From: Phycisphaerales bacterium
GTDB taxonomy: Bacteria > Planctomycetota > Phycisphaerae > Phycisphaerales > SM1A02
Assembly: GCA_029242715.1 (NCBI GenBank)
Contig: JAQWTL010000036.1
Coordinates: forward strand, 1 to 64,000
Length of the DNA stretch: 64,000 nucleotides
Direction: 5' to 3'
Under the pieces are notes generated by a model. It searched no databases. It saw nothing but the letters and a program-made list of their open reading frames with translations, and was not told the origin of the DNA. Both the position numbers and the translations under genes were made by a program. Positions 1 to 64,000 of this stretch are shown here, one piece after another (positions within the stretch are counted from its first letter, which is position 1; every line of letters starts with the position of its first letter).

Positions 1-1
1 T

Positions 2-1261
2 GACGCCCAAGACGGAGGCGGGATGTTCAGCAAAAGCAATGGATACAATGATGGCGCCCAGCCGTCATTGGTCGACTGCCTCGTCACTGAAAACACGGCC
101 AGCGACGGCGTCGGCGGCATTCGTCATGCGACTTGGCCCGGCCAGACGACGGTGGTCAACTCGATCATCTGCGGCAATGCAGGTGGACAGGTGTTCGGTG
201 CAGTTGTGCTGGATGATGACTCATGCGGCTGGGGCAATTGTCTGGACGAGGACGGTGATGGGGCGCCTGATCGATGCCGCGATGCCGACGGCATTTTGCA
301 TGTGCCCAGTGAGTATCCAACGCTGGAAATGGCATGGGAAGAACTCGCCAACGGCGACACGATCGCTATCGCGGCTGGCACCTATTTCCTGGAGGATCTC
401 GACGAGGAGACATTGGTCGCCGAGGAGATGGCGGTTTCGATCATCGGCGAGACGAATGCCGACGGCACCCCCGCAACAATTCTCGATGGCGAGGACAGCG
501 ACTTCGCGGGCATCTACATCGAGGGCTCGGATTCGGAAGAGCACCCAATGGTGATCGAGCACGTGCATTTCCGACGCTTCGGGACTGCAGGTGGTGGCGT
601 TGCCCTGACCAACGGCATTGGGTACATCAGGAATTGCATCTTCGAGGGCTCATACGACAGCTCCACTGGACTGAGGGTTGGCAACTTCCAGGGAACCGTG
701 GAGGACTGCCTGATCTTCGACAGCACATCGAATTTCATAGGTGGCTTGAGCTTTCTGGATTGGGACGGGCATCCAGCCAGCGAGATTACGGTGACCAATT
801 GCATCATTGAGAACAACTACGGTTCGTTCCCATGGGGTGGTGGAAACGGCGGCGTGCACTTCTTCCTTGGCACCAACTCCGATGGAGATTCCTCCATTGG
901 AGGCACAGCCCACTTCGTCGACTGCACCATTACCGGCAATAGCGGCAACAACGGTGGTATCGACCTGAGTCCACAGTGGAATGTGATCCTGACCAGCACC
1001 ACGGTGTGCGGTAACGAGACGCCAGGTCAGATCTACGGCGGCACATGGACTGATGCCAGTGGAAACTGCGTTGAGGACGTATGCGATGACTGCAGTGTTT
1101 GTCCCGGCGACCTTGATGGCAATGGCGAAGTCGGTGTTGATGACCTGCTTGCTTTGCTTGCAGTATTTGGCATATCCGATGGCGGTGATCTGAATGATGA
1201 TGGAGCAACGGATGTGAATGATGTTCTCATCCTGATCTCTTCATGGGGCGATTGTCTGTAG
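2..1261 (+). CDS. Secreted right-handed beta-helix protein with C-terminal dockerin module (5' truncated)
   Basis: The reading frame is open to the window edge and continues the beta-helix pattern before the first ATG at 23, so the true start lies upstream. Most of the visible protein consists of short beta-strand turns typical of parallel beta-helix (pectate-lyase-like) repeats, with recurring units such as VEDCLIFDS, VTNCIIENN and FVDCTITGNSG. The C-terminus holds two EF-hand-like loops, DLDGNGEVGVDDLLALL and DLNDDGATDVNDVLILIS, followed by SSWGDCL; this is a type I dockerin-like module. The protein is presumably extracellular or surface-anchored, and its substrate cannot be read from sequence. 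Planctomycetes carry large families of such proteins. Three further dockerin-bearing proteins occur in this window. Confidence 0.85.
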   Translation, partial: DAQDGGGMFSKSNGYNDGAQPSLVDCLVTENTASDGVGGIRHATWPGQTTVVNSIICGNAGGQVFGAVVLDDDSCGWGNCLDEDGDGAPDRCRDADGILHVPSEYPTLEMAWEELANGDTIAIAAGTYFLEDLDEETLVAEEMAVSIIGETNADGTPATILDGEDSDFAGIYIEGSDSEEHPMVIEHVHFRRFGTAGGGVALTNGIGYIRNCIFEGSYDSSTGLRVGNFQGTVEDCLIFDSTSNFIGGLSFLDWDGHPASEITVTNCIIENNYGSFPWGGGNGGVHFFLGTNSDGDSSIGGTAHFVDCTITGNSGNNGGIDLSPQWNVILTSTTVCGNETPGQIYGGTWTDASGNCVEDVCDDCSVCPGDLDGNGEVGVDDLLALLAVFGISDGGDLNDDGATDVNDVLILISSWGDCL

Positions 1262-1373
1262 CCCCCTGCTCACTCCGTCTATCGACATCGCATCCGTCTG
1301 CTGAAATTGTTTTCCTATCAGGCCTGGCCATATGATATGCATGAACTTGTATAGCATTCAATTGGGGTGATCC

Positions 1374-1778
1374 ATGCTTCGAAGCATCATTGCAGTCGTG
1401 ATCGGATTGATTGCGGGAATGATCTTCAACATGGCGCTGGTCGTACTGAATATCGCTCTGTATCCGATGCCTGAAGGGGGATGGGATGATCCAGATATGG
1501 TGGCGATCTACTTCTTCAAGCTTCCTTTCATGGCATTCTTCATTGTCCTGGTTGCTCATGTCGGACAGGCATTTGTTGGTGGCCTTATCGCTGCACTTGT
1601 CAGCAGCAAGGCGCCCGTTCTTTGTGCCATGATTGTCGGATCAATTTCATTGATCCTGGGTATCTTGAACATGATGAGTCTGCCGCTGCCTGCATGGATG
1701 TGGATCGAAATGCCTCTGTATCTCATCGCCGCCTACGCCGCTGCCAGACTTGCAACAAACCGTGTGGCTGTTGCGTGA
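1374..1778 (+). CDS. Small four-helix membrane protein, unknown function
   Basis: A 134-residue protein with about four hydrophobic segments: residues ~5-28, ~48-72, ~80-100 and ~107-130. There is a short polar loop after the first helix (MPEGGWDDPD). I recognise no enzymatic motif. A GGGGTGA stretch just upstream of the ATG could serve as ribosome binding site. It stands alone between the beta-helix gene and a minus-strand membrane protein. Function unknown. Confidence 0.6.
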   Translation: MLRSIIAVVIGLIAGMIFNMALVVLNIALYPMPEGGWDDPDMVAIYFFKLPFMAFFIVLVAHVGQAFVGGLIAALVSSKAPVLCAMIVGSISLILGILNMMSLPLPAWMWIEMPLYLIAAYAAARLATNRVAVA

Positions 1779-1897
1779 AGTTGAGAGTTGCATCCAAATT
1801 CGAATAGCACGCAGGCTGAATCGGCTGCAGTCAGCACGGCATCATGAAACTGTTCTTTGTCTATCGCTCATGCACGTACGGAGGCCTGGCCACCAAA

Positions 1898-2233
1898 TCA
1901 ATCGAATGCCAGGACGAAATACAGGACAATGGCCAGAGCCAACATCAGCAAGAGAACGGTGACATAAGACGGCTTTGTTCCATCTGATTTCGATTTCAGC
2001 GTGAGCACAAATGTCACGATCAGCAGCACCAAGGCGCAGACCGAGCATAGGCATCCCCAAATAAACGGCCCTATCCCGTCAAACACGTGGCCCCAGCCAG
2101 CCGGGGCATGTTCGGCATGATCTCTGCCGATGGATATGAGAATGACTGCTGCTATCGAGAAGAGGCTGAACACGGTAAAGAGCGACCACTTCGCATGAAT
2201 GCGCCTCTTATTCGGGCTTGGCTCCACAGTCAT
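1898..2233 (-). CDS. Small three-helix membrane protein, unknown function
   Basis: A 111-residue protein with a basic N-terminus (PNKRRIHAKW) followed by three hydrophobic segments: ~17-35, ~50-77 and ~90-110. It could be an inner-membrane protein with the N-terminus in the cytoplasm by the positive-inside rule. No family is recognised. It lies 22 bp downstream of the PfkB kinase gene on the same strand and may be co-transcribed with it. Confidence 0.5.
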   Translation of the reverse strand: MTVEPSPNKRRIHAKWSLFTVFSLFSIAAVILISIGRDHAEHAPAGWGHVFDGIGPFIWGCLCSVCALVLLIVTFVLTLKSKSDGTKPSYVTVLLLMLALAIVLYFVLAFD

Positions 2234-2255
2234 AAATGACTTCTTTATCTAAGAA

Positions 2256-3191
2256 TCATGTACGTACTGGGGCCTGATCGCCAACGCGAGCAGTTGCCTG
2301 GTAGTCAATCATTCTCTGCTCGATGACTGACATGTCGAGATCCATGAGACCTTCAAGGGCAAACGCCCCCAGGGTGAAGCTGGCACTGACAGTCCCCCAT
2401 GCGATGGCAGTCTGCAGTTCTGCAAAATCCCAACGTCCTCGGCTGGCCAACCATCCCATCATGCCGCCGGCAAAGGAATCGCCACATCCCGTTGGATCCA
2501 CGACCTGTTTTCCATCCGCCGGATACGCAGGCAGCACTGCCAGTTCATCGCCACTGGCCAGAACAGCACCATGTTCGCCCTTCTTGACGACGACAGTGCC
2601 TGGCCCGAGTTCCATGATGGCTCGCGCGGCATCAATGGGATTCCGGATTCCGGTGAGCAGAAGTGCTTCCGAGTCGTTGATTACCAGGCCATCAATCGAC
2701 TTCAGCAGTTTCAGAAGATCATCCTTGGCCGTGTTGATCCAGAGGTCCATGGTGTCAGCAACAGTGAAGCGGCGCTCAGGAAGGTGCTCCAGAAAGCCGT
2801 ACTGGACCGCTGGATGGGTGTTTGCCAGAAAGACGACATGGCTGTCACGGAATGACTCCGGGATGGCAGGAGGGGCTTCAGCAAGGACCCCAATATCGGT
2901 GAACAGGGTCTCACGATCATTGAGGTTTTCGAGATATCGACCTCCCCAGCGGAAGGTATTTGACCCAGTTCGTGTTTCAAGTCCAGCCAGATCGATTCCT
3001 GGGAAGCTCGACAGCACCTCCCGGTGGCTTTCTGGCCAATCCTCTCCGACAGCAGCCACAAGCCGAGTGGGCGTGTAGCAGGATGCTGCGGCCGCGAAAT
3101 AGGCGCAGGAACCGCCGGGAACATCCTCGGCCGAACCAGTGGGAGTGTGAACGGTATCAATGCCGATTGTGCCGGTGACTATGAGTGACAT
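2256..3191 (-). CDS. PfkB-family sugar/nucleoside kinase
   Basis: A 311-residue ribokinase-fold kinase of the PfkB family. The N-terminal GG switch (DVPGGSCAYFAAAA, residues ~23-36) and the C-terminal signature DPTGCGDSFAGG (residues 232-243) are intact; the Asp of GCGD at about residue 238 is the expected catalytic base. The substrate cannot be assigned by eye; adenosine, ribose and fructose-type substrates are all possible. It is divergent from a class II aldolase gene 117 bp away. Kinase/aldolase pairs occur in salvage of 5-deoxyribose or methylthioribose-type sugars, but that link is only inferred here. Confidence 0.85.
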   Translation of the reverse strand: MSLIVTGTIGIDTVHTPTGSAEDVPGGSCAYFAAAASCYTPTRLVAAVGEDWPESHREVLSSFPGIDLAGLETRTGSNTFRWGGRYLENLNDRETLFTDIGVLAEAPPAIPESFRDSHVVFLANTHPAVQYGFLEHLPERRFTVADTMDLWINTAKDDLLKLLKSIDGLVINDSEALLLTGIRNPIDAARAIMELGPGTVVVKKGEHGAVLASGDELAVLPAYPADGKQVVDPTGCGDSFAGGMMGWLASRGRWDFAELQTAIAWGTVSASFTLGAFALEGLMDLDMSVIEQRMIDYQATARVGDQAPVRT

Positions 3192-3308
3192 GGCGGCAGT
3201 CTACAGCCTTACCGGGACTCAAGGTAGACTCATGCTGCCAGGCAAGGTCCTGGCAATCATCCAAAATCGAGCCCCCCGCCACTGGCGTCAGCCAGTCATG
3301 GGCCAGGA

Positions 3309-3998
3309 ATGGAATGCCTACTCATGCTGACTCCGGAACAAAATGTCGTACGTCGTCGAAGGTTGGTCAAAGTTGGCCAGGAAATCAGCCGACTGGGATT
3401 CGTCAAGGGCACGGCCGGCAATGCTTCAGTTCGTGCAGACGATGGGTTTCTGGTGACTCCCTCGGGAATGTCATATGCAGACATGAAACCAAATGACATT
3501 GTTCACCTGGACATGGAGGGCAATATTCGTCAGGGCAGATGGTTGGCGAAATCCAATACCAAGCCAAGCAGCGAGTGGCATCTGCACCAGGCAATATTTG
3601 AGGCCAGGCCGGATGTCAATGCAGTCCTGCATACACACCCCACTTTTTCAACGACACTGGCAGTCCTTGGAAAACCACTTCCTGCCATTCATTACCTGAT
3701 TGGCATCGTCAATGGCTGCGAAGTCCCCTGTGCTCCCTACCGGACATTTGGAACAGGTGAACTCTCAGAAATCGTCGTGAAAACCATGGGTGATCGGCAC
3801 GCATGCCTATTGGATCACCATGGCCTGGTTGCTGTTGCCTCTGACCTCTGGGATGCCCTGGAACTCACGATTCAAATTGAATCATTGGCTGAGTTGTACT
3901 GGCGAGCATGCGCCATGGGCGAACCGTCCATCATCGATGATGAGGAAATGGACCGAGTCTGCGCCAAGTTTAAGGCTATGAATTACGGGCCTCAGTAA
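3309..3998 (+). CDS. Class II aldolase/adducin family protein
   Basis: A 229-residue protein of the FucA/AraD class II aldolase family, Zn-dependent enzymes that cleave or epimerise sugar phosphates. Visible landmarks are GNASVR near residue 38, SSEWHLH (~87-93, containing the catalytic-type Glu), the metal-binding HTHP (~108-111) and DHHGLVAV (~169-176). The ATG at 3309 has only a poor upstream SD. The ATG at 3324 (MLTPEQ) is an alternative, with AGGA about 15 nt upstream. The divergent PfkB kinase next door suggests phosphorylation followed by aldol cleavage of one sugar. L-fuculose-phosphate, 5-deoxyribulose-phosphate and methylthioribulose-phosphate are candidate substrates I cannot separate. 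Confidence 0.82.
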   Translation: MECLLMLTPEQNVVRRRRLVKVGQEISRLGFVKGTAGNASVRADDGFLVTPSGMSYADMKPNDIVHLDMEGNIRQGRWLAKSNTKPSSEWHLHQAIFEARPDVNAVLHTHPTFSTTLAVLGKPLPAIHYLIGIVNGCEVPCAPYRTFGTGELSEIVVKTMGDRHACLLDHHGLVAVASDLWDALELTIQIESLAELYWRACAMGEPSIIDDEEMDRVCAKFKAMNYGPQ

Positions 3999-4097
3999 CC
4001 CCTTCTCAGCTCCGTGCTGCGTATTCACTCTTTTCAGATCAATACAGGCCGCTCCTCCCACTAGAGTGGTTGGTATCAATTCGGGAGGAGGGGTGCA

Positions 4098-5696
4098 ATG
4101 GGAATGTCTCTGTTTTTGCTCGTAATGGCCTGTGGAATGGTGAATGTCAATCGCGCCGATATGTTCATTCGCGTAGGCGATGTCGATGGTGTTGGTTTCA
4201 TGACAGGAACTGCCCCAGGTAACGGTGAAGCAGATTGGCCGTTCAACTCATGGAACACGTCACTCGACGGGAGTTGTTCCGGCGGCCAACTCCTCAACGC
4301 CGAGGGAGACCCAATCAACGCGGATGGAGTCGACGTTCTCCAGAGCGGCGACTACCTTCCTGATCTTGATTGCACCGGGGCAATGGGCTACATGGGGTGT
4401 AGTGCAGGAAGTGATGAATTTGACAACAGATCGGCCGATGACTGGGGCAACTCGTTGGTCGAGGAATTCGGATTTCAAAATATCGGCAGCGAAGGCTCGC
4501 AGTACACCGATGTCGCCATCGGTCCTCATGGCAATGCCTGGTACTGGAACGAGTGTCCGGATGGCGGTACCGTCGATTCAATCTGCGGAGTCAACCCCAT
4601 CTTCCACTTCGACTTCCAGGTACTCAAAACAGACATCGATGAAGGCCAGACGTTGTATGTCAACCTGCTCATTGGCGACTACGACGTAAATCCAGGCGAA
4701 GTCCGCTATCGCGATCGGTATGGCAAGGTGCACATCGCAAACCTATCGACTCTTGATAATGCCAGCGCCAATGATGGAGAACTCCAGGCAGTTACTGCTG
4801 AATTGCCTTGGTCTACCGTCATGGCCGATGGTGGACCAAACTTCTATCACGGATTGATGGACGTGGAACTTCATCTACCATCCGAGCCCTTCATCGCGGT
4901 GGATTATGCCGAGATCGGCACAATCCCCCTGATCTTGCCAGTCGGTTGCTGCAACTACACGATCTTCGGCACGCCAGGTGCTGCCCAAATGACAGCCGCC
5001 TATTGCGAGGCGCTGAATGGTACGTTCTACGGGGTCGGCTCCAACTGTGTTGACGAAGGCCTCGCTGGCGCCTGCTGCTTCTACGAAGAATCCTGGGTTG
5101 TTGCCTGTGAGGTCATGACACAGGAACAGTGTGATCTCCGCGGGCCCTACGCCATCTTTCACGATGGAAGCAGTTGCGAGAACGTGAGCTGCGACTTGTA
5201 TGCGCCTCGTGGCGCCTGCTGCGTATCCCCTGAAGGCGCCTGTTACGAAGGGGCCACGTTCCAGTTCTGCCAGGACTATGCAGAAGAAGGGAACTTCGTG
5301 CAGTGGTACCAGGGCCAGTCCTGCCAGATGATCCAGTGCGATCCCGGGCCACCTCCCGGGGCCTGTTGCTATCTGGATGACAATGGATCCTATTCCTGCA
5401 TTCAGGTTTCGGCGACCGAGTGCCTGGCACGGCCTTCAAGCACGTTTCATGGCGCAGGCGTGTCCTGCTCAGGAATCACATGCACCCCCCCTGTCGGCGG
5501 ATGCTGCATCCAAGGCACGTGTGTCCTGGTCACACGCGATGACTGTGATGCCCAAGGCACCCTGTTCTTCGGGGAAGGTCAGCCGTGCAATCTTGAGAAA
5601 TGCATTTCTTGCGAAGGTGATGACGACGGCGACGGCGAAGTGAATATCAAGGACCTGTTGAGGGTCATTGGCAACTGGGGATCCTGTATCGGCTGA
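4098..5696 (+). CDS. Secreted GACC-repeat protein with C-terminal half-dockerin
   Basis: A 532-residue exported protein. The signal peptide is residues ~1-20 (MGMSLFLLVMACGMVNVNRA), and a strong SD (GGGAGGAGGGG) precedes the ATG. Residues ~21-275 form a globular domain I do not recognise. Then come about five cysteine-rich units of ~42-50 residues, starting near residues 281 (degenerate, GCC), 323, 372, 420 and 467. Each opens with GACC or GGCC and contains further cysteines in a C-x(n)-C-x(n)-C-x(3-4)-C layout, consistent with disulfide-stabilised modules. The C-terminus (DDDGDGEVNIKDLLRVIGNWGSC) is a single EF-hand half of a dockerin. The neighbouring minus-strand prpD-like gene is convergent. 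Confidence 0.85.
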   Translation: MGMSLFLLVMACGMVNVNRADMFIRVGDVDGVGFMTGTAPGNGEADWPFNSWNTSLDGSCSGGQLLNAEGDPINADGVDVLQSGDYLPDLDCTGAMGYMGCSAGSDEFDNRSADDWGNSLVEEFGFQNIGSEGSQYTDVAIGPHGNAWYWNECPDGGTVDSICGVNPIFHFDFQVLKTDIDEGQTLYVNLLIGDYDVNPGEVRYRDRYGKVHIANLSTLDNASANDGELQAVTAELPWSTVMADGGPNFYHGLMDVELHLPSEPFIAVDYAEIGTIPLILPVGCCNYTIFGTPGAAQMTAAYCEALNGTFYGVGSNCVDEGLAGACCFYEESWVVACEVMTQEQCDLRGPYAIFHDGSSCENVSCDLYAPRGACCVSPEGACYEGATFQFCQDYAEEGNFVQWYQGQSCQMIQCDPGPPPGACCYLDDNGSYSCIQVSATECLARPSSTFHGAGVSCSGITCTPPVGGCCIQGTCVLVTRDDCDAQGTLFFGEGQPCNLEKCISCEGDDDGDGEVNIKDLLRVIGNWGSCIG

Positions 5697-5708
5697 GGAT
5701 GGTTGACC

Positions 5709-7139
5709 TCAGGCCGTCACGCGAGCCGTCATCGACTCAAAGAGTCGATCAAGTGTCGTCTCATTTTCGATGTTCATGATGAGCGTGCGCAGATCATTGC
5801 AGGTGGCCTCGCCGACAACCGCTGTGCCCAGTGCGTTGAACTTGACTGCGATTTCTTCCTCGGTCATAGGATCCCGAGGATCGCCCTTGGGAACATCGAC
5901 CCGTTCTGTATGAGCAGTACCGTCCTGCAAGGTGATCGTCACCTGGCTTGGCTGGAACTTCGGGAAGAGTGATTCGAACTCATCATTGGGAACAACCTTG
6001 ATCTTGTCCATGACAGGAATCAGAGCAGGGTCATCAATACGTTCTTGCTTGAACTGAAGCGGGGTGACCATTCCGTCGACCAATCCAACCGCCAAGGAGT
6101 ATGGCAGGGAGTGGTCGGCTGTTTCCTTGCTGGTCGGGCGGTACTTGGCCGGATCGCCAAGAATGTCAGCAGCACGGGCAATGACTTCGACCTTGATCTC
6201 GGTGATCTGATCTGGATCAAGATCATGAGCCTTGACGATCTTCATCATCGCCGTCAGCGGCGCATGGCTGAGTGCTTCAATGGGGAAGGATTTCATTCCG
6301 CAATCCAGAATCTTCCAGTGACACTTGGAGCAAGTCGGCAGAGCATCCGTGAGCATGTCCAGATGGAACTTGCCGCCAAACTTCTCGAAGCAGTGAACCA
6401 GGCCTTCCTTGCCGTCAATGACATGCTCCGGGCCGCTGTAGCCGCGTGCCGCCAGGAGGGCTGCTTCAACACCACAACGGGTAGCCATGGGATCGACGGT
6501 GTTCTTCATGTTGGTGAGCTTGCCGGCGGTAACAGCCCCCAGGCACATGGATGGCGATGCACTGATGCCGATGGCCTGCTGAATCTGTTCTGCAGTAAGG
6601 CCAAGCATGCGACCGGCAACAATCGGAGATGCAATGCAGGTAATGGTGGCATGGTGCCATCCGTACTCACGTACGCCAGGATCACCGAATTCAGCGAGAC
6701 GCATTTCAATTTCGTGACCGATGCAGGTGCCCAGGATCAGGTCCTTGCCGGAAAGGCCATTCATCTCGCAGATGGACAGTGCTGCAGGAATGATGTCCGA
6801 GGGATGGGCCGGGTCAGCCTTCCAGTAGATGTCGTTGTAATCCATCGCTCGAATGCAGAGTGCATTGAGCATTGCAGCTGTTACTGGATCCGTACGAAAG
6901 CCAGAACCAAATACGGTGCAGGTGTCCGCCCCACCCATCGCACGTGCATGATCCAGAAACATCTCGAGATCGTGTTGCTGTGATCCACCCAGAGCACAAC
7001 CGAAGGAATCGTAGAGATACAGCTTGGCACACTGGATGGCCTCAGGACTCAAGTCCTCATAGGTGAGTTTCGAGGCCCACTCCGCCAGTTGCCAGGAGAT
7101 GAAGTCGGTGTTGTTCTTGGACGTGTCGTGGCCACCCAT
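5709..7139 (-). CDS. MmgE/PrpD family dehydratase (2-methylcitrate dehydratase-like)
   Basis: A 476-residue member of the MmgE/PrpD family, which includes 2-methylcitrate dehydratase and cis-aconitate decarboxylase. Typical segments are YDSFGCALGG near residue 50, AALLAARGYSGPEHVIDGKEG in the middle and PFSLAVGL-like PYSLAVGLVDG near residue 350. AAGGA-type SD lies ~9 nt before the ATG, 20 bp after the stop of the isocitrate/isopropylmalate-dehydrogenase-family gene, so the two are surely co-transcribed. The family acts on tri- or dicarboxylates by (de)hydration, or decarboxylation in IRG1-type members. With an aconitase, a citryl-CoA-lyase-like enzyme and a CoA ligase nearby, a tricarboxylate substrate is the best inference. 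No prpB or canonical prpC is present, so a standard methylcitrate cycle is not supported. Confidence 0.85.
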   Translation of the reverse strand: MGGHDTSKNNTDFISWQLAEWASKLTYEDLSPEAIQCAKLYLYDSFGCALGGSQQHDLEMFLDHARAMGGADTCTVFGSGFRTDPVTAAMLNALCIRAMDYNDIYWKADPAHPSDIIPAALSICEMNGLSGKDLILGTCIGHEIEMRLAEFGDPGVREYGWHHATITCIASPIVAGRMLGLTAEQIQQAIGISASPSMCLGAVTAGKLTNMKNTVDPMATRCGVEAALLAARGYSGPEHVIDGKEGLVHCFEKFGGKFHLDMLTDALPTCSKCHWKILDCGMKSFPIEALSHAPLTAMMKIVKAHDLDPDQITEIKVEVIARAADILGDPAKYRPTSKETADHSLPYSLAVGLVDGMVTPLQFKQERIDDPALIPVMDKIKVVPNDEFESLFPKFQPSQVTITLQDGTAHTERVDVPKGDPRDPMTEEEIAVKFNALGTAVVGEATCNDLRTLIMNIENETTLDRLFESMTARVTA

Positions 7140-7159
7140 GGTTCTGGTTCCTTCTCGTA

Positions 7160-8299
7160 TCAGGCGTTGACGGTACTGAGCTTGCGAGCGACTTCCTGGG
7201 CAACGACCGTGGTCGAATCGCCCTTGCCACGACCCTTGACGTCGTAGGTTGCGATCTTGCCCTCTTCGATGACCTCGGCAACGGCAGCTTCGAGACGTGT
7301 GCCAGCCTCGGTTTCACCAAGCCAATCAAGCATCATCTTGGCCGTGAGGAACATGGCCATCGGGTTGACGACATCTTTGCCGTAGTACTTGGGAGCACTG
7401 CCGTGTGTTGGCTCGAAGACGGCATAGTCATCGCCGATATTGGCTGCACAGGCAAAGCCCAAGCCGCCGACCAGTCCAGCACAAAGGTCGGAGATGATGT
7501 CGCCGAACATGTTCTCTGCAACGAGGACGTCGTAGTCGAATGGATTCTTGATGAGCCACATGCACATGGCATCAATGTTGGCTTCCCAGGCATCGATACC
7601 TGGATATTCCTTGGCAATCTCGCGGAATGCACGAGTCATCAGGCCGCCTGTTTCACGAAGAACATTGGGCTTTTCGACCAGGGTGACCGACTTGCGATTG
7701 AACTTCTTGGCATAGTCGAAGGACTGCCTGATGATGCTCTCACAGCCCTGCTTGGACATGATTCGAGTGGACAGGGCCACATTCTCGAGGCCCTTCTCTT
7801 TCCACTTGACCATCTTCGGGTTGTCGCAGAGGGCATCGTAGACCTTCTCTGGAAGCGGGAACCACTCGACGCCGCCGTAGCTGCCTTCGGTGTTTTCACG
7901 AAAAACAACCAGGTCGATCTCGTCTTTGTAATTCAGGGGGTTGCCAGGGTAAGCCTTGCAGGGACGCAGGTTCGTGTGCAAGTTGAACATCTGGCGGAGC
8001 TTGACGATCGGGCTGAAGTAAACCAGCTCCTTGTCCTTGAGTTCAGGGAGCAGTTCCTCATGGGCTTCATCCCGAGGCTTGCTGGTGATGGCACCAAACA
8101 AGGCACAGTCGGTGCCCTTGAGGATGTCGATCGTTCGCTGTGGAAGCGGATCGCCCTCTTTGCACCAGAACTCCCAGCCGATATCAGCGTGAATGTATTC
8201 AGCGTCGAAATTCATCGCATCAAGAACGATGCGGGTCGCGTCCATGACTTCGTTGCCGACGCCGTCTCCGGGCATCCAGGCGATCTTGTACTTGGCCAT
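7160..8299 (-). CDS. Isocitrate/isopropylmalate dehydrogenase family enzyme
   Basis: A 379-residue beta-decarboxylating hydroxyacid dehydrogenase. I chose the ATG at 8299 (MAKYKIAWMPGDGVG) because AGGAG lies ~6 nt upstream and the family begins here. The longer frame to 8386 adds an unlikely 29-residue leader. Landmarks are GDGVG near residue 11, LRPCKAYPG near 110, VVFRENTEGSYGG near 130 and DIISDLCAGLVGGLG near 250. THGSAPKYYGKDVVNP near 290 carries the Lys-Tyr pair that specifies NADP in E. coli isocitrate dehydrogenase. It could be an NADP-isocitrate, homoisocitrate or tartrate/malate-type dehydrogenase. It is paired with the PrpD-family gene immediately downstream and is part of the tricarboxylate gene set. 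Confidence 0.87.
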   Translation of the reverse strand: MAKYKIAWMPGDGVGNEVMDATRIVLDAMNFDAEYIHADIGWEFWCKEGDPLPQRTIDILKGTDCALFGAITSKPRDEAHEELLPELKDKELVYFSPIVKLRQMFNLHTNLRPCKAYPGNPLNYKDEIDLVVFRENTEGSYGGVEWFPLPEKVYDALCDNPKMVKWKEKGLENVALSTRIMSKQGCESIIRQSFDYAKKFNRKSVTLVEKPNVLRETGGLMTRAFREIAKEYPGIDAWEANIDAMCMWLIKNPFDYDVLVAENMFGDIISDLCAGLVGGLGFACAANIGDDYAVFEPTHGSAPKYYGKDVVNPMAMFLTAKMMLDWLGETEAGTRLEAAVAEVIEEGKIATYDVKGRGKGDSTTVVAQEVARKLSTVNA

Positions 8300-8429
8300 C
8301 TGGGGCTCCTGAAAAGGGGTAGAGCCACACAGTTTAGCGAAAATCACGTGACATAGCCCACGGTCCTTGCTCGGGACATGGGACAAATTTGGGTCGGTAC
8401 ATCAGGTGGCTGATGAGGAGGTCGAAACC

Positions 8430-11219
8430 TCAGTTCCAGTCCGTGCCAAATCCCTCTATGACCCCCAGCAGATCGCTCACATCGATGATTCGATCGCCAT
8501 TATGATCGAATACACAGGGGGCATCGCACTCCGAGCCCCAGAGTGCAAGAACCTTCAGAAGGTCCTCGATGTCTGACTGGTTGTCACCAGTCGTGTCCCC
8601 CGGGGTTCCCAGAATCAGATAATCGAGGGCCGTTGGCATCTGGAACATGGTTGCGGCCGGACAGGTACACCCACCGAACAGCGGCGGATGATGTGGATTA
8701 TTGGGGTCATCGGCATAGGGATTCCAGCAGGATCGAGCACCGGTAGCGGCGTCGACCGCATACGGAATCGGCTTATGCGGATCCGGAATAACCACATAGA
8801 AACCACTCATGTCCTGGTGGGTCATGAGGCAGTGATATGAAAAGTGGTTGTTGAAGGCAAAGGGGGTCTTGCTGTCAAGATAGGTCGACAGTGGTGTTCC
8901 CGAAGGGGCCATTGTGCTGGAGAACAAGGCTGATGCCGGAGCCAGGCCCCAGGCAGATCCGATCTTCAGATCGTTGCTGGTGTTCATCTTGTCGGGCTCG
9001 TCACTGCCGAAGAGATAGAGCACTCGATCGTCCTGGCACATGGAGTCGATCATGACATTGGGCCAATCGAAGTTGCTGCCGGCAGGCTCCATTCCGGATG
9101 CACAGGTCGTAGTACCCGACGCTTCTCCCCAGACCCATTGGTTGCCATAGGAGTTCTTGAAGCAGGCGCCCCCTCCTGCTCCGGCTTGAGCGGAGCTCAA
9201 TGGCGTGAGTTCGAGTGTCATGATGATTCTCGGCGCGTCCTGTACTTCAACGTCGTTCAGTACTCGCCAGCGATCTACTTGTGTCAGCATGCGAGCGGCA
9301 AACGGCACCCAGCCGCCATGATTCATGTCGAAGCTGCCCCAATAGCGAGCACATTCAGAGCTTGGTCCGAAATTCGACCAATTGGGTGTGGCGTTGTCAT
9401 TGGCAGTTGGATTCGGCCAGGCACCGATCGGGTTGTAGTAGTACCTGGACCAGGTCGTACTGGGGACCTGAGGATCGTCGAAGTTGGGTGGATAGAGCGC
9501 CCATCCGCCATCCGAGAGCCTTGCCTGCCAGCTTGCCCATTCCTGATCGGTCCCGGGAACCGTGACGAAGGTGGATTGCTTGGCGAAGTTGATGGGGGTA
9601 TCCATGTCGTATCCGCCGAGCGGAATACCTTGCCCCGGCAGAACGGCAAAGTCATCTTCCTTGGCGGGCATGCCCTGGCCAATGATGTCGACAGCCACGT
9701 CATTGCGACCATCTATCTTGCCCCAGTTTTTCTTTGGTTGCTGAATGGAAGCCGGTACGGACTGATAGGTTCCATAAGCGACCCTGTTGGCAAACTGCAG
9801 AATGCAGTTGTTGATATTGAAATCATCCACTTCAGGAGTCGTCATTTCGTACATGGCATCGCCGACTCCTGCAGAAGGATCAAGGCGAGCGCAATCGCAT
9901 TGCCACGACTCGGTTTCAAATGTCGGGTTGTCATCCGTCCCACCGGTACGGCGGTACACCTTGGCTGTGCCGAAAGGCTGATTGAATTTGCCCCAGAGAG
10001 AATTCGTCGTGTGGTCTCCAGTCTGATTCCATGAATCGGCACTGGCCATGGTGTCCAGAATGCCGAAGCGAGGTGAACAGAACCGATAGGCCTCCTGAGA
10101 CCACACGGAGAGGGTCAATTTCACATCGTCGGGCTGCCGAATCGGATCATTGTTGTACTCATCAATGAGCGTACGGGTCATCCGCAACGTGCGCCAGAAT
10201 GCATCAGCGACGTTGGCTGAAACGGACCAGTAGTTGGGCGGAGTCGGCAAGGCAGCACTATCTTTGCATGCCTGTGGCATGTGCTCCATGCCCGGATAAC
10301 TTGTTCCAACGGAAATATTGTTGTTGCTCGCTGCCGTGTGACTCAACTGCATCAGTTCAAGATCCAGATAGACATCAAGTACAGGTGATGCCCCGAGACC
10401 ACCGGTTATGTTGCAATGCTTGGCGAATTCAATACAGCGTTTCGTGTAATTCAGGACGAGCTTGACGTCATCTACGGCTGAGGTCGAGGCATTATCCGGC
10501 CAGGTCATGCTCCAGCAATGCGCGGCGGACTCCTGTTTTGTCGTCGTGAACTCGAGGTTGGGTGCATTCGCACTGGCATTCATCTGTGTCTTGCCGCCGA
10601 AATACACGGAATCATTTGGATCAAAATGATGCTTGTTGCTCAGGAGTCGCCCGAATCGAAGTGTTCTGGGAGAGCTGAGCATCAATGAAACGGGAACAGA
10701 GCCCGATCCATTGCCGGAGTTGATCATCCCTTTGACGTACGAATAAAAAGCCTGGTAAGTGACTTCCTTGGCATGATCGACGCTCTCGAAGCAGGAAGGT
10801 AGATCGCTCGCATTCAGATTGTCCCAAGGCCGGAACTCATCTTCTCCTGTTGCATCCAGTGATGTCGAAATGACAAATACATTGCCGTTATTCAATTGAG
10901 CGCCGGACGGCATCGATGAATCGTTATCAGTAACAAGGTCATGGAGATTATTGAAGCCATTGCCATTGGTATCAGCAATGATCGTCGTCCGAGGACGCAT
11001 GTACTGATTGCCATCAATGGTTTTAATGCAGTCAGGAACGGGAGATGCGTTTTCAAACCAATCCGTCGTGGAACTCCAGACAGCCGAATCAAACCAGACA
11101 AAGACACCACGGCCGTCACCGACCGCATTCGATTGATCATTTGAGTAAGCACTCGATGCAATCATGGCGACCATGCCGAGACTCATTGAACATCGACGAA
11201 ACAGCCCGGTAGCAATCAT
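8430..11219 (-). CDS. Large secreted dockerin protein, unknown catalytic domain
   Basis: A ~929-residue exported protein. I place the start at the ATG at 11219 (MIATGLFRRC...) because GGGAGG lies ~9 nt upstream and the next ~26 residues form a signal peptide ending near SSAYS; the longer frame begins at 11246. Residues ~30-850 are rich in Asn, Trp and Cys and match no fold I recognise. The C-terminus has two EF-hand-like halves (GDTTGDNQSDIEDLLKVL and DHNGDRIIDVSDLLGVI), forming a dockerin-like module. The gene interrupts the run of tricarboxylate-enzyme genes on the same strand. Direct functional linkage with those cytoplasmic enzymes is doubtful. Confidence 0.8.
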   Translation of the reverse strand: MIATGLFRRCSMSLGMVAMIASSAYSNDQSNAVGDGRGVFVWFDSAVWSSTTDWFENASPVPDCIKTIDGNQYMRPRTTIIADTNGNGFNNLHDLVTDNDSSMPSGAQLNNGNVFVISTSLDATGEDEFRPWDNLNASDLPSCFESVDHAKEVTYQAFYSYVKGMINSGNGSGSVPVSLMLSSPRTLRFGRLLSNKHHFDPNDSVYFGGKTQMNASANAPNLEFTTTKQESAAHCWSMTWPDNASTSAVDDVKLVLNYTKRCIEFAKHCNITGGLGASPVLDVYLDLELMQLSHTAASNNNISVGTSYPGMEHMPQACKDSAALPTPPNYWSVSANVADAFWRTLRMTRTLIDEYNNDPIRQPDDVKLTLSVWSQEAYRFCSPRFGILDTMASADSWNQTGDHTTNSLWGKFNQPFGTAKVYRRTGGTDDNPTFETESWQCDCARLDPSAGVGDAMYEMTTPEVDDFNINNCILQFANRVAYGTYQSVPASIQQPKKNWGKIDGRNDVAVDIIGQGMPAKEDDFAVLPGQGIPLGGYDMDTPINFAKQSTFVTVPGTDQEWASWQARLSDGGWALYPPNFDDPQVPSTTWSRYYYNPIGAWPNPTANDNATPNWSNFGPSSECARYWGSFDMNHGGWVPFAARMLTQVDRWRVLNDVEVQDAPRIIMTLELTPLSSAQAGAGGGACFKNSYGNQWVWGEASGTTTCASGMEPAGSNFDWPNVMIDSMCQDDRVLYLFGSDEPDKMNTSNDLKIGSAWGLAPASALFSSTMAPSGTPLSTYLDSKTPFAFNNHFSYHCLMTHQDMSGFYVVIPDPHKPIPYAVDAATGARSCWNPYADDPNNPHHPPLFGGCTCPAATMFQMPTALDYLILGTPGDTTGDNQSDIEDLLKVLALWGSECDAPCVFDHNGDRIIDVSDLLGVIEGFGTDWN

Positions 11220-11292
11220 GCCTGTATCCCTCCCACAGGTGACCATGGGTGCCGAAAACCCGGCATCTCATGGTCTTTCATCATCAAACCAA

Positions 11293-11307
11293 CTTGACGC
11301 AGAGTCA
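11293..11307. repeat. Inverted repeat TTGAC-N5-GTCAA upstream of the large dockerin gene
   Basis: The perfect inverted repeat TTGAC GCAGA GTCAA lies 74 bp upstream of the 11219 start. Read on the minus strand, TTGACT could act as a -35 box, with GATGAT 17 bp further as a weak -10. It may be an operator or chance; no regulator is encoded beside it. Confidence 0.25.
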
Positions 11308-11375
11308 AGAATATTGATGCAAGAAGCAGGTTGAGATTCGGCCTGGGAGTGCTGGCGGTGGTCCCAGCAGGCGAT

Positions 11376-13310
11376 TCAGGAGTTTAGACGAGCACGAACC
11401 ACCTCTTCAGCCCCTCCAGCGATCACGATCTCCTGGGGGACCGTTCCCAAGGGCATGAAGTCGAAAGTGGAACCGTCGAGTGTCATGCGGGATTGCTCGA
11501 AATCGATGACCAGTTGGCCGACCGGAATCGTCAGTGAATCATTGCCGGCATGTTCAGTTCGCAGGTGCGCGATGAGCGAGGGGCACGTCAGACAGAGGAA
11601 GCCGTTGTTGATGGCATTGCGGACATAGGTCTGGCTGAATGAAGCGGCAATGACCGCCTGAACGCCACGAGCCTTGAGGCATGTTGCTGCTTGCTCACGG
11701 CTCGATCCTGTTCCAAAGTTCAACCCGGAAACAAGAATGTCACCAGACTTGGAAAACGCCGCGAAGGACGGGTCATAGTTTTCCATCGCTGCAGCTTTCA
11801 TCTCTTCTTCCGTAACATCATCGCGATAGGTCATCTTGCCACTGTAGATGCCATCCGTGTTCAGATTGTCAACGGGAAGCCAGAGCAAGCGGCCCTCAAG
11901 TCGTTTGGGGAATCCGTCAAGAATGGGCGTAGTGCCTCCTGTTGAAGGCCTTGGCCCGTTCAATGTGGTGTTAATGGTTGGCTTGATTGAATCGTAGGCT
12001 TCAGGAGAGCAGATGTATCCAGCCAGCGCAGAGGCTGCGACAACTGCCGGACTGGCCAGGTAGGCCTTGGCATCACGTGATCCCATTCGTCCCTTGAAGT
12101 TGCGATTGGTCGCACTGATGCCCACCTCACCTGGTTCCAGCGTGCCGGCGCCAAGCCCAATGCAGGTACCGCAGCCAGGTGGCAGGAAGTGTGCCCCCGC
12201 TTTCTCAAGGGAAGACCAGTAACCCTGTGCCTCGGCTTCAGCCTGCACATTGCCACTTGCGGCTGCCACGTACAGATCAACACCATCAGCGACCTGCTTA
12301 CCATCAACAATCGCTGCTGCTGCCGCCAGGTCCTCCAGGCGAGCATTGACGCAACTCAACAGATAGGCCTTGTTGACCTTCACATGCTCCTGCTCGATCT
12401 CAGGCAGCGCGTGCATGACCTTGACGTGATCAGGCCCCGATACATGGGGAATGACACTCGCAAGATCCAGTTCCAGTTCAACGGCATAGTGGCATCCGGT
12501 TTCCGCTTGAGGGCGGTGTTGATACCAGCGTTCAACATCTTCAGGTGTATATCGAGGCGTATTGCGACTGGCAAGCCACTCTGCCCGCTTCAACAGCCAT
12601 TGCCTGAGTGTCTCGTCAAAGGGGAAGACCCCCGCCAACGCTCCCCATTCCGTAGTCATGTTCGAGATGCTCATTCGCTGATCCATGCTCAGGCAATCGA
12701 GCTCATCGCCCTGGAATTCAACAGCCATGTTCAACACTTCATCATTATTGAACGCCCCGCAGAGCGCGATGATCACATCCTTGCCGACAACCCCTGGGCG
12801 CAGTTTTCCAGAGAGCGTGACCTTGGCTACCTGAGGCACCTGCCACCAGGTCTCTCCGGTTGCCCAGATGGAGGCGGCATCGGTGCGCACGACCGGTGTG
12901 CCCATGGCCGCAATTGCGCCATAAAGATTCGAATGGGAATCGGAGCCGACCACCATGCTGCCTGGTGTCACATAGCCATACTCGACCATTACCTGGTGGC
13001 TGATGCCTGTGCCTGGTCGATAGAAGTCAACGCCATGCTCATTGGCAAACGCTTCGATCTTGGCATACTTGCCGAGGTTCTCAGGCGAGTGGTTCTGAAT
13101 GTCATGATCGATCGCAAAGACCGGTTGCTTTGGATCATGGATCCGCTGGGCACCAATCGACTTGAATTTACCCATGACGGCCGACGTGTTGTCATGAGTC
13201 ATGATGTGTTTGGGTCGGATGCGAATGAAGTCGCCGGCAAGCGCGGCTCCCCCGGGTTCGAGTCCGACTGCATGGGCCGTAGCGATCTGTTCTACAAGGG
13301 TAAAAGGCAT
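11376..13310 (-). CDS. Aconitase-superfamily hydratase, homoaconitase-like, large and small domains fused
   Basis: A 644-residue [4Fe-4S] hydro-lyase. The longer frame opens with a TTG at 13352; the ATG at 13310 (MPFTLVEQIATAHAVG) matches the usual family N-terminus. Cluster cysteines are visible at about residues 320 (LLSCVNARLED), 380 and 383 (PPGCGTCIG). The swivel domain follows in the same chain, with GLNFGTGSSREQAATC. GTGSSREQA resembles fungal homoaconitase rather than the GCGSSREHAP of isopropylmalate isomerase. HDNTSAVMGKFKSIG near the N-terminus is also of homoaconitase/IPMI type. It likely isomerises a tricarboxylate such as citrate, homocitrate or methylcitrate. It sits 94 bp downstream of a membrane protein gene in the tricarboxylate set. 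Confidence 0.85.
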   Translation of the reverse strand: MPFTLVEQIATAHAVGLEPGGAALAGDFIRIRPKHIMTHDNTSAVMGKFKSIGAQRIHDPKQPVFAIDHDIQNHSPENLGKYAKIEAFANEHGVDFYRPGTGISHQVMVEYGYVTPGSMVVGSDSHSNLYGAIAAMGTPVVRTDAASIWATGETWWQVPQVAKVTLSGKLRPGVVGKDVIIALCGAFNNDEVLNMAVEFQGDELDCLSMDQRMSISNMTTEWGALAGVFPFDETLRQWLLKRAEWLASRNTPRYTPEDVERWYQHRPQAETGCHYAVELELDLASVIPHVSGPDHVKVMHALPEIEQEHVKVNKAYLLSCVNARLEDLAAAAAIVDGKQVADGVDLYVAAASGNVQAEAEAQGYWSSLEKAGAHFLPPGCGTCIGLGAGTLEPGEVGISATNRNFKGRMGSRDAKAYLASPAVVAASALAGYICSPEAYDSIKPTINTTLNGPRPSTGGTTPILDGFPKRLEGRLLWLPVDNLNTDGIYSGKMTYRDDVTEEEMKAAAMENYDPSFAAFSKSGDILVSGLNFGTGSSREQAATCLKARGVQAVIAASFSQTYVRNAINNGFLCLTCPSLIAHLRTEHAGNDSLTIPVGQLVIDFEQSRMTLDGSTFDFMPLGTVPQEIVIAGGAEEVVRARLNS

Positions 13311-13404
13311 TTGCTCAGCATAACGAGGCCATTGAATCTGAATCAATGCCAAACACGACCATGCCGGGCCGCTCTGATCAAATGAAACATGACTGCCGGG
13401 GCAA

Positions 13405-14022
13405 TCAAGAGGATTTGGCGGCCTGTCTCCTCAGCCTCCTCTGTTCTTTCCACTGCTTCGGTTCGCCCCGCCGCCAAGCTGGGAGCAGCCAGCAGGCAAG
13501 AAACAGCGGCCAGATGAGGTGAAAGAGACCGTCAGCAATGAAGATTGGCGTATTGCCGCCCGTCAGCGGCCGCCCGATGGATTCCTTGAGAACCTCCCAG
13601 GATTTCCAGGTGGCCAGGAAAAACCAGGCCGTTGTAACCATCGCCCAGATGGCTGCCGCGGGTACGGTCCATGCTTTTCTCATGATCATGAAGATGCCGA
13701 TGATGATGGCAAAGAACGATATGCCGATTCGAATACTGCCCATGATCTGCAGAAAATGCGGAGTGGGCATCACATTCAAAAGGCCTTTGGCCGCTTCAGC
13801 GGTCTCGACACCCGTAAGATTCATGATGCCAATGGTCATTGAATGGATAATTCCGCCCAGGGCAATGCCTAAACGATGATCGTGCAGTTTGTCAGCAAGG
13901 GCATGCAGTTCATTTCCGATTGAAACCGTTGTCCATCCAAATGCCACGCCGAAAATGCCCATGAAGAACATGGACGTCCCCAGAACGCCAGCCCAGTAAC
14001 CGACGCTACCAACTGGCTTCAT
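13405..14022 (-). CDS. Polytopic membrane protein, unknown function
   Basis: A 205-residue protein with about five hydrophobic segments: residues ~9-30, ~52-70, ~88-110, ~118-140 and ~165-182. The C-terminal tail is strongly basic (RRGEPKQWKEQRRLRRQAAK). Its ATG overlaps the stop of the upstream HD-like gene by 4 bp (ATGA), so the two are translationally coupled. I recognise no transporter signature. Given its place beside aconitase and citrate-cleavage genes it could be a small accessory membrane protein, but that is a guess. Confidence 0.65.
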   Translation of the reverse strand: MKPVGSVGYWAGVLGTSMFFMGIFGVAFGWTTVSIGNELHALADKLHDHRLGIALGGIIHSMTIGIMNLTGVETAEAAKGLLNVMPTPHFLQIMGSIRIGISFFAIIIGIFMIMRKAWTVPAAAIWAMVTTAWFFLATWKSWEVLKESIGRPLTGGNTPIFIADGLFHLIWPLFLACWLLPAWRRGEPKQWKEQRRLRRQAAKSS

Positions 14023-14603
14023 TTGGCTTCACCTGCACGCCGACCAAGATACTTGGCGATATCAAAATCTACGAAGTCGGCATGATGGAAGATGATCGAC
14101 TCGATGCTCCGCTCGACTTTTTCGCCTTCATGTGAGTGCGTGGCGATCATGTGCATGGCTGCCGGTGGAATGCCGTGCTTGTAGGCCATGGCAACTCCGC
14201 TGAAGGGATGGCGCAGTGCTTCGCCGAATGTGCCCTTGATGACATTGCCCTTGTCATCCTTGTCGAATTCAAGTGGCTTGCCACAATCAGCCAGCAGTGC
14301 CCCGGCGATGAGAATGTCACGATTGATCGGGATATCGCATGTGAAGGCGTTATCAAGGACATCGGCAATTGCAATGCACTGCCTGACGCAGGAATTCAGA
14401 TGCTCGATGAAGGTCATCTCGATATCACCGGCGAGTAAAGTGAACTTGACGGCTCGCAGCTCATCAAATGTCCACCCCTTGCCTCCACAGCCTGTAGTGA
14501 TGGCCTCGTTCCAGACTGCCGCGACCTGATCTCTCAGGTCGGCATCCTTGATATCGGCAAGGTTCGGAAACAGTTCCGTGATCTGTTCGGTGCCATATGT
14601 CAT
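14019..14603 (-). CDS. HD-domain-like protein with altered HD motif
   Basis: A 194-residue alpha-helical protein with the layout of HD-superfamily metal hydrolases: His in IEHLNSC (~66), then ALLADCGKP (~110) where HD is normally found, then RHPFSG (~135) and THSHEG (~160), then HHADFVDFD near the C-terminus. The central His-Asp pair reads Ala-Asp, so the usual bimetal site is probably incomplete. It overlaps both neighbours by 4 bp: the DUF1476 gene upstream and the membrane protein gene downstream. The tight coupling to an F1-ATPase-inhibitor-type protein suggests a common regulatory job. Substrate unknown. Confidence 0.7.
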   Translation of the reverse strand: MTYGTEQITELFPNLADIKDADLRDQVAAVWNEAITTGCGGKGWTFDELRAVKFTLLAGDIEMTFIEHLNSCVRQCIAIADVLDNAFTCDIPINRDILIAGALLADCGKPLEFDKDDKGNVIKGTFGEALRHPFSGVAMAYKHGIPPAAMHMIATHSHEGEKVERSIESIIFHHADFVDFDIAKYLGRRAGEAK

Positions 14604-14914
14604 GAGAGTTCTTCCATTACCTTGGTCATGAGCCGATCCATTTCAGCACGAAGCTGGGTGGATGTGATCTCAATTCCATGCTTTGCCAGTGCGCCTTCAA
14701 CCATTCGAAGGACGTCATCATCACCTGGTTCCTCGAAATCAGAATGAATGACTTCCTTGGCGAATCGTTCTGCTTCTTCGCCGTCCATGCCCATCTGCTC
14801 AGCAGCCCAGAGCCCCAGCAGTTTGTTTCGCTTGGCTGAAGCCTTGAATTTCACCTGCTCGTCGTGGACGTGCTTTGCTTCCATCCCTTTTTTCCGGTCA
14901 TCAAATCCACTCAT
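14600..14914 (-). CDS. DUF1476 family protein (ATPase inhibitor subunit zeta-like)
   Basis: A 104-residue protein. I chose the ATG at 14914 (MSGFDDRKKGMEAKH) because AAGGA lies ~9 nt upstream and the family starts like this; the longer frame to 14956 adds 14 residues. Conserved blocks are HDEQVKFKASAKRNKLLGLWAAE (quoted as HDEQVKFKAS and RNKLLGLWAAE), GMDGEEAERFAKEVIHSDFE, and a C-terminal helical region with AEMDRLMTKVMEEL. The family is known from Alphaproteobacteria such as Paracoccus, where zeta blocks ATP hydrolysis by the F1-ATPase. Its stop overlaps the HD-like gene by 4 bp. No ATP synthase genes are in the window. Confidence 0.85.
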   Translation of the reverse strand: MSGFDDRKKGMEAKHVHDEQVKFKASAKRNKLLGLWAAEQMGMDGEEAERFAKEVIHSDFEEPGDDDVLRMVEGALAKHGIEITSTQLRAEMDRLMTKVMEELS

Positions 14915-14952
14915 GTCTGCTTTCCTTACAAACTTGTCAATGATGTTCGTCA

Positions 14953-16092
14953 TCAATGCTCATCTATGGCCCAGGGCCGGGGATCGGTAGCCAGCAGGCC
15001 CCATTCCAGAGCATCAAGGTACTGGCCTTCCTTGCAATACGCACCTCTGCTCAAACCCTCCTGGGTAAATCCATGTCGATCCAGCAGCTGACATGAGGCT
15101 TTGTTCCCTGGATAGGTGGCTGCATGGAGTCGATTCAGGCCCATAGGCCCGAAGGCGTGGCCTGCCATGCCGCGGAGCATCTCTGTGGCATACCCCCTGC
15201 CTCGATAATCCGCATCCAGCAAGTAGCCAAGGCCGCCCATGCGGTGCCTCCATCTGATTCCGATGCCGATTTCACCGATCACCGGGCCTTGGGGGTCACC
15301 GAGGCAGGCAAGGAGATTCAGGCGATTTCCGATTTGGATGGCATCGCACATTCCCTGAACACGATCATTGGCGAATTGCAGATCTGGATCTTTGGGGATG
15401 CTGGCCAGGCCTTCATAAACACCTGGCGAGCAGAAGAGGTGGTGCATGGCTTCGACATCACTCATCGTGGCGGGTCTCAGCCAGAGTCTGCCAGTTGATC
15501 GAGGCAATTGCTCAAGGCAAAGGGATTCAGTGGGATCCACGTCTGAAGAAGGAGGCCAATGCTCCTTGATGACTGCATAGTGCACGCTGTCGATCGGCTG
15601 ATCGTTGACGTGGAGATTGTGCCGCATCACAGCTTCTTGCCGCATTCCAATCTTCTGCATCACACGCCCGGAGGCTGGATTGTCAGTGCTGTGCATGGCT
15701 TGAACCCTGATGATCTTTGTATTCAGGAAGGCCCAGTCAATCAGTGAGCAGCCTGCCTCTGCCATATATCCATGGCCCCAGAAAGGAGCACCAAGCCAGT
15801 ACCCCATCTCTGCACAATGGTCTCCGCCAGACCTGTTGAGACTGATACATCCAATCAGATCCCCGCTGCTGGCTTGCGTCACAGCCCAGATTCGCTCCTT
15901 GTTTTCTGCAGCCATCTGGTCATGTGTCGCGATCCAGGTCTCGGCACCTCCATCTGGATACGGATGTGGGATATCCAGTTCCGGCCTTCCGACACGTTCG
16001 TCACCCGCAAGACGCTGGACGTCTGCGGCATCACCTGCATTGAATGGTCTCAAGATGAGGCGGTCAGTTGGGATAACCGGACGGCTTGTCAT
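14953..16092 (-). CDS. Tandem GNAT acetyltransferase (RimJ/RimL type)
   Basis: A 379-residue protein made of two GNAT domains in one chain. Domain 1 (residues ~1-180) starts with TDRLILRPFNAGDAADV and has the acetyl-CoA loop region GYWLGAPFWGHGYMAEA. Domain 2 (~195-375) starts with TGRLWLRPATMSDVEAM and has GYLLDADYRGRGYATEM, a good Q/RxxGxG/A loop. RimJ/RimL-like enzymes acetylate protein N-termini, and others in this clan modify amino acids or antibiotics. The start overlaps the stop of the citryl-CoA-lyase-like gene by 4 bp, so it is coupled to central-carbon genes. It could modify one of those enzymes, but this is untested. Confidence 0.85.
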   Translation of the reverse strand: MTSRPVIPTDRLILRPFNAGDAADVQRLAGDERVGRPELDIPHPYPDGGAETWIATHDQMAAENKERIWAVTQASSGDLIGCISLNRSGGDHCAEMGYWLGAPFWGHGYMAEAGCSLIDWAFLNTKIIRVQAMHSTDNPASGRVMQKIGMRQEAVMRHNLHVNDQPIDSVHYAVIKEHWPPSSDVDPTESLCLEQLPRSTGRLWLRPATMSDVEAMHHLFCSPGVYEGLASIPKDPDLQFANDRVQGMCDAIQIGNRLNLLACLGDPQGPVIGEIGIGIRWRHRMGGLGYLLDADYRGRGYATEMLRGMAGHAFGPMGLNRLHAATYPGNKASCQLLDRHGFTQEGLSRGAYCKEGQYLDALEWGLLATDPRPWAIDEH

Positions 16093-16865
16093 GAATCGAG
16101 TGAGCGATGCGCCGGGCCATCATATTCATGCGCCCCGGGGATCACTTTTCGCATGGGCTTCATGCGGGACTGCTCTTCACGGACATGTGCCAGCAGCCCT
16201 GGGACACGCGCAATCATGAACAAGCCGTTCATGACTTCAGGCTCAAATGCCAGATCGGCCAGAACAGCCCCGATGGCGCCGTCGACATTGATCGGCAACG
16301 GCTTGCCTCGCTTGGCAAAGACGGCCTCGACCGCATGGGCGGTCTCGCAGTGCTGGCCAAAGGCCCCCGCTTCACGGGCAAGTTCCAAGAGGCGAGATGT
16401 TCTGGGGTCCGCACTATGGATGCGATGACCAAAACCACTCATTCGCCGCCCCGCTGCCTTCCATTCATCAAGCTTTGATTCGGCGGCTTCTTCAAGCGAC
16501 GTATTGGTCTCATTGGCATGGGAAGCAATCTCACCCAGTTGCCGAGCACAATTCGTAATCGCGCCTCCATGATGGTCATTGATGGACATGATGCCTGCGG
16601 CAACAGACGCACTGAGATTGGCGCCGGTTGAAGCCACTGTGCGAGCGGCCAGGACTGATGGCGGTGTTGCGCCATGGTCGATCGAGGAGACGATGATGGC
16701 CTCCATCAGGCGGCCGGTGATCTCATCTGGCATTTCACCACGGATGATCAGATAGACGGCCTGGCCAAAGGAGATGTTCCCCATCAGCTCGGCGATGTCA
16801 TATCCGCGCACTCTGACACTGTTTGGCTGGATTTCGGTAACAGCGGTCGGCCATGACTCGGACAT
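16089..16865 (-). CDS. Citryl-CoA lyase / short citrate synthase-like protein
   Basis: A 258-residue protein, much shorter than citrate synthase (~430) and equal in size to citryl-CoA lyase or the C-terminal lyase part of ATP-citrate lyase. I chose the ATG at 16865 because GGAAG lies ~8 nt upstream and 16 bp separate it from the CoA-ligase alpha stop. Landmarks are INDHHGGAITNCARQ (~95), the active-site-type SGFGHRIHSADPR (~145) and NVDGAIGAVLADLAF (~200), the last very like ATP-citrate lyase. The enzyme would cleave citryl-CoA to acetyl-CoA and oxaloacetate, or an analogous acyl-CoA. It directly follows the two CoA-ligase subunit genes, as expected for a two-step citrate cleavage system. Confidence 0.82.
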   Translation of the reverse strand: MSESWPTAVTEIQPNSVRVRGYDIAELMGNISFGQAVYLIIRGEMPDEITGRLMEAIIVSSIDHGATPPSVLAARTVASTGANLSASVAAGIMSINDHHGGAITNCARQLGEIASHANETNTSLEEAAESKLDEWKAAGRRMSGFGHRIHSADPRTSRLLELAREAGAFGQHCETAHAVEAVFAKRGKPLPINVDGAIGAVLADLAFEPEVMNGLFMIARVPGLLAHVREEQSRMKPMRKVIPGAHEYDGPAHRSLDS

Positions 16866-16881
16866 CTTGTTCACTTCCGTA

Positions 16882-17802
16882 TCAACTGGAGGTTTTTGTG
16901 GCAAAGACGGACAGGGCTGCGTCTGGCAGATCGCCAAATCCATCGACAACGACGGCGCCGGCGGCAGTCAGCGCCTTGACCTTGCCGGCATGGGTTCCTC
17001 GATCACCTTCGATGATGGCACCGGCATGACTGAAGCGTGTCCCTTCCTTCGCCGCCTTGCCACCGATGTACGCCACGACTGGCTTGGTGATCTTTCCAGA
17101 AGCCATCAGGTCGGCAAGCCGCTCTTCCATGGAGCCGCCAATCTCACCGAACAACACGATCGCATCGGTTTCAGGATCATCCTGGAACTTCAGGGCGACT
17201 TCAGGAAAGGTCAGACCGAGAACGGAATCTCCGCCGACATGACAGATCGTTGAAATGCCAAGGCCTGCACGGCTCAGGTAATAACCGCAGGAAGAGGACA
17301 TGCCACCACTGCGTGAGATCACCCCGACTGTCCTGCCCTTGATCGGCTCATTGAACCATTGCCTCGCGGATTCCGCCCGCCCGCCGATCATTCCCAGAAC
17401 AGCACGTCCTGGCGAGATCACGCCAAGCGTATTTGGACCGATGAACTCGGCACCATGCTCGGCAGCACACTCGGCGATGGCCATGGCATCCCAGAGTGGG
17501 ACACGATCCGGGACAAGCATGACAAGCTTTACGCCAGCTTCAATCGCTTCAACAGCAGCACTCTTGACAAGTCGTGCGGGAACAAAGACGACTGAAACAT
17601 CAACGCCACCCGTGGCTTCAATCACTTCAGAGACCTTGTCATGGACTGCAATGCCCTCGACTTCCTGCCCGCCCTTGCCGGGCGTGCAGCCGCCGACAAC
17701 ATTGGTGCCGAACTCTCGCATCAATCGAGTACGTGCCCTGCCTTCACGTCCAGTGATACCTTGAATCATGACCTTCTTGGTTTCATCGATGATGATGGCC
17801 AT
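16882..17802 (-). CDS. Succinyl-CoA/citryl-CoA synthetase alpha-type subunit
   Basis: A 306-residue SucD-like subunit. The start is the ATG at 17802, which forms TGATG with the beta-subunit stop and has GGAG upstream; the longer frame to 17889 is a shadow extension. Landmarks are the CoA-binding QGITGREGRARTRLM (~13-27), GCTPGKGGQ, GPNTLGVISPG (~125) and FSHAGAIIEGDRGTH (~255). The His of SHAGA matches the phosphohistidine of succinyl-CoA synthetase. In Hydrogenobacter the homologous CcsB works with CcsA as citryl-CoA synthetase. A citryl-CoA-lyase-like gene is directly downstream, so citrate or a related tricarboxylate is a better substrate guess than succinate. Confidence 0.87.
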   Translation of the reverse strand: MAIIIDETKKVMIQGITGREGRARTRLMREFGTNVVGGCTPGKGGQEVEGIAVHDKVSEVIEATGGVDVSVVFVPARLVKSAAVEAIEAGVKLVMLVPDRVPLWDAMAIAECAAEHGAEFIGPNTLGVISPGRAVLGMIGGRAESARQWFNEPIKGRTVGVISRSGGMSSSCGYYLSRAGLGISTICHVGGDSVLGLTFPEVALKFQDDPETDAIVLFGEIGGSMEERLADLMASGKITKPVVAYIGGKAAKEGTRFSHAGAIIEGDRGTHAGKVKALTAAGAVVVDGFGDLPDAALSVFATKTSS

Positions 17803-19373
17803 CAGGCGTCTCCTTCGGCAGCAGCCGATTGGTCTATTCCCTCGATGGGAAGATCGACAAACAGAACAGGTCGTCCTGCTCGCAGACATTCAATCTCACA
17901 GGCGATGAATTCCGAGTCGGCCTTCAAGGCCTCTTCTTCATCGACAGCAAGCTCAGGTGCCCCGCTGCCATCATCCCGAAGCAGTCCACTGGACCATTCG
18001 ATCATCTTCGCGGTCAGTTCGGCGTCACAGGCTTCCGTGTTGATCCAGACATGGCCACCTTCAATCGGAAAGGCTTCAGCCTGATCGCCTACCCATTCAG
18101 GTATGGCTCGCTGGAGATCAGAAGAAGTATGCGGGCCCTTGTCTTCTTGGACCAGTGAAGTGAAACGTCCTGCACAGAAGGCAGGCGTGTCATCCTTGCG
18201 ATACCCCTCCACAGTGGCAGGAAGATCGCGACAGGCATCTTCAAGAATGTCGACGGCACGATCCTCTGCATTGCCTCCAAGGCGAATGACAGCAGGCAAA
18301 GACAGTCCCACCTCGTTAAACGCCTTGGCAAGTCCATAAGCGGAGTGGAATTGCTCCTGGGAGGCGACACCGGAACCGGATCCGAAGTAGCCCTGAAGCC
18401 CTTTCTGCGAAAGGATGATTCGAGCGGCTCGATACACCTTTGCTGCAGAAGGATTGCCGGAGGTGTCGCAGAAATTGGCGAGCGTAAAGCCCTCATTGCT
18501 TACGGCGTCCATGGACATCATCGATCCGCCACCGCCAGCCCCATGGAATCCGACCAGGCCTTTACTTGATTCATGGCCTTCGATCGGCAACTGGGCGAAG
18601 TAGAACGTGCCGCGATGATCGTCCTGCTCAACCTTGTACGCGATGCGTTCCAGCATGGTGGCGGGATGGTCGAGTTCTCGAGCGATTTCAATTCCCAATT
18701 CCGGATGCCTGAAGACCGCGTAATCATCAATGGTGATACGGCAGTCTGCCGCCAGGACACGGCCATCTTCGAGAACAACCAGTGGGTTGACTTCGAGCGA
18801 TCGCGCTTCAACATCTCGTGCGGTCTCTGCGATCTGGACGATTGCCGAAACAATGCCATCGTGATACTCGTCAGGGATGTCGGATTCGAGGAGAACCTTC
18901 TTGACCGCATCAGGAGCAATGCCGTCACGAACTGAAATCGGTATGCGGGCAACACCGGCTGCTCGATCCTCAATTCCCGAGCCTCCAGCACAATCCAGCA
19001 GGAGCAGCGGAGATCGGCCAGCATCATCAATCGTCAACGACACGAAAAGTTCGTGCTTGATCGGTACGCAGGCTTCGACGAGCAGTTCCTGCACCGGAAA
19101 GTGGCCGAACTGCATGCCGAGCATGACAGATGCAGCAGACTCAGCCTCTTCGGCGGAGTCTGCGAATTGAACGCCACCAAGTGCCTTTCGGCCAGTCACC
19201 CAGGCCTGGATCTTGATGACCACTCGTCCACCGAGTGTCTCACAGATCTCTGCAGCCTCGGCTGGGGTGCGGATGACGGATCCCGGTGGAATCTCGAGTC
19301 CATGCTGCTTGAGCAGCGTCTTGCCCTGATATTCATGCAGTCTTGCCACGCTGTTCTCCGGAAAGCCAAGCAT
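17802..19373 (-). CDS. Succinyl-CoA/citryl-CoA synthetase beta-type subunit (long form)
   Basis: A 523-residue ATP-grasp subunit. The ATG at 19373 (MLGFPENSVARLHEYQGK) has GGGGAG ~4 nt upstream and matches the SucC N-terminus (xxxHEYQxKxLL). The ATP-grasp part includes GGRVVIKIQAWVTGRKALGG (~50-69) and the metal-binding EVNPLVVLEDG (~215). The CoA-ligase domain contains GYFGSGSGVASQ and AVIRLGGNAEDRA. SucC is usually ~390 residues; here there is extra sequence in the middle and ~90 residues at the C-terminus. It is therefore longer than SucC and CcsA and may bind a bulkier substrate or partner. It is coupled to the alpha subunit by TGATG. Confidence 0.85.
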   Translation of the reverse strand: MLGFPENSVARLHEYQGKTLLKQHGLEIPPGSVIRTPAEAAEICETLGGRVVIKIQAWVTGRKALGGVQFADSAEEAESAASVMLGMQFGHFPVQELLVEACVPIKHELFVSLTIDDAGRSPLLLLDCAGGSGIEDRAAGVARIPISVRDGIAPDAVKKVLLESDIPDEYHDGIVSAIVQIAETARDVEARSLEVNPLVVLEDGRVLAADCRITIDDYAVFRHPELGIEIARELDHPATMLERIAYKVEQDDHRGTFYFAQLPIEGHESSKGLVGFHGAGGGGSMMSMDAVSNEGFTLANFCDTSGNPSAAKVYRAARIILSQKGLQGYFGSGSGVASQEQFHSAYGLAKAFNEVGLSLPAVIRLGGNAEDRAVDILEDACRDLPATVEGYRKDDTPAFCAGRFTSLVQEDKGPHTSSDLQRAIPEWVGDQAEAFPIEGGHVWINTEACDAELTAKMIEWSSGLLRDDGSGAPELAVDEEEALKADSEFIACEIECLRAGRPVLFVDLPIEGIDQSAAAEGDA

Positions 19374-19416
19374 GGTATCTCCCCGGACGTCATGATGGGG
19401 CCCAAAGGAGGCCAAG

Positions 19417-19938
19417 ATGGATCCTGAAACCCTGGCCCAGGCCGTGGAATACACCGAGAACCTGTTCGTACGCTTTCTGGCTGGATTTGATGAAGGCAAC
19501 AAGGCTTGCCAGGAAACGAACCTGCCGAATCATGCCGCCTGGCTGCTTGGCCACTGCGCCCTGAGCATGCATCGGGTCGCCGGTGTGATTGATGGTGGCA
19601 GTGTGCCTGAAGAAGACTTTGTTTCGATGCCTGAAACGCCTGATACGGCGCGATATGACATCGAGTCGATCGCAAAGGACTCGGAGCCGGCGGCTGATCC
19701 TTCCCTCTACCCTTTGCTGGATCGAGGCAAGGCGATATTTCACATGGCCATCGTCAGATTGGCTGCTGCCGTAAGGGCCGCCTCATCATCAGATCTGGGA
19801 GAGAAAATGAGTTGGCACGGCACTCCCTTGAGCAGAGGCGAGTTGGTGCTCCGGATCTGTTTTCACAATGGATGTCATGCTGGCCAGCTCGTCGACATGC
19901 GTCGAGCGCTGTCGATGCCAGCGGTTATCCCGAGCTAG
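19417..19938 (+). CDS. DinB-like (DinB_2) family protein
   Basis: A 173-residue four-helix-bundle type protein of the DinB/YfiT superfamily. The SD AAAGGAGG precedes the ATG. Putative metal-binding histidines lie in PNHAAWLLGHC (~37-47) and FHNGCHAGQLVDMRRAL (~149-165); the latter, HxxxHxxQ, is characteristic. Many members are thiol-dependent S-transferases, but no thiol substrate can be read from sequence. The gene diverges from the CoA-ligase operon across only 43 bp and ends overlapping the opposite-strand membrane protein gene by 4 bp. Confidence 0.75.
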   Translation: MDPETLAQAVEYTENLFVRFLAGFDEGNKACQETNLPNHAAWLLGHCALSMHRVAGVIDGGSVPEEDFVSMPETPDTARYDIESIAKDSEPAADPSLYPLLDRGKAIFHMAIVRLAAAVRAASSSDLGEKMSWHGTPLSRGELVLRICFHNGCHAGQLVDMRRALSMPAVIPS

Positions 19939-20819
19939 GCGAGGTCCGGCTGGGCACCTTCGCCTGAATCATGCTGCAGGAACATATTGCCAAAGTAGAT
20001 TCCCCAGGGGACGCCCATCAGTGAGCCCGCTGCCCAATCAATCGGGGCAGGCAGCAGGACATGTGGAAAGTCACCTTGCATGAACATGGTTCCGATCTGG
20101 TCAAGCGGCAGCCAGAACGTCATGGCCCACTGGACAAGTGTTCCAGCAAGCACCGGAGCGATCATCAAAAGTATTGGTTGAGCGTGTGGAGCCATCAGCC
20201 TGCCGACAATTCCAGTGGCAATGGCGCCAATTGTTGCTGCTGCAACTACCTGTCCACGAGCTGGAGACTGGGCAATCAACCAGACAATTGGCAGAGCACA
20301 TAATCCGCTGGCAAGAAAAATGCCGGCTGCTCGGCTTGTTGCCCAATTGTCATATGACGATTCTCCTTCACGAGGCTGAACACCTGCCAAGGGACCTGCA
20401 TACGCATAGATGCCACAAGCGCCGAAGAGGACAATGGCGGTCCAGATCAGGCCTTCGATAGCAACCGTTGGCATTGAGCCTGAGAAGGCAACGCTTTCCA
20501 TTCCTTCAAGCCGCCAGGCCAACCAGCCAAGGCCTATGCCGAACACCACCAGCCCCTGACTGGGCGATCTCAACAAGCGGCCCGCGCTAGCGCTGATTAT
20601 GAACACGACCAGCAAAGCCAACGCCATGGCAACAACGGCAATGGCGGGATGAGCAGCCTGGAGAAGAGTTGGCCCGAATCCGCCTCGAGCAGAAAGCAAC
20701 CAGGGTTCAATCGTCAAAAAGGTGATTCCAGCAAGGACACAGGCGATGATGAAGATCACCCAGTTCCGGGTGGCTTGAATGGCCGTTGGCTCCACGTGCC
20801 GAGGGGGAACAGCATCCAT
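19935..20819 (-). CDS. Polytopic membrane protein, unknown function
   Basis: A 294-residue protein with about eight hydrophobic segments from residue ~20 to ~280. I place the start at the ATG at 20819 (MDAVPPRHVEP); the preceding 86 residues of the open frame are arginine- and tryptophan-rich and do not look like coding sequence. No family is recognised. The polar C-terminus ends HDSGEGAQPDLA. It is convergent with the DinB-like gene (4-bp overlap) and divergent from hutH. Confidence 0.6.
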   Translation of the reverse strand: MDAVPPRHVEPTAIQATRNWVIFIIACVLAGITFLTIEPWLLSARGGFGPTLLQAAHPAIAVVAMALALLVVFIISASAGRLLRSPSQGLVVFGIGLGWLAWRLEGMESVAFSGSMPTVAIEGLIWTAIVLFGACGIYAYAGPLAGVQPREGESSYDNWATSRAAGIFLASGLCALPIVWLIAQSPARGQVVAAATIGAIATGIVGRLMAPHAQPILLMIAPVLAGTLVQWAMTFWLPLDQIGTMFMQGDFPHVLLPAPIDWAAGSLMGVPWGIYFGNMFLQHDSGEGAQPDLA

Positions 20820-20996
20820 ATGAAGCCCCCAGTTGGACAGCTTCCAGTTGGCACCTCCAAATCGAAATCGCTTATGGATTCTGCGCCAGCCCAAGGGATG
20901 CCTCCTGTTGCCCTGGAGCCTTGTCCAGGGGAGTGATATGACACATTGAAGCCTCCTGGATGCGGCGAAGCAAGTCGGGCCGTTATTCTCTGAGCC

Positions 20997-22529
20997 GTGA
21001 ATCACCAAACCGAACAGTTTCTGGCCCTTGATGGCCGCCCCTTGACCATCGCGGATGTTGATGCCGTAGCCCAGCATGGCCTGCAGGTTTCTCTTGATGA
21101 TGATGCCATCAAGCGTATCAATGCCGCTCGCGAATCCGTTGAGAGCCTCGCGGGTGGCCCGGATCCCGTCTATGGAATCAATACTGGATTCGGCTCATTG
21201 TCTCGACATCGTGTGGATGGAGACGAGGTCTCTGACATCCAGTTGAACCTCCTCAGGTCCCATGCAGCAGGTGTTGGCGATCACCTTCCACGGGAAGTCG
21301 TACGGGGCATGATGCTGCTTCTGGCAGCCAGCCTTTCTCGCGGCAAATCCGGCGTGCGGCCTCAATTGATTCAGCAACTCATTGACGTGCTGAATGCAGA
21401 CATCGTTCCTGCCGTTCCATCTCGTGGCTCCGTGGGCGCATCAGGTGATCTGGCGCCCCTCGCACACCTGACACTCATTCTCGTGGGCGAAGGCCAGGCA
21501 AGAATCGGACGTGATGGCCCCATCATGGATGGCGCAAAGGCGCTGAAATCTGCAAAGCTATCGCCGATCAAGCTGCAGGCCAAAGAAGGCCTGGCGCTCA
21601 TCAACGGCACACACATGATGGCTGCCTTTGCAGCACTGTCGCTCCGCAGCTTTGACCGCATTCTCGAAGCAGCAATCAATTCTGCTGCCATGGCAATCGA
21701 TGCTTGCCAGGGATCGGTAACACCACTTGATGAACGAATTCACCAGGCACGTCAGCAGCCTGGTCAGATCGTGGTTGCGAAACAACTCCGTCATCTTCTG
21801 GACTCGAGTCAGATTGTTCCAAGTCATGCCCAGGACGACCCACGGGTCCAGGACCCCTACTGCCTGCGGGCAACGCCGCAGGTCCTGGGAGCAGCCATGG
21901 ATGCAGTGGACTATGCCAGAGGTGTTGTCGAGCGTGAGCTCGGTGCAGTTACTGACAATCCCCTGGTGTTTGAAGGTGGCGACATACTCAGTGGCGCCAA
22001 TTTTCACGGCATGCCACTGGCAATTGCCATGGACACCTTGTGCATAGCACTGTGTCATGTTGCTGGAATTGCCGAGCGGCGTATTTTCTGGGTGCTCTCC
22101 GGCCATGACAGCCACAATCCGGTACCGGTATGCCTGAGCCCCTCTCCAGGACTGCACAGCGGGCTGATGATTGCCCAGTACACGGCAGCTGCCTGCTGCA
22201 ACGAGATGCAGACATTGGCCACCCCAGCAAGCGTTGCGAATATCTCGACTTCTGCCGGGATCGAAGACTACAACTCCATGGGGGCCACCTCGGCTCACCA
22301 GTTGGCGGCAAGTCTTCGACTCTGCCGAGATGTGATCGCCATCGAGTTGCTCATCATGAGCGAGGGCCTTGAGCACCACAGGCCTCTCAAGAGCGGCACA
22401 GGCGTCGAGGCTGTTCATGAGCGAATCCGACGAGAGGTTTCACCTCTGACCGGCGACCGCCCACCAGGGCCGGATATCGAGACTGTTGCAGCGATGATCC
22501 AGCGGGGTGACCTGTCATCGCTGGCGTAG
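20997..22529 (+). CDS. hutH: Histidine ammonia-lyase
   Basis: A 510-residue enzyme that deaminates L-histidine to trans-urocanate, the first step of histidine catabolism. VYGINTGFGSLS (~58-69) and the MIO-forming segment GSVGASGDLAPLAHL (~142-156) are intact. The start is GTG with no recognisable SD. A TATTCT box lies only 7 nt upstream (20984-20989), so the mRNA may be leaderless; this is inferred. It is followed by hutU and hutI on the same strand. No formiminoglutamase gene (hutG or hutF) is in the window. Confidence 0.95.
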   Translation: MNHQTEQFLALDGRPLTIADVDAVAQHGLQVSLDDDAIKRINAARESVESLAGGPDPVYGINTGFGSLSRHRVDGDEVSDIQLNLLRSHAAGVGDHLPREVVRGMMLLLAASLSRGKSGVRPQLIQQLIDVLNADIVPAVPSRGSVGASGDLAPLAHLTLILVGEGQARIGRDGPIMDGAKALKSAKLSPIKLQAKEGLALINGTHMMAAFAALSLRSFDRILEAAINSAAMAIDACQGSVTPLDERIHQARQQPGQIVVAKQLRHLLDSSQIVPSHAQDDPRVQDPYCLRATPQVLGAAMDAVDYARGVVERELGAVTDNPLVFEGGDILSGANFHGMPLAIAMDTLCIALCHVAGIAERRIFWVLSGHDSHNPVPVCLSPSPGLHSGLMIAQYTAAACCNEMQTLATPASVANISTSAGIEDYNSMGATSAHQLAASLRLCRDVIAIELLIMSEGLEHHRPLKSGTGVEAVHERIRREVSPLTGDRPPGPDIETVAAMIQRGDLSSLA

Positions 22530-22589
22530 GCTTCGCGGAACCCGCGAGCTGCTTACCATGTCGTAATTGATCACAAGGACCATTCCATC

Positions 22590-24254
22590 ATGAGCACGAG
22601 TACGGCCCGCACAATCAGGGCACCGCGGGGTAGCGAGCGGACCTGCCAGACCTGGCAAGCCGAAGCTGCCATGCGGATGTTGATGAACAATCTGGACCCA
22701 GAGGTGGCAGAACTCCCCGATCAGCTCATCGTCTACGGAGGCCGAGGGCAAGCGGCACGGTCCTGGGAAGCCTTTGATGCCATCATTGAAAGTCTCAAGA
22801 AACTCGATCCTGATCAGACCCTGCTGGTCCAATCTGGCAAGCCGATAGGAATTGTCAGGACTCACGAGGATGCTCCACGAGTCCTCATTGCAAATTCGAA
22901 TCTCGTCCCACACTGGGCAACGCAGGATCACTTCGATGATCTGGCAGCCAAGGGACTGATCATGTTTGGTCAGATGACAGCTGGTTCATGGATTTACATC
23001 GGAACACAAGGCATCCTGCAGGGCACCTATGAAACATTTGCTGAATGCGCCAGACAGCATTTCGAAGGAACGCTGAAAGGCCGCTTGTGCGTTACCGCCG
23101 GATGCGGAGGAATGGGTGGCGCCCAGCCCTTGTCGGTAACCATGAATGAAGGTGTCTGCCTGATTGCAGAAGTATGCATGGAGCGCCTTGAGAAGCGAGT
23201 CCATGATCGCTATCTCGATGAAATCATCGAGGATCTCGATGCCGCCATTGATCGTGCCATGGAAGCCCGCGAATCCGGCGAGTCTGTCTCGATCGGCTGG
23301 CTTGGCAATGCCGTACATCTCCTTGAAAGGCTTGTTGAACGCAACATTACACCTGATGCACTGACAGACCAGACATCCGCACACGACTGCCTTGAGGGCT
23401 ACTGGCCTCATACAATGGATCGTGTTGCAGCAGAACAACTGCGGACATCCGACCCTGATGCCGCGGTCAAGTCATCAATCGATTCAATGACACGGCATGT
23501 CGAGCTCATGGTCGAGCTCATGGACCGCGGCGCCATGACATTCGACTACGGAAACAACATTCGCCAGAGAGCCTCTGACAACGGTCTTGCAAGAGCATTT
23601 GATTTCCCGGGATTCGTTCCGGCATATATCCGCCCCCAGTTCTGCCTTGGGCGAGGACCTTTCAGATGGGCTGCCCTGTCGGGCGATCCAGAGGACATCG
23701 CCGTAACGGATCGTGCCCTCATGGAACTCTTCCCCCAGGATGAAAGCCTTCATAGATGGCTGAAACTGGCAGGTGAGCGTGTGGCATTCCAGGGCCTGCC
23801 CTGCAGGATCTGCTGGTTTGGGCTTGGCGAGCGGGACAAGGCTGGCGTGCTCTTCAATGATCTGGTGCGAGAAGGCAAGGTCAAGGCCCCCATCGTAATT
23901 GGCCGCGATCATCTTGATTGTGGTTCCGTTGCCTCACCCAACAGAGAAACAGAAGGCATGCTTGATGGCACCGATGCGGTCAGCGACTGGCCGCTGTTGA
24001 ACTTTGGCGTGAACATCGCCAGTGGAGCCAGCTGGGTCTCCTTCCATCATGGCGGCGGCGTGGGCATTGGCTTCAGCCAACATGCCGGTCAGGTTGTCGT
24101 GGCCGACGGAACTCCGGAAGCTGAACGACGTCTTCGACGCGTCCTGACGAATGATCCGATGATGGGTATCTTCAGGCATGCGGATGCCGGCTACGACATC
24201 GCTCGTAGTTGTGCGGACTCCCAGGATGTCGATATTCCTATGAAAGACTGGTGA
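22590..24254 (+). CDS. hutU: Urocanate hydratase
   Basis: A 554-residue cytoplasmic NAD-containing enzyme converting urocanate to imidazolonepropionate. The NAD region [16 protein letters not shown] (~171-186), [13 protein letters not shown] (~310) and [18 protein letters not shown] (~335) match the family closely, and the length is normal. AAGGA lies ~9 nt before the ATG. It follows hutH after 60 bp and precedes hutI by 9 bp, so the three form an operon. Confidence 0.96.
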
Positions 24255-24263
24255 TCTGATTCG

Positions 24264-25526
24264 ATGTCCATTCGATACCTCATCAATGCAAGGCTGATCA
24301 CACTCGCGGGTGGTGATGGCCCTCGCCGCGGCGAGGCCATGCAGGACCTTGGTGTGATTGAAAACGGCTGGGTTCGAATCGAAGGCCCCATGATCACAGG
24401 GGTCGGCGAAGGACGCCCCGAAGGAGCCGATGAAGGCACCGTGCTGGATCTTGGCGGCCGAGTGATACTGCCGGCCTGGATCGACTGCCATACTCATGCA
24501 TGCTGGGCAGGTAGTCGACTGGATGAGTTTGAAGACGTCCTTCGAGGCGTTGAATATCTCGAGATCCTCAAGCGAGGCGGCGGAATCATGTCCACGGTTA
24601 GATCCGTACGTGAGTCCTCCCAGCAAACGCTTGTGGAACTCATGCATGCCAGACTGGGAAAGCAAGTCACACTTGGAACAACAGCCATCGAGGTCAAGTC
24701 CGGCTATGGACTCAACACCGAAGATGAACTCAAGATGCTACGAGCGGTGCATTCCGTGTCACGGTCTCAGGACATTGTTGTCCTGGGGACATTTCTTGGG
24801 GCGCATGCCAAGGATCCGGATGTTTCTGATTTCGTTCCAAAGACAATCAAGGAGACGCTTCCTGCGATCGTGGAGGAGTTCCCGGGGATCTGTTGTGATG
24901 CCTACTGTGAAGAAGGCGCGTGGACGGTCGATGAAACAACCCGACTGTTCCAGGAAGCCAGCAATCTGGGCTGTCCCCTGCGGGTTCATACGGATCAATT
25001 TCATTCGCTTGGCATGACACGAATCGCTATTGAGATGGGTGCCCGAAGCGTGGATCATCTCGAGGCGACTACGCCTGAAGACATTCAGTTGATTGGGAAG
25101 TCCGAGACGATTGCTGTCCTGTTGCCTTCCAGTGGCTTCAGCCTTGATCAACGTTATGCATCAGGCCGTGATCTTGTTGACGCTGGTGCCGCAGTTGCCA
25201 TCGCGACGAATTACAACCCGGGCTCAGCCCCATCGCCATCAATGCCCATGACGATCTCGCTGGCAACCCGGCGAAATGGGCTGCTGCCAAGCGAAGCCAT
25301 CACCGCTGCCACTCGCAATGCCGCGTGTGTGCTGGGGCTTGGTTCCAGCCATGGCCGTATCGAGTCGGGGTACCAGGCGGATCTTCAGGTGCTTGATTCC
25401 AAGGATGAAAGAGAAGTTGCCTGGGAATTTGCATGCCCGCCTCCTCCACTTCTCATCTGTCGAGGCGAAGTCATCCAGTTCCTCGGGGATGCCGAATTCG
25501 AGGGCGAGGAAGAAGCCGAATCATGA
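24264..25526 (+). CDS. hutI: Imidazolonepropionase
   Basis: A 420-residue metal-dependent amidohydrolase hydrolysing imidazolone-5-propionate to N-formimidoyl-L-glutamate. Metal ligands are visible in DCHTHACWAG (~74-83) and RVHTDQFHSLG (~245-255). SGYGLNTEDELKM, DHLEATTPEDI and the C-terminal AATRNAACVLGL complete the family pattern. It sits 9 bp after hutU and 4 bp before the methionine aminopeptidase start, consistent with one transcript. Confidence 0.95.
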   Translation: MSIRYLINARLITLAGGDGPRRGEAMQDLGVIENGWVRIEGPMITGVGEGRPEGADEGTVLDLGGRVILPAWIDCHTHACWAGSRLDEFEDVLRGVEYLEILKRGGGIMSTVRSVRESSQQTLVELMHARLGKQVTLGTTAIEVKSGYGLNTEDELKMLRAVHSVSRSQDIVVLGTFLGAHAKDPDVSDFVPKTIKETLPAIVEEFPGICCDAYCEEGAWTVDETTRLFQEASNLGCPLRVHTDQFHSLGMTRIAIEMGARSVDHLEATTPEDIQLIGKSETIAVLLPSSGFSLDQRYASGRDLVDAGAAVAIATNYNPGSAPSPSMPMTISLATRRNGLLPSEAITAATRNAACVLGLGSSHGRIESGYQADLQVLDSKDEREVAWEFACPPPPLLICRGEVIQFLGDAEFEGEEEAES

Positions 25527-25530
25527 TGGG

Positions 25531-26352
25531 ATGTCATTGATGGTCGTTAAACGCCAGCGTGATGTAGAGGCTGCCGCAACTGCCGCACAGCGAGTTGCCG
25601 ATGTCCACTTTGCGCTTGTTGAATACCTTGCAGCAGGCCAGACGCTTGCCGACATCGATGCCTTCATCGATACAACTCTGCAGTCCATGGATTGCAAGAG
25701 TGCGTTCCTGAGGTATCGGATTCCCGGACACCCCCCCTTCCCAAGCCACTCCTGTCTGTCACCAAACGACTGCGTTGTTCACGGCACCCACCTGATGACC
25801 AACAAGCCGATGGAGCCCGGGGACATTCTCTCCATTGACATCGGGGTGTCTCACAAAGGCTGGATCGGAGATGCTGCGTGGACCTATGGAATCGTCGGTG
25901 TTGAAGATGAAGCCATGAGGCTGATGAAAGCTGGACGCGAATGCCTTCGAGCCGGACTTGATGCCATGCTGCCTGGCCGGCCATTGCTTGACTGGGCAAG
26001 GGTGGTCGAAGCCCATGTATCAGAAGCAGGCTTCGAACTTGTTCGAGGCCTTGGTGGGCACGGCTATGGCAGGCGACTGCATGGGCCCCCTTTCATCTCC
26101 AATGTCGTGCCTCAGCGTCCTGGCGAATGGCCTGATGCCTTTCGGACCTTTGAGCCTGGACTGCTGGTTGCTGTTGAGCCCATGATCAATGCCGGAAGGG
26201 CTGAGATCCTGAACCAGCCTGGCAACTGGCCCATTTATGCCGCGGATGGCTCTTTGAGTGTCCATTATGAAGCGGATGTTCTGATTACCGAGCATGGCCG
26301 AGATGTGCTCACTGAATCGATGTTTGACCTTCCTGATATCGTCGGGGCCTGA
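25531..26352 (+). CDS. map: Type I methionine aminopeptidase
   Basis: A 273-residue enzyme removing N-terminal Met from nascent proteins. The open frame extends upstream into hutI; the ATG at 25531 (MSLMVVKRQRDVEAA) fits the family start and lies 4 bp after the hutI stop, with purine-rich GAGGAAGAAG ~16 nt upstream. Another ATG at 25540 is possible. Metal ligands are recognisable: two Asp in SIDIGVSHKGWIGDAAWT, His in GHGYGRRLHGPP, Glu in VAVEPMI and Glu in HYEADVLIT. Its position in a histidine-catabolism operon is unusual and may be fortuitous. The window also holds def and fmt at 48-49.5 kb. Confidence 0.92.
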   Translation: MSLMVVKRQRDVEAAATAAQRVADVHFALVEYLAAGQTLADIDAFIDTTLQSMDCKSAFLRYRIPGHPPFPSHSCLSPNDCVVHGTHLMTNKPMEPGDILSIDIGVSHKGWIGDAAWTYGIVGVEDEAMRLMKAGRECLRAGLDAMLPGRPLLDWARVVEAHVSEAGFELVRGLGGHGYGRRLHGPPFISNVVPQRPGEWPDAFRTFEPGLLVAVEPMINAGRAEILNQPGNWPIYAADGSLSVHYEADVLITEHGRDVLTESMFDLPDIVGA

Positions 26353-26397
26353 CCCCTCCGCGGACAATGTCCGCATCCTGAAGAACTGGAGCCGATC

Positions 26398-28542
26398 ATG
26401 CAGACCATTGTCCTGCTCGCCCTCACCATGCTTGCCCCCGCACAGGGCTCGGATGCACTCGTATACCCCGAGACGCCCAGAGGCGCAGTCATCGATGATT
26501 ATCACGGCACCGCGGTTCCTGATCCCTATCGCTGGCTGGAAGACGATGTCCGCGAAAGTAGCAAAGTCTCAGACTGGCTTGATGCACAGAACGAGGTCAC
26601 CTTCGACTACCTGGAAACAATTCCACAGCGACAGGAGATCCGTGAACGGCTTGAGGAACTCTGGAATTATGAAAAGATCACCGCGCCTTTCAAAGCAGGC
26701 GGCCGGTACTACTTCTATGCCAATGATGGACTCCAGAACCAGTACGTGCTTTATGGAATGGATTCACTTGGCGACGAACCAAGTGTGATTATTGACCCCA
26801 ACGCATGGTCCAAAGAAGGCACTACGGCGCTTAATGGCCTGAGCTTCAGTAAAGATGGACGGTACATGGCGTACGGAGTATCCGACGGCGGATCCGATTG
26901 GAAGTCTTGGAAAGTACGAGATCTGAAAACCGGAACGGATCTGACTGATGACATCGAGTGGTCCAAGTTTTCCGGTGCAGCGTGGAGGCCTGATGGAAGC
27001 GGTTTCTTCTACGCACGCTATGACGCGCCAAAGGAAGGAACAGGACTGGTTGCTGCCAATGAGAATCAGCAACTCTGGTATCACGTTCCAGGCACAGACC
27101 AGTCAAAGGATGTACTGGTCCACAGAGAGCCCGATCATCCAGAATGGGGCTTCTCACCCAGCGTCACCGAGGACGGCCGCTACCTGATCGTGAACATCTG
27201 GCAAGGCGGCGAACCCAGCCGGGTTTCGATTGCCGACCTTTCCACTGATGACTGGACGCTCAAGCCACTGATTCCTCACTTTGAGAACGCCTGGACATTC
27301 GTGGGCAATGACGGGGGCACACTCTTTTTCATGACGGATCGCGATGCATCCCGGGGGCGGCTGGTCGCGATCGACCAGGATTCACCCTCTGAGATCCGTG
27401 AAATCATCCCTGAAAACGAGGCCACTCTCCGAGGCGTATCACATGTCGGTAACAGCTTCATTGCCAACTATCTCTCGGATGCCAGCAGCCATGTCCAGCG
27501 ATATGCCATGGATGGAACGCTCATGGAGAACATCCAGCTTCCGGGAATCGGTACAGCCTCTGGCTTCGGTGGCCGCAGTGATGACATGGAGACCTTCTAT
27601 TCCTTTTCCAGTTTCACGACGCCGCCAAGTTCCTACCGCGTCGACCTGGCCACTGGCAAGAGTGAACTGCTCAGGCAAGCAGAGGTTGATTTCAATCCTG
27701 ATGACTATGTTGTCCAGCAAGTCTGGTACCAGAGCGCAGATGGCACGATGGTGCCGATGTTCCTGACCTACAAGAAGGGACTGGTTCGAGACGGCAACAC
27801 GCCAACATTGCTTTATGGGTACGGCGGCTTCAATATTGCACTGACCCCCTACTTCTCTCCATCAAGAATTGCCTGGCTTGAACGGGGCAACATCTATGCA
27901 CTTGCCAATCTTCGTGGCGGTGGTGAATACGGCGAAGCATGGCATCAGGGTGGCATGATGGATAACAAGCAGAATGTCTTTGATGATTTCATCGCTGCAG
28001 GCGAATGGCTTATTGAGAACGGGTACACCAGCCCCAAGAACCTCGGAATCCAGGGAGGAAGCAACGGCGGATTGCTGGTCGGCGCCTGCATGACCCAACG
28101 CCCGGATCTCTGGGGCGCCTGCATTCCTTCCGTAGGTGTCATGGACATGGTTCGATTTCCCGAGTTCACGATCGGCCATGCCTGGACGAAGGAATATGGA
28201 GATCCGAAGGATGCAGACGAATTCCCGGCAATCTGGGCCTATTCGCCATATCACAGACTTCAGGATGGAACCTCTTATCCGCCGACGATGGTGACAACAG
28301 CAGACACGGATGATCGAGTCGTACCTGCCCATTCATTCAAATACGCCGCAGCACTCCAGCATGCGCATGAGGGTGACGCTCCGGTCATTCTTCGAGTTGA
28401 CCGCTCCGCTGGACATGGTGCTGGGAAACCGACCTCGATGAAGATCGATGAAGTAGCGGACACCTGGGCGTTTCTTGAGGCGAATCTGGCTGATAGCGAG
28501 AGCATCGAGGTCACCGAACAGGTGGATGTACCGGTTCGCTAG
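26398..28542 (+). CDS. Exported prolyl oligopeptidase family serine peptidase
   Basis: A 714-residue S9A peptidase that should cleave short peptides after proline. An N-terminal signal (MQTIVLLALTMLAPAQGSDA) indicates export. YPETPRGAVIDDYHGTAVPD and PYRWLEDD match the family N-terminus, and residues ~75-410 form the beta-propeller. The catalytic triad is visible: Ser555 in GGSNGGLL, Asp in TADTDDRVV (636-639) and His673 in SAGHGAG. GGAG lies upstream of the ATG. It follows map by 45 bp. Peptide degradation would fit with the hut genes. The stop overlaps hpnE on the other strand by 4 bp. Confidence 0.94.
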   Translation: MQTIVLLALTMLAPAQGSDALVYPETPRGAVIDDYHGTAVPDPYRWLEDDVRESSKVSDWLDAQNEVTFDYLETIPQRQEIRERLEELWNYEKITAPFKAGGRYYFYANDGLQNQYVLYGMDSLGDEPSVIIDPNAWSKEGTTALNGLSFSKDGRYMAYGVSDGGSDWKSWKVRDLKTGTDLTDDIEWSKFSGAAWRPDGSGFFYARYDAPKEGTGLVAANENQQLWYHVPGTDQSKDVLVHREPDHPEWGFSPSVTEDGRYLIVNIWQGGEPSRVSIADLSTDDWTLKPLIPHFENAWTFVGNDGGTLFFMTDRDASRGRLVAIDQDSPSEIREIIPENEATLRGVSHVGNSFIANYLSDASSHVQRYAMDGTLMENIQLPGIGTASGFGGRSDDMETFYSFSSFTTPPSSYRVDLATGKSELLRQAEVDFNPDDYVVQQVWYQSADGTMVPMFLTYKKGLVRDGNTPTLLYGYGGFNIALTPYFSPSRIAWLERGNIYALANLRGGGEYGEAWHQGGMMDNKQNVFDDFIAAGEWLIENGYTSPKNLGIQGGSNGGLLVGACMTQRPDLWGACIPSVGVMDMVRFPEFTIGHAWTKEYGDPKDADEFPAIWAYSPYHRLQDGTSYPPTMVTTADTDDRVVPAHSFKYAAALQHAHEGDAPVILRVDRSAGHGAGKPTSMKIDEVADTWAFLEANLADSESIEVTEQVDVPVR

Positions 28543-29951
28543 CGATGGGATGACGACAAGCCAAGCCAGCCCGCAAGGCGCCCAGCAGGAACTTCTTCAA
28601 TTCCTGAATCTGTTCCATTGATCGCAGCCGCCGCGATGTAGCCACTTCGAACAGCACCTTCCATGGTTGCTGGCCAGCCTGTGGCACACCAGTCGCCGCC
28701 AAGATAGAGCCTGTCGATGTCGCCACCTTGCAAGCCCACGGAACCAGGGGCCGACGTCGGGCGGCATGGTTCAATCTCTGGTGTAGCTCTGAAAGTAGCT
28801 CTTTTTTCCTTGATGGCTCGCACCGTGACGGGATCCTGGTCGACAGCCCCCGGGAGGGCCCGACGAATCTCTTCCATCACTTGATTCACAATCGTTTCCT
28901 CGTCGAGTTCCATCCAGTCATCTGCAGCACTGATGACGACATGCAGATGATGACGGCCCTCTTCATCAAATCCCTTGTTGAAGATCCAGTGCACGTTCCG
29001 TCCCGCCAGTATCAGGTGAGGTCGATCCATGACTTCAGCATCGAAATGAAGATGCACGCCCAGGATTGGGCTGAATTCAAATTGATCCAGTCCCTGAAGA
29101 CGTCGATCCGTAGAGCGGATCTCATCAGGCAACAACTTGGCCAGTCGATCTGGCGGAACCGTGGAGACGATGGCATCACCACGCACCATCTCATCTGATG
29201 TCATGACCCCGACCGCCTTTCGGTTTTCCGTGCAGATCTCCCGGACCGAGCAGCCCAGGCGGAGTTCTCCACCGGCATCGCGAATGATTGATTCCGCAGG
29301 GTCGTACAGAGATGCCAAGGGAACCGTCGGCAGGCCCATTGTGCCAGCCCAACGGCTGGGCAGGAACGCTTCCTGGAAGACCTGCATGCCATGTTCCGCA
29401 GCCACCTCACTGCTGGGAAGATTGCAGGCACTGATGATGATCGTGTCCCAGAACAGACGAGTTGTTTCAGGTGACTGCCGCTGGTCCTGAAGAAAGTCAC
29501 CAAAGGTCTGATCCCGCCATGTCGACCTGAGCCTGTGGCCGCCGCGGAGCATGCGCCACATGGCCCGTCGAATTTCAGATTTTGCCGCTCTGTCCAGAAG
29601 CTTCATGCGCAGGAAGCCGCCTGCAGTATGCAGTGGTGCGGGGAGCAGGCCAGGCTTCAGGAGATCACAGCCACCGTCTTCACGGAACCAGTAGAGGCGT
29701 TCGTGCCATTCGATGCGATCACTGACGCCAAGTCTCTCATACAGCGAAAGGAGCGCCGTGCAGCAGCCCATGAGGACATGCTGACAGTTGTCCAGGGCGC
29801 GTCCGCTGCGTTGATCAGGAAAGCTGGTAGCTCGTCCCCCCAGTTTGCGACGGGTCTCAAGAACAATTGGAACATGCCCTGCATCAGCCAGTCGCACTGC
29901 GGCAGCAATGCCGGCGAGACCACCGCCAATGACCACGACCCGCTGGCTCAT
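28539..29951 (-). CDS. hpnE: Hydroxysqualene dehydroxylase
   Basis: A 470-residue FAD-dependent amine-oxidase-fold enzyme reducing hydroxysqualene to squalene. The N-terminal dinucleotide fold is VVVIGGGLAGIAAAVRLADA (~5-24). KLGGRATSF and DNCQHVLMGC are HpnE hallmarks, and the C-terminal FAD segment is LYLGGDWCATGWPATMEGAV (~430). Its start overlaps the hpnD stop by 4 bp, giving the order hpnC-hpnD-hpnE with translational coupling. The product squalene normally feeds hopanoid or sterol synthesis, but no cyclase gene is in the window. Confidence 0.93.
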   Translation of the reverse strand: MSQRVVVIGGGLAGIAAAVRLADAGHVPIVLETRRKLGGRATSFPDQRSGRALDNCQHVLMGCCTALLSLYERLGVSDRIEWHERLYWFREDGGCDLLKPGLLPAPLHTAGGFLRMKLLDRAAKSEIRRAMWRMLRGGHRLRSTWRDQTFGDFLQDQRQSPETTRLFWDTIIISACNLPSSEVAAEHGMQVFQEAFLPSRWAGTMGLPTVPLASLYDPAESIIRDAGGELRLGCSVREICTENRKAVGVMTSDEMVRGDAIVSTVPPDRLAKLLPDEIRSTDRRLQGLDQFEFSPILGVHLHFDAEVMDRPHLILAGRNVHWIFNKGFDEEGRHHLHVVISAADDWMELDEETIVNQVMEEIRRALPGAVDQDPVTVRAIKEKRATFRATPEIEPCRPTSAPGSVGLQGGDIDRLYLGGDWCATGWPATMEGAVRSGYIAAAAINGTDSGIEEVPAGRLAGWLGLSSSHR

Positions 29952-30838
29952 GAGACGCCGGCCTGAACCCTGGCACTGAGGGCAATGGAGATCTTGTGCA
30001 GACTTCCAAGGCGAACACGCTTCGCTCCTGCAATGGAACGCGGGTTTCGTTCGATCCGGCGAAGGAGTCCGTGGTAGATGCGTGTCATCGCTCGAAGAGT
30101 TGGGCGACAGGATCGTGTGATCATTCCATCAAGTGCCGCCGATGACCTGTAGTGCTCCTGGCCATATTCAACAAGTTGCCTTATGAGCGACTCACAGCAG
30201 TCCGGCTTCTTCCATCCAAGCAGTTCATCCATGTCGAGGCCGCAGGAATCAAGCAAGGAAGCAGGCAGGTAAACACGGCCATTCTCATGATCTTCACGGA
30301 TATCTCGAAGGATATTGGTCAATTGGAAGGCAATGCCCCGGTCATCAGCAAGATCCAATGCGTGAGGATCATCAAATCCCCATATTGAAATACACACTCG
30401 GCCAACACTTGAGGCAACTTGCCGGCAATAGGCGACAAGATCTTCCATTGTGTCAGGCTGTTGAAATTGAAGGTCTGCTATCTGGCCGTCAATCATCTCG
30501 TCAAATGATGTCGCCTTCAGACCAAAGTGGACCACTGTCGCCTGAAACGCCTGCCACATGGGATCAGATGATTTGAGCGAGCCCTGTATGGCCTGATGCG
30601 TGTCTTCACGAAAGTCGCTCAGTCGCTCTGCGGCAACGGCAGGATTTGATCGCCCAGGCTCATCATCTGCCAGATCATCCGCCTGTCGCATCCATGAGTA
30701 GATGCAATAAAGCGCAGACCTTTGTGGCTCAGGCAGGAGCTTCAGGCCGTAGTAGAAGTTCCTGGCTTCTCGTCGCGTGATATCGCGACAGTGCTCAAGC
30801 GCAGGCAGATCACATGAAAGAACGGAAGCTGTAGTCAT
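29948..30838 (-). CDS. hpnD: Presqualene diphosphate synthase
   Basis: A 296-residue squalene/phytoene synthase-family enzyme condensing two farnesyl diphosphates to presqualene diphosphate. Both Asp-rich motifs are present: MRQADDLADD (~49-58) and the second at DDRGIAFQLTNILRDIREDH (~163-182). FYYGLKLLPEPQR matches the N-terminal pattern. It overlaps hpnC upstream and hpnE downstream by 4 bp each. Confidence 0.92.
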   Translation of the reverse strand: MTTASVLSCDLPALEHCRDITRREARNFYYGLKLLPEPQRSALYCIYSWMRQADDLADDEPGRSNPAVAAERLSDFREDTHQAIQGSLKSSDPMWQAFQATVVHFGLKATSFDEMIDGQIADLQFQQPDTMEDLVAYCRQVASSVGRVCISIWGFDDPHALDLADDRGIAFQLTNILRDIREDHENGRVYLPASLLDSCGLDMDELLGWKKPDCCESLIRQLVEYGQEHYRSSAALDGMITRSCRPTLRAMTRIYHGLLRRIERNPRSIAGAKRVRLGSLHKISIALSARVQAGVS

Positions 30839-31785
30839 GCGACCTTGGCCTTGCCCGCCCTTCGGGCTGACAGGAGGAGTCCAAGCTTGGCGAATTTGCC
30901 AAGCTTGGGACGGAACAGGACTGTCTCATAGTTCACTTGCACGATACGCCTCAATACGTGTGAACCACCCGCGGCAAACAGCCAGATCATGGGGCGATTC
31001 TCAGGGGGGAGGGTATCGAGCAGTGGCTTTGTCTGCGCAAAGCCCGGCCAGGTACGGTCTACAAGCGACTTCATCATCTGACGCCATTCCTCGAGAAATG
31101 AGTGATCCGGAGCATGGCCAATTTGAACGGTCTGTCGCATCCTTCGCTCGAAGTCGGGAATGTCATGGCATTCGGCCGGTATGTAGATGCGATCTCGCTC
31201 GATCAGATCCCGTCGCGTGTCCTGCCAATGGTTGGTCAACTGAAGCGCCGTGCAGATGGCATCGCTGTTGGCCAGGGCCTCTTCATCATGATCCTGATCG
31301 GCCAGACGAAGAACCAGCCGGCCAACAGGATCAGCGCTCCGGCGGCAATAATCGATCAATTGATCCCACGTCTCGTATCTCGAAACACGCTGATCCTGTT
31401 CGAAGGCATCAATGAGATCCAGAAATGGCTGTGGGCGCAATTCGTATCGTTCGATTTGTGAGGCCAGGGCGACAAATACAGGATGCCGTGGCTGGCCCTG
31501 GTCAAAGCAGGCCAGCGTTTCCTCTCGCCACCAGGAAAGGAGTTCCAGACTCCGTTCAGGGCTTTCGATTTCATCACTGAGATCATCCGCCCACCGACAG
31601 AATGCGTAGACCACCGAGGCACCACTTCTCATCGATTCCGGCACCATCTTGGAGAGGACCGAGAAGTTCTCATAATGCCCAAGGGCAAGCCGTCGGCAAT
31701 AGGCCATGGAATCGGCCGAATTCAACCCTGGGTTTTTTCCAGGCCCCCAGGCCTCCAGTCTGTCGATGATCGAGGTGAAACTCAT
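30835..31785 (-). CDS. hpnC: Hydroxysqualene synthase
   Basis: A 316-residue squalene synthase-like enzyme converting presqualene diphosphate to hydroxysqualene. The motifs are YAFCRWADDLSDE (~60-72) and ALQLTNHWQDTRRDL (~175-189), with the second Asp-rich motif weaker than in HpnD, as expected for HpnC. It is the first gene of the hpnCDE operon and is divergent from ispH, with 94 bp between the starts. Confidence 0.92.
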   Translation of the reverse strand: MSFTSIIDRLEAWGPGKNPGLNSADSMAYCRRLALGHYENFSVLSKMVPESMRSGASVVYAFCRWADDLSDEIESPERSLELLSWWREETLACFDQGQPRHPVFVALASQIERYELRPQPFLDLIDAFEQDQRVSRYETWDQLIDYCRRSADPVGRLVLRLADQDHDEEALANSDAICTALQLTNHWQDTRRDLIERDRIYIPAECHDIPDFERRMRQTVQIGHAPDHSFLEEWRQMMKSLVDRTWPGFAQTKPLLDTLPPENRPMIWLFAAGGSHVLRRIVQVNYETVLFRPKLGKFAKLGLLLSARRAGKAKVA

Positions 31786-31879
31786 AAAAAGAATGCCTGG
31801 AGAGGTGCTGTGGCGATGAAACGGACACTGTAACGGGAGATTGGACTGCTATCATGTGCGGCTACAGGAAACCTGTCCC

Positions 31880-32938
31880 ATGAAGATCATTCTTGCAAAT
31901 CCCCGTGGCTTCTGTGCCGGCGTCTACATGGCCATCGATGTTGTTGATCAACTGCTTGATGTTGTCGACGGCGAGGAAATCTACGTCTTTCATGAGATCG
32001 TGCATAACAAGCATGTTGTGCAACGTTTTCAGGATCGAGGCGTGAGTTTCATCGAGTCAATCGAAGAAGTGCCACGCAAGGCGATCGTCGTATTCAGTGC
32101 CCACGGAGTAAGTCCTCAGGTGCGAGACGAAGCCCTGAGCCGCAATCTCACTGCCATTGATGCGACCTGCCCACTTGTCACCAAGGTTCATGCCGAAGCT
32201 ATTCGTTATGCACGCCGTGGCTGGCAGATCATTCTGATCGGGCACAAGAATCACCAGGAAATTGTTGGCACCTATGGGGAAGCACCTGATTCCATTCAGA
32301 TTCTTGAATCTGTCAACGGGATCACGGACCTCAAGATCGACGACCCTACAAAGCTCGTCTATCTCACCCAGACAACGCTAAGCCTGGATGATGCCAACCA
32401 GATCATCCACGCACTCAAGGAAGCGTATCCAGAGATCAACAGTCCTCCCAGTGAGGATGTCTGCTACGCCACGACCAATCGCCAATGGGCTGTTCGCCAA
32501 CTTGCACCGAATTGCCAACTGGTACTCGTCGTCGGCAGCCAGAACAGCTCTAATTCAGTCCGGCTTACCGAGATCGCCATGGCAGCGGGAACCAAGGCTG
32601 TTCTGATCGATGATCTTGATGAGTTGACCGATGAGATGCTCAAGGATGTCGATCGCGTGCTCGTGACAGCGGGCGCCAGTGCCCCGGAAGACCTGGTGCA
32701 GTCATTGGTACTGCACCTTGTCCGCAACTTCAAAGGCATCGTCGAACAGCACGATGTCTTTCATGAAAGCGTGGAGTTCGGCCTGCCTGGAACACTCAAG
32801 ACATTCATGCGTACACGTGATGTTGACCCAGCGGGCCGCCGCATCATGATGGACAACATTGCTTCAACTGCCGCGTTCCTACAATCTCACGGAATCAAAC
32901 AACAGGTCGTTGACCTGACTGTTTCCGCTGCTGGCTGA
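31880..32938 (+). CDS. ispH: 4-hydroxy-3-methylbut-2-enyl diphosphate reductase
   Basis: A 352-residue [4Fe-4S] enzyme forming IPP and DMAPP in the last step of the MEP pathway. The ATG at 31880 (MKIILANPRGFCAGV) has AGGAA upstream; the open frame from 31841 is longer but non-canonical. The three cluster cysteines are in PRGFCAGV (Cys12), IDATCPLVTKVH (~95) and DVCYATTNRQWAV (~195). The C-terminus extends ~35 residues beyond the E. coli protein. It is divergent from hpnCDE, so isoprenoid precursor and squalene synthesis are adjacent and could share control. Confidence 0.95.
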   Translation: MKIILANPRGFCAGVYMAIDVVDQLLDVVDGEEIYVFHEIVHNKHVVQRFQDRGVSFIESIEEVPRKAIVVFSAHGVSPQVRDEALSRNLTAIDATCPLVTKVHAEAIRYARRGWQIILIGHKNHQEIVGTYGEAPDSIQILESVNGITDLKIDDPTKLVYLTQTTLSLDDANQIIHALKEAYPEINSPPSEDVCYATTNRQWAVRQLAPNCQLVLVVGSQNSSNSVRLTEIAMAAGTKAVLIDDLDELTDEMLKDVDRVLVTAGASAPEDLVQSLVLHLVRNFKGIVEQHDVFHESVEFGLPGTLKTFMRTRDVDPAGRRIMMDNIASTAAFLQSHGIKQQVVDLTVSAAG

Positions 32939-32948
32939 ACCAACTTCC

Positions 32949-34043
32949 ATGCAACATTTGCTCGACCTGACACTGGAAGAGTTCCGGGATGCCTGTGTCG
33001 CCAATGACAGGCGGCCCTATGTAGCCGAACAGGTACTCGATTGGATTCACCGCAAGGGCACGACAGAATTCGACGCCATGACCAATGTGTCCAAATCGGA
33101 CCGGGAATGGCTGAAAGCTGCGTTTGTCATTTTCCGAAGCCGAATCGACAGGGCTCAGGTAGCAGGTGACGGCACCTTGAAAATCTTGCTCGGCTGGGAT
33201 CCCCCCGAAGAACACTCCGAAGATCACTCCTTGCCGCAAGCCGGCCAGAGTCCCCCGCTTCAACAGACCGAAACAGTCATGATCCCTGCCGCGAAACGAC
33301 GAACAGCCTGCGTGTCATCTCAGGTCGGATGCCCGGTTGGCTGTCGCTTCTGCGCTTCGGGACTGGGAGGCCTGGAAGGCAACCTCACGGCAGGACAGAT
33401 CGTGGAACAGGTCCTCAGGCTTTCTGAAGAAGAGGGTGTCGGTCGCATCACGAACGTTGTCTTCATGGGCATGGGCGAGCCACTGGCAAATGACAAGGCC
33501 GTGATGAAGGCCATTCGAATACTCAATGCTGACTGGGGGCCTGCTATCGGAGCGAGACATATCACGGTCTCAACCGTTGGTCTGCCCAAGGCAATCAGAC
33601 GATTCGCACGCTTTGATCTGCCCGTCACACTTGCCTTGAGTCTTCACGCCCCGAATGACCAACTCAGGCGGCTCCTGATCCCATGGGCCGAATACTCCAC
33701 AATCGATGAGTTGACCTCTGCATGCCAGGCCTGGTTCCTTGCCAGTGGCCGTGAAATAACACTGGAATACCTGCTCCTGAGAGAAGTCAATGATCGCACT
33801 GAGCACGCGAGGCAACTGGCGAAGATCGCCTCGACGCTTCGGGCCAGGATCAATCTCATTCGCTACAACGAGGTCAAGGGCTTGCCTTACCAGCGACCTT
33901 CTACGGTTGATGTCCGTGAATTCCAACGAATTCTTCGTCGCCATGGTGTCAATGCGACCATTCGTGCCAGTCGCGGCCGTGATATTGCAGCGGCATGCGG
34001 ACAATTGAGGCATGAGGCCCGCAAGCAACAGACAGAGTCATGA
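32949..34043 (+). CDS. rlmN: 23S rRNA (adenine-2503-C2)-methyltransferase
   Basis: A 364-residue radical-SAM enzyme methylating A2503 of 23S rRNA and A37 of some tRNAs. The cluster motif CPVGCRFCASG (~124-134, CxxxCxxC) follows the family-typical ACVSSQVG. Other landmarks are NVVFMGMGEPLAN, ITVSTVGLPK, LSLHAPND and INLIRYN. It begins 10 bp after ispH and ends in a 6-bp convergent overlap with the DUF4190-like gene. Confidence 0.94.
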   Translation: MQHLLDLTLEEFRDACVANDRRPYVAEQVLDWIHRKGTTEFDAMTNVSKSDREWLKAAFVIFRSRIDRAQVAGDGTLKILLGWDPPEEHSEDHSLPQAGQSPPLQQTETVMIPAAKRRTACVSSQVGCPVGCRFCASGLGGLEGNLTAGQIVEQVLRLSEEEGVGRITNVVFMGMGEPLANDKAVMKAIRILNADWGPAIGARHITVSTVGLPKAIRRFARFDLPVTLALSLHAPNDQLRRLLIPWAEYSTIDELTSACQAWFLASGREITLEYLLLREVNDRTEHARQLAKIASTLRARINLIRYNEVKGLPYQRPSTVDVREFQRILRRHGVNATIRASRGRDIAAACGQLRHEARKQQTES

Positions 34044-34340
34044 CCAGGGAACACTCGCCACGAGAATGACCAACCAGATCACGGTGCTGGCAGCTCCGAT
34101 GATCAAGGCCGCCATGCCGAGTATGGCACCGGCTCGGGAAAGCCCCTGCCCTTCAAGACGCTCGTCTTTTTGCATCTGGACGATAGCCTGCTGTGATCTG
34201 AAAAAAGCGAGCCAGCCGAGCATGAATCCAATGACCGGCACTACAGCAAGCGCAACTCCCAGGACTCCATAGACAACAGAGGGCGTTGCACTTGGAGCGA
34301 GCCCACGTTCTTCAGGTGATGCCGGATCAACTCTGGACAT
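34038..34340 (-). CDS. Small DUF4190-like membrane protein
   Basis: A 100-residue protein. I chose the ATG at 34340 (MSRVDPASPEERG), which overlaps the end of the upstream gene by 14 bp; the longer frame to 34571 lies antisense-like within that gene. Two hydrophobic segments (~21-45 and ~72-97) flank a polar hairpin, with GVLGVALAVVPVIGFMLGWLA and LSRAGAILGMAALIIGA typical of DUF4190 proteins (each quoted only in part here: GVLGVALAVV and SRAGAILGMAA). Function unknown. Confidence 0.65.
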   Translation of the reverse strand: MSRVDPASPEERGLAPSATPSVVYGVLGVALAVVPVIGFMLGWLAFFRSQQAIVQMQKDERLEGQGLSRAGAILGMAALIIGAASTVIWLVILVASVPWS

Positions 34341-37300
34341 GCAGTTGGGCCTCCAGCATCTCTCGGAGTCGTTCAGGATTGACTCTCCTGAGCCGCCCAT
34401 CAAGGGCCATGTCATGAAGCTCCGAAAGCGTTTCAAGCCAGCCTTCATAGTCGGAACTGGCCCCGGTACCAGCACGAAGCAGAATTTCCTGCACGAGCCT
34501 CCGCACCTGTCGATCTCGAGAAGTTCCTCTCCAACTTGAAGGCAGCAGTCGCCTGGCACCAGCCAAGGCACGTGCCATCCAGTCGCTGGTACGAAGATCG
34601 ACTCTGAATCGCCATCTCAGGAAAGTAAACTCGAGGCGAGTCAGATACCGCACTTCGACACGATCGCCACGGGCCAGGTGAACATTCAACCTCTGCCTTG
34701 TTTCACGACGATGCTCGCTGCTTATGGCCATGGAAGACAGATAAATTGAATCACGAGCAAGACAGGCTTCGGCCAATGGAAGAATGGCCTTGCGTGTCAA
34801 GGCTCGCCCTGTATCCGCTCGATCCACCCGATAGAGCGCTACGACGGAATCAGCAAATCGTTCCGCATAGTCAAATCCTCCCCAGGTCACGCAGCGGCGA
34901 AGTGCTACAGCAAGATCACGATGCGCCTCCCGACCTTCTGCAGTATCAGCCAACCCTGGAACATCAAAGAAGACTCGCTGGGTCAGACGATTGAATCTGG
35001 CGGATGACTCACGGGCACAAAAGCGAGACTTGCCCATGGGCGGCGTCCTCTGACGCCTCATGAACTGCTGTGCTGTTTCGGCATTGGGGTCTTCGCCAGG
35101 CCGACGCAATGATGCGGGATTTTCTGCGAACTCCCGGCCAAGTCGGAAAGCCTCAAGAGATCGAGCGTACCCAAGTGATTCGAGTTCACGAAGGGCCGAT
35201 TCAATGGCATCAGGACTCAATGGAACCGCACCAAGCTGAAACGCCGTTCCGAGTTGCGATAGATCAGCCAATCGCTCATTGTGAAATCGCCATCGGCACA
35301 GATCTGTGAAGTCTTCGACAACCTGCCCCTCAGGATGCAAGAGGGAACGGAAGTATTCCGCAATGTCCCCCACTGGCTGCGAAGCGACTTCTCTGTCCAG
35401 TTGATCCTCGAAGAGCCCGATGTTGATGACGCCACGAGTTCGTTGCTGGGATGCAACTCGGAGAGGTTCGTCAGGACTGACCGCCAGCAAACTTTCAACA
35501 CGATCAAGCCCAAGCATCAAGTCAGCCTCACCCCATGGAATCGTGGAACTGACCTGGGAGGATTCCCGTTCAGTACGAGGACGACTGAAGGACACCTGGG
35601 CCCAGGCACGACGGCCGGCACCAATAGGGCCAGGCAGCATGCGTGCATGGACGTGATAGCCCATTTTGGAACCTGCAAGCATCAAGGCTCTTGCGGCAAG
35701 GCCTGGTGAGGGCCCTCGCAGGCCTGCGATATGGACAGACCATGAGGGGGAATCAGCATGAACAGGAACTGGGGCAGGCAAGCCATCGCTACCACCTTCA
35801 TATTCCCTGATTGGTGGACGGCTTCGATGGACTTCGATCTGTTCAACCAGAAGCCGGATACGCCCCCCAAGGCGAGGTGGCCACCGCCATGCAAGCGTCT
35901 CACGACTCGATCTTGTTTCAACGGCCGCCGCATGGCGAACGGCTTCAACTTCCAGTTCCGCAAGCATTGGCGGCTGTCTGATGACACAAGCACGATCTGC
36001 TGGCCAGACGATGCGCTGCATTGGCTGAAAGCCTTGCTGATCAATCTCACTGAGCTCTGACTCGATGGCAGAGACATCGAATCGTGTTGGAGGCCCATCA
36101 TCAATAACAATTATGGTGAGCTCCGTTTCTGCCACTGCATCACGGATCATTTTTCGTAGTCGACTCGTTTCAGCAAGTGTCCCTCGTCGAATCTGCACTC
36201 GATCTGCATGGCCCTTGGGAACGGCGGCCTGGGCCAACCTCTCGAGATCTGCCCGATCCTGACCATGTGGCTGAGCGACGAGCAGAAGCCATGTGTCTCT
36301 TGAGCCCGCAGCCTGTCGTATGGCTGCAGAGCCGTGACGGAAGAAGCCTGGACCTGAAAAAGTCTCGATGTAGACATCACGACCTTCAGGTGGCCCAGAG
36401 GCCTCACCATCGATGAAGATACGAACAGGGCCCAGCTCTCGATGGGAGTCTTCCTTTTCGTCCTCGATGGTTTCAAGGTCATCCTGTTCCTGCTCCAGCA
36501 TTTCCGGAATGCCTTGTGCAATCCGGCGGATGGCTTCCTGTTGGCCAGCTGCGCCAAATCGTTCCATCAGAACAGGAACAGGGAGCGAGGGAGGCTCTGA
36601 CTGAAAATCCTGCTTCATCATTCCAGTGGTTGCCAGACCATGAATCACGTGCTGGAGGCGTCGAAGCAGGCGGGATGGGTGAAGTGCTTCTCGTTCATCG
36701 AGCCGCTGAGACTCCCCGCTTTCATCCGGCGGTAACCGGCGGCCCCATGTGAGCGCAGGTGATCCCCCTTTGCTCCGAAGGGATTCTGCTATCTGCAGCA
36801 CGATGTGCTCGATTGTTCCAGGCCTTGGCTCGAGAACAATGACGTTCTGGCATCTGTTCAGTATTCGAGTAATGGCTGCTTCATCGATTGGATGAAGCAG
36901 ACCAAGGTGAAGGACCGGAAGCCGGCCACTGATCCCAAGCATGGTGGCCATGTGCTGCAGGCAACGGTCAGCAGGTCCCACAGTGATGAATCCCCAGGAC
37001 ACAGCCTCGCCTGGAGACGGCATTGAACGCCATGAATTCAGTTCGAGACGGCGAGCCATGCGCAAAGGCCCACCCGTCTCCTGCCATCTTGGTCTACGAC
37101 GTCGTCTTACCCGGTCCTGATCATCAGGTTCCTCTTCGCCACGGTTCGGCCTCAGCGCTACGGTTTCCGAGCTTCGGAGAATACTTCGATCAACAACAAC
37201 AGCAGCTACTCCCCTTGCGGATCGACTGATCCGAAGGACGTTTTCAACAGAATCACGCAGATGAGGGACATCACAGGCTTCGAGCAATGGAAGCCCTTGT

Positions 37301-37728
37301 CTGGCCAGTCGACCGCGAATATCGACGGCAGATCTGTTCAGGGCAAGGTCTTCCACGATAAGGCCAAGTGCAGCACCATCAGGCAAAGGCTTGGTAGCAG
37401 CCTCAAGAAGATTCAACGCCCCTGGGACCGTTGGGCCAGTCAGAATAGCCACGACATGCTGGCCTCTTCGTGCGGCCCATGCAGCAAGCAGCGCCGCTCG
37501 GCCAGCATCAGCCATTGGCTCGACCTGAAGACGGTGCATGCGAAGCAACTCCGCGGTTTCTGGATCGGCACAGATTCGATCAATATCAGCAGTTGCCTGA
37601 GAAGCGACATAGATCAGGCGATGAACACTCGGGAGGCACTCGAGGGTGGCTTTGAGCATGGCTTCAGCAGCAGAAAGCGTGGCTGTCCCCGTGTGCTTCC
37701 AAAGAGGATGTTCAATCGTCTTGCTCAT
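34327..37728 (-). CDS. Degenerate fused indolepyruvate:ferredoxin oxidoreductase-like protein
   Basis: A 1133-residue protein; the ATG at 37728 overlaps the HAD stop (ATGA), whereas the longer frame starts from TTG at 37734. The layout follows fused IorA/IorB enzymes. Residues ~15-150 resemble the pyrimidine-binding domain. Residues ~243-330 (WGFITVGPADRC, VLHLGLLHPIDEAAI, NVIVLEPRP) resemble the IorA linker domain. Around 458, FSGPGFFRHGS takes the place of the TPP-domain GDSTFxHSG. Residues ~664-755 (IAGLRGPSPGLAARAL, ADLMLGLDRVESL) resemble the gamma subunit. The region beyond ~870 resembles the C-terminal region of the fused enzymes. No CxxCxxC ferredoxin motif and no GDG TPP motif are visible, so normal catalysis is doubtful. 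Confidence 0.7.
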   Translation of the reverse strand: MSKTIEHPLWKHTGTATLSAAEAMLKATLECLPSVHRLIYVASQATADIDRICADPETAELLRMHRLQVEPMADAGRAALLAAWAARRGQHVVAILTGPTVPGALNLLEAATKPLPDGAALGLIVEDLALNRSAVDIRGRLARQGLPLLEACDVPHLRDSVENVLRISRSARGVAAVVVDRSILRSSETVALRPNRGEEEPDDQDRVRRRRRPRWQETGGPLRMARRLELNSWRSMPSPGEAVSWGFITVGPADRCLQHMATMLGISGRLPVLHLGLLHPIDEAAITRILNRCQNVIVLEPRPGTIEHIVLQIAESLRSKGGSPALTWGRRLPPDESGESQRLDEREALHPSRLLRRLQHVIHGLATTGMMKQDFQSEPPSLPVPVLMERFGAAGQQEAIRRIAQGIPEMLEQEQDDLETIEDEKEDSHRELGPVRIFIDGEASGPPEGRDVYIETFSGPGFFRHGSAAIRQAAGSRDTWLLLVAQPHGQDRADLERLAQAAVPKGHADRVQIRRGTLAETSRLRKMIRDAVAETELTIIVIDDGPPTRFDVSAIESELSEIDQQGFQPMQRIVWPADRACVIRQPPMLAELEVEAVRHAAAVETRSSRETLAWRWPPRLGGRIRLLVEQIEVHRSRPPIREYEGGSDGLPAPVPVHADSPSWSVHIAGLRGPSPGLAARALMLAGSKMGYHVHARMLPGPIGAGRRAWAQVSFSRPRTERESSQVSSTIPWGEADLMLGLDRVESLLAVSPDEPLRVASQQRTRGVINIGLFEDQLDREVASQPVGDIAEYFRSLLHPEGQVVEDFTDLCRWRFHNERLADLSQLGTAFQLGAVPLSPDAIESALRELESLGYARSLEAFRLGREFAENPASLRRPGEDPNAETAQQFMRRQRTPPMGKSRFCARESSARFNRLTQRVFFDVPGLADTAEGREAHRDLAVALRRCVTWGGFDYAERFADSVVALYRVDRADTGRALTRKAILPLAEACLARDSIYLSSMAISSEHRRETRQRLNVHLARGDRVEVRYLTRLEFTFLRWRFRVDLRTSDWMARALAGARRLLPSSWRGTSRDRQVRRLVQEILLRAGTGASSDYEGWLETLSELHDMALDGRLRRVNPERLREMLEAQLHVQS

Positions 37729-38585
37729 GCCCAACCTTTCAAAAGACGATCGACCGCATGGGCAACACCATCCTTGGTGTGACAGAGTGTGTGAGCATCT
37801 GCCGCATTGCGCACCACCTCTTCGGCGTTTTCTACCGCAATTCCGAAGCCGACTCCGGCAAGTAACTGGATGTCATTGAGCCCGTCGCCAATGGCAGCAA
37901 CGCGATCATGCGGAATCGACTTCTGGATGCAGTACCGGTTGACCATTGTCCATTTGTCAACACCAGCTCCGAACACCTCCAGCATGTGAACATGTTCACC
38001 TTCTGGACCTACTGCCGGCCAGTGTCGCCACGACACTCGATCGCCCAGTCTTTCGCCTACGGTATGCGCGGCGGCCTCCATCAGCTTCGGATCTCCGATG
38101 CTCGCAACTCGCAGGGTGTGACCTGGATCAGTGTCTTCTGAAGAACGCTCCGCGAATCGCATGGTGATGTCATGCCGTTCAAACCACCATTGCGAAACAG
38201 GGTGAAGGTCGTCTTCGCCGATCACCAGATAGTCATAGCCGACCGCGTCGCGGTCCTTGAGAAGAAGCGCGGAGCATTGATGCGATCTCGCCGCCTCAGT
38301 GATCGAGACCACATCATCAGAATCCATTTGATCTCGAATGAGCGTCCTGCCAGATGGCCAGTCAACAAGGGCTGCCCCGCTGGCACTCACCATCGGACCG
38401 GCATAATCAATCGACCTCAGGATCTCGCTGCATTCTGCATGCGTCCGACCAGTGGCAATCATGACCTCGATACCGGCATTCCTGGCATCTGCCAGAGCCC
38501 GGCGATTCGGACCAGAGACCTCACCACGGGGGCACAGAAGCGTCCCATCAAGATCCAGGACCAGTAGTTCTGGTGCGCCATTCAT
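37725..38585 (-). CDS. HAD superfamily (Cof-type) phosphatase
   Basis: A 286-residue phosphohydrolase. The ATG at 38585 (MNGAPELLVLDLDGTLL) matches the family N-terminus; the 92-residue extension in the longer frame overlaps the divergent kinase promoter and start. Motif I is DLDGTLL (~10-16), motif II is IATGRT (~48-53), and the C-terminal motif is AAIGDGLNDIQLL (~232-244). Cof-type HADs dephosphorylate sugar phosphates, pyridoxal phosphate or flavins; the substrate is not readable. Its stop overlaps the start of the IOR-like gene, so they are coupled. Confidence 0.88.
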   Translation of the reverse strand: MNGAPELLVLDLDGTLLCPRGEVSGPNRRALADARNAGIEVMIATGRTHAECSEILRSIDYAGPMVSASGAALVDWPSGRTLIRDQMDSDDVVSITEAARSHQCSALLLKDRDAVGYDYLVIGEDDLHPVSQWWFERHDITMRFAERSSEDTDPGHTLRVASIGDPKLMEAAAHTVGERLGDRVSWRHWPAVGPEGEHVHMLEVFGAGVDKWTMVNRYCIQKSIPHDRVAAIGDGLNDIQLLAGVGFGIAVENAEEVVRNAADAHTLCHTKDGVAHAVDRLLKGWA

Positions 38586-38683
38586 CGCCCGGACCCTACG
38601 GGCTTGCTGCAGCAGGGGCAAGCCCTCAGGCAATACGACCGCCAACCTGATACGCTCAAATCGGTGATCCCGAGCTTCACGAC

Positions 38684-39661
38684 ATGATGACGAGCGGCCA
38701 GGGCAAATCCCGAAACAGGCAACTTGCCGACATGCTGCTCCCGCACCTTGACAGGGCATGCGGCGGCCATCTTGGCGAGGTCCACTGGTTTCGAGCGGAT
38801 TGGCAGAGAGGCGGAGCGGCAACAGGCCGTTCCACCTGGCAGTTGGAGGATGGCCAGACACATAATGTGATGGTCAAGTTCCCGATCCGTGCCAGGGAAC
38901 TTCTATGGATGCGTCGTCTTCAGCACCCCTCCGACAACATCCCGCCTGTCGTACCTCATCTATACGCCTCAGGCAGCAGCCTGGAATCCTATGACCTTGC
39001 CTGGATCGTGATCGAATGGCTCCCCTATGGCCCTTTGGGCAAACGCTGGCACGCCGAACATGTGAATCGAACCGCCAAGGCGGTCACTCGTTTTCACAAG
39101 GAAGCTGATGAGTACCCCATTGAGGCTGAGCAAGCCCGACTGGAAGACTGGAATGCACTGCACGAGACGGCGGTGCTGAGTGTGAAACGCAACCATATTG
39201 CACAAGAAGCCGAATGGCTGACTCTTCTGGATCGCCTTGCAGAAGCCCTTCCGGAAATGGTGAAACGCTGGAGGTCCAGAGAGACGGATCACTGGATCCA
39301 TGGTGATCTGCACCTGGCCAATGCCCTGAGCCGCGATGGAGCTGAACGTGGAGAGGTCACCTTGATTGACCTGGCAGAAGTACGGCCGGGCCATTGGCTT
39401 GAGGATGCCGTCTATCTGGAACGCAGACTCTGGGCACGTCCTGAACGCCTTGAGCAGTCACGACCCGTCAGGGCAATCGCCCAGGCCAGGATGGACAGTG
39501 GCATGCCTACTGAGCCTCATTTCGAGGAACTCGCCGATATTCGCCGAGCCCTGATGGCTGCAACGGCGCCTGCCTTCATGAAAACCGAGGGGCACCCCCG
39601 CTACCTGGCAGCCTGCTGTGAGCAGTTGGGGCGGGCCCTTGATCGCATTCAGCAGGCCTAA
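38684..39661 (+). CDS. Aminoglycoside-phosphotransferase-fold kinase
   Basis: A 325-residue protein with the choline/aminoglycoside kinase fold. The nucleotide-binding lysine is plausibly in NVMVKFP (~62-68). The catalytic loop is WIHGDLHLANAL (~204-215) and the metal-binding segment is LIDLAEVRPGHWLEDA (~227-242), close to the usual IDxxxxxxGxxxxDL. Substrates in this clan range from aminoglycosides to choline, homoserine and sugars, and none can be assigned. It diverges from the HAD gene, with 98 bp between starts. Confidence 0.82.
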   Translation: MMTSGQGKSRNRQLADMLLPHLDRACGGHLGEVHWFRADWQRGGAATGRSTWQLEDGQTHNVMVKFPIRARELLWMRRLQHPSDNIPPVVPHLYASGSSLESYDLAWIVIEWLPYGPLGKRWHAEHVNRTAKAVTRFHKEADEYPIEAEQARLEDWNALHETAVLSVKRNHIAQEAEWLTLLDRLAEALPEMVKRWRSRETDHWIHGDLHLANALSRDGAERGEVTLIDLAEVRPGHWLEDAVYLERRLWARPERLEQSRPVRAIAQARMDSGMPTEPHFEELADIRRALMAATAPAFMKTEGHPRYLAACCEQLGRALDRIQQA

Positions 39662-39773
39662 AGGGGCTTCCTTGAGGCTTGAGCATTGCCCGGTCCCGAC
39701 CGCTCCGATACCATGCGGTGCTTCGGAACTTCCGGTACTGATTTCCAGTGCCCGGTGATGTCAGGAGTTACCA

Positions 39774-40613
39774 ATGGATCGCGAACGCCTCCAACAGGTT
39801 CAGCAGTCGGATCTCGGCGAGAGCCGTGTCAATGAGGACTTCGTCAACTGGATCAAGACCAGTGGCCCGTGGTATCTGCTTGCCGTTCTCGTCGGCATCG
39901 CTGTCTACATGTATCTCGTGAACATTCAGCGTGCGGAGATCCGTGCCCGGGAGCAGGCCTGGTTTGATCTGAACGAAGCTGTCATGCCAGCCTCCCTTGA
40001 GGATGTGGCTCAGCGACATGCCGAGATCGATAGCGTTGGAACCCTCGCACGCCTGCGTGCGGCCAACACATACCTCCAGTCGCTGCAGACCAACCTGGCG
40101 ATTGGCTCGACCATTGAAGAAGGCACTCCACTGAGCGATGAGGATCGCACAGTGGGCCTTGAACGAGCCGATCGACTCTATACGCAGATCGTCAATGAAG
40201 ACCAGGGCGATTTCGGTGACACCATCACGACACTCAGTGCGCTCAATGGCCTGGCTGCTATTTCTGAATCACGAGGCGAGGTCGACAAGGCCCGGGACTA
40301 TTACGAGCAGGCAGCAAAGCGTGCTGAACGCTGGTACCCAATCCTTGCAAAGCAATCTCGAATGCGAGCGGAAACGACGGATCTGTATGCCCAGGACGTC
40401 ATCCTTCCCAAGCCGCCCCCCGTAGCAACGCCGGCTACGTCAATTACAACTCCAGGCTTGGAACCACTGGATATTGACAACATCCTCAATCTGCCGACGA
40501 CAACGCCAGTTGATCCTCTTGGTGGCACGACGGCACCGGCTGATGAAACGTCTGAACCTGCGGCAACACCCGCGCAGGAACCAGCTGCTCCGGCTGCCCC
40601 GGAAACCCCATGA
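39774..40613 (+). CDS. Membrane-anchored TPR protein, YfgM-like
   Basis: A 279-residue protein with a cytoplasmic N-terminus, one transmembrane helix (~32-50, WYLLAVLVGIAVYMYLV) and a periplasmic helical part with TPR-like residues ~130-200 (NGLAAISESRGEVDKARDYYEQA, quoted in part: NGLAAISESRGEVDKA). The tail from ~218 is Pro/Ala/Thr-rich and low-complexity. The topology resembles YfgM, a SecYEG-associated chaperone factor. AGGAG precedes the ATG. It overlaps the next gene (rluA-type) by 4 bp. Confidence 0.7.
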   Translation: MDRERLQQVQQSDLGESRVNEDFVNWIKTSGPWYLLAVLVGIAVYMYLVNIQRAEIRAREQAWFDLNEAVMPASLEDVAQRHAEIDSVGTLARLRAANTYLQSLQTNLAIGSTIEEGTPLSDEDRTVGLERADRLYTQIVNEDQGDFGDTITTLSALNGLAAISESRGEVDKARDYYEQAAKRAERWYPILAKQSRMRAETTDLYAQDVILPKPPPVATPATSITTPGLEPLDIDNILNLPTTTPVDPLGGTTAPADETSEPAATPAQEPAAPAAPETP

Positions 40614-41800
40614 CCGAGACACCGGAAGGCTTGCCAGGGCAAGTTGATCCGGAAGATGGCCTGCTGATCAATGCTGGCGGCAAGGTTGATGCCAATCGCC
40701 TTCATGAGCTGTATGAATCTCTGACTGACGATGATGGGGCCATCGTCGTGACCTTCACGCTCTCAAGAGACCTCAATAAACGACTTGATCGATATCTCGT
40801 CGATCGGATTCCGTTCCTGAGTCGCACCTCCATTCAACGGCTGATCAACGAGAACGCTGTTCAGGTCAATGATCGGACGCCCAAGGCCTCCACCAGGCTG
40901 AGGCGTGGAGATGCCGTCAATGTGGCGATCCCCCCGCCACCGAGCTCTGTCATGCCCGCTGACGAGATGCCATTGGAAATCCTCTACGAGGACCATGATT
41001 TCCTCATCCTCAACAAGCAGGATGATGTCATCGTGCATCCCGCTCGCAGCCACCAGAGAGGAACGCTCGTCAATGGTCTTGCCTGGCACTGCAACCAGAA
41101 GACATCTGGCACACTGTCAGATGTAGGTCGCGAAGAAGCTCGCCCCGGAGTCGTACATCGACTGGATCGCCATACCACCGGCGTGATGGTCTTTGCCAAA
41201 TCGGATGTTGCACACTGGCGACTTGGAAGACAATTTGAACAGCGCCGCACCCGAAAGCGGTATCTCGCCCTCGTGCATGGCAAAGTCGAGCCGTTGACCG
41301 ATGTCATTGACGTTCCTCTCGGAAAGCATCTCACTATTCGAGACCGGTATGCGGTTCGTTGGGATGAATCCGGCAAGGAGTCCATCACGATCTACAGGGT
41401 TCGCGAACGCTACGAGAACTTCACTCTGGTCGAGCTGGAGCTCCGCACTGGTCGCACTCATCAGATACGGGTTCACCTGTCACATCTTGGCTGGCCAATA
41501 GCCGGCGATGATTACTACGGGGGCCGACATCTGCATGGTCGTGACATCTTCGGCCCAGGTGGCGAGCCGGGAATGACTGCATCCACGCCCATTCTCACAA
41601 GACAGGCGCTGCATGCTGGCCTGCTTGGATTTGCTCATCCACAAAGCGAAGAACCAGTGACTTTCACGGCCCCTCTTCCTGAAGATCTGCGGACTTTGGT
41701 CCAGCTGTTGAGGAAGCACCAGTTCGTCTCCAGGCACAATGTTCCTGGTGTAGAACTTGATGTGGAGAAGATGCTGGAAGAATCAGCGGAGCTTGAGTAG
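40610..41800 (+). CDS. RluA-family pseudouridine synthase
   Basis: A 396-residue RNA-modifying enzyme. An N-terminal S4 RNA-binding domain (RLDRYLVDRIPFLSRTSIQR, ~57-76) is followed by the RluA catalytic domain with the active-site Asp in VVHRLDRHTTGVMVFAKS (~180-197). RKRYLALVHG and LRTGRTHQIRVHLSHLGWPI complete the signature. It most resembles RluD-type enzymes that act on large-subunit rRNA, but the exact target is uncertain. An extra ~45-residue N-terminal segment precedes the S4 domain. It is convergent with mraY, with an 18-bp overlap. Confidence 0.9.
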   Translation: MTETPEGLPGQVDPEDGLLINAGGKVDANRLHELYESLTDDDGAIVVTFTLSRDLNKRLDRYLVDRIPFLSRTSIQRLINENAVQVNDRTPKASTRLRRGDAVNVAIPPPPSSVMPADEMPLEILYEDHDFLILNKQDDVIVHPARSHQRGTLVNGLAWHCNQKTSGTLSDVGREEARPGVVHRLDRHTTGVMVFAKSDVAHWRLGRQFEQRRTRKRYLALVHGKVEPLTDVIDVPLGKHLTIRDRYAVRWDESGKESITIYRVRERYENFTLVELELRTGRTHQIRVHLSHLGWPIAGDDYYGGRHLHGRDIFGPGGEPGMTASTPILTRQALHAGLLGFAHPQSEEPVTFTAPLPEDLRTLVQLLRKHQFVSRHNVPGVELDVEKMLEESAELE

Positions 41801-42949
41801 CACCGCGGCGGCGACGACAGCCACCACCCCGATGATCCAGAATCGCACGACAACCTGTGATTCAGACCAGCCGCCGAGATGAAAATGGTGATGAATGGGC
41901 GTACAGCGGAAAATGCGTTTCCCGCCTGTCATTCGGAACCAGCCAACCTGCATGATCACACTCAGCAATTCCCAGTAGAACACGGCTCCGATCACGATCA
42001 GCAGGATTTCCTGTCGAACTGAGCAGGCAAGTATCGCCAGCAGTCCACCCAGTGGCAGCGAACCCGTATCGCCCATGAACACCCGGGCCGGCGCGCAGTT
42101 GAACCACAGGAATCCCAGACTGGCTCCTGCCATTGCCCCCGCAACGACCATGAGCTCCTCGCTGCCTTCGACAAAGGGGAAGAGCATGTACTGGGCCCGA
42201 CCCGATGATCCAGCGATATAGGCCAGCAGCATCAGCGCAAGTGAGGCAATGAGGACCAGGCCCGAAGCCAGCCCATCCATTCCATCAGTGAGGTTGACCG
42301 CATTTGATGTGCCGGCGACCCAGAGCATCGTGATGATCACAAATGGGAGCCAGCCCAGCACGATGACGGTTGGCTCCAGCATCAGGCTCTCTGTTCCCGG
42401 CTGGTAGGTCCTTTGAAATGGCAGCGTGAGGACCCGAGCAGATTCACTGTCCCCCGTCCGCCAGAGGTACAGGCCACTGATGACGCCGATCCCCAACTGA
42501 AACAGGAGCTTCTCCCATGCAAAGAGGCCCTCACGGGCACCCGGCCTCCTGCGAGCAGTAGTCAATTTGAGCCAATCATCGAATCCGCCCAGCACCGCCA
42601 GCCATACCAGCACGATTATCGAGAGGTGTATGTAGCTGTTGAAGAGATCACTCAGCAGGAAGACGGTCACGAGGATCGCGGAGGCAATCAGGATGCCCCC
42701 CATCGTCGGGATATTGGCCTTGGTGGCCATCAACTGGTTCAGATCGGCGTTGTAGAACTCGGGAGAATCGCCCAGCTTCTGACGCAGGAGCCATCGAATG
42801 GTCCGTTCGCCAAAGATGAGGACGATTGCAAAGGACAGAATGACCGCAAAGAAGGCCCTGAATTCAATCTGGTAAAGGACTTGCAGCAGCGAGTAGCCAC
42901 CGAAGGACTCCAGCCAGTCGTGCCCAGATTGAAGGAGGTTGTAGAACAT
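41783..42949 (-). CDS. mraY: Phospho-N-acetylmuramoyl-pentapeptide-transferase
   Basis: A 388-residue polytopic membrane enzyme transferring phospho-MurNAc-pentapeptide to undecaprenyl phosphate (lipid I synthesis). Family motifs are IPTMGGILI (~80), GGFDDWLK (~120), NLTDGMDGLASG (~218), FMGDTGSLPLGG (~292) and PIHHHFHLGGWSE (~350). It lies 25 bp after murF and is last in the murE-murF-mraY run, showing that this bacterium makes peptidoglycan. Confidence 0.96.
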   Translation of the reverse strand: MFYNLLQSGHDWLESFGGYSLLQVLYQIEFRAFFAVILSFAIVLIFGERTIRWLLRQKLGDSPEFYNADLNQLMATKANIPTMGGILIASAILVTVFLLSDLFNSYIHLSIIVLVWLAVLGGFDDWLKLTTARRRPGAREGLFAWEKLLFQLGIGVISGLYLWRTGDSESARVLTLPFQRTYQPGTESLMLEPTVIVLGWLPFVIITMLWVAGTSNAVNLTDGMDGLASGLVLIASLALMLLAYIAGSSGRAQYMLFPFVEGSEELMVVAGAMAGASLGFLWFNCAPARVFMGDTGSLPLGGLLAILACSVRQEILLIVIGAVFYWELLSVIMQVGWFRMTGGKRIFRCTPIHHHFHLGGWSESQVVVRFWIIGVVAVVAAAVLLKLR

Positions 42950-42974
42950 GCCTTTGCAGAATTACTATCGACCT

Positions 42975-44339
42975 TCAGGCCGTTGTTGCTTCCGATTCGA
43001 GCCCGCCTGTTTTACGAATGATCTGTTCCAGCCGCATTCCACGAGAAGCCTTGATGAGCACAAGGTCTCCACTGGCAAGCCTGGACACGACTGAATCCAT
43101 CGCGGGCTCGTCCAGGGCGTTCCAATGAGAGACTGCCAGCGAGGCCGTATCTTGGATCTGGGCCGCCAGAGACTCCATTGCACGACCTATGAGTATGACT
43201 TCATCAATCGCCATGCGTGCATGAGATGCCAGGATCGGTTCAAGCAGGGCTGCATGAAGATGGTCTTCTTGCGCCCCCAGTTCCAGCATGTCGCCCAATA
43301 TCACGATGCGTCGACCGGTGGATTCCACCTCTGGAAAAGCGTCCAACGCAGCAGCGACTGATTCAGGATTAGCGTTATAGGCATCATCGATGAAGCGGAT
43401 ACCGCCAGTAGTGGACTCTGCACCCCTGCCCTTGGATGGAACGCTTGTGGCCAGCGCATCGCTGATGGCCTGGTCTTCCATTCCGGCATCCCTTGCAGCA
43501 GCGATGACAGCCAGGGCATTGATGGCCTGGTGTCGCCCAGCAATCGGAAAGGTGAATATCGAGCCATCATTGAGCCGGATGACGCCTGAATCACGGCTCA
43601 CCAGACCTGGACAAGCTGCTGCCCCATCTCCATGGCGAAACAGCGTGGTGCCTTCTGGGACCTGTACATCTTGACCATCCTCGTGAATGATCGCTGTTCC
43701 GCCAGGCGCAAGGGAATCCAGCAAGGAGAGCTTCTCCTTACGCACTCCATCCAGCGAGTCAAGGCCTTCAAGGTGACCTCTTCCAATCAACGTGATGATT
43801 GCAACATCTGGCCTGGCACAACGGGCCAAGGTGGCAATCTCTCCTGGACTGCTCGTGCCCATCTCGAGGATGACGTAATCGTCACCCGGGCGAGCCCTCA
43901 GCAGGCTCATCGGCCCACCAATACTGTTGTTCCAGGAGGCCGGGCTGGCGGTGCCTCTCAGGGCACTTCCAAGCACATGTTGGAGCAGATCCTTTGTCGT
44001 GGTTTTTCCCGCGGTCCCCGTAATCGCAAGAACACGTGTTCCTTCAAGGCGATCACGCCAATGTGACGCGAGCACTGCCAGCGATTCAATCGTGTCGGAT
44101 ACGAGCAGGCAAGGAATCGTTGATTCTATTTCACGATCAACAAGTGCCATGGTTGCACCAGCCGCACGGGCCTCTTCCATGAAGTCATGTCCGTCATGGG
44201 CTTCGCCGCGAATCGCGACGTACATGCCGCCTTCCAAGGGCTTTCTTGTGTCATGACCAAAAAGCAACGGCGCCTGAGCCGGAGGCGTTCCCAGCCATCG
44301 GCCTTGCGTCAATTTCGCGATGTCCACTGGATCAAACAT
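42975..44339 (-). CDS. murF: UDP-MurNAc-tripeptide-D-alanyl-D-alanine ligase
   Basis: A 454-residue Mur ligase adding D-Ala-D-Ala to UDP-MurNAc-tripeptide in the cytoplasm. The ATP P-loop is GTAGKTTTKDLLQ (~107-119). NNSIGGPMSLL, ILEMGTSSPGEIA, FIDDAYNANPESV and VLILGDMLELG-like IVILGDMLELG are characteristic. Its start overlaps the murE stop by one base. Confidence 0.95.
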   Translation of the reverse strand: MFDPVDIAKLTQGRWLGTPPAQAPLLFGHDTRKPLEGGMYVAIRGEAHDGHDFMEEARAAGATMALVDREIESTIPCLLVSDTIESLAVLASHWRDRLEGTRVLAITGTAGKTTTKDLLQHVLGSALRGTASPASWNNSIGGPMSLLRARPGDDYVILEMGTSSPGEIATLARCARPDVAIITLIGRGHLEGLDSLDGVRKEKLSLLDSLAPGGTAIIHEDGQDVQVPEGTTLFRHGDGAAACPGLVSRDSGVIRLNDGSIFTFPIAGRHQAINALAVIAAARDAGMEDQAISDALATSVPSKGRGAESTTGGIRFIDDAYNANPESVAAALDAFPEVESTGRRIVILGDMLELGAQEDHLHAALLEPILASHARMAIDEVILIGRAMESLAAQIQDTASLAVSHWNALDEPAMDSVVSRLASGDLVLIKASRGMRLEQIIRKTGGLESEATTA

Positions 44340-45808
44340 CAGGCAGACACGGCCCCCCCTCTGGCGGCTATGGCTTCACGGGCAATGAGTCGGTCATCGA
44401 AGGGAAGCACCTGGTCACCGATGAGTTGTGAACACTCATGGCCCTTTCCTGCAATCAGGATGATGTCGCCCTCACCTTGCTGGGCGATGACCGTTGCAAT
44501 TGCTTGCGCTCGATCAGGATCAACAGCAATCTCTTCCATGTTCGTAATCCCGGTGAGGATGTCATCAATGATTGCGGTCGGCGACTCAGACCTCGGATTA
44601 TCAGAGGTAATCAGAACGCTGTCCGCCAACCGGCTTGCCACAGCACCCATTCGAGAACGCTTGGTTCGGTCCCGATCTCCCCCACATCCAAAGACGACTC
44701 GGAGGCGGCCACCTTCCATGACCAGAGGCCTGAGTGCCATGAGCGCATGCTGCAGAGCTTGATCCGTGTGTGCAAAATCAACGAAGACACGGGCCGCCTC
44801 ACCATCGGAACCAACCGGCTCCAGGCGTCCACGGGGTGCCGGAAGTGCTTCAAGAGATGCCTGATCAGGCTGAATCCCACAGGCTCGAGCAGCCACCAGG
44901 GCTTGCGCCAGATTCATGGCATTGTGAGTTCCAGGCATTCGCAGCAGGAGTTCAGTCACTTCACCGCATGAAATCAACTGAACGGAACCCGATGGGTGAT
45001 GCGTGACCTGAACATCAGCAGCACCCTCCGTATGTAATCGACATCCGATAGCACGAACTGAGCTGGCCGCAGACATGACGGCAGATACCGGATCGTCGAG
45101 GTTCACAACCGAAAACCCTGGTGGCCTCAAGGCGGCAAACAAGGCTCGCTTGGCTGCCATGTAGCCTTCCATGCTTCCATGAAAATCCAGATGATCTCCG
45201 GACAGGTTGGTGAAGATGGCGCCGATGATGTCCAGATCATCAAGCCGTCCCAGCGCGATTCCATGACTGCTTGCTTCCATGACAACCCGAGTGCAACCAT
45301 TGGCCTTCATGCGGGCCATGATTCGGCGTAACTCCAATGGGGCAGGTGTTGTCAGTCTTGCAGGCAATCGACATGACCCGTCATCAATCTCGATGGAACC
45401 GATGAGGCCCGTGTTCTTTCCAAGCAAGTGCTGTAGAAAAGTCGCTGTAGTGGTTTTTCCATTGGTGCCCGTCACGGCAATGACTGGCAACGATCGTGCG
45501 GGGCATTCAAAGAGGCGATCCGCCATGTCAACGGCAACGATCTCAGGAGATCTGGTCGCCAGTGCAGGCAAGGTCGCTTGCCTGCACCCCGATTCATCAC
45601 TCAGTATTGCCACGGCTCCAGCTGCCTCAGCCTCACTGATGAAACGTCTGCCATCAAATCGTCCGCCAGAACGCGCAACGAAGAGGCAGCCGGGAGTCAC
45701 GTCCCGCGTGTCCTCCACGATATCGCTGATCATGATCCCGCCGGCTTCCGGAGGAATCAGGACAGGAAGATGCTGGCACAGTTCGGCAAGGGGCTTCGCC
45801 CAGCGCAT
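44339..45808 (-). CDS. murE: UDP-MurNAc-tripeptide synthetase, meso-DAP type
   Basis: A 489-residue Mur ligase adding the third stem-peptide residue. The P-loop is VTGTNGKTTTATFLQ (~113-127). Substrate-binding DNPRSESP (~400) is the signature for meso-diaminopimelate rather than lysine. EASSHGIALGR and GKGHECSQL are typical. The ATG at 45808 has GGAG ~9 nt upstream. It heads the murE-murF-mraY cluster, which lies 81 bp after queA. Confidence 0.95.
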   Translation of the reverse strand: MRWAKPLAELCQHLPVLIPPEAGGIMISDIVEDTRDVTPGCLFVARSGGRFDGRRFISEAEAAGAVAILSDESGCRQATLPALATRSPEIVAVDMADRLFECPARSLPVIAVTGTNGKTTTATFLQHLLGKNTGLIGSIEIDDGSCRLPARLTTPAPLELRRIMARMKANGCTRVVMEASSHGIALGRLDDLDIIGAIFTNLSGDHLDFHGSMEGYMAAKRALFAALRPPGFSVVNLDDPVSAVMSAASSVRAIGCRLHTEGAADVQVTHHPSGSVQLISCGEVTELLLRMPGTHNAMNLAQALVAARACGIQPDQASLEALPAPRGRLEPVGSDGEAARVFVDFAHTDQALQHALMALRPLVMEGGRLRVVFGCGGDRDRTKRSRMGAVASRLADSVLITSDNPRSESPTAIIDDILTGITNMEEIAVDPDRAQAIATVIAQQGEGDIILIAGKGHECSQLIGDQVLPFDDRLIAREAIAARGGAVSA

Positions 45809-45889
45809 TCCATCGCTCCAGGCAGGTGTCAGGGTAAAACGAGTACTGATTCGAGCACTGAGTATAGATCGACCATGGGACCCCGTCGC

Positions 45890-46930
45890 TCAAAGAAGAA
45901 GCATCGCATCTCCATAACTGTAGAAGCGATAGCCGGAATCGACGGCAAGAGCGTAGGCCTCCTTCATGAGCGGCAGGCCGATCCTGGCGGCGACCAGGGC
46001 CAGCAATGTCGATCTCGGGAGGTGAAAATTGGTCAACAGTACGTCCACATATCTCCACTGCCAGGGTGGAGCGATCATCAGGTTGGTCGAGGCCGACCAG
46101 TCCGAATCAGGCAACTCCGCCGGGAGGGACTCCAGAACCCGTGCCGTGGTTGTTCCGACAGCAACGATTCGACCGGACCGGTCTGGTGACATGAGGGCCT
46201 CCAGCACGGCATGTTCAACACAGCAATCCTCACTGTGCATTGGATGGGTTTCCAGGGTTGGTGCCGTGACTGGCAGAAAAGTCCCCTGGCCGACATGGAG
46301 AACGACCTCAAGGAACTGAAGGCCATGATTCTTCAGAGTCTGTTCAAGCGCTGGCGTGAAATGAAGGCCTGCTGTTGGAGCCGCAACCGATCCTTCTTCC
46401 CTGGCGTAGACCGTCTGATACCAGTCTCGATCGACTTCATCCTCGATCAACATGTCGCCACGTGCACGAAGAATGTAAGGGGGCAAGGGCGTTCGGCCGC
46501 AGGAAGCCAGGATCGATGCCGCCGAGTCCTTTGGTTGCACTTCAACAACCCAATCCTTCTCTTCCTTGCGGATCAACTTCAACTGATGGCCGCCGGGTTC
46601 CAGTTGTATTGTGCTCCCTGGCCGCAAACGACCATTACTGCGAAGCATCACGACCCAGGTGCCCTGCTGGATTTCACGCAGAAAAAGTCCGGAGATACGG
46701 CCACCACTTTCAACACGATGACCTTCCAGCCTGGCAGGAAGAACCCTGGAGCGATTCCGAACCAGCACATCAGATGGCTCAAGAAGATCTGGAAGATCTG
46801 AGATTCGATGGTGCTCGATGTTTCCGGTATCTGATCGGACCACCATCAGCCTCGCTTCATCACGTGGCTCATGAGGCGTGGTCGCTATGAGATCCCCAGG
46901 CAAGTCGTAATCGAGTTCATCGAGGCGCAT
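45890..46930 (-). CDS. queA: S-adenosylmethionine:tRNA ribosyltransferase-isomerase
   Basis: A 346-residue enzyme forming epoxyqueuosine at tRNA wobble position 34. The N-terminus (ELDYDLPGDLIATTPHEPRD), PTAGLHFTPAL (~187), VLHVGQGTFLPV, VGTTTARVLES and TNLMIAPPWQWRYVD-like TNFHLPRSTLL near the C-terminus are family hallmarks. The length is normal. It is on the same strand as murE downstream and may share its transcript. Confidence 0.95.
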   Translation of the reverse strand: MRLDELDYDLPGDLIATTPHEPRDEARLMVVRSDTGNIEHHRISDLPDLLEPSDVLVRNRSRVLPARLEGHRVESGGRISGLFLREIQQGTWVVMLRSNGRLRPGSTIQLEPGGHQLKLIRKEEKDWVVEVQPKDSAASILASCGRTPLPPYILRARGDMLIEDEVDRDWYQTVYAREEGSVAAPTAGLHFTPALEQTLKNHGLQFLEVVLHVGQGTFLPVTAPTLETHPMHSEDCCVEHAVLEALMSPDRSGRIVAVGTTTARVLESLPAELPDSDWSASTNLMIAPPWQWRYVDVLLTNFHLPRSTLLALVAARIGLPLMKEAYALAVDSGYRFYSYGDAMLLL

Positions 46931-47485
46931 GTCTTGAGGCCACCAAGGTGTTGATCCTGATCATCATTCCGCACAGACCGAACTGGCGGCGCAAGCGATC
47001 ATCCACTGGATAGGCTGTCTGGGCAAGCCATCAGCACAGTGGTTATCGGGATCAGCAGCACTCAAGTGATGCCACCGCTGCCAGGAGCAGATCTTGCTTC
47101 TGGTCAGGCATGAATCCCATTAATGCTGCCGCTGCCCAGAGTCTGCTGCCTCTTCCTTCAACAAGGGCCATCGCCGCACCCCAAGGGGCCAACGATGCCA
47201 CGACGGTATGCGTACAGGCATCCGGGAGAGTGGACCAGGTCACATGGAGTCCCAGCCTGTGGGGGCTCCTGAATCGTTATGAATATCTCTTTCTTGGCAT
47301 GTTGCCTGGATGCCAGCAATCAGCAGAAGTGATCCAGGAATGCCGCCAGGATGGATCCGATGATGCCGCCAGCCTTGCCTCCGCGAAACCTCACTGGAAC
47401 GAGAAGACACTCCTCAATCCGCCACCTGCCGCCGCCACCTTCACGACTGCAGAACCTGCCGTTGTCCCCAGCACTTCAGCCGAAG
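46931..47485. other. 555-bp region without a convincing gene
   Basis: Between queA and the metallopeptidase-like gene there are only weak frames. One is a plus-strand frame at 47110-47529 (139 codons, no SD, Ala/Pro-rich). Another is a minus-strand frame at 47052-47243 (63 codons, GTG start). On the minus strand, several short pieces in different frames (for example RFRGGKAGGIIGSILAAF near 47350-47400, followed by a stop) look like coding fragments broken by frameshifts. It may be a decayed gene or simple spacer. I cannot decide. Confidence 0.3.
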
Positions 47486-48070
47486 TCATCCAGCCCTGCG
47501 CCGGCTCGATTGTGGATCTGTTGGCTTGAGCCTCACTCCCTCGGGAAGATATGGAATCAGCGGCTCCGGCACACGCTTCAGGCCACGACGCAGCGCCTTG
47601 GCAAGTGCATAACGCATCGCATCATCTCTTCGCTTGATTACAGCGGGAGTCACGTTGAGATCGCGGGATTCCATGCAGCGAAGGGCCCAGTCCCAGGCCA
47701 TGTATTCCTCCAGACATCTTGGCGAATACTTCTTGAAACCAATGGCGTGGTGGCCAACCTCATGCAGGAAGACGGCACAACTCATGGGGCCTTTGGGATA
47801 CGGGGCCTCGATCATGCGATCAACATGACCTGATGCGTCGCGGAGTTCCCAGGCGCACCCACTGGTCCGGGTTCGCCAACGATGCACGCGGATGCCCCAG
47901 TGCTCCTTCATATCTTCCACAAGCGTGTCGTAGCGAGCCTGCATCCCGGTTGATGGCTTGGAGGATTGCGGCGGCCCAGCCTTGCCTGCAATTCGTCGTC
48001 GAACCAACGGCGGCTTTGCTGGCGGCCGAGGCCCGACAAGTTCCCAGAGGCTGATCATGAATCGTTTCAT
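47486..48070 (-). CDS. Putative zinc metallopeptidase (HEVGHH motif), uncharacterised
   Basis: A 194-residue protein. The segment AVFLHEVGHHAIGF (~99-112) contains HExxH with an additional His, and EEY follows ~10 residues later (CLEEYMAWDWALR), giving a plausible third ligand as in gluzincin-like folds. The N-terminus is basic and proline-rich, and the C-terminus is rich in Arg/Lys. No signal peptide is evident. Its ATG overlaps the fmt stop by 4 bp (ATGA), and fmt follows def by 3 bp, so the order is def-fmt-this gene. The coupling suggests a role near N-terminal processing, but no family name can be given. Confidence 0.65.
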   Translation of the reverse strand: MKRFMISLWELVGPRPPAKPPLVRRRIAGKAGPPQSSKPSTGMQARYDTLVEDMKEHWGIRVHRWRTRTSGCAWELRDASGHVDRMIEAPYPKGPMSCAVFLHEVGHHAIGFKKYSPRCLEEYMAWDWALRCMESRDLNVTPAVIKRRDDAMRYALAKALRRGLKRVPEPLIPYLPEGVRLKPTDPQSSRRRAG

Positions 48071-48987
48071 GTCGAGAAGAACCTCGTGCCAGTGTCAACA
48101 GGATGCCCACGAAGCCAGTCCGTCCAGGACATCGGCCGACCGCCGGCTGGCTGAACTTCCAGTATTTCCACAGTACCACTTCCATCGTCACCACAGGCCA
48201 CGTGTCCTGAATCCAGGAGTGTCCCGGCTGGTGACTGGTGTGGCTCAGGCAGATCGCGAACCCGCCTGAGCCTCAGTGAGGTCTCGCCAACCTTGACATC
48301 ACAACCAGGCCACGGCGTCAGGCCGTGAATATGACCTCGCACAAGAGGAGCCGGAAGTTGAAAGTCAACAGTGGCATCGGCACGGCTGAGCTTTGGAGCC
48401 TGGGTGACCTGATCTGAATCCTGTGTCCTGGGCTCAAGATTGCCGGACTCCATGGCAGCAAGTGTTTCCTGCAAAGCGCCGGGCCCAAGTTCCGAAAGCC
48501 GATCATGGAGTTCGCCAGCTGTTTCCATGGCATCAACAGGCGTCTGGGATGTGGCCAGCACTTCACCGGCATCCATGATGCTGGCAAGGGTGATCACACT
48601 GACGCCTGTCATGCTGTCTCCAGCCATCAGGCATCTTTGTATGGGGGCAGCGCCTCGCCATCTGGGCAATAGTGAGCCATGAAGATTGCAGGCAAAGCGG
48701 CCCTGAAGCAATTGAGGAGGAAGCTTCAGGCCATAGGCAATGACTATCCAGGCATCCACGGGATAACCGCGAATCTCCTGGATGATCGCTTCATCCAGAA
48801 CCTCAGGGCGGAGAAGCGAGAGCCCTTGTTCCATTGCATACGCAGAGATCGGAGTTTCTCGAAGCTGACGCTTGCGGCCAGCAGGCCTGTCTGGCTGGCT
48901 GACTACGAACTTGATTTCATGGGTACCTGCCAGCGATGCAAGAGAAGGCAATCCAAAGGCACCTGAACCAAAGAAACCGATTCGCAC
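48067..48987 (-). CDS. fmt: Methionyl-tRNA formyltransferase
   Basis: A 306-residue enzyme formylating initiator Met-tRNA with 10-formyl-THF. The N-terminus is MRIGFFGSGAFGLPSL. The catalytic core is CNLHGSLLPRWRGAAPIQ (~104-121), where HGS replaces the usual HAS, and the catalytic Asp is in IMDAGEVL (~140). The C-terminal tRNA-binding domain includes HGLTPWPG. It starts 3 bp after the def stop. Confidence 0.94.
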   Translation of the reverse strand: MRIGFFGSGAFGLPSLASLAGTHEIKFVVSQPDRPAGRKRQLRETPISAYAMEQGLSLLRPEVLDEAIIQEIRGYPVDAWIVIAYGLKLPPQLLQGRFACNLHGSLLPRWRGAAPIQRCLMAGDSMTGVSVITLASIMDAGEVLATSQTPVDAMETAGELHDRLSELGPGALQETLAAMESGNLEPRTQDSDQVTQAPKLSRADATVDFQLPAPLVRGHIHGLTPWPGCDVKVGETSLRLRRVRDLPEPHQSPAGTLLDSGHVACGDDGSGTVEILEVQPAGGRPMSWTDWLRGHPVDTGTRFFST

Positions 48988-48990
48988 GAT

Positions 48991-49503
48991 TCAACCTCGT
49001 TTCAGGTCGCGAAGTGCGCGACGATTTCGAAGGCGATCCATCGATGACATTCGATCAATGATGAGGCGTCCGTCGAGATGATCGTGTTCATGCTGCCAGA
49101 CGCGAGCAATATGTTCGTTTGAGACCTCGTCTACAGGCTCACCTCGCTCGTTCAAGCCACGTATGCGAATGCCAAGCGGGCGATTCACATTCACAAGTAT
49201 TCCTGGAAGACTGAGACAGCCTTCTTCATCCGATTCCTTGGAGTCTTCAATGACCTCGAGTTCGGGATTGATCCAGACGGAGTTCTTTGTCTCATCCTCT
49301 GGATCTCGTGTGACGAACATTCGCCAAGAGAGTCCGATCTGCGGCGCGGCAAGCCCGATGCCTGCAGCCTCCTCCATGAGCTGAAACATGCGAACCGCTA
49401 CAGCTCGGACCAGATCATCAACCTCTTCTACAGGCTGGGCTGGCATTCGCAGCGTAGGATGTGGGTGGGTCAGAATGCCCAGGTTCCCTGGATCGATTGT
49501 CAT
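48991..49503 (-). CDS. def: Peptide deformylase
   Basis: A 170-residue metalloenzyme removing the N-formyl group from new proteins. The ATG at 49503 (MTIDPGNLGILTHPHPTLR) fits the family; the longer frame to 49662 overlaps the divergent TPR gene. All three motifs are intact: GIGLAAPQIG (~45-54), EGCLSLP (~91-97) and QHEHDHLDG (~137-145). It forms an operon with fmt and the HEVGHH protein. Confidence 0.95.
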   Translation of the reverse strand: MTIDPGNLGILTHPHPTLRMPAQPVEEVDDLVRAVAVRMFQLMEEAAGIGLAAPQIGLSWRMFVTRDPEDETKNSVWINPELEVIEDSKESDEEGCLSLPGILVNVNRPLGIRIRGLNERGEPVDEVSNEHIARVWQHEHDHLDGRLIIDRMSSMDRLRNRRALRDLKRG

Positions 49504-49645
49504 GAGAGCATGGTACGAAACCCCCATTCCCGGGGCTTGTCCAGCCGGACATTGACCAGCGATGATCATGAGCGTAGGGTGCATTGCCTGCGGGACAACC
49601 CGCCTGGGACCTGACAAGACCTTCCAACGAGGGATCCCGCCGATC

Positions 49646-51124
49646 GTGGCCATATTCCGCAAGAAACAAGATGACGGAGCCGCTCAGGAAGCTGTTGAGC
49701 AGTTCAAGCCGGATCCTGAAAAAGCTCGCAAGTGGTTCGAGCACGCCAAGGCAATGGCCGATTCACACCAGTGGGGATCGGCCCTCGTCTATTACGCACA
49801 TGGCCTGAAACTGGACCCCGAATCTATTTCGGCCCAGGAGCAGATGCTGGATGCCGCACAGCGTTACTACAAGACCGGAGGCAAGAAGCTGCCGTCCAAG
49901 GACATCAAGCAACTTGATGGCCCCGGACCCATGGACAAGCTCGCCGTCGCCCTTGTGACCTGGACCAGCGAACTGGACAAGCCCGCCCTTGCCATCAAGG
50001 CACTTGATGCGGCCGTCAAGGCCGAGCAATTCGGCCTTGGAGGCTATCTCTGTCCCAGAATCCTGGTGATCATGAGACGAGCCCGCAAGGTCAATCGCAA
50101 CCATCTGCTCCAGCTGAAATCACTTGCGGCTGAATGTGATGATTGGGATGTTGCCATTGCGGCAGGCACTGCTGCTCTGGAGATGGATTCCAGTGACTCC
50201 AAACTGGACGATGAGCTCAAGGACCTTGCGGCCCAGAGAGCCATGGCCAAGGGCGGTTACGAGAAAGCTGCCGGCAAGGAAGGCGGCTTTCGTGAATTCA
50301 TCAAGGATGCGGACAAGCAGCAGGAGCTCAGCCAGCAGGATTCACTGGCAGGCGCTGGTGGTTCACGACAATCAGGCCTGGAACGTGCTCGGCATGCATA
50401 CGAGACGAGTCCAGAGGTGCCGGACGTTCTTAACAAGTATGCCCAGTTGCTTCGACGCGAGGGATCGGACTCCGCACTCGAGGAAGCCGAGCGGGTGTAC
50501 CACGCTGGCTACAAGTCAACTGGTGAATACCGCTTTCGGATGAACGCTGGCGATATTGCGATCAACCGACACCGTTCTGCCATTGAGATTCTTCGCCAGG
50601 ATCTTGAAAGTGCCGGCGACCACGAACGGGCGGCGATGCAGGAACGCCTGGACCAGAAAGAAAAGGAATTGCTTGAAATCGAAGCCGGAGAGTATGCGGA
50701 TCGATCAATCAAGTACCCCACGGACCGAGGATTGAAATACCAACTTGGGGATGTTGCCTTTCGCCGAGGTGATCTGGGGACAGCCATGGAGTGTTTCCAG
50801 AAAGCCAAGGACGAGCCGAAGCTTCGGACCATTGCAGGGCATTACCTGGGCCGGTGTTTCGCTCTTGAAGAGTGGCATTCAGAGGCGATTGCCGAGTACC
50901 AGGAAGTCCTCAGCAATATCGATGCGACGGACAAAGAGCGTGAGATGGATATTCGCTATGACCTCATGGTGTCGATGATCTCTTCTGCTCGCAGTGACTC
51001 CAATGGAGAACAGGCCCGAGATGCCCTTGAAATCTGCTCCTGGATCGCCAGGAAGGACATCACCTACAAGGACATCCGGGATCGACGCAAGGAAATCGAC
51101 CAACTCGTACGCGAGCTGGGCTGA
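49646..51124 (+). CDS. Tetratricopeptide-repeat protein
   Basis: A 492-residue helical repeat protein. I prefer the GTG at 49646 (read as MAIFRKKQDDGAA) with GAGGGA ~11 nt upstream. An ATG at 49562 would add 28 residues overlapping the def promoter. TPR-like units are visible at ~25-60 (AKAMADSHQWGSALVYYAHGL, quoted in part: HQWGSALVYYAHGL) and repeatedly between ~240 and 460 (GLERARHAYETSPEVPDVLN, GDLGTAMECFQKAKDEP, EWHSEAIAEYQEVL). There is no signal peptide or membrane helix. It is probably a scaffold; no partner is evident. kdsB follows by 3 bp. Confidence 0.75.
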   Translation: MAIFRKKQDDGAAQEAVEQFKPDPEKARKWFEHAKAMADSHQWGSALVYYAHGLKLDPESISAQEQMLDAAQRYYKTGGKKLPSKDIKQLDGPGPMDKLAVALVTWTSELDKPALAIKALDAAVKAEQFGLGGYLCPRILVIMRRARKVNRNHLLQLKSLAAECDDWDVAIAAGTAALEMDSSDSKLDDELKDLAAQRAMAKGGYEKAAGKEGGFREFIKDADKQQELSQQDSLAGAGGSRQSGLERARHAYETSPEVPDVLNKYAQLLRREGSDSALEEAERVYHAGYKSTGEYRFRMNAGDIAINRHRSAIEILRQDLESAGDHERAAMQERLDQKEKELLEIEAGEYADRSIKYPTDRGLKYQLGDVAFRRGDLGTAMECFQKAKDEPKLRTIAGHYLGRCFALEEWHSEAIAEYQEVLSNIDATDKEREMDIRYDLMVSMISSARSDSNGEQARDALEICSWIARKDITYKDIRDRRKEIDQLVRELG

Positions 51125-51127
51125 ACC

Positions 51128-51877
51128 GTGCCAGGGGTCATCGCCGTCATCCCGGCCAGGCTTGAATCCACGCGTTTTCCTCGCAAGGCTCTGGCAGATG
51201 AAACGGGCCTCCCGCTCATCATTCATGTTGCCAGGAAGGCCGCTGAATCGAAGCGGGTCCAAGGCGTCATCATTGCCAGCGATGCAGATGAAATCCTGAA
51301 CGCAGCCCGCGAGCATGGATTTGATGCCCGTTCTACCCGTGCTGATCACCTCAATGGCACAACTCGAATTGCAGAGGTCGCTCAATCACTCGATTGTGAT
51401 CTGGTTGTCAATGTTCAAGCGGATGAGCCGGAGATCGACCCATCCATCATCGATGCTGCCATCGAAGCCCTCGAGCAGAACCCGGGATGCCAGGTTGGAA
51501 CAATTGCCTCCTGGATGTCTCCTGAGGATGACCCAGAAGACCCAAACCTCGTCAAGGTCGTACTGGACCAATCTGGGGAGGCACTCTACTTTTCCAGGGC
51601 AGCCATCCCCCTCCAGCGCGACAGCGGACAGCCCCTTCCACGGCTGCGGCATGTCGGTCTCTATGTCTACAGGAGAGACTTTCTGCCGATCTACGCCGCC
51701 CTTGAGCCGACTTCAGCCGAGCAAGCCGAGAAACTGGAACAACTGCGAATACTGGAACATGGACACCGAATCGCGGTGGCAATCCGGGAAAGCAACCATC
51801 AGGGGATTGACACTCCAGAGCAATACCAGGCCTTCGTCAATCGCCAGGCAAATCTGGCAGCGGACCTGAGAAATTGA
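51128..51877 (+). CDS. kdsB: 3-deoxy-manno-octulosonate cytidylyltransferase
   Basis: A 249-residue enzyme activating Kdo as CMP-Kdo for lipid A-core synthesis. The start is GTG. IPARLESTRFPRKALAD (~9-25), NVQADEPEIDP (~97-107, with A for the usual G) and VKVVLDQSGEALYFSRAAIP (~140) match the family. It implies an outer membrane with Kdo-containing lipopolysaccharide. It lies between the TPR gene (3 bp) and pyrG (36 bp). Confidence 0.93.
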   Translation: MPGVIAVIPARLESTRFPRKALADETGLPLIIHVARKAAESKRVQGVIIASDADEILNAAREHGFDARSTRADHLNGTTRIAEVAQSLDCDLVVNVQADEPEIDPSIIDAAIEALEQNPGCQVGTIASWMSPEDDPEDPNLVKVVLDQSGEALYFSRAAIPLQRDSGQPLPRLRHVGLYVYRRDFLPIYAALEPTSAEQAEKLEQLRILEHGHRIAVAIRESNHQGIDTPEQYQAFVNRQANLAADLRN

Positions 51878-51913
51878 GTTCGAAGAAATCCGCTCGGCGC
51901 GGTACAATCGGAC

Positions 51914-53797
51914 ATGCCCCACCAGGATCATGATGCCCACGATGGCACCCCCAAGTCCGGTTCTTTTCTGAGCCGATTCGGACAAACCTCAGAGTCCACA
52001 GAGTTCTTTTCCCCCCACCCGGAAGGTTATGTTCCGGGCAGAACTGCGTATGTGGCTGTGCTTGGCACGGTCATGAGCGGTCTGGGAAAAGGCATCTTCT
52101 CCTCTTCACTGGCTAAATTGCTCAAGGACAAGGGCCTTGCTGTTGCGCCAGTGAAACTCGAGGGCTACCTGAACGTCGACAGCGGCACACTCAATCCCTA
52201 CCGCCACGGCGAGGTCTTTGTGCTGGATGATGGCACCGAGTGCGACATGGATCTGGGCACCTACGAACGGATGCTTGATCAGAACCTGTCCGTGCAGAAC
52301 TTCACGACTGCTGGTCAGATCTATACGGAAGTCCTGGAACGCGAACGTCGCGGTGGCTATCTGGGACGTGATGTCCAGATGATCCCGCATGTCACCGGCG
52401 AGGTAAAACGTCGTCTGCGACACCTGGCCATGACAGGCGGACCTGATGGCCGCCCAGCCGACCTGGTATTCGTCGAAGTCGGTGGCACCGTGGGCGACTA
52501 CGAGAATGGCTTCTACATCGAGGCCCTGAGAGAGTTGGCCTTTGAGGAGGGCGAAGGCAATGCCTGCTTTGTCGCCCTGACTTATGTCCTGGACCCGCCC
52601 ACTCTTGGGGAGCAGAAATCGAAGGCTGCCCAACTTGGCATCAAGCGATTGATGGAATCCGGAATCCAGCCGCACATCATTGCCTGTCGAGCCGAAAGAC
52701 CTGTTGAAGAAACCGTGCGTGAAAAAGTCTCGATGTTCTCCAACGTGCCACTTCAACGCGTGATGTCAATGCATGATCGTGAATCGATCTACACGATTCC
52801 AGAAGCCATGCGTGCACAGGGCCTTGATCGCGAGATCTTGACGCTCCTTGACCGCCATGACGGCGTGAACACCGTGCAGGAAGACAAGGCACGGGCCAAA
52901 TGGAAGCAGTTCTCAGATGGCCTGACCGGGAAACGCAAGCACGAGATCAATATTGGCATCCTTGGCAAGTACACCGCCCTTCGAGATGCCTATGCCTCGA
53001 TCGATAAAGCCATTGAACATTCGGCCACACATCTTTCCGCACATGCAAACGTCAAGTGGATTGATACCACTGAGATTGTTGATGCCCAAGCCGAGCTTGG
53101 ACACCATGACCTCCATGCTGTCATTGTCCCGGGAGGCTTTGGTGAGCGAGGCGTGGAAGGCAAGATTGCCGGAGTAAAATGGGTCCGTGAAAACAAGGTT
53201 CCCTTCCTGGGAATCTGCCTTGGTTTTCAAATGGCCGTCATCGAATATGCCAGACACCTGGCCAAACTGGATGATGCCAGTTCCACGGAATTCACCATGG
53301 ACTCCAAGCATGCAGTGATTTCCGAATTGCCTGATCAGAAACTGATTGAGGGCCTGGGCGGAACCATGCGACTTGGAGGCCAGGATGTGGCCGTGGCGAC
53401 AGGCTCCATGGCAAGCTTTCTCTATGAAGGCCAGGCCATGATTCGCGAACGATTCCGGCACCGCTACGAGGTCGATCCCGAGTACATCAAGAAACTCACT
53501 CATGCCGGGCTGATCTTCTCGGGCCGTCACCCCGAGCAACCCATCATGCAGATCCTGGAGCTCCCTCTGGAAGCCCACCCATTTTTCATGGCCGCTCAGT
53601 ACCACCCGGAACTGACCAGCCGACCTCTGGAACCACAGCCCATGTTCATGGGGCTCGTGGCAGCCGCCATCCAGCGAAGCAACCCGTCCCTTTCCAGGGA
53701 AGCTGTTTCAGCACGATGGTTGCCCGTACCACCCTCACCAGGAGCCGCAGTACCCCAATCCCAAGCCAGAAGCTCTGCTGCCAGCCCCTGCCAATGA
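51914..53797 (+). CDS. pyrG: CTP synthase, divergent and extended
   Basis: A 627-residue enzyme (typical length ~540) aminating UTP to CTP. The N-terminal ~43 residues are an extra, probably disordered leader. The synthetase domain has GTVMSGLGKGI (~51-61) and KLEGYLNVDSGTLNPYRHGE, where most homologues have KLDPYINVDPGTMSPxxHGE. GEQKSKAAQ replaces the usual GExKTKPTQ near the UTP site. The class I glutaminase is intact: GICLGFQ (Cys435) and QYHPE (His564, Glu566). The last ~40 residues are Pro/Ser-rich. It is functional by motif content but unusual in its substrate-site wording. Confidence 0.9.
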   Translation: MPHQDHDAHDGTPKSGSFLSRFGQTSESTEFFSPHPEGYVPGRTAYVAVLGTVMSGLGKGIFSSSLAKLLKDKGLAVAPVKLEGYLNVDSGTLNPYRHGEVFVLDDGTECDMDLGTYERMLDQNLSVQNFTTAGQIYTEVLERERRGGYLGRDVQMIPHVTGEVKRRLRHLAMTGGPDGRPADLVFVEVGGTVGDYENGFYIEALRELAFEEGEGNACFVALTYVLDPPTLGEQKSKAAQLGIKRLMESGIQPHIIACRAERPVEETVREKVSMFSNVPLQRVMSMHDRESIYTIPEAMRAQGLDREILTLLDRHDGVNTVQEDKARAKWKQFSDGLTGKRKHEINIGILGKYTALRDAYASIDKAIEHSATHLSAHANVKWIDTTEIVDAQAELGHHDLHAVIVPGGFGERGVEGKIAGVKWVRENKVPFLGICLGFQMAVIEYARHLAKLDDASSTEFTMDSKHAVISELPDQKLIEGLGGTMRLGGQDVAVATGSMASFLYEGQAMIRERFRHRYEVDPEYIKKLTHAGLIFSGRHPEQPIMQILELPLEAHPFFMAAQYHPELTSRPLEPQPMFMGLVAAAIQRSNPSLSREAVSARWLPVPPSPGAAVPQSQARSSAASPCQ

Positions 53798-53840
53798 TGG
53801 AACCCCTACAGGGCTGCTAGAATGCCGGACTATTCCCTCA

Positions 53841-53915
53841 GGCGATGTAGCTCAGCCTGGTTAGAGCGAGGGATTCATAAACCCTAGGTCACAGGTTCAA
53901 ATCCTGTCATCGCCA
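53841..53915 (+). tRNA. tRNA-Met (CAT anticodon)
   Basis: The cloverleaf reads acceptor GGCGATG/CATCGCC, D-arm GCTC/GAGC, anticodon stem AGGGA/ACCCT around loop TTCATAA, variable AGGTC, T-arm ACAGG/CCTGT with TTCAAAT, and discriminator A. CCA is not encoded. The 1-72 pair is G-C, so it is not an initiator. Elongator Met is most likely; tRNA-Ile2 with lysidine at C34 cannot be excluded. The pair next to the loop (31-39) is A-A. Confidence 0.93.
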
Positions 53916-53921
53916 TTGAAG

Positions 53922-53942
53922 AGCCCCCTCGGGGGCTTTTTT
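53922..53942 (+). terminator. Rho-independent terminator after tRNA-Met
   Basis: The 7-bp stem AGCCCCC/GGGGGCT with a 2-nt loop is followed by six T. It starts 6 nt after the tRNA end. Confidence 0.92.
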
Positions 53943-54078
53943 ATTGATGAACTGACAGGAACCATGATTTGCCGCAGATTACTGGTGGAGATGCCGGGTT
54001 TATCTCGGTGATGTTTGTGCATGGAGTGTTCTTTGTTCCCGTGTTGCATGACGCAACCCCTCACAGAAAGGACCTCCG

Positions 54079-54675
54079 ATGATCAATGGACCCATGAAAA
54101 GGCTTCTTGTCGCTGGCTTGGTTGCAACTGGCTGCGGAGCATTTGCTCAAGCCGCACATTCAGGCGACCAGGCTGCATTGCTCGTAGCTGGAATTGCTCA
54201 ATCTGGAATCGCAGTTGGCACCCCCGGTGACACCGTGTCCCAGTGGTGGGAAGTTCGCAGAGCCGATGTCGGAACCCGCAGCAACCATCAGGCAGACGGT
54301 GGTGACGCCTACATGAAGCTTGGCGACATCAAGGGTGAATACCAGCCATCTGATGAGACTCAAAGTGATGCTTTCGTCAAGCTTGGCGACATCAAGGGTG
54401 AATACACCGCTTCCGGCAAAGAGGTCGAAGGACACGTTGATTCCAGTGATATTGCCCTCCTGATGTCGTACTACGGCAAGCCCCAGGGCGATGTCAACGG
54501 TGATGGCAAGAGCGACATCGGCGACCTGGCCCTGCTCATGGACTGGATGGGTCGTCCTCGTGCGGACCTCCTGATTACTGTTCAGGGGCAGCTCGAAGAC
54601 TCTTCCTCGCTCTCAAGCGAACCTCCTGCAGGAGCCCGAAAAGCGCCTTCACGAGTTGATCGCAACGGAAACTGA
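54079..54675 (+). CDS. Small secreted dockerin protein with duplicated KLGDIKGEY unit
   Basis: A 198-residue protein. AAAGGA lies upstream of the ATG, and residues ~1-25 form a signal peptide ending GAFAQA. Two copies of (Y/F)xKLGDIKGEY occur at ~78-88 and ~99-109, encoded by identical 27-bp DNA. The sequence faintly recalls the N-terminal strand of Hcp-type proteins (LKLxxIKGE), but nothing else of that fold is present. Residues ~124-165 hold two EF-hand-like halves (VDSSDIALLMSYYG and DVNGDGKSDIGDLALLMDWMG), a dockerin-like module. The function is unknown; it is likely cell-surface or extracellular. A terminator follows. Confidence 0.78.
   Translation: MINGPMKRLLVAGLVATGCGAFAQAAHSGDQAALLVAGIAQSGIAVGTPGDTVSQWWEVRRADVGTRSNHQADGGDAYMKLGDIKGEYQPSDETQSDAFVKLGDIKGEYTASGKEVEGHVDSSDIALLMSYYGKPQGDVNGDGKSDIGDLALLMDWMGRPRADLLITVQGQLEDSSSLSSEPPAGARKAPSRVDRNGN
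54316..54405 (+). repeat. Exact 27-bp direct repeat, 63-bp period
   Basis: Copies at 54316-54342 and 54379-54405 are identical and in frame, encoding KLGDIKGEY. Their start-to-start distance is 63 bp (21 codons). Identity at the DNA level, including third positions, indicates a recent duplication or conversion. Confidence 0.9.
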
Positions 54676-54710
54676 CAGAGTCATTTTCCCTGAAAAGCCT
54701 CCCCCTCCAG

Positions 54711-54752
54711 CCGCCCCCCCGACTCCACACAGGTCGTGGGGGCGGTTCTTTT
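54711..54752 (+). terminator. Rho-independent terminator after the small dockerin gene
   Basis: A long GC stem (CCGCCCCC...CGAC pairing with GTCG...GGGGGCGG) is followed by TTCTTTT. It lies 36 bp after the stop at 54675 and upstream of the 2-hydroxyacid dehydrogenase start. Confidence 0.85.
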
Positions 54753-54772
54753 CTCGCTATGCTCAACAGGCA

Positions 54773-55732
54773 ATGGCTTCTTCACACAAGATCGTGATCC
54801 TTGGACGAGTCTTTCCCCAGATGCCTGAACTGATCCAGGAAGCTGGCCTTGGCCATGTCGAGGTCGTATCACTTCCTGAAGCGGTCCACATGTCAAAGGA
54901 AAAGATGTTTGAAGCAGTCCAGGGTGCCAGCGGCCTCATCTCACTTCCACATGTGCCCGTCACCGCCGCCTTGATGGATGCCGCAGGTCCTGAACTCCAG
55001 GTCATCAGCAACCACGCAGTCGGTTTGGACAATATTGATCTTCAGGCTGCCAGGCAACGAAACATCACCGTATGCAATACGCCGGAGCCTGTCCTGGAAC
55101 CAACGGCCGATATCGCATGGCTGCTGATGATGGGTGCCGCCCGACGGGTTCGCGAAGGCGAACAGCTCATGAAGGATGGCGAGTGGGCTGGGTTTGCAAC
55201 CGATCTCCTGCTTGGGCAACGAATGATCGGCGCGACGCTTCTGATCGTGGGAGCGGGTCGCATCGGGGCTGCAGTAGCCCGCCGATCGATCGGCTGGAAC
55301 ATGCGAGTCCTGTACGTCGCCAACTCGGACAAGCCATTGCTTGAAGAAGCACCGCTCCATGCGAAGCGTGTTGAGCTTGAAGAAGGCCTGCAAGAAGCCG
55401 ACTTCGTTTCCCTCCATCTGCCGCTCTGCCCGGAAACCCACCATCTCATCAATGCCCAACGATTGTCGATGATGAAACCCACCTCGGTACTGGTGAATAC
55501 CTCCCGTGGCCCGATCGTCGATGAAGTTGCCCTGATCGATGCCCTTCGGAAAGGCGTGATCTTTGCGGCGGGCCTGGATGTCTTCGAGAATGAGCCAGAC
55601 TTTCGCCCTGAATTCCTCCAACTGCCCAATGTGCTGGCCCTGCCCCACCTGGGGTCTGCAACGAGAGCAGATCGGCTCTGGTCAACCCACCTGGTTGTCG
55701 AGAATCTCACGAAGGCGCTCCAAGACGGGTAG
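54773..55732 (+). CDS. D-2-hydroxyacid dehydrogenase (NAD-dependent)
   Basis: A 319-residue oxidoreductase of the D-isomer-specific 2-hydroxyacid dehydrogenase family (glyoxylate/hydroxypyruvate reductase and SerA relatives). The ATG at 54773 (MASSHKIVILGRVF) lies after the terminator; the longer frame to 54656 would run through that hairpin. Landmarks are NHAVGLDNID (~82), the Rossmann loop LIVGAGRIGAAVARR (~159-173), LHLPLCPETHHLIN, VNTSRGPIVDE and LPHLGSATRADR, which contains the catalytic-type His. There is no ACT domain, so it is not a full-length SerA. It is followed by an MBL hydrolase and an MFS transporter. Confidence 0.9.
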   Translation: MASSHKIVILGRVFPQMPELIQEAGLGHVEVVSLPEAVHMSKEKMFEAVQGASGLISLPHVPVTAALMDAAGPELQVISNHAVGLDNIDLQAARQRNITVCNTPEPVLEPTADIAWLLMMGAARRVREGEQLMKDGEWAGFATDLLLGQRMIGATLLIVGAGRIGAAVARRSIGWNMRVLYVANSDKPLLEEAPLHAKRVELEEGLQEADFVSLHLPLCPETHHLINAQRLSMMKPTSVLVNTSRGPIVDEVALIDALRKGVIFAAGLDVFENEPDFRPEFLQLPNVLALPHLGSATRADRLWSTHLVVENLTKALQDG

Positions 55733-55744
55733 CATGCCACCTGC

Positions 55745-56614
55745 ATGGAACTGCACCTCCTCGGGACCGGATGCCCCGCTGTTGACCCAGATCGAATGGG
55801 TCCCGCTGCATTGGTGCGATCCAGCGAAGGCGCCCGAATTCTGGTTGATTGCGGATCCGGTGTTACCCAGCGACTGGTATCCGCAGGTACGCCCGGCGCC
55901 GACATCGATCTCCTGCTGCTGACCCACCTGCATTCAGATCACGTCGTCGACTTCTTCCAATTGGTCATCTCATCCTGGCACCAGGGCCGTGATCGTGGCT
56001 TGCAGGTTGTCGGACCAGCAGGCAGCCAGGAATTCCTCGGCGCTTTGCTGGAGGTCTGGAGACCTGAACTGGAGCGTCGCGTGATGCATGAGAAGCGACC
56101 ATCCATTGAAGGCCTGGATGTCGAGATCAACGAGATCGGCCATGGCGCGGAGATGGAACTGGGCGAACTGGTCATCGAAGCCTTTGAAGTCGATCACCGC
56201 CCGATGGCACCAGCCATGGGCTTTTCCTTCCGGGAAAAGAATCGCCACCTCGTGATCAGTGGTGACACGGGCCCATGCGAAACACTCATTGAAGCGGCAA
56301 TGGGATGCGATGTACTGCTTCATGATGTGCTGCTCAAACATGAAATGACTCCCGCAGAAGGTGTAAGGACCCAGGAAACCATTGACCAGGTGGCCTCCTA
56401 TCACGCCACGGCAGAACAGGTCGGTCGCATTGCGGCAGAAGCTGAAGCCAAGTCGTTGTTTCTGACGCATTTCGTTCCGACAAAATTTGATGAGCAGACT
56501 CTTCTGAACATGATTCGGGCCGACTATGGCGGCCCTGTGATCTGTGGAGAAGATCTGATGCTTGTAGACATTAATGATCCAACGACAGCCGGGATTGTCC
56601 GGCAAGTTGAATAA
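55745..56614 (+). CDS. Metallo-beta-lactamase-fold hydrolase (RNase Z/arylsulfatase-like)
   Basis: A 289-residue MBL-fold protein. THLHSDHVVDF (~61-71) is the Zn-binding HxHxDH motif. GDTGPCETLIEAA (~180) and THFVPT (~245) supply the further ligand positions, and the layout resembles RNase Z-like hydrolases. A tRNA-processing role is not shown; lactone or ester hydrolysis is also possible. It starts 12 bp after the 2-hydroxyacid dehydrogenase, so they are probably co-transcribed. Confidence 0.85.
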   Translation: MELHLLGTGCPAVDPDRMGPAALVRSSEGARILVDCGSGVTQRLVSAGTPGADIDLLLLTHLHSDHVVDFFQLVISSWHQGRDRGLQVVGPAGSQEFLGALLEVWRPELERRVMHEKRPSIEGLDVEINEIGHGAEMELGELVIEAFEVDHRPMAPAMGFSFREKNRHLVISGDTGPCETLIEAAMGCDVLLHDVLLKHEMTPAEGVRTQETIDQVASYHATAEQVGRIAAEAEAKSLFLTHFVPTKFDEQTLLNMIRADYGGPVICGEDLMLVDINDPTTAGIVRQVE

Positions 56615-56667
56615 GCCCGCACCAGACTCGCCGGGCAATTGCCCGGCAAAGATACGAGGAGACCACC

Positions 56668-58365
56668 GTGAGCACTGCAGCCCCTCCGGCACTGGGTACA
56701 GGCCGATCCGGAACATCCTCCAACCCTTATATCTTTGCAACCTGTTTCATCGCTCTGATCGCAACGGCTTTCGGATTCATGGTCCGGGTCAATGTGATGG
56801 ATACATGGCAGGTTGAATTCAACCTTTCGGAAACTCAGAAGGGCGAAATCTTCGGCGTCGGCCTCTGGCCATTTGCCATCAGCATCGTTCTCTTCTCACT
56901 CATCATTGATCGAATCGGCTATACCGTCGCGCTCTGGTTTGCCTTCTTCTGCCATATCCTCCAAGTCATTCTGCTGCTTACGGCTGAGGGCTATTGGGGT
57001 CTCTGGATCGGCACATTCATTGGAGCCCTGGGCAACGGCACAGTTGAGGCTGTCATCAACCCGGTGATTGCCTCGATCTATCACCGCAACAAGACCAAGT
57101 GGCTCACCATCCTGCATGCTGGCTGGCCAGGTGGCCTTGTTCTGGCAGGCATCCTGGCCATCTTCGTTGGCTGGATTACACAAGTACCCGATATTGATCC
57201 GTCTACTGGTCTGCAGTGGGCCTCGGAGTCGCTGGCCTTGGCCCAGGCTGAAGCCCAGCACTCCTGGATGTGGCAGATCGGCCTGATTCTGATTCCAGTA
57301 ATCATCTATGGTCTGATGCTGATCACCTGTCGCTTCCCGGTCAATGAGCGTGTCGCAGCAGGAGTTTCCTACCGAGCCATGCTTCAGGAAGCGGGCATCT
57401 TCGGCTGCCTGATCGTGACAGGCCTGGTCGTTGCGGAACTTGGTCGGGTCTTTGGCATCGCCAACTGGCTCCAAGGCGACATCATTCTCTTCGTCTGCGT
57501 TTGTTATGGCATGTACGTCCTGACATTTGGCCGCGGTATTTTCATCCTGCTCCTGCTGATCATGATCCCACTGGCGACAACCGAACTGGGAACAGACAGT
57601 TGGATCAAGTCACTGCTTGCTCCCATTACCAACGACTGGGGCATCAATGGACTCTGGGTCCTCGTCTACACCGCATTCATCATGACACTGCTTCGGTTCT
57701 GCATCGGACCATTCGTCCGGGTACTGGGACCACTTGGAATTCTCGCCATCTGCTCCGTATTCGCAGCCATTGGAATCTATGGCCTGGCAAACTTCTCCAG
57801 TGAAGCGACCGTTTGGATCATCATCGCGGCCACGGTTTACGGAATCGGCCAGACCTTCTTCTGGCCCTGCACACTGGGTCTTGTTGCCGAGCAGTTCCCA
57901 CGTGGCGGCGCCTTGACACTCAATGCGATAGCCGGCGTCGGGATGCTCGGAGTAGGCATCATCGGCGCACCACTCCTGGGGAACCTCCAGGACAACCAGA
58001 TCCATGCACAGATCGCAGCCACAGATCCCGGCGAGGGACTTGGTGGCCACATGATTCTGGACGAGGATGTACAGACGAGTGTGTTTGGCGAATATCGAAA
58101 GATCGATCGTGAAGGTCTGGAAGAACTTGCCAGATCAAACCCCGAGGCTCATGCTGAAATCATTGAATTGCAGAATGAAGGCAAGATGTCTGCACTTCAA
58201 CTGGCTGGAATTCCGCCGATCTTCATGGCAATCTGTTACCTGTTGCTGATGCTGTATTACCGATCCCAGGGCGGCTACAAGCCAGTTGATCTTGGTGTTG
58301 ATGAGCTTCCATCCGAGGAGGAATACCTCGATGGGCAGAACCGATTCATCTCATCAGAGGATTAG
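56668..58365 (+). CDS. Major facilitator superfamily transporter
   Basis: A 565-residue transporter with about 12-14 membrane helices. The start is GTG with GAGGAG ~6 nt upstream. Helices begin near residue 24 (FATCFIALIATAFGFMVRV). LIIDRIGYTVALW is a motif-A-like loop after helix 2. A ~60-residue soluble insertion (~445-505) lies before the last helix, and the C-terminal tail is acidic. The substrate is unknown. With the upstream dehydrogenase and hydrolase it may import a hydroxy-acid or sugar-acid compound. Confidence 0.85.
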   Translation: MSTAAPPALGTGRSGTSSNPYIFATCFIALIATAFGFMVRVNVMDTWQVEFNLSETQKGEIFGVGLWPFAISIVLFSLIIDRIGYTVALWFAFFCHILQVILLLTAEGYWGLWIGTFIGALGNGTVEAVINPVIASIYHRNKTKWLTILHAGWPGGLVLAGILAIFVGWITQVPDIDPSTGLQWASESLALAQAEAQHSWMWQIGLILIPVIIYGLMLITCRFPVNERVAAGVSYRAMLQEAGIFGCLIVTGLVVAELGRVFGIANWLQGDIILFVCVCYGMYVLTFGRGIFILLLLIMIPLATTELGTDSWIKSLLAPITNDWGINGLWVLVYTAFIMTLLRFCIGPFVRVLGPLGILAICSVFAAIGIYGLANFSSEATVWIIIAATVYGIGQTFFWPCTLGLVAEQFPRGGALTLNAIAGVGMLGVGIIGAPLLGNLQDNQIHAQIAATDPGEGLGGHMILDEDVQTSVFGEYRKIDREGLEELARSNPEAHAEIIELQNEGKMSALQLAGIPPIFMAICYLLLMLYYRSQGGYKPVDLGVDELPSEEEYLDGQNRFISSED

Positions 58366-58385
58366 CCGCGCCATTGCACGATGAA

Positions 58386-58425
58386 CCAAAAATAGCCAGG
58401 GCCGGTCCCGAGGGACCGGCCCCTG
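58386..58425 (-). terminator. Terminator hairpin downstream of tRNA-Glu (minus strand)
   Basis: A near-perfect stem, GCCGGTCCC/GGGACCGGC, extended by flanking pairs. On the minus strand it is followed by TATTTTT, so it should end tRNA-Glu transcription. It may also stop the MFS transcript from the other side, where the tail is only pyrimidine-rich. Confidence 0.8.
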
Positions 58426-58440
58426 CCTTCCTTCTCTGAA

Positions 58441-58512
58441 TGACCCCGGGGAGAATCGAACTCCCGTTTTGAGGATGAGAACCTCACGTCCTAGCCGCTA
58501 GACGACGGGGCC
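58441..58512 (-). tRNA. tRNA-Glu (CTC anticodon)
   Basis: On the minus strand the acceptor is GGCCCCG/CGGGGTC with discriminator A. The anticodon stem TGAGG/CCTCA encloses TTCTCAT (anticodon CTC). The T-arm is GGGAG/CTCCC with TTCGATT. CCA is not encoded. Confidence 0.95.
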
Positions 58513-58651
58513 GGCGAGCCGGGAATAGTACCGGGAGCGTGCCAGCCGGGCAACAGATTGGCTTCTACACCCCCCGGCAACCCTGAAACTGCCTCCTCTC
58601 CCCGCTGCGTTCATTGAAGATCAGCAGTCACGCTCGATTACACTTTGCCAG

Positions 58652-59545
58652 ATGAGCGATGACTATCGCCTGGGAGTCGACCTGGGCGGAACCAAGATCG
58701 AGGCCGCACTTCTTGAGCCAAATGGCGCATTGGTTTCTCGTACGCGCATCGAGACTCCACAAGGCGAGTACCAAGGAACACTGAAAGCCATTCGCGATCT
58801 TGTTCAGGAAATTGAACACAAGCACCAACTTGCCCCTTTGCCTCTGGGCATTGGTGTTCCTGGCAGTCCTTCTCCAGCAACTGGCTTGATGCGCAATGCC
58901 AACTCGCTGTGCCTGAACGACATGCCATTGAGAGAAGATCTGGAAGGCATTCTCCAACGCCCTGTTCGCATGGCAAACGATGCCAATTGCCTGGCATTGA
59001 GTGAAGCCGTTGACGGTGCTGCTGCCGAAGCAGGCACCGTATTCGGGATCATTCTTGGCACTGGCGTCGGCGGCGGCGTCGTTATTGGCAAGCAATTGAT
59101 CGAAGGACAGAATGCGGTAGCCGGCGAATGGGGACACATGCCATTGCCTTGGCCGCAACAGGATGAGTGTCCGGGTGGACATTGCTACTGCGGAAGAAAC
59201 GGCTGTCTGGAGACATGGATCAGTGGCACCGCCGTCGAGGCCGAAGCCACCCGGGAGAACATCGAGATCAAGCAGGCCACGGACATGATCACGAATGCCT
59301 CTGCTGCCAGGCTTCTGGAACGATGGCTTGATCGTCTCGCCAGAAGCCTTGCCGTTGTCATCAACATCATTGACCCTGATGTCATCGTCGTCGGCGGCGG
59401 ACTGAACCGCATCGATGCGATCTACGAGGAAGTCCCTCGACTGTTGCCGACATGGGTTTTCAGCGATGTGGTGACGACGAGGATCGTTCCAGCTGAACAT
59501 GGCGACAGCAGCGGTATTCGCGGGGCCGCCCGACTCTGGCCGTGA
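58652..59545 (+). CDS. ROK-family sugar kinase (fructokinase/N-acetylglucosamine kinase-like)
   Basis: A 297-residue ATP-dependent sugar kinase. The phosphate-binding LGVDLGGTKIEAALL (~7-21), substrate-side EWGHMPLP (~158-165) and the ROK zinc site CPGGHCYCGRNGCLETW (~173-189) are intact. Mak-type fructokinases and NagK share this pattern, so the sugar cannot be fixed. No clear SD is visible. It lies between tRNA-Glu and a minus-strand lipoprotein gene. Confidence 0.88.
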   Translation: MSDDYRLGVDLGGTKIEAALLEPNGALVSRTRIETPQGEYQGTLKAIRDLVQEIEHKHQLAPLPLGIGVPGSPSPATGLMRNANSLCLNDMPLREDLEGILQRPVRMANDANCLALSEAVDGAAAEAGTVFGIILGTGVGGGVVIGKQLIEGQNAVAGEWGHMPLPWPQQDECPGGHCYCGRNGCLETWISGTAVEAEATRENIEIKQATDMITNASAARLLERWLDRLARSLAVVINIIDPDVIVVGGGLNRIDAIYEEVPRLLPTWVFSDVVTTRIVPAEHGDSSGIRGAARLWP

Positions 59546-59557
59546 TTGACCGCGATT

Positions 59558-59917
59558 CTATGGCTGGCCGATATTGCCGTTTGGATCCACTTGCACCGGA
59601 TTGGTTCCAACGCCTTCGGGTTCTGCATCTGGAACTTCGGTGCTTTCTACTTCACGACTTGTCAGTTCCTGAGTCCGCTCGGCAATGAAAGGGTCAGGAT
59701 CAAAGGGATCCTTGACCACATTCACATTGGGCTCCAGTTCCGCATAGGCAGGGTTGCCAACTGACCCGGTCTGTTCCTGCATGGCCAGTTGGCCCTGGGC
59801 CTTGATGGCACTTTCCTGCTGGCCAAGATCTCGCGTTGACAGAGGATCACAGCCAATGCTGGCAAATCCCATGGCTCCGATGGCTACAACTGTGATTGCT
59901 TGGGCGACTGGTCGCAT
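59558..59917 (-). CDS. Small predicted lipoprotein
   Basis: A 119-residue protein with a lipoprotein signal peptide: the hydrophobic stretch ~5-20, then FASIGC, giving a lipidated Cys23. The mature part is polar and Pro/Glu-rich, without a recognised fold. AGGAG lies ~8 nt before the ATG. It is convergent with the ROK kinase gene. Function unknown. Confidence 0.65.
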   Translation of the reverse strand: MRPVAQAITVVAIGAMGFASIGCDPLSTRDLGQQESAIKAQGQLAMQEQTGSVGNPAYAELEPNVNVVKDPFDPDPFIAERTQELTSREVESTEVPDAEPEGVGTNPVQVDPNGNIGQP

Positions 59918-60191
59918 GGTGGCTTCTCCTCAGGCGGCCATTCTACGTTCTTCTGGCCGATGGGCATCCAGCGAAGGGGGCGTTGCCGGACACGAGGAGG
60001 TAAATGCCGCATGAGACGCTCTGGGAGCGGATGAACCGATAGATCTTGATTAGTACCTGTGGGAAACATGGGCGAAGTATAGACCTCGAAACCAAGCCTC
60101 CCTCAAGTACATGCTCTTGTTGCGAAACATGCCTTAGAGCCACTTGCTGCTATTTGGCCCTGTCTAGCCCAAGGCCCTCAAAGGGCATTAC
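59918..60191. other. 274-bp intergenic region between two lipoprotein genes
   Basis: On the minus strand, TATACT near 60076-60081 could be a -10 box for the downstream lipoprotein gene. A short hairpin CGCTC-CCA-GAGCG lies nearby at about 60020-60032. Both strands carry 60-66 codon frames with no family resemblance. I see no defined RNA. Confidence 0.3.
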
Positions 60192-61133
60192 TCAGGATGG
60201 CCGAGGCATCATTGCCCCGGCGATTCCCATCATCGCCTGGTCAAAGGCTTCCTGAGTGTCGGCCTTTTCCATTGCATCAAGCGCACTATCGATCATTGGC
60301 AGCATGGGCTGGATTTTGACGAGTTCCGTATTGATGGTCGTCCCATCCATGCCCGTCAATTCCGCCTTCACTGCAGGTATCACCATGGCAAACTGCTTGC
60401 TCATCAAGGCCGGAACCCAACGGTCGTCAATCTTGATCATTTCGGTCGTCTCATCTGGCCTTTGATTCATGCTGACGACAATGACGGCCTTGTCCCCATC
60501 CACGCTCTTGACCGTCGACTTCAAGGTGCGAGCCTGGTTGAAGGCATTCCTCATCTGCTCTACCTCACTGGGCATGTTCTTCATGTCAGTATTGGCGATC
60601 TGTTTCATCATTTTCATGATTTCAGGGCCATAGGCCCCAATCACCTGGCCAAGCTTGACCTTCATCAGACCTTCTGCTGTCCCAAGATCACTGTTGACCA
60701 GCATCTCCATGACTTTCACGATCAGGTCGTAGTTCTCCATGACAAGTTCGGCCTGCTCGCCCGCCGACTTCTTCATGCCCGCCATGAACATCTTGCCCAT
60801 GGCGCTGTTGAGTATGAATTCCTTCTTGTCCGCCAGAACCTTCACAGCTTTACGAGCCGTATTCATGGCAGCGTCATACGCCTTGGCATCCAGCTTCTGA
60901 CCAAAGGCATGAACGACTCCATTGATATCTGATCGCCATGTGCTCGGCAAGGCTTCCCATACCAGAACAGGGTCTTCATTCTCCATGGCATCATGCATCG
61001 CGATCACAAGAGCGTCCGGGCGGTCGTAATCGAATCCAGAACCACCACATCCTCCTGCAAACACAGAGAGCATGATGATGATGAACGCACCAATCGTGCG
61101 ACGCGCCTGAATGGCTGTTACCTGAGCTGACAT
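60192..61133 (-). CDS. Predicted lipoprotein, helical, unknown function
   Basis: A 313-residue protein. The ATG at 61133 (MSAQVTAIQARR) is preferred because GGAG lies ~7 nt upstream; the longer frame starts at 61154. The hydrophobic segment ~14-27 ends at the lipobox VFAGGC, so Cys is lipidated near residue 29. The mature part is Met/Lys/Ala-rich and helical, with a segment near 225-250 (SVDGDKAVIVVSMN...RWVPALM) like the beta region of DUF-type membrane-lipid-associated proteins. Family not recognised. Confidence 0.7.
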   Translation of the reverse strand: MSAQVTAIQARRTIGAFIIIMLSVFAGGCGGSGFDYDRPDALVIAMHDAMENEDPVLVWEALPSTWRSDINGVVHAFGQKLDAKAYDAAMNTARKAVKVLADKKEFILNSAMGKMFMAGMKKSAGEQAELVMENYDLIVKVMEMLVNSDLGTAEGLMKVKLGQVIGAYGPEIMKMMKQIANTDMKNMPSEVEQMRNAFNQARTLKSTVKSVDGDKAVIVVSMNQRPDETTEMIKIDDRWVPALMSKQFAMVIPAVKAELTGMDGTTINTELVKIQPMLPMIDSALDAMEKADTQEAFDQAMMGIAGAMMPRPS

Positions 61134-61281
61134 GGTCTTCTCCAAATCGATCACGGTTTTCTGAGTTATGACTGGCTCCCGATGATGCCAGAGGGAACAT
61201 CATGACGACGCGAGCACACCAGCGTCAACCTTGGGATGGGTGAGACCGAATAATGAACTCGATAAAGCTGTTGAGGCCGGA

Positions 61282-62850
61282 CTACCAGGCCATGCTGGCC
61301 GGCATCAGTCTGTCCTGACACCAGGCACTGAGTTCGGCGACAGTGTCACCCACAGCAGCAATGACACCATCCGGGCGAACCAGGACCATACCCCCATCAG
61401 TCAGCCCCATGGCATGTGCCAAAGCGCCCTTTGGATCTTCCGCATCACCGCCAGGTCCAACTCGTTTGATGGCGATTGGCAAGCCATTTCCTTCAAGACC
61501 AAATGACAAGCTGCCGAGATCGCACTGCTCACCGAAGATCACGACTGTGGGGCCGACATCTCGCAACAGGCAGGTACTGGATGAAGGCAAGCCACTCACT
61601 GAAACAAGCCGATCGGGAAAACCATCACCTGGACCGTGAGAAGCATGCTCTCGGCGAATGCCTGCCAGAGGTCCTTCACGATAGGACACGCTGTCCTCCG
61701 TAAGCATTCCGATGATCTTGCGACGTACCGGACCAATGGAAGTTGCAAGTGGGACAAGGATGGATCGCACCCCACGTGCAACATGTCCAGTCTTGGACCA
61801 GTTGCGCATCAGTGCCGCAGTACCTTTGACGACCATGGCCCCCACGGGATGTCGTTCAGCTTGATAGGTATTCAGGAGGGCTTCTGGTGCCTTGCCTGCA
61901 TGAACCATCGCAAGCTTCCAGGCCAGGTTGATGGCATCCTGGATCCCGGTATTCATTCCCTGCCCACCAGCAGGGCTGTGGACATGGGCCGCGTCTCCAG
62001 CCAGGAATATCCTGCCGTGACGATATTGTTCCACTTGCCGTTCATTCACTCTGAACTCAGAAAGCCAGAAAGACTCCGTCAGATGCCATCCCCAACTCGT
62101 CCGTTCGGAGAGCACCTGCTGGATCTGCTCCAGGGTTACCGGGGCCAATTGAGCATCTTCCTCAACAAGGCCGTCATCACAGATGATCCGCCATCGCTGT
62201 GGGCCAATGGGAAAACAGGCCACTGCTCCCTGGGCCGCTGTTTCAATCATCAGTTCATCCATCCGGGTTTCTTCCTGAATACCAACATCAGCAATAAGCC
62301 AACGACGGTTGGTCGATTCGCCCGGGAAGGAGAGACCAAGTTTCTTTCGTACGGTCGAATGTCCGCCATCGCAGGCCAGCAGCCAGGGGACTTGAACGGT
62401 TTCAGTTTCATTCCCTTTGCCAAGGGTGACTGTCACACCATCCTCACCATGCTGAAAAGATTGCAGTTCAACATCCCGCTCAACGGTGACATCATGTGAA
62501 GCCAGGGCATCAATGAGAATCTTCTCAGTGTCATATTGGGGAATGAAGACCCCCGGAGGATCCCCTCGGCCATCCTCGGCAAACAGGAGATGCGCTCTTT
62601 GCTTGCCGTCGGAGAAGAAGTTGACCCCCCGTACTGCAGAGTGGTTCTCGAGGAACGTCTCCATTGGCAGAAACGGATCAAGGCATTGCAGTGAACGCCG
62701 CCAGATCACCAGTGCCTTGGAGATATCCGTAGGCGACATTGATTTGTCGATGATTCGGCAGGGCGTACGAAGTTGCGACAGGACCAGTGCTGCTGTCAAA
62801 CCAACAGGACCAGCTCCAACGATGAGAACAGGTGTTTCTCTAGGTGGCAT
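61282..62850 (-). CDS. FAD-dependent aromatic-type monooxygenase
   Basis: A 522-residue flavoprotein of the p-hydroxybenzoate/phenol hydroxylase group (PheA/TfdB/MhpA-like). Residues ~5-35 carry the dinucleotide motif VLIVGAGPVGLTAALVLSQL. LLACDGGHSTVRKKLG (~160) matches the DG motif, and FLAGDAAHVHSPAGGQGMN (~287-305) is the second FAD motif. The C-terminal ~110 residues form a thioredoxin-like domain (GGMVLVRPDGVIAAVG). Substrate unknown. It is divergent from the sulfotransferase, with 60 bp between starts. Confidence 0.9.
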   Translation of the reverse strand: MPPRETPVLIVGAGPVGLTAALVLSQLRTPCRIIDKSMSPTDISKALVIWRRSLQCLDPFLPMETFLENHSAVRGVNFFSDGKQRAHLLFAEDGRGDPPGVFIPQYDTEKILIDALASHDVTVERDVELQSFQHGEDGVTVTLGKGNETETVQVPWLLACDGGHSTVRKKLGLSFPGESTNRRWLIADVGIQEETRMDELMIETAAQGAVACFPIGPQRWRIICDDGLVEEDAQLAPVTLEQIQQVLSERTSWGWHLTESFWLSEFRVNERQVEQYRHGRIFLAGDAAHVHSPAGGQGMNTGIQDAINLAWKLAMVHAGKAPEALLNTYQAERHPVGAMVVKGTAALMRNWSKTGHVARGVRSILVPLATSIGPVRRKIIGMLTEDSVSYREGPLAGIRREHASHGPGDGFPDRLVSVSGLPSSSTCLLRDVGPTVVIFGEQCDLGSLSFGLEGNGLPIAIKRVGPGGDAEDPKGALAHAMGLTDGGMVLVRPDGVIAAVGDTVAELSAWCQDRLMPASMAW

Positions 62851-62910
62851 AAGCGGAATTCTAACTATTTATGGAGTCACAGCACCAATAATGACTAATC
62901 TGGAAGTTCA

Positions 62911-63978
62911 ATGCCACAGACGCATGAATCGACAACACGTCCAGTCTTCATTTCTGGAAGACAGCACTCAGGAAACACCGTGATGGCGGTGCTGATGCAG
63001 GGCCTTGAGGGGTGGTATGTGCAAAGCGGTGAAAACACCTTCATCGAGATCCATGGCTTGATCGATCGCGAACAGAACCTCGAATCGCGTGCCCAGCGAA
63101 TCTATGAGGCCATCAAGCTTGAAGACAGAAACCAGTCGGATTGGCTTGAGTCCTACATTCGTGAGGCGGTTACAGCCAATCCAAACCAGCCGAGCCTGGA
63201 AATCTATCGAGCGGCCATGGATGCACTCGTGGCTCGTCGAGGCGAGCGGCAATGGGCACAAAAAGCAACGTCCTACATCTTTTATGCCGAAGATCTCCTG
63301 AAGTCTATCCCAGGCAGCCGCATGATCTACTTGCTGCGGAATCCCTGGGACCTCAGTGCTTCCAAGAAGCGGCGTAATCCATCAAGCGATCGGTTCTTTA
63401 GCTTGTCTCTTTCATGGGCCAAAGGCGTCCAGATCACCTCCCGACTCGAACAGGACTATCCAGATCGTTTCAAGCTGGTGCGATACGAAGATCTAGTTTC
63501 GACACCACAGAAAGTGATCCAGGATTTATGCGATTGGTTGGGAGAACCCTTTTCAGAACATCTTCTGGATGTTCCACACGTCAATCCCAGCGAGAACAAG
63601 GTTCAAGCCGGAGGGCACTATGGACACCAGTTATTGCTCGAGCAGTCAGCCTGTGACTCGTCCGCCAAGGTGTCGAGAGGCGAAGAGACCTCAACAGGAT
63701 TGAATCCATCCAAGATGTGCAAATACCAGACCCTCTTGGACACTCATGAAATTGCACGTGTTGACCAATTGCTGCTCCTATTCCGCTCCCGTCATCTCAT
63801 CAGAAGGCACTACCCGGATATGCCCCACCAGTTCGGCTCACACTCCTTAAAGGCCCATACACGGGCTTCCATAGGCCTCCCATTGGCCCCAGCCCGCTAC
63901 TGCCTTAACTATTTGACACAAATCAAACGAAGGCCTTCATACCTACTTTCAAGGTCTATACGTCGATTTCGAGCCTGA
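62911..63978 (+). CDS. P-loop sulfotransferase
   Basis: A 355-residue PAPS-dependent sulfotransferase. The 5'-phosphosulfate loop is FISGRQHSGNTVMAVL (~13-28). MIYLLRNPWDLSASKKRR (~140-157) and RYEDLVSTPQKVIQDLC (~191-207) cover the 3'-phosphate site and the RxxD region. No signal peptide is evident. The C-terminal ~30 residues are basic. It ends 22 bp before the window edge. The acceptor is unknown; planctomycetes have many such genes, often linked with surface polysaccharides. Confidence 0.85.
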   Translation: MPQTHESTTRPVFISGRQHSGNTVMAVLMQGLEGWYVQSGENTFIEIHGLIDREQNLESRAQRIYEAIKLEDRNQSDWLESYIREAVTANPNQPSLEIYRAAMDALVARRGERQWAQKATSYIFYAEDLLKSIPGSRMIYLLRNPWDLSASKKRRNPSSDRFFSLSLSWAKGVQITSRLEQDYPDRFKLVRYEDLVSTPQKVIQDLCDWLGEPFSEHLLDVPHVNPSENKVQAGGHYGHQLLLEQSACDSSAKVSRGEETSTGLNPSKMCKYQTLLDTHEIARVDQLLLLFRSRHLIRRHYPDMPHQFGSHSLKAHTRASIGLPLAPARYCLNYLTQIKRRPSYLLSRSIRRFRA

Positions 63979-64000
63979 GCCTCCCTTTGCAGAGGGCCCA

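Follow-up and report, generated by a model that had tools for sequence, protein, structure and literature searches.

Few redox enzymes are as old or as thoroughly studied as the 2-oxoacid:ferredoxin oxidoreductases (OFORs). The fused indolepyruvate-type members (IORs; PRK13030/PRK13029), which include intact Phycisphaerales enzymes of ~1220 to 1330 aa, have a common domain order, I-II-VI-V-III, with a DUF6537 C terminus. In the solved Sulfolobus OFOR structures, Mg-TPP is held by a GDG motif together with an Asn, TPP activation depends on a Glu, and a CXGC loop supplies ligands to the proximal cluster (PMC5020499).

Here we analyze a gene in a 64,000-nucleotide stretch of Phycisphaerales DNA (the window), which an earlier note had described as a degenerate homologue of the fused IORs. 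Its product, to which we refer as pseudo-OFOR, has the domain order and C terminus of the fused IOR family but, unlike its members, is without the TPP/Mg loop, the catalytic Glu, and any of the three [4Fe-4S] ligand sets; its domain VI is also shorter, and the conserved gamma loop is different. Domains I, II, III, and VI of the Sulfolobus tokodaii OFOR correspond to those of pseudo-OFOR by homology via the intact family, whereas the TPP-Mg residues of that enzyme (GDG at 89b to 91b, Asn118b, and Glu294a) and its CXGC cluster motif are all absent (PMC5020499). The OFOR family itself is known, and the novel part is pseudo-OFOR; a literature search, with coverage short of most subscription papers, found no description of such cofactor-less OFOR-like proteins.

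Gene structure and OFOR ancestry

The pseudo-OFOR reading frame is uninterrupted, as the earlier note had held, and lies on the minus strand (Table 1); the plus-strand reading of the same interval contains many stops.

Table 1. Features of the pseudo-OFOR locus, with positions in the window
Feature	Position	Strand	Basis
Pseudo-OFOR (IOR-like) gene, 1133 aa; ATG at 37728, stop at 34327	34327..37728	-	Open reading frame; end-to-end profile match to intact fused OFORs; AlphaFold model
Domain I (TPP pyrimidine-type) remnant, residues 1-200; catalytic Glu replaced by Ala75 (37504-37506)	37129..37728	-	Weak match to TPP N-terminal domains, E=0.03; alignment
Domain II-like, residues 222-350, best retained; PSPGE...GFITVG...GRLPVL	36679..37065	-	KOR alpha 1yd7, E=0.03; alignment
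Eroded TPP-binding domain VI, residues 431-546; N-terminal Cys-bearing part partly deleted	36091..36438	-	Alignment
SGPGFFRHG, residues 458-466, where GDGTFxHSG stands in intact enzymes	36331..36357	-	Alignment
Ferredoxin-like domain V position, residues 579-625; Cys lost in 6/7 columns, Cys581 remains	35854..35994	-	Alignment
Gamma (domain III, POR-like), residues 657-800, retained; Gly-rich loop GVGGMG changed to GLRGPS	35329..35760	-	Family match; alignment
C-terminal DUF6537-like region, residues 801-1133, retained, Arg-rich	34330..35328	-	PF20169, E=0.07; clear in relatives
Cof-type HAD phosphatase directly upstream; 4-nt overlap (ATGA) with the pseudo-OFOR start	37725..38564	-	PF08282, E=3e-44

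Searches with the single sequence reveal the relationship only faintly. Against NCBIfam, pseudo-OFOR matches PRK13030 (E=7.4e-15) with 53.7 bits relative to a cut-off of 816, a cut-off that the intact Phycisphaerales fused OFORs likewise fail to reach; in Pfam no family scores above its cut-off, DUF6537 included, and a PDB sequence search matched no solved structure. Comparison of profiles, however, gives a strong result: hhalign aligns a profile of the family to which the window belongs (f1; 43 sequences) with a profile of the intact enzymes (21 sequences) over 1072 columns (E=1e-111), so that the HMM check proposed in the earlier note, faint by single sequence, is strong by profile-profile alignment. 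The end-to-end match recovers the fused-IOR order I-II-VI-V-III(-DUF6537), and with it the alpha, linker, and gamma layout that had been proposed. The f1 profile also aligns with those of two further groups of cofactor-less homologues described below, family f4 (5e-82) and genus g47 (3e-73). Its matches to solved structures are weak (E of about 0.03), with TPP N-terminal domains at residues 59 to 190 and a keto acid:ferredoxin oxidoreductase alpha subunit at 247 to 311, and at the level of sequence similarity are consistent with domains I and II. An AlphaFold model of pseudo-OFOR is a confident alpha/beta structure, with a pLDDT of 85.6 and a pTM of 0.82. The profile alignments show, as far as sequence comparison can, that pseudo-OFOR is a descendant of a single-chain indolepyruvate-type OFOR.

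Loss of the TPP and iron-sulfur sites

Of the 23 intact homologues, nearly all conserve Glu71, GDG, Asn534, and 11 Cys, and the spacing from GDG to Asn in the intact Phycisphaerales enzymes (29) is the same as in Sulfolobus. By motif, four of the 11 invariant Cys presumably belong to the proximal cluster and seven to a two-cluster ferredoxin domain. In pseudo-OFOR, Ala75 aligns with the catalytic Glu71, the TPP/Mg loop GDGTF[FY]HSG has become SGPGFFRHG (GDG to SGP), and the Mg-binding Asn534 is absent. All four proximal [4Fe-4S] ligands (a CxxC plus two Cys; C419, C422, C463, and C613) are gone, together with six of the seven Cys of the ferredoxin-like domain (CxxCxxCx5C and Cx5Cx5C). Alignment to intact relatives thus bears out both the missing CxxCxxC motifs and the altered TPP loop, aligned to GDGTFYHSG, to which the earlier note had pointed. 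The same losses of Glu, GDG, Asn, and the 11 Cys extend to the copies of f1, f4, and g47, save for one isolated Cys in f1, and throughout f1 the gamma-loop glycines are replaced by Arg.

With the TPP/Mg site, the ylide-activating Glu, and the ligands of three [4Fe-4S] sites lost, the OFOR reaction should be impossible, and judging from these residues it has almost certainly been lost in pseudo-OFOR. It is very improbable that unusual cofactor binding, or domains acting in trans, restore the reaction: the overall architecture is kept, and glyoxylate carboligase offers a precedent for a TPP enzyme without the Glu (so the title of a reference in PMC5020499), but in pseudo-OFOR the Glu was lost along with GDG, the Asn, and the Cys ligands, and roughly one in four domain VI columns is a gap in the alignment. 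The term pseudo-enzyme, as used in the earlier note, is justified for the OFOR reaction, since homology, loss of the catalytic residues, and purifying selection (see below) are all found.

Two copies from family f6 depart from the intact loop, with GDAAYFHTG in one (L044) and GQGTFGHSG in the other (L114), and still have all 11 Cys and the Glu; by sequence they look like early stages of cofactor-site loss.

Distribution and history

A search of relatives found homologues in 51 of 61 genomes, and these are of two kinds, intact and cofactor-less. Families f5 and f7 and most of the matching f6 genomes encode proteins of ~1220 to 1330 aa with GDGTF[FY]HSG (or close variants) and CExCLEC; the proteins of f1, f4, and genus g47 of f6 are ~1030 to 1210 aa long (a few f1 frames read longer owing to upstream start codons) and have neither motif. 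Within f1 the gene is near-universal and usually single-copy. A protein search found a copy in 35 of the 36 other genomes of the same genus or family, with frames open almost everywhere, and a family search across 201 genomes of the order gave a match in 74/74 f1 genomes, including those of ~1.8 to 2.0 Mb; this last count is of family matches, and the absence of the motifs is known for the copies read individually. Among the f1 matches listed, most sit in an open frame of about 1050 to 1550 codons. The named records of a second collection are Phycisphaerales/Planctomycetota metagenome-assembled genomes, and many have isolate names that indicate a marine source.

A maximum-likelihood tree separates f1, f4, and g47 as a set from the remaining sequences by a branch with an SH-aLRT of 99. 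Pseudo-OFOR therefore does not belong to a normal IOR clade with an alternative cofactor site, because it lies outside the intact clade and in the company of other cofactor-less copies. A long-branch artefact driven by the dead catalytic columns was considered and rejected, as a tree of the gamma and C-terminal regions still needs one change between intact and cofactor-less. Because the branches are long, a single loss of the cofactor sites is likely, not proven; one event probably lies behind the f1, f4, and g47 copies on this phylogeny. The f4 and g47 homologues, the nearest tree relatives of f1, have the architecture and the losses seen in f1 but differ in their gene neighborhoods, and identity to f1 is about 11 to 36% per domain.

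Other OFOR-type genes can accompany pseudo-OFOR in the same genome. One f1 genome (L120; G013:C90) encodes, in addition to its cofactor-less copy, a fused IOR of another kind, in which GDSTFFHSG and two CxxCxxC motifs are present. The window's genome has a separate gene with POR gamma and POR_N alpha domains (KOR-like; G000:C30:41795-43162), and OFOR chemistry has therefore probably not been lost from the cell.

Selection and the pattern of conservation

Within the genus, dN/dS of pseudo-OFOR is 0.05 to 0.14 (pairs with unsaturated dS), and it is similarly low inside the former TPP region. These values show strong purifying selection and, together with the 35/36 and 74/74 retention, confirm the view of the earlier note that the gene is maintained. 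They also contradict decay to a pseudogene, as do the frames that are open almost everywhere, and we regard that explanation as scarcely credible; it draws on one genome, G003 (L006/L056), the only genus member seen with a copy split by an in-frame TAG (752 plus 386 aa), a split that could stem from genuine loss or from a sequencing error. Pseudo-OFOR diverges faster than its neighbors RlmN and IspH and about as fast as HAD and MurF.

Conservation in f1 is inverted. The domains that are most conserved among intact enzymes (mean identities of 77% for V, 74% for VI, and 69% for I) are the most eroded between f1 and the intact enzymes (14%, 16%, and 19%, respectively), and those best kept are II (31%), gamma/III (31%), and the C-terminal DUF6537 region (25%). 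The f4 and g47 proteins follow the f1-like trend for domains V and II, and in g47 the TPP-domain region (28%) is no more eroded than gamma or the C terminus (29% and 30%).

The f1 proteins have also gained 35 near-invariant positions, 14 of them Arg, including R671, R706, H666, W709, E734, R812, and R819. These residues, and the Arg substituted for the gamma-loop glycines, would fit a neofunctionalized enzyme in which the TPP center is dead and a new active site, for example at the gamma loop (RG..PG, GRRAW) or the Arg-rich C terminus, handles an anionic metabolite. We consider such an enzyme rather unlikely; Pfam and NCBIfam searches recognized no known catalytic motif, and only one derived position is common to f1, f4, and g47. 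The absence of the f1-specific residues from f4 and g47 makes it unlikely that the three groups share one new chemistry.

Gene neighborhood

The f1 gene is part of a conserved block, MurF-MraY/RluD-TPR-APH/HAD-[gene]/RlmN-IspH/HpnC-D-E, consisting mostly of housekeeping genes, and the synteny therefore reflects descent more than function. In f4 the cofactor-less gene is in most cases flanked by genes for a membrane protein and a Rho-type ATPase, and in g47 its neighbors are a ketoacyl synthase and a giant E1-E1-lipoyl-KASIII fusion. Neighborhood comparison found no partner gene common to the f1, f4, and g47 loci.

The coupling to neighbors that the earlier note had reported is seen in the overlap of the pseudo-OFOR ATG with the stop of the upstream HAD gene. 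HAD adjoins pseudo-OFOR in most f1 loci, with the ATGA overlap in 18 of 38 measured and with HAD inverted in three. HAD was rejected as an obligate partner: its family is spread throughout the order, it is unlinked in two genomes (G014 and G006), and three others (G017, G028, and G034) have no close HAD copy despite having pseudo-OFOR.

Just downstream of pseudo-OFOR is a 92-aa reading frame (window 34038-34316, minus strand), which has no family match above cut-off; similar sequence is present in five close relatives, probably of the same genus.

The E1-E1-lipoyl-KASIII fusion of g47, about 1170 aa, comprises E1 alpha, E1 beta/transketolase, lipoyl, and ketoacyl-ACP synthase III parts (L117:6288-9812; also L045, L115, and L116; G041 and G053), and it adjoins a KAS-like gene and the cofactor-less OFOR. 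Judged by its domains, the fusion seems to convert a 2-oxoacid into a fatty-acid starter unit within a single chain.

Its position next to the g47 gene would suit a role for pseudo-OFOR as a partner that regulates, or lends structure to, an active 2-oxoacid enzyme of the same cell (a separate alpha/gamma OFOR of the KOR type, for example, or the E1 complexes of the PDH/branched-chain type), as would the KOR-type alpha/gamma gene kept in the window's genome and the E1 components found in all f1 genomes sampled. The f1 and f4 genes, however, are near no 2-oxoacid enzyme, and we find a partnership of this kind improbable.

Two causes proposed for the loss were rejected. Replacement by E1 (PDH-type) enzymes shows only a partial correlation: matches to E1 components are mostly weak or missing in the f5 genomes, which have intact OFORs, but E1 and the intact OFOR coexist in many f6 genomes. 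A switch to aerobic life finds no support, since 200 of 201 genomes have COX1, those with an intact OFOR among them.

Discussion

The ancestor of pseudo-OFOR would have been a fused OFOR of the order I-II-VI-V-III-DUF6537, from which TPP/Mg binding, the Glu, and the three [4Fe-4S] sites were then lost. We propose that the OFOR-like multidomain fold was kept despite this loss, and that the protein acts through domain II, gamma, and the DUF6537 region, with their clade-specific conserved Arg and Glu residues, perhaps as a non-redox scaffold or sensor that binds a protein or a ligand. The job of this giant planctomycete pseudo-OFOR probably differs from that of OFOR and is non-redox. More specifically, we lean toward a protein under purifying selection that works as a non-redox scaffold or sensor through its retained domains. 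Counting against this reading are the lack of a neighbor common to the three cofactor-less groups, the HAD neighbor, which is not obligatory, and the g47 TPP-domain region, which is not additionally eroded. The main rival to a scaffold or sensor is a new enzymatic activity, and the loss of the known motifs leaves room for new chemistry. A broader proposal, in which an order-wide cofactor-less OFOR lineage has taken on a new, essential-like function (as a non-redox scaffold or sensor or as a new enzyme) and domains II and III and DUF6537 have an unrecognized role of their own, is plausible but on balance somewhat doubtful.

For annotation, such genes may be called 'indolepyruvate ferredoxin oxidoreductase', and a pathway step would then be wrongly credited to these bacteria. 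For the family, f1 provides a natural separation of catalysis from the remaining protein, in that a 125-kDa shell is kept in every sampled member and the TPP and iron-sulfur sites are discarded. Pseudo-OFOR thereby points to the gamma and DUF6537 regions as having a function, one that is testable both here and in the intact enzymes.
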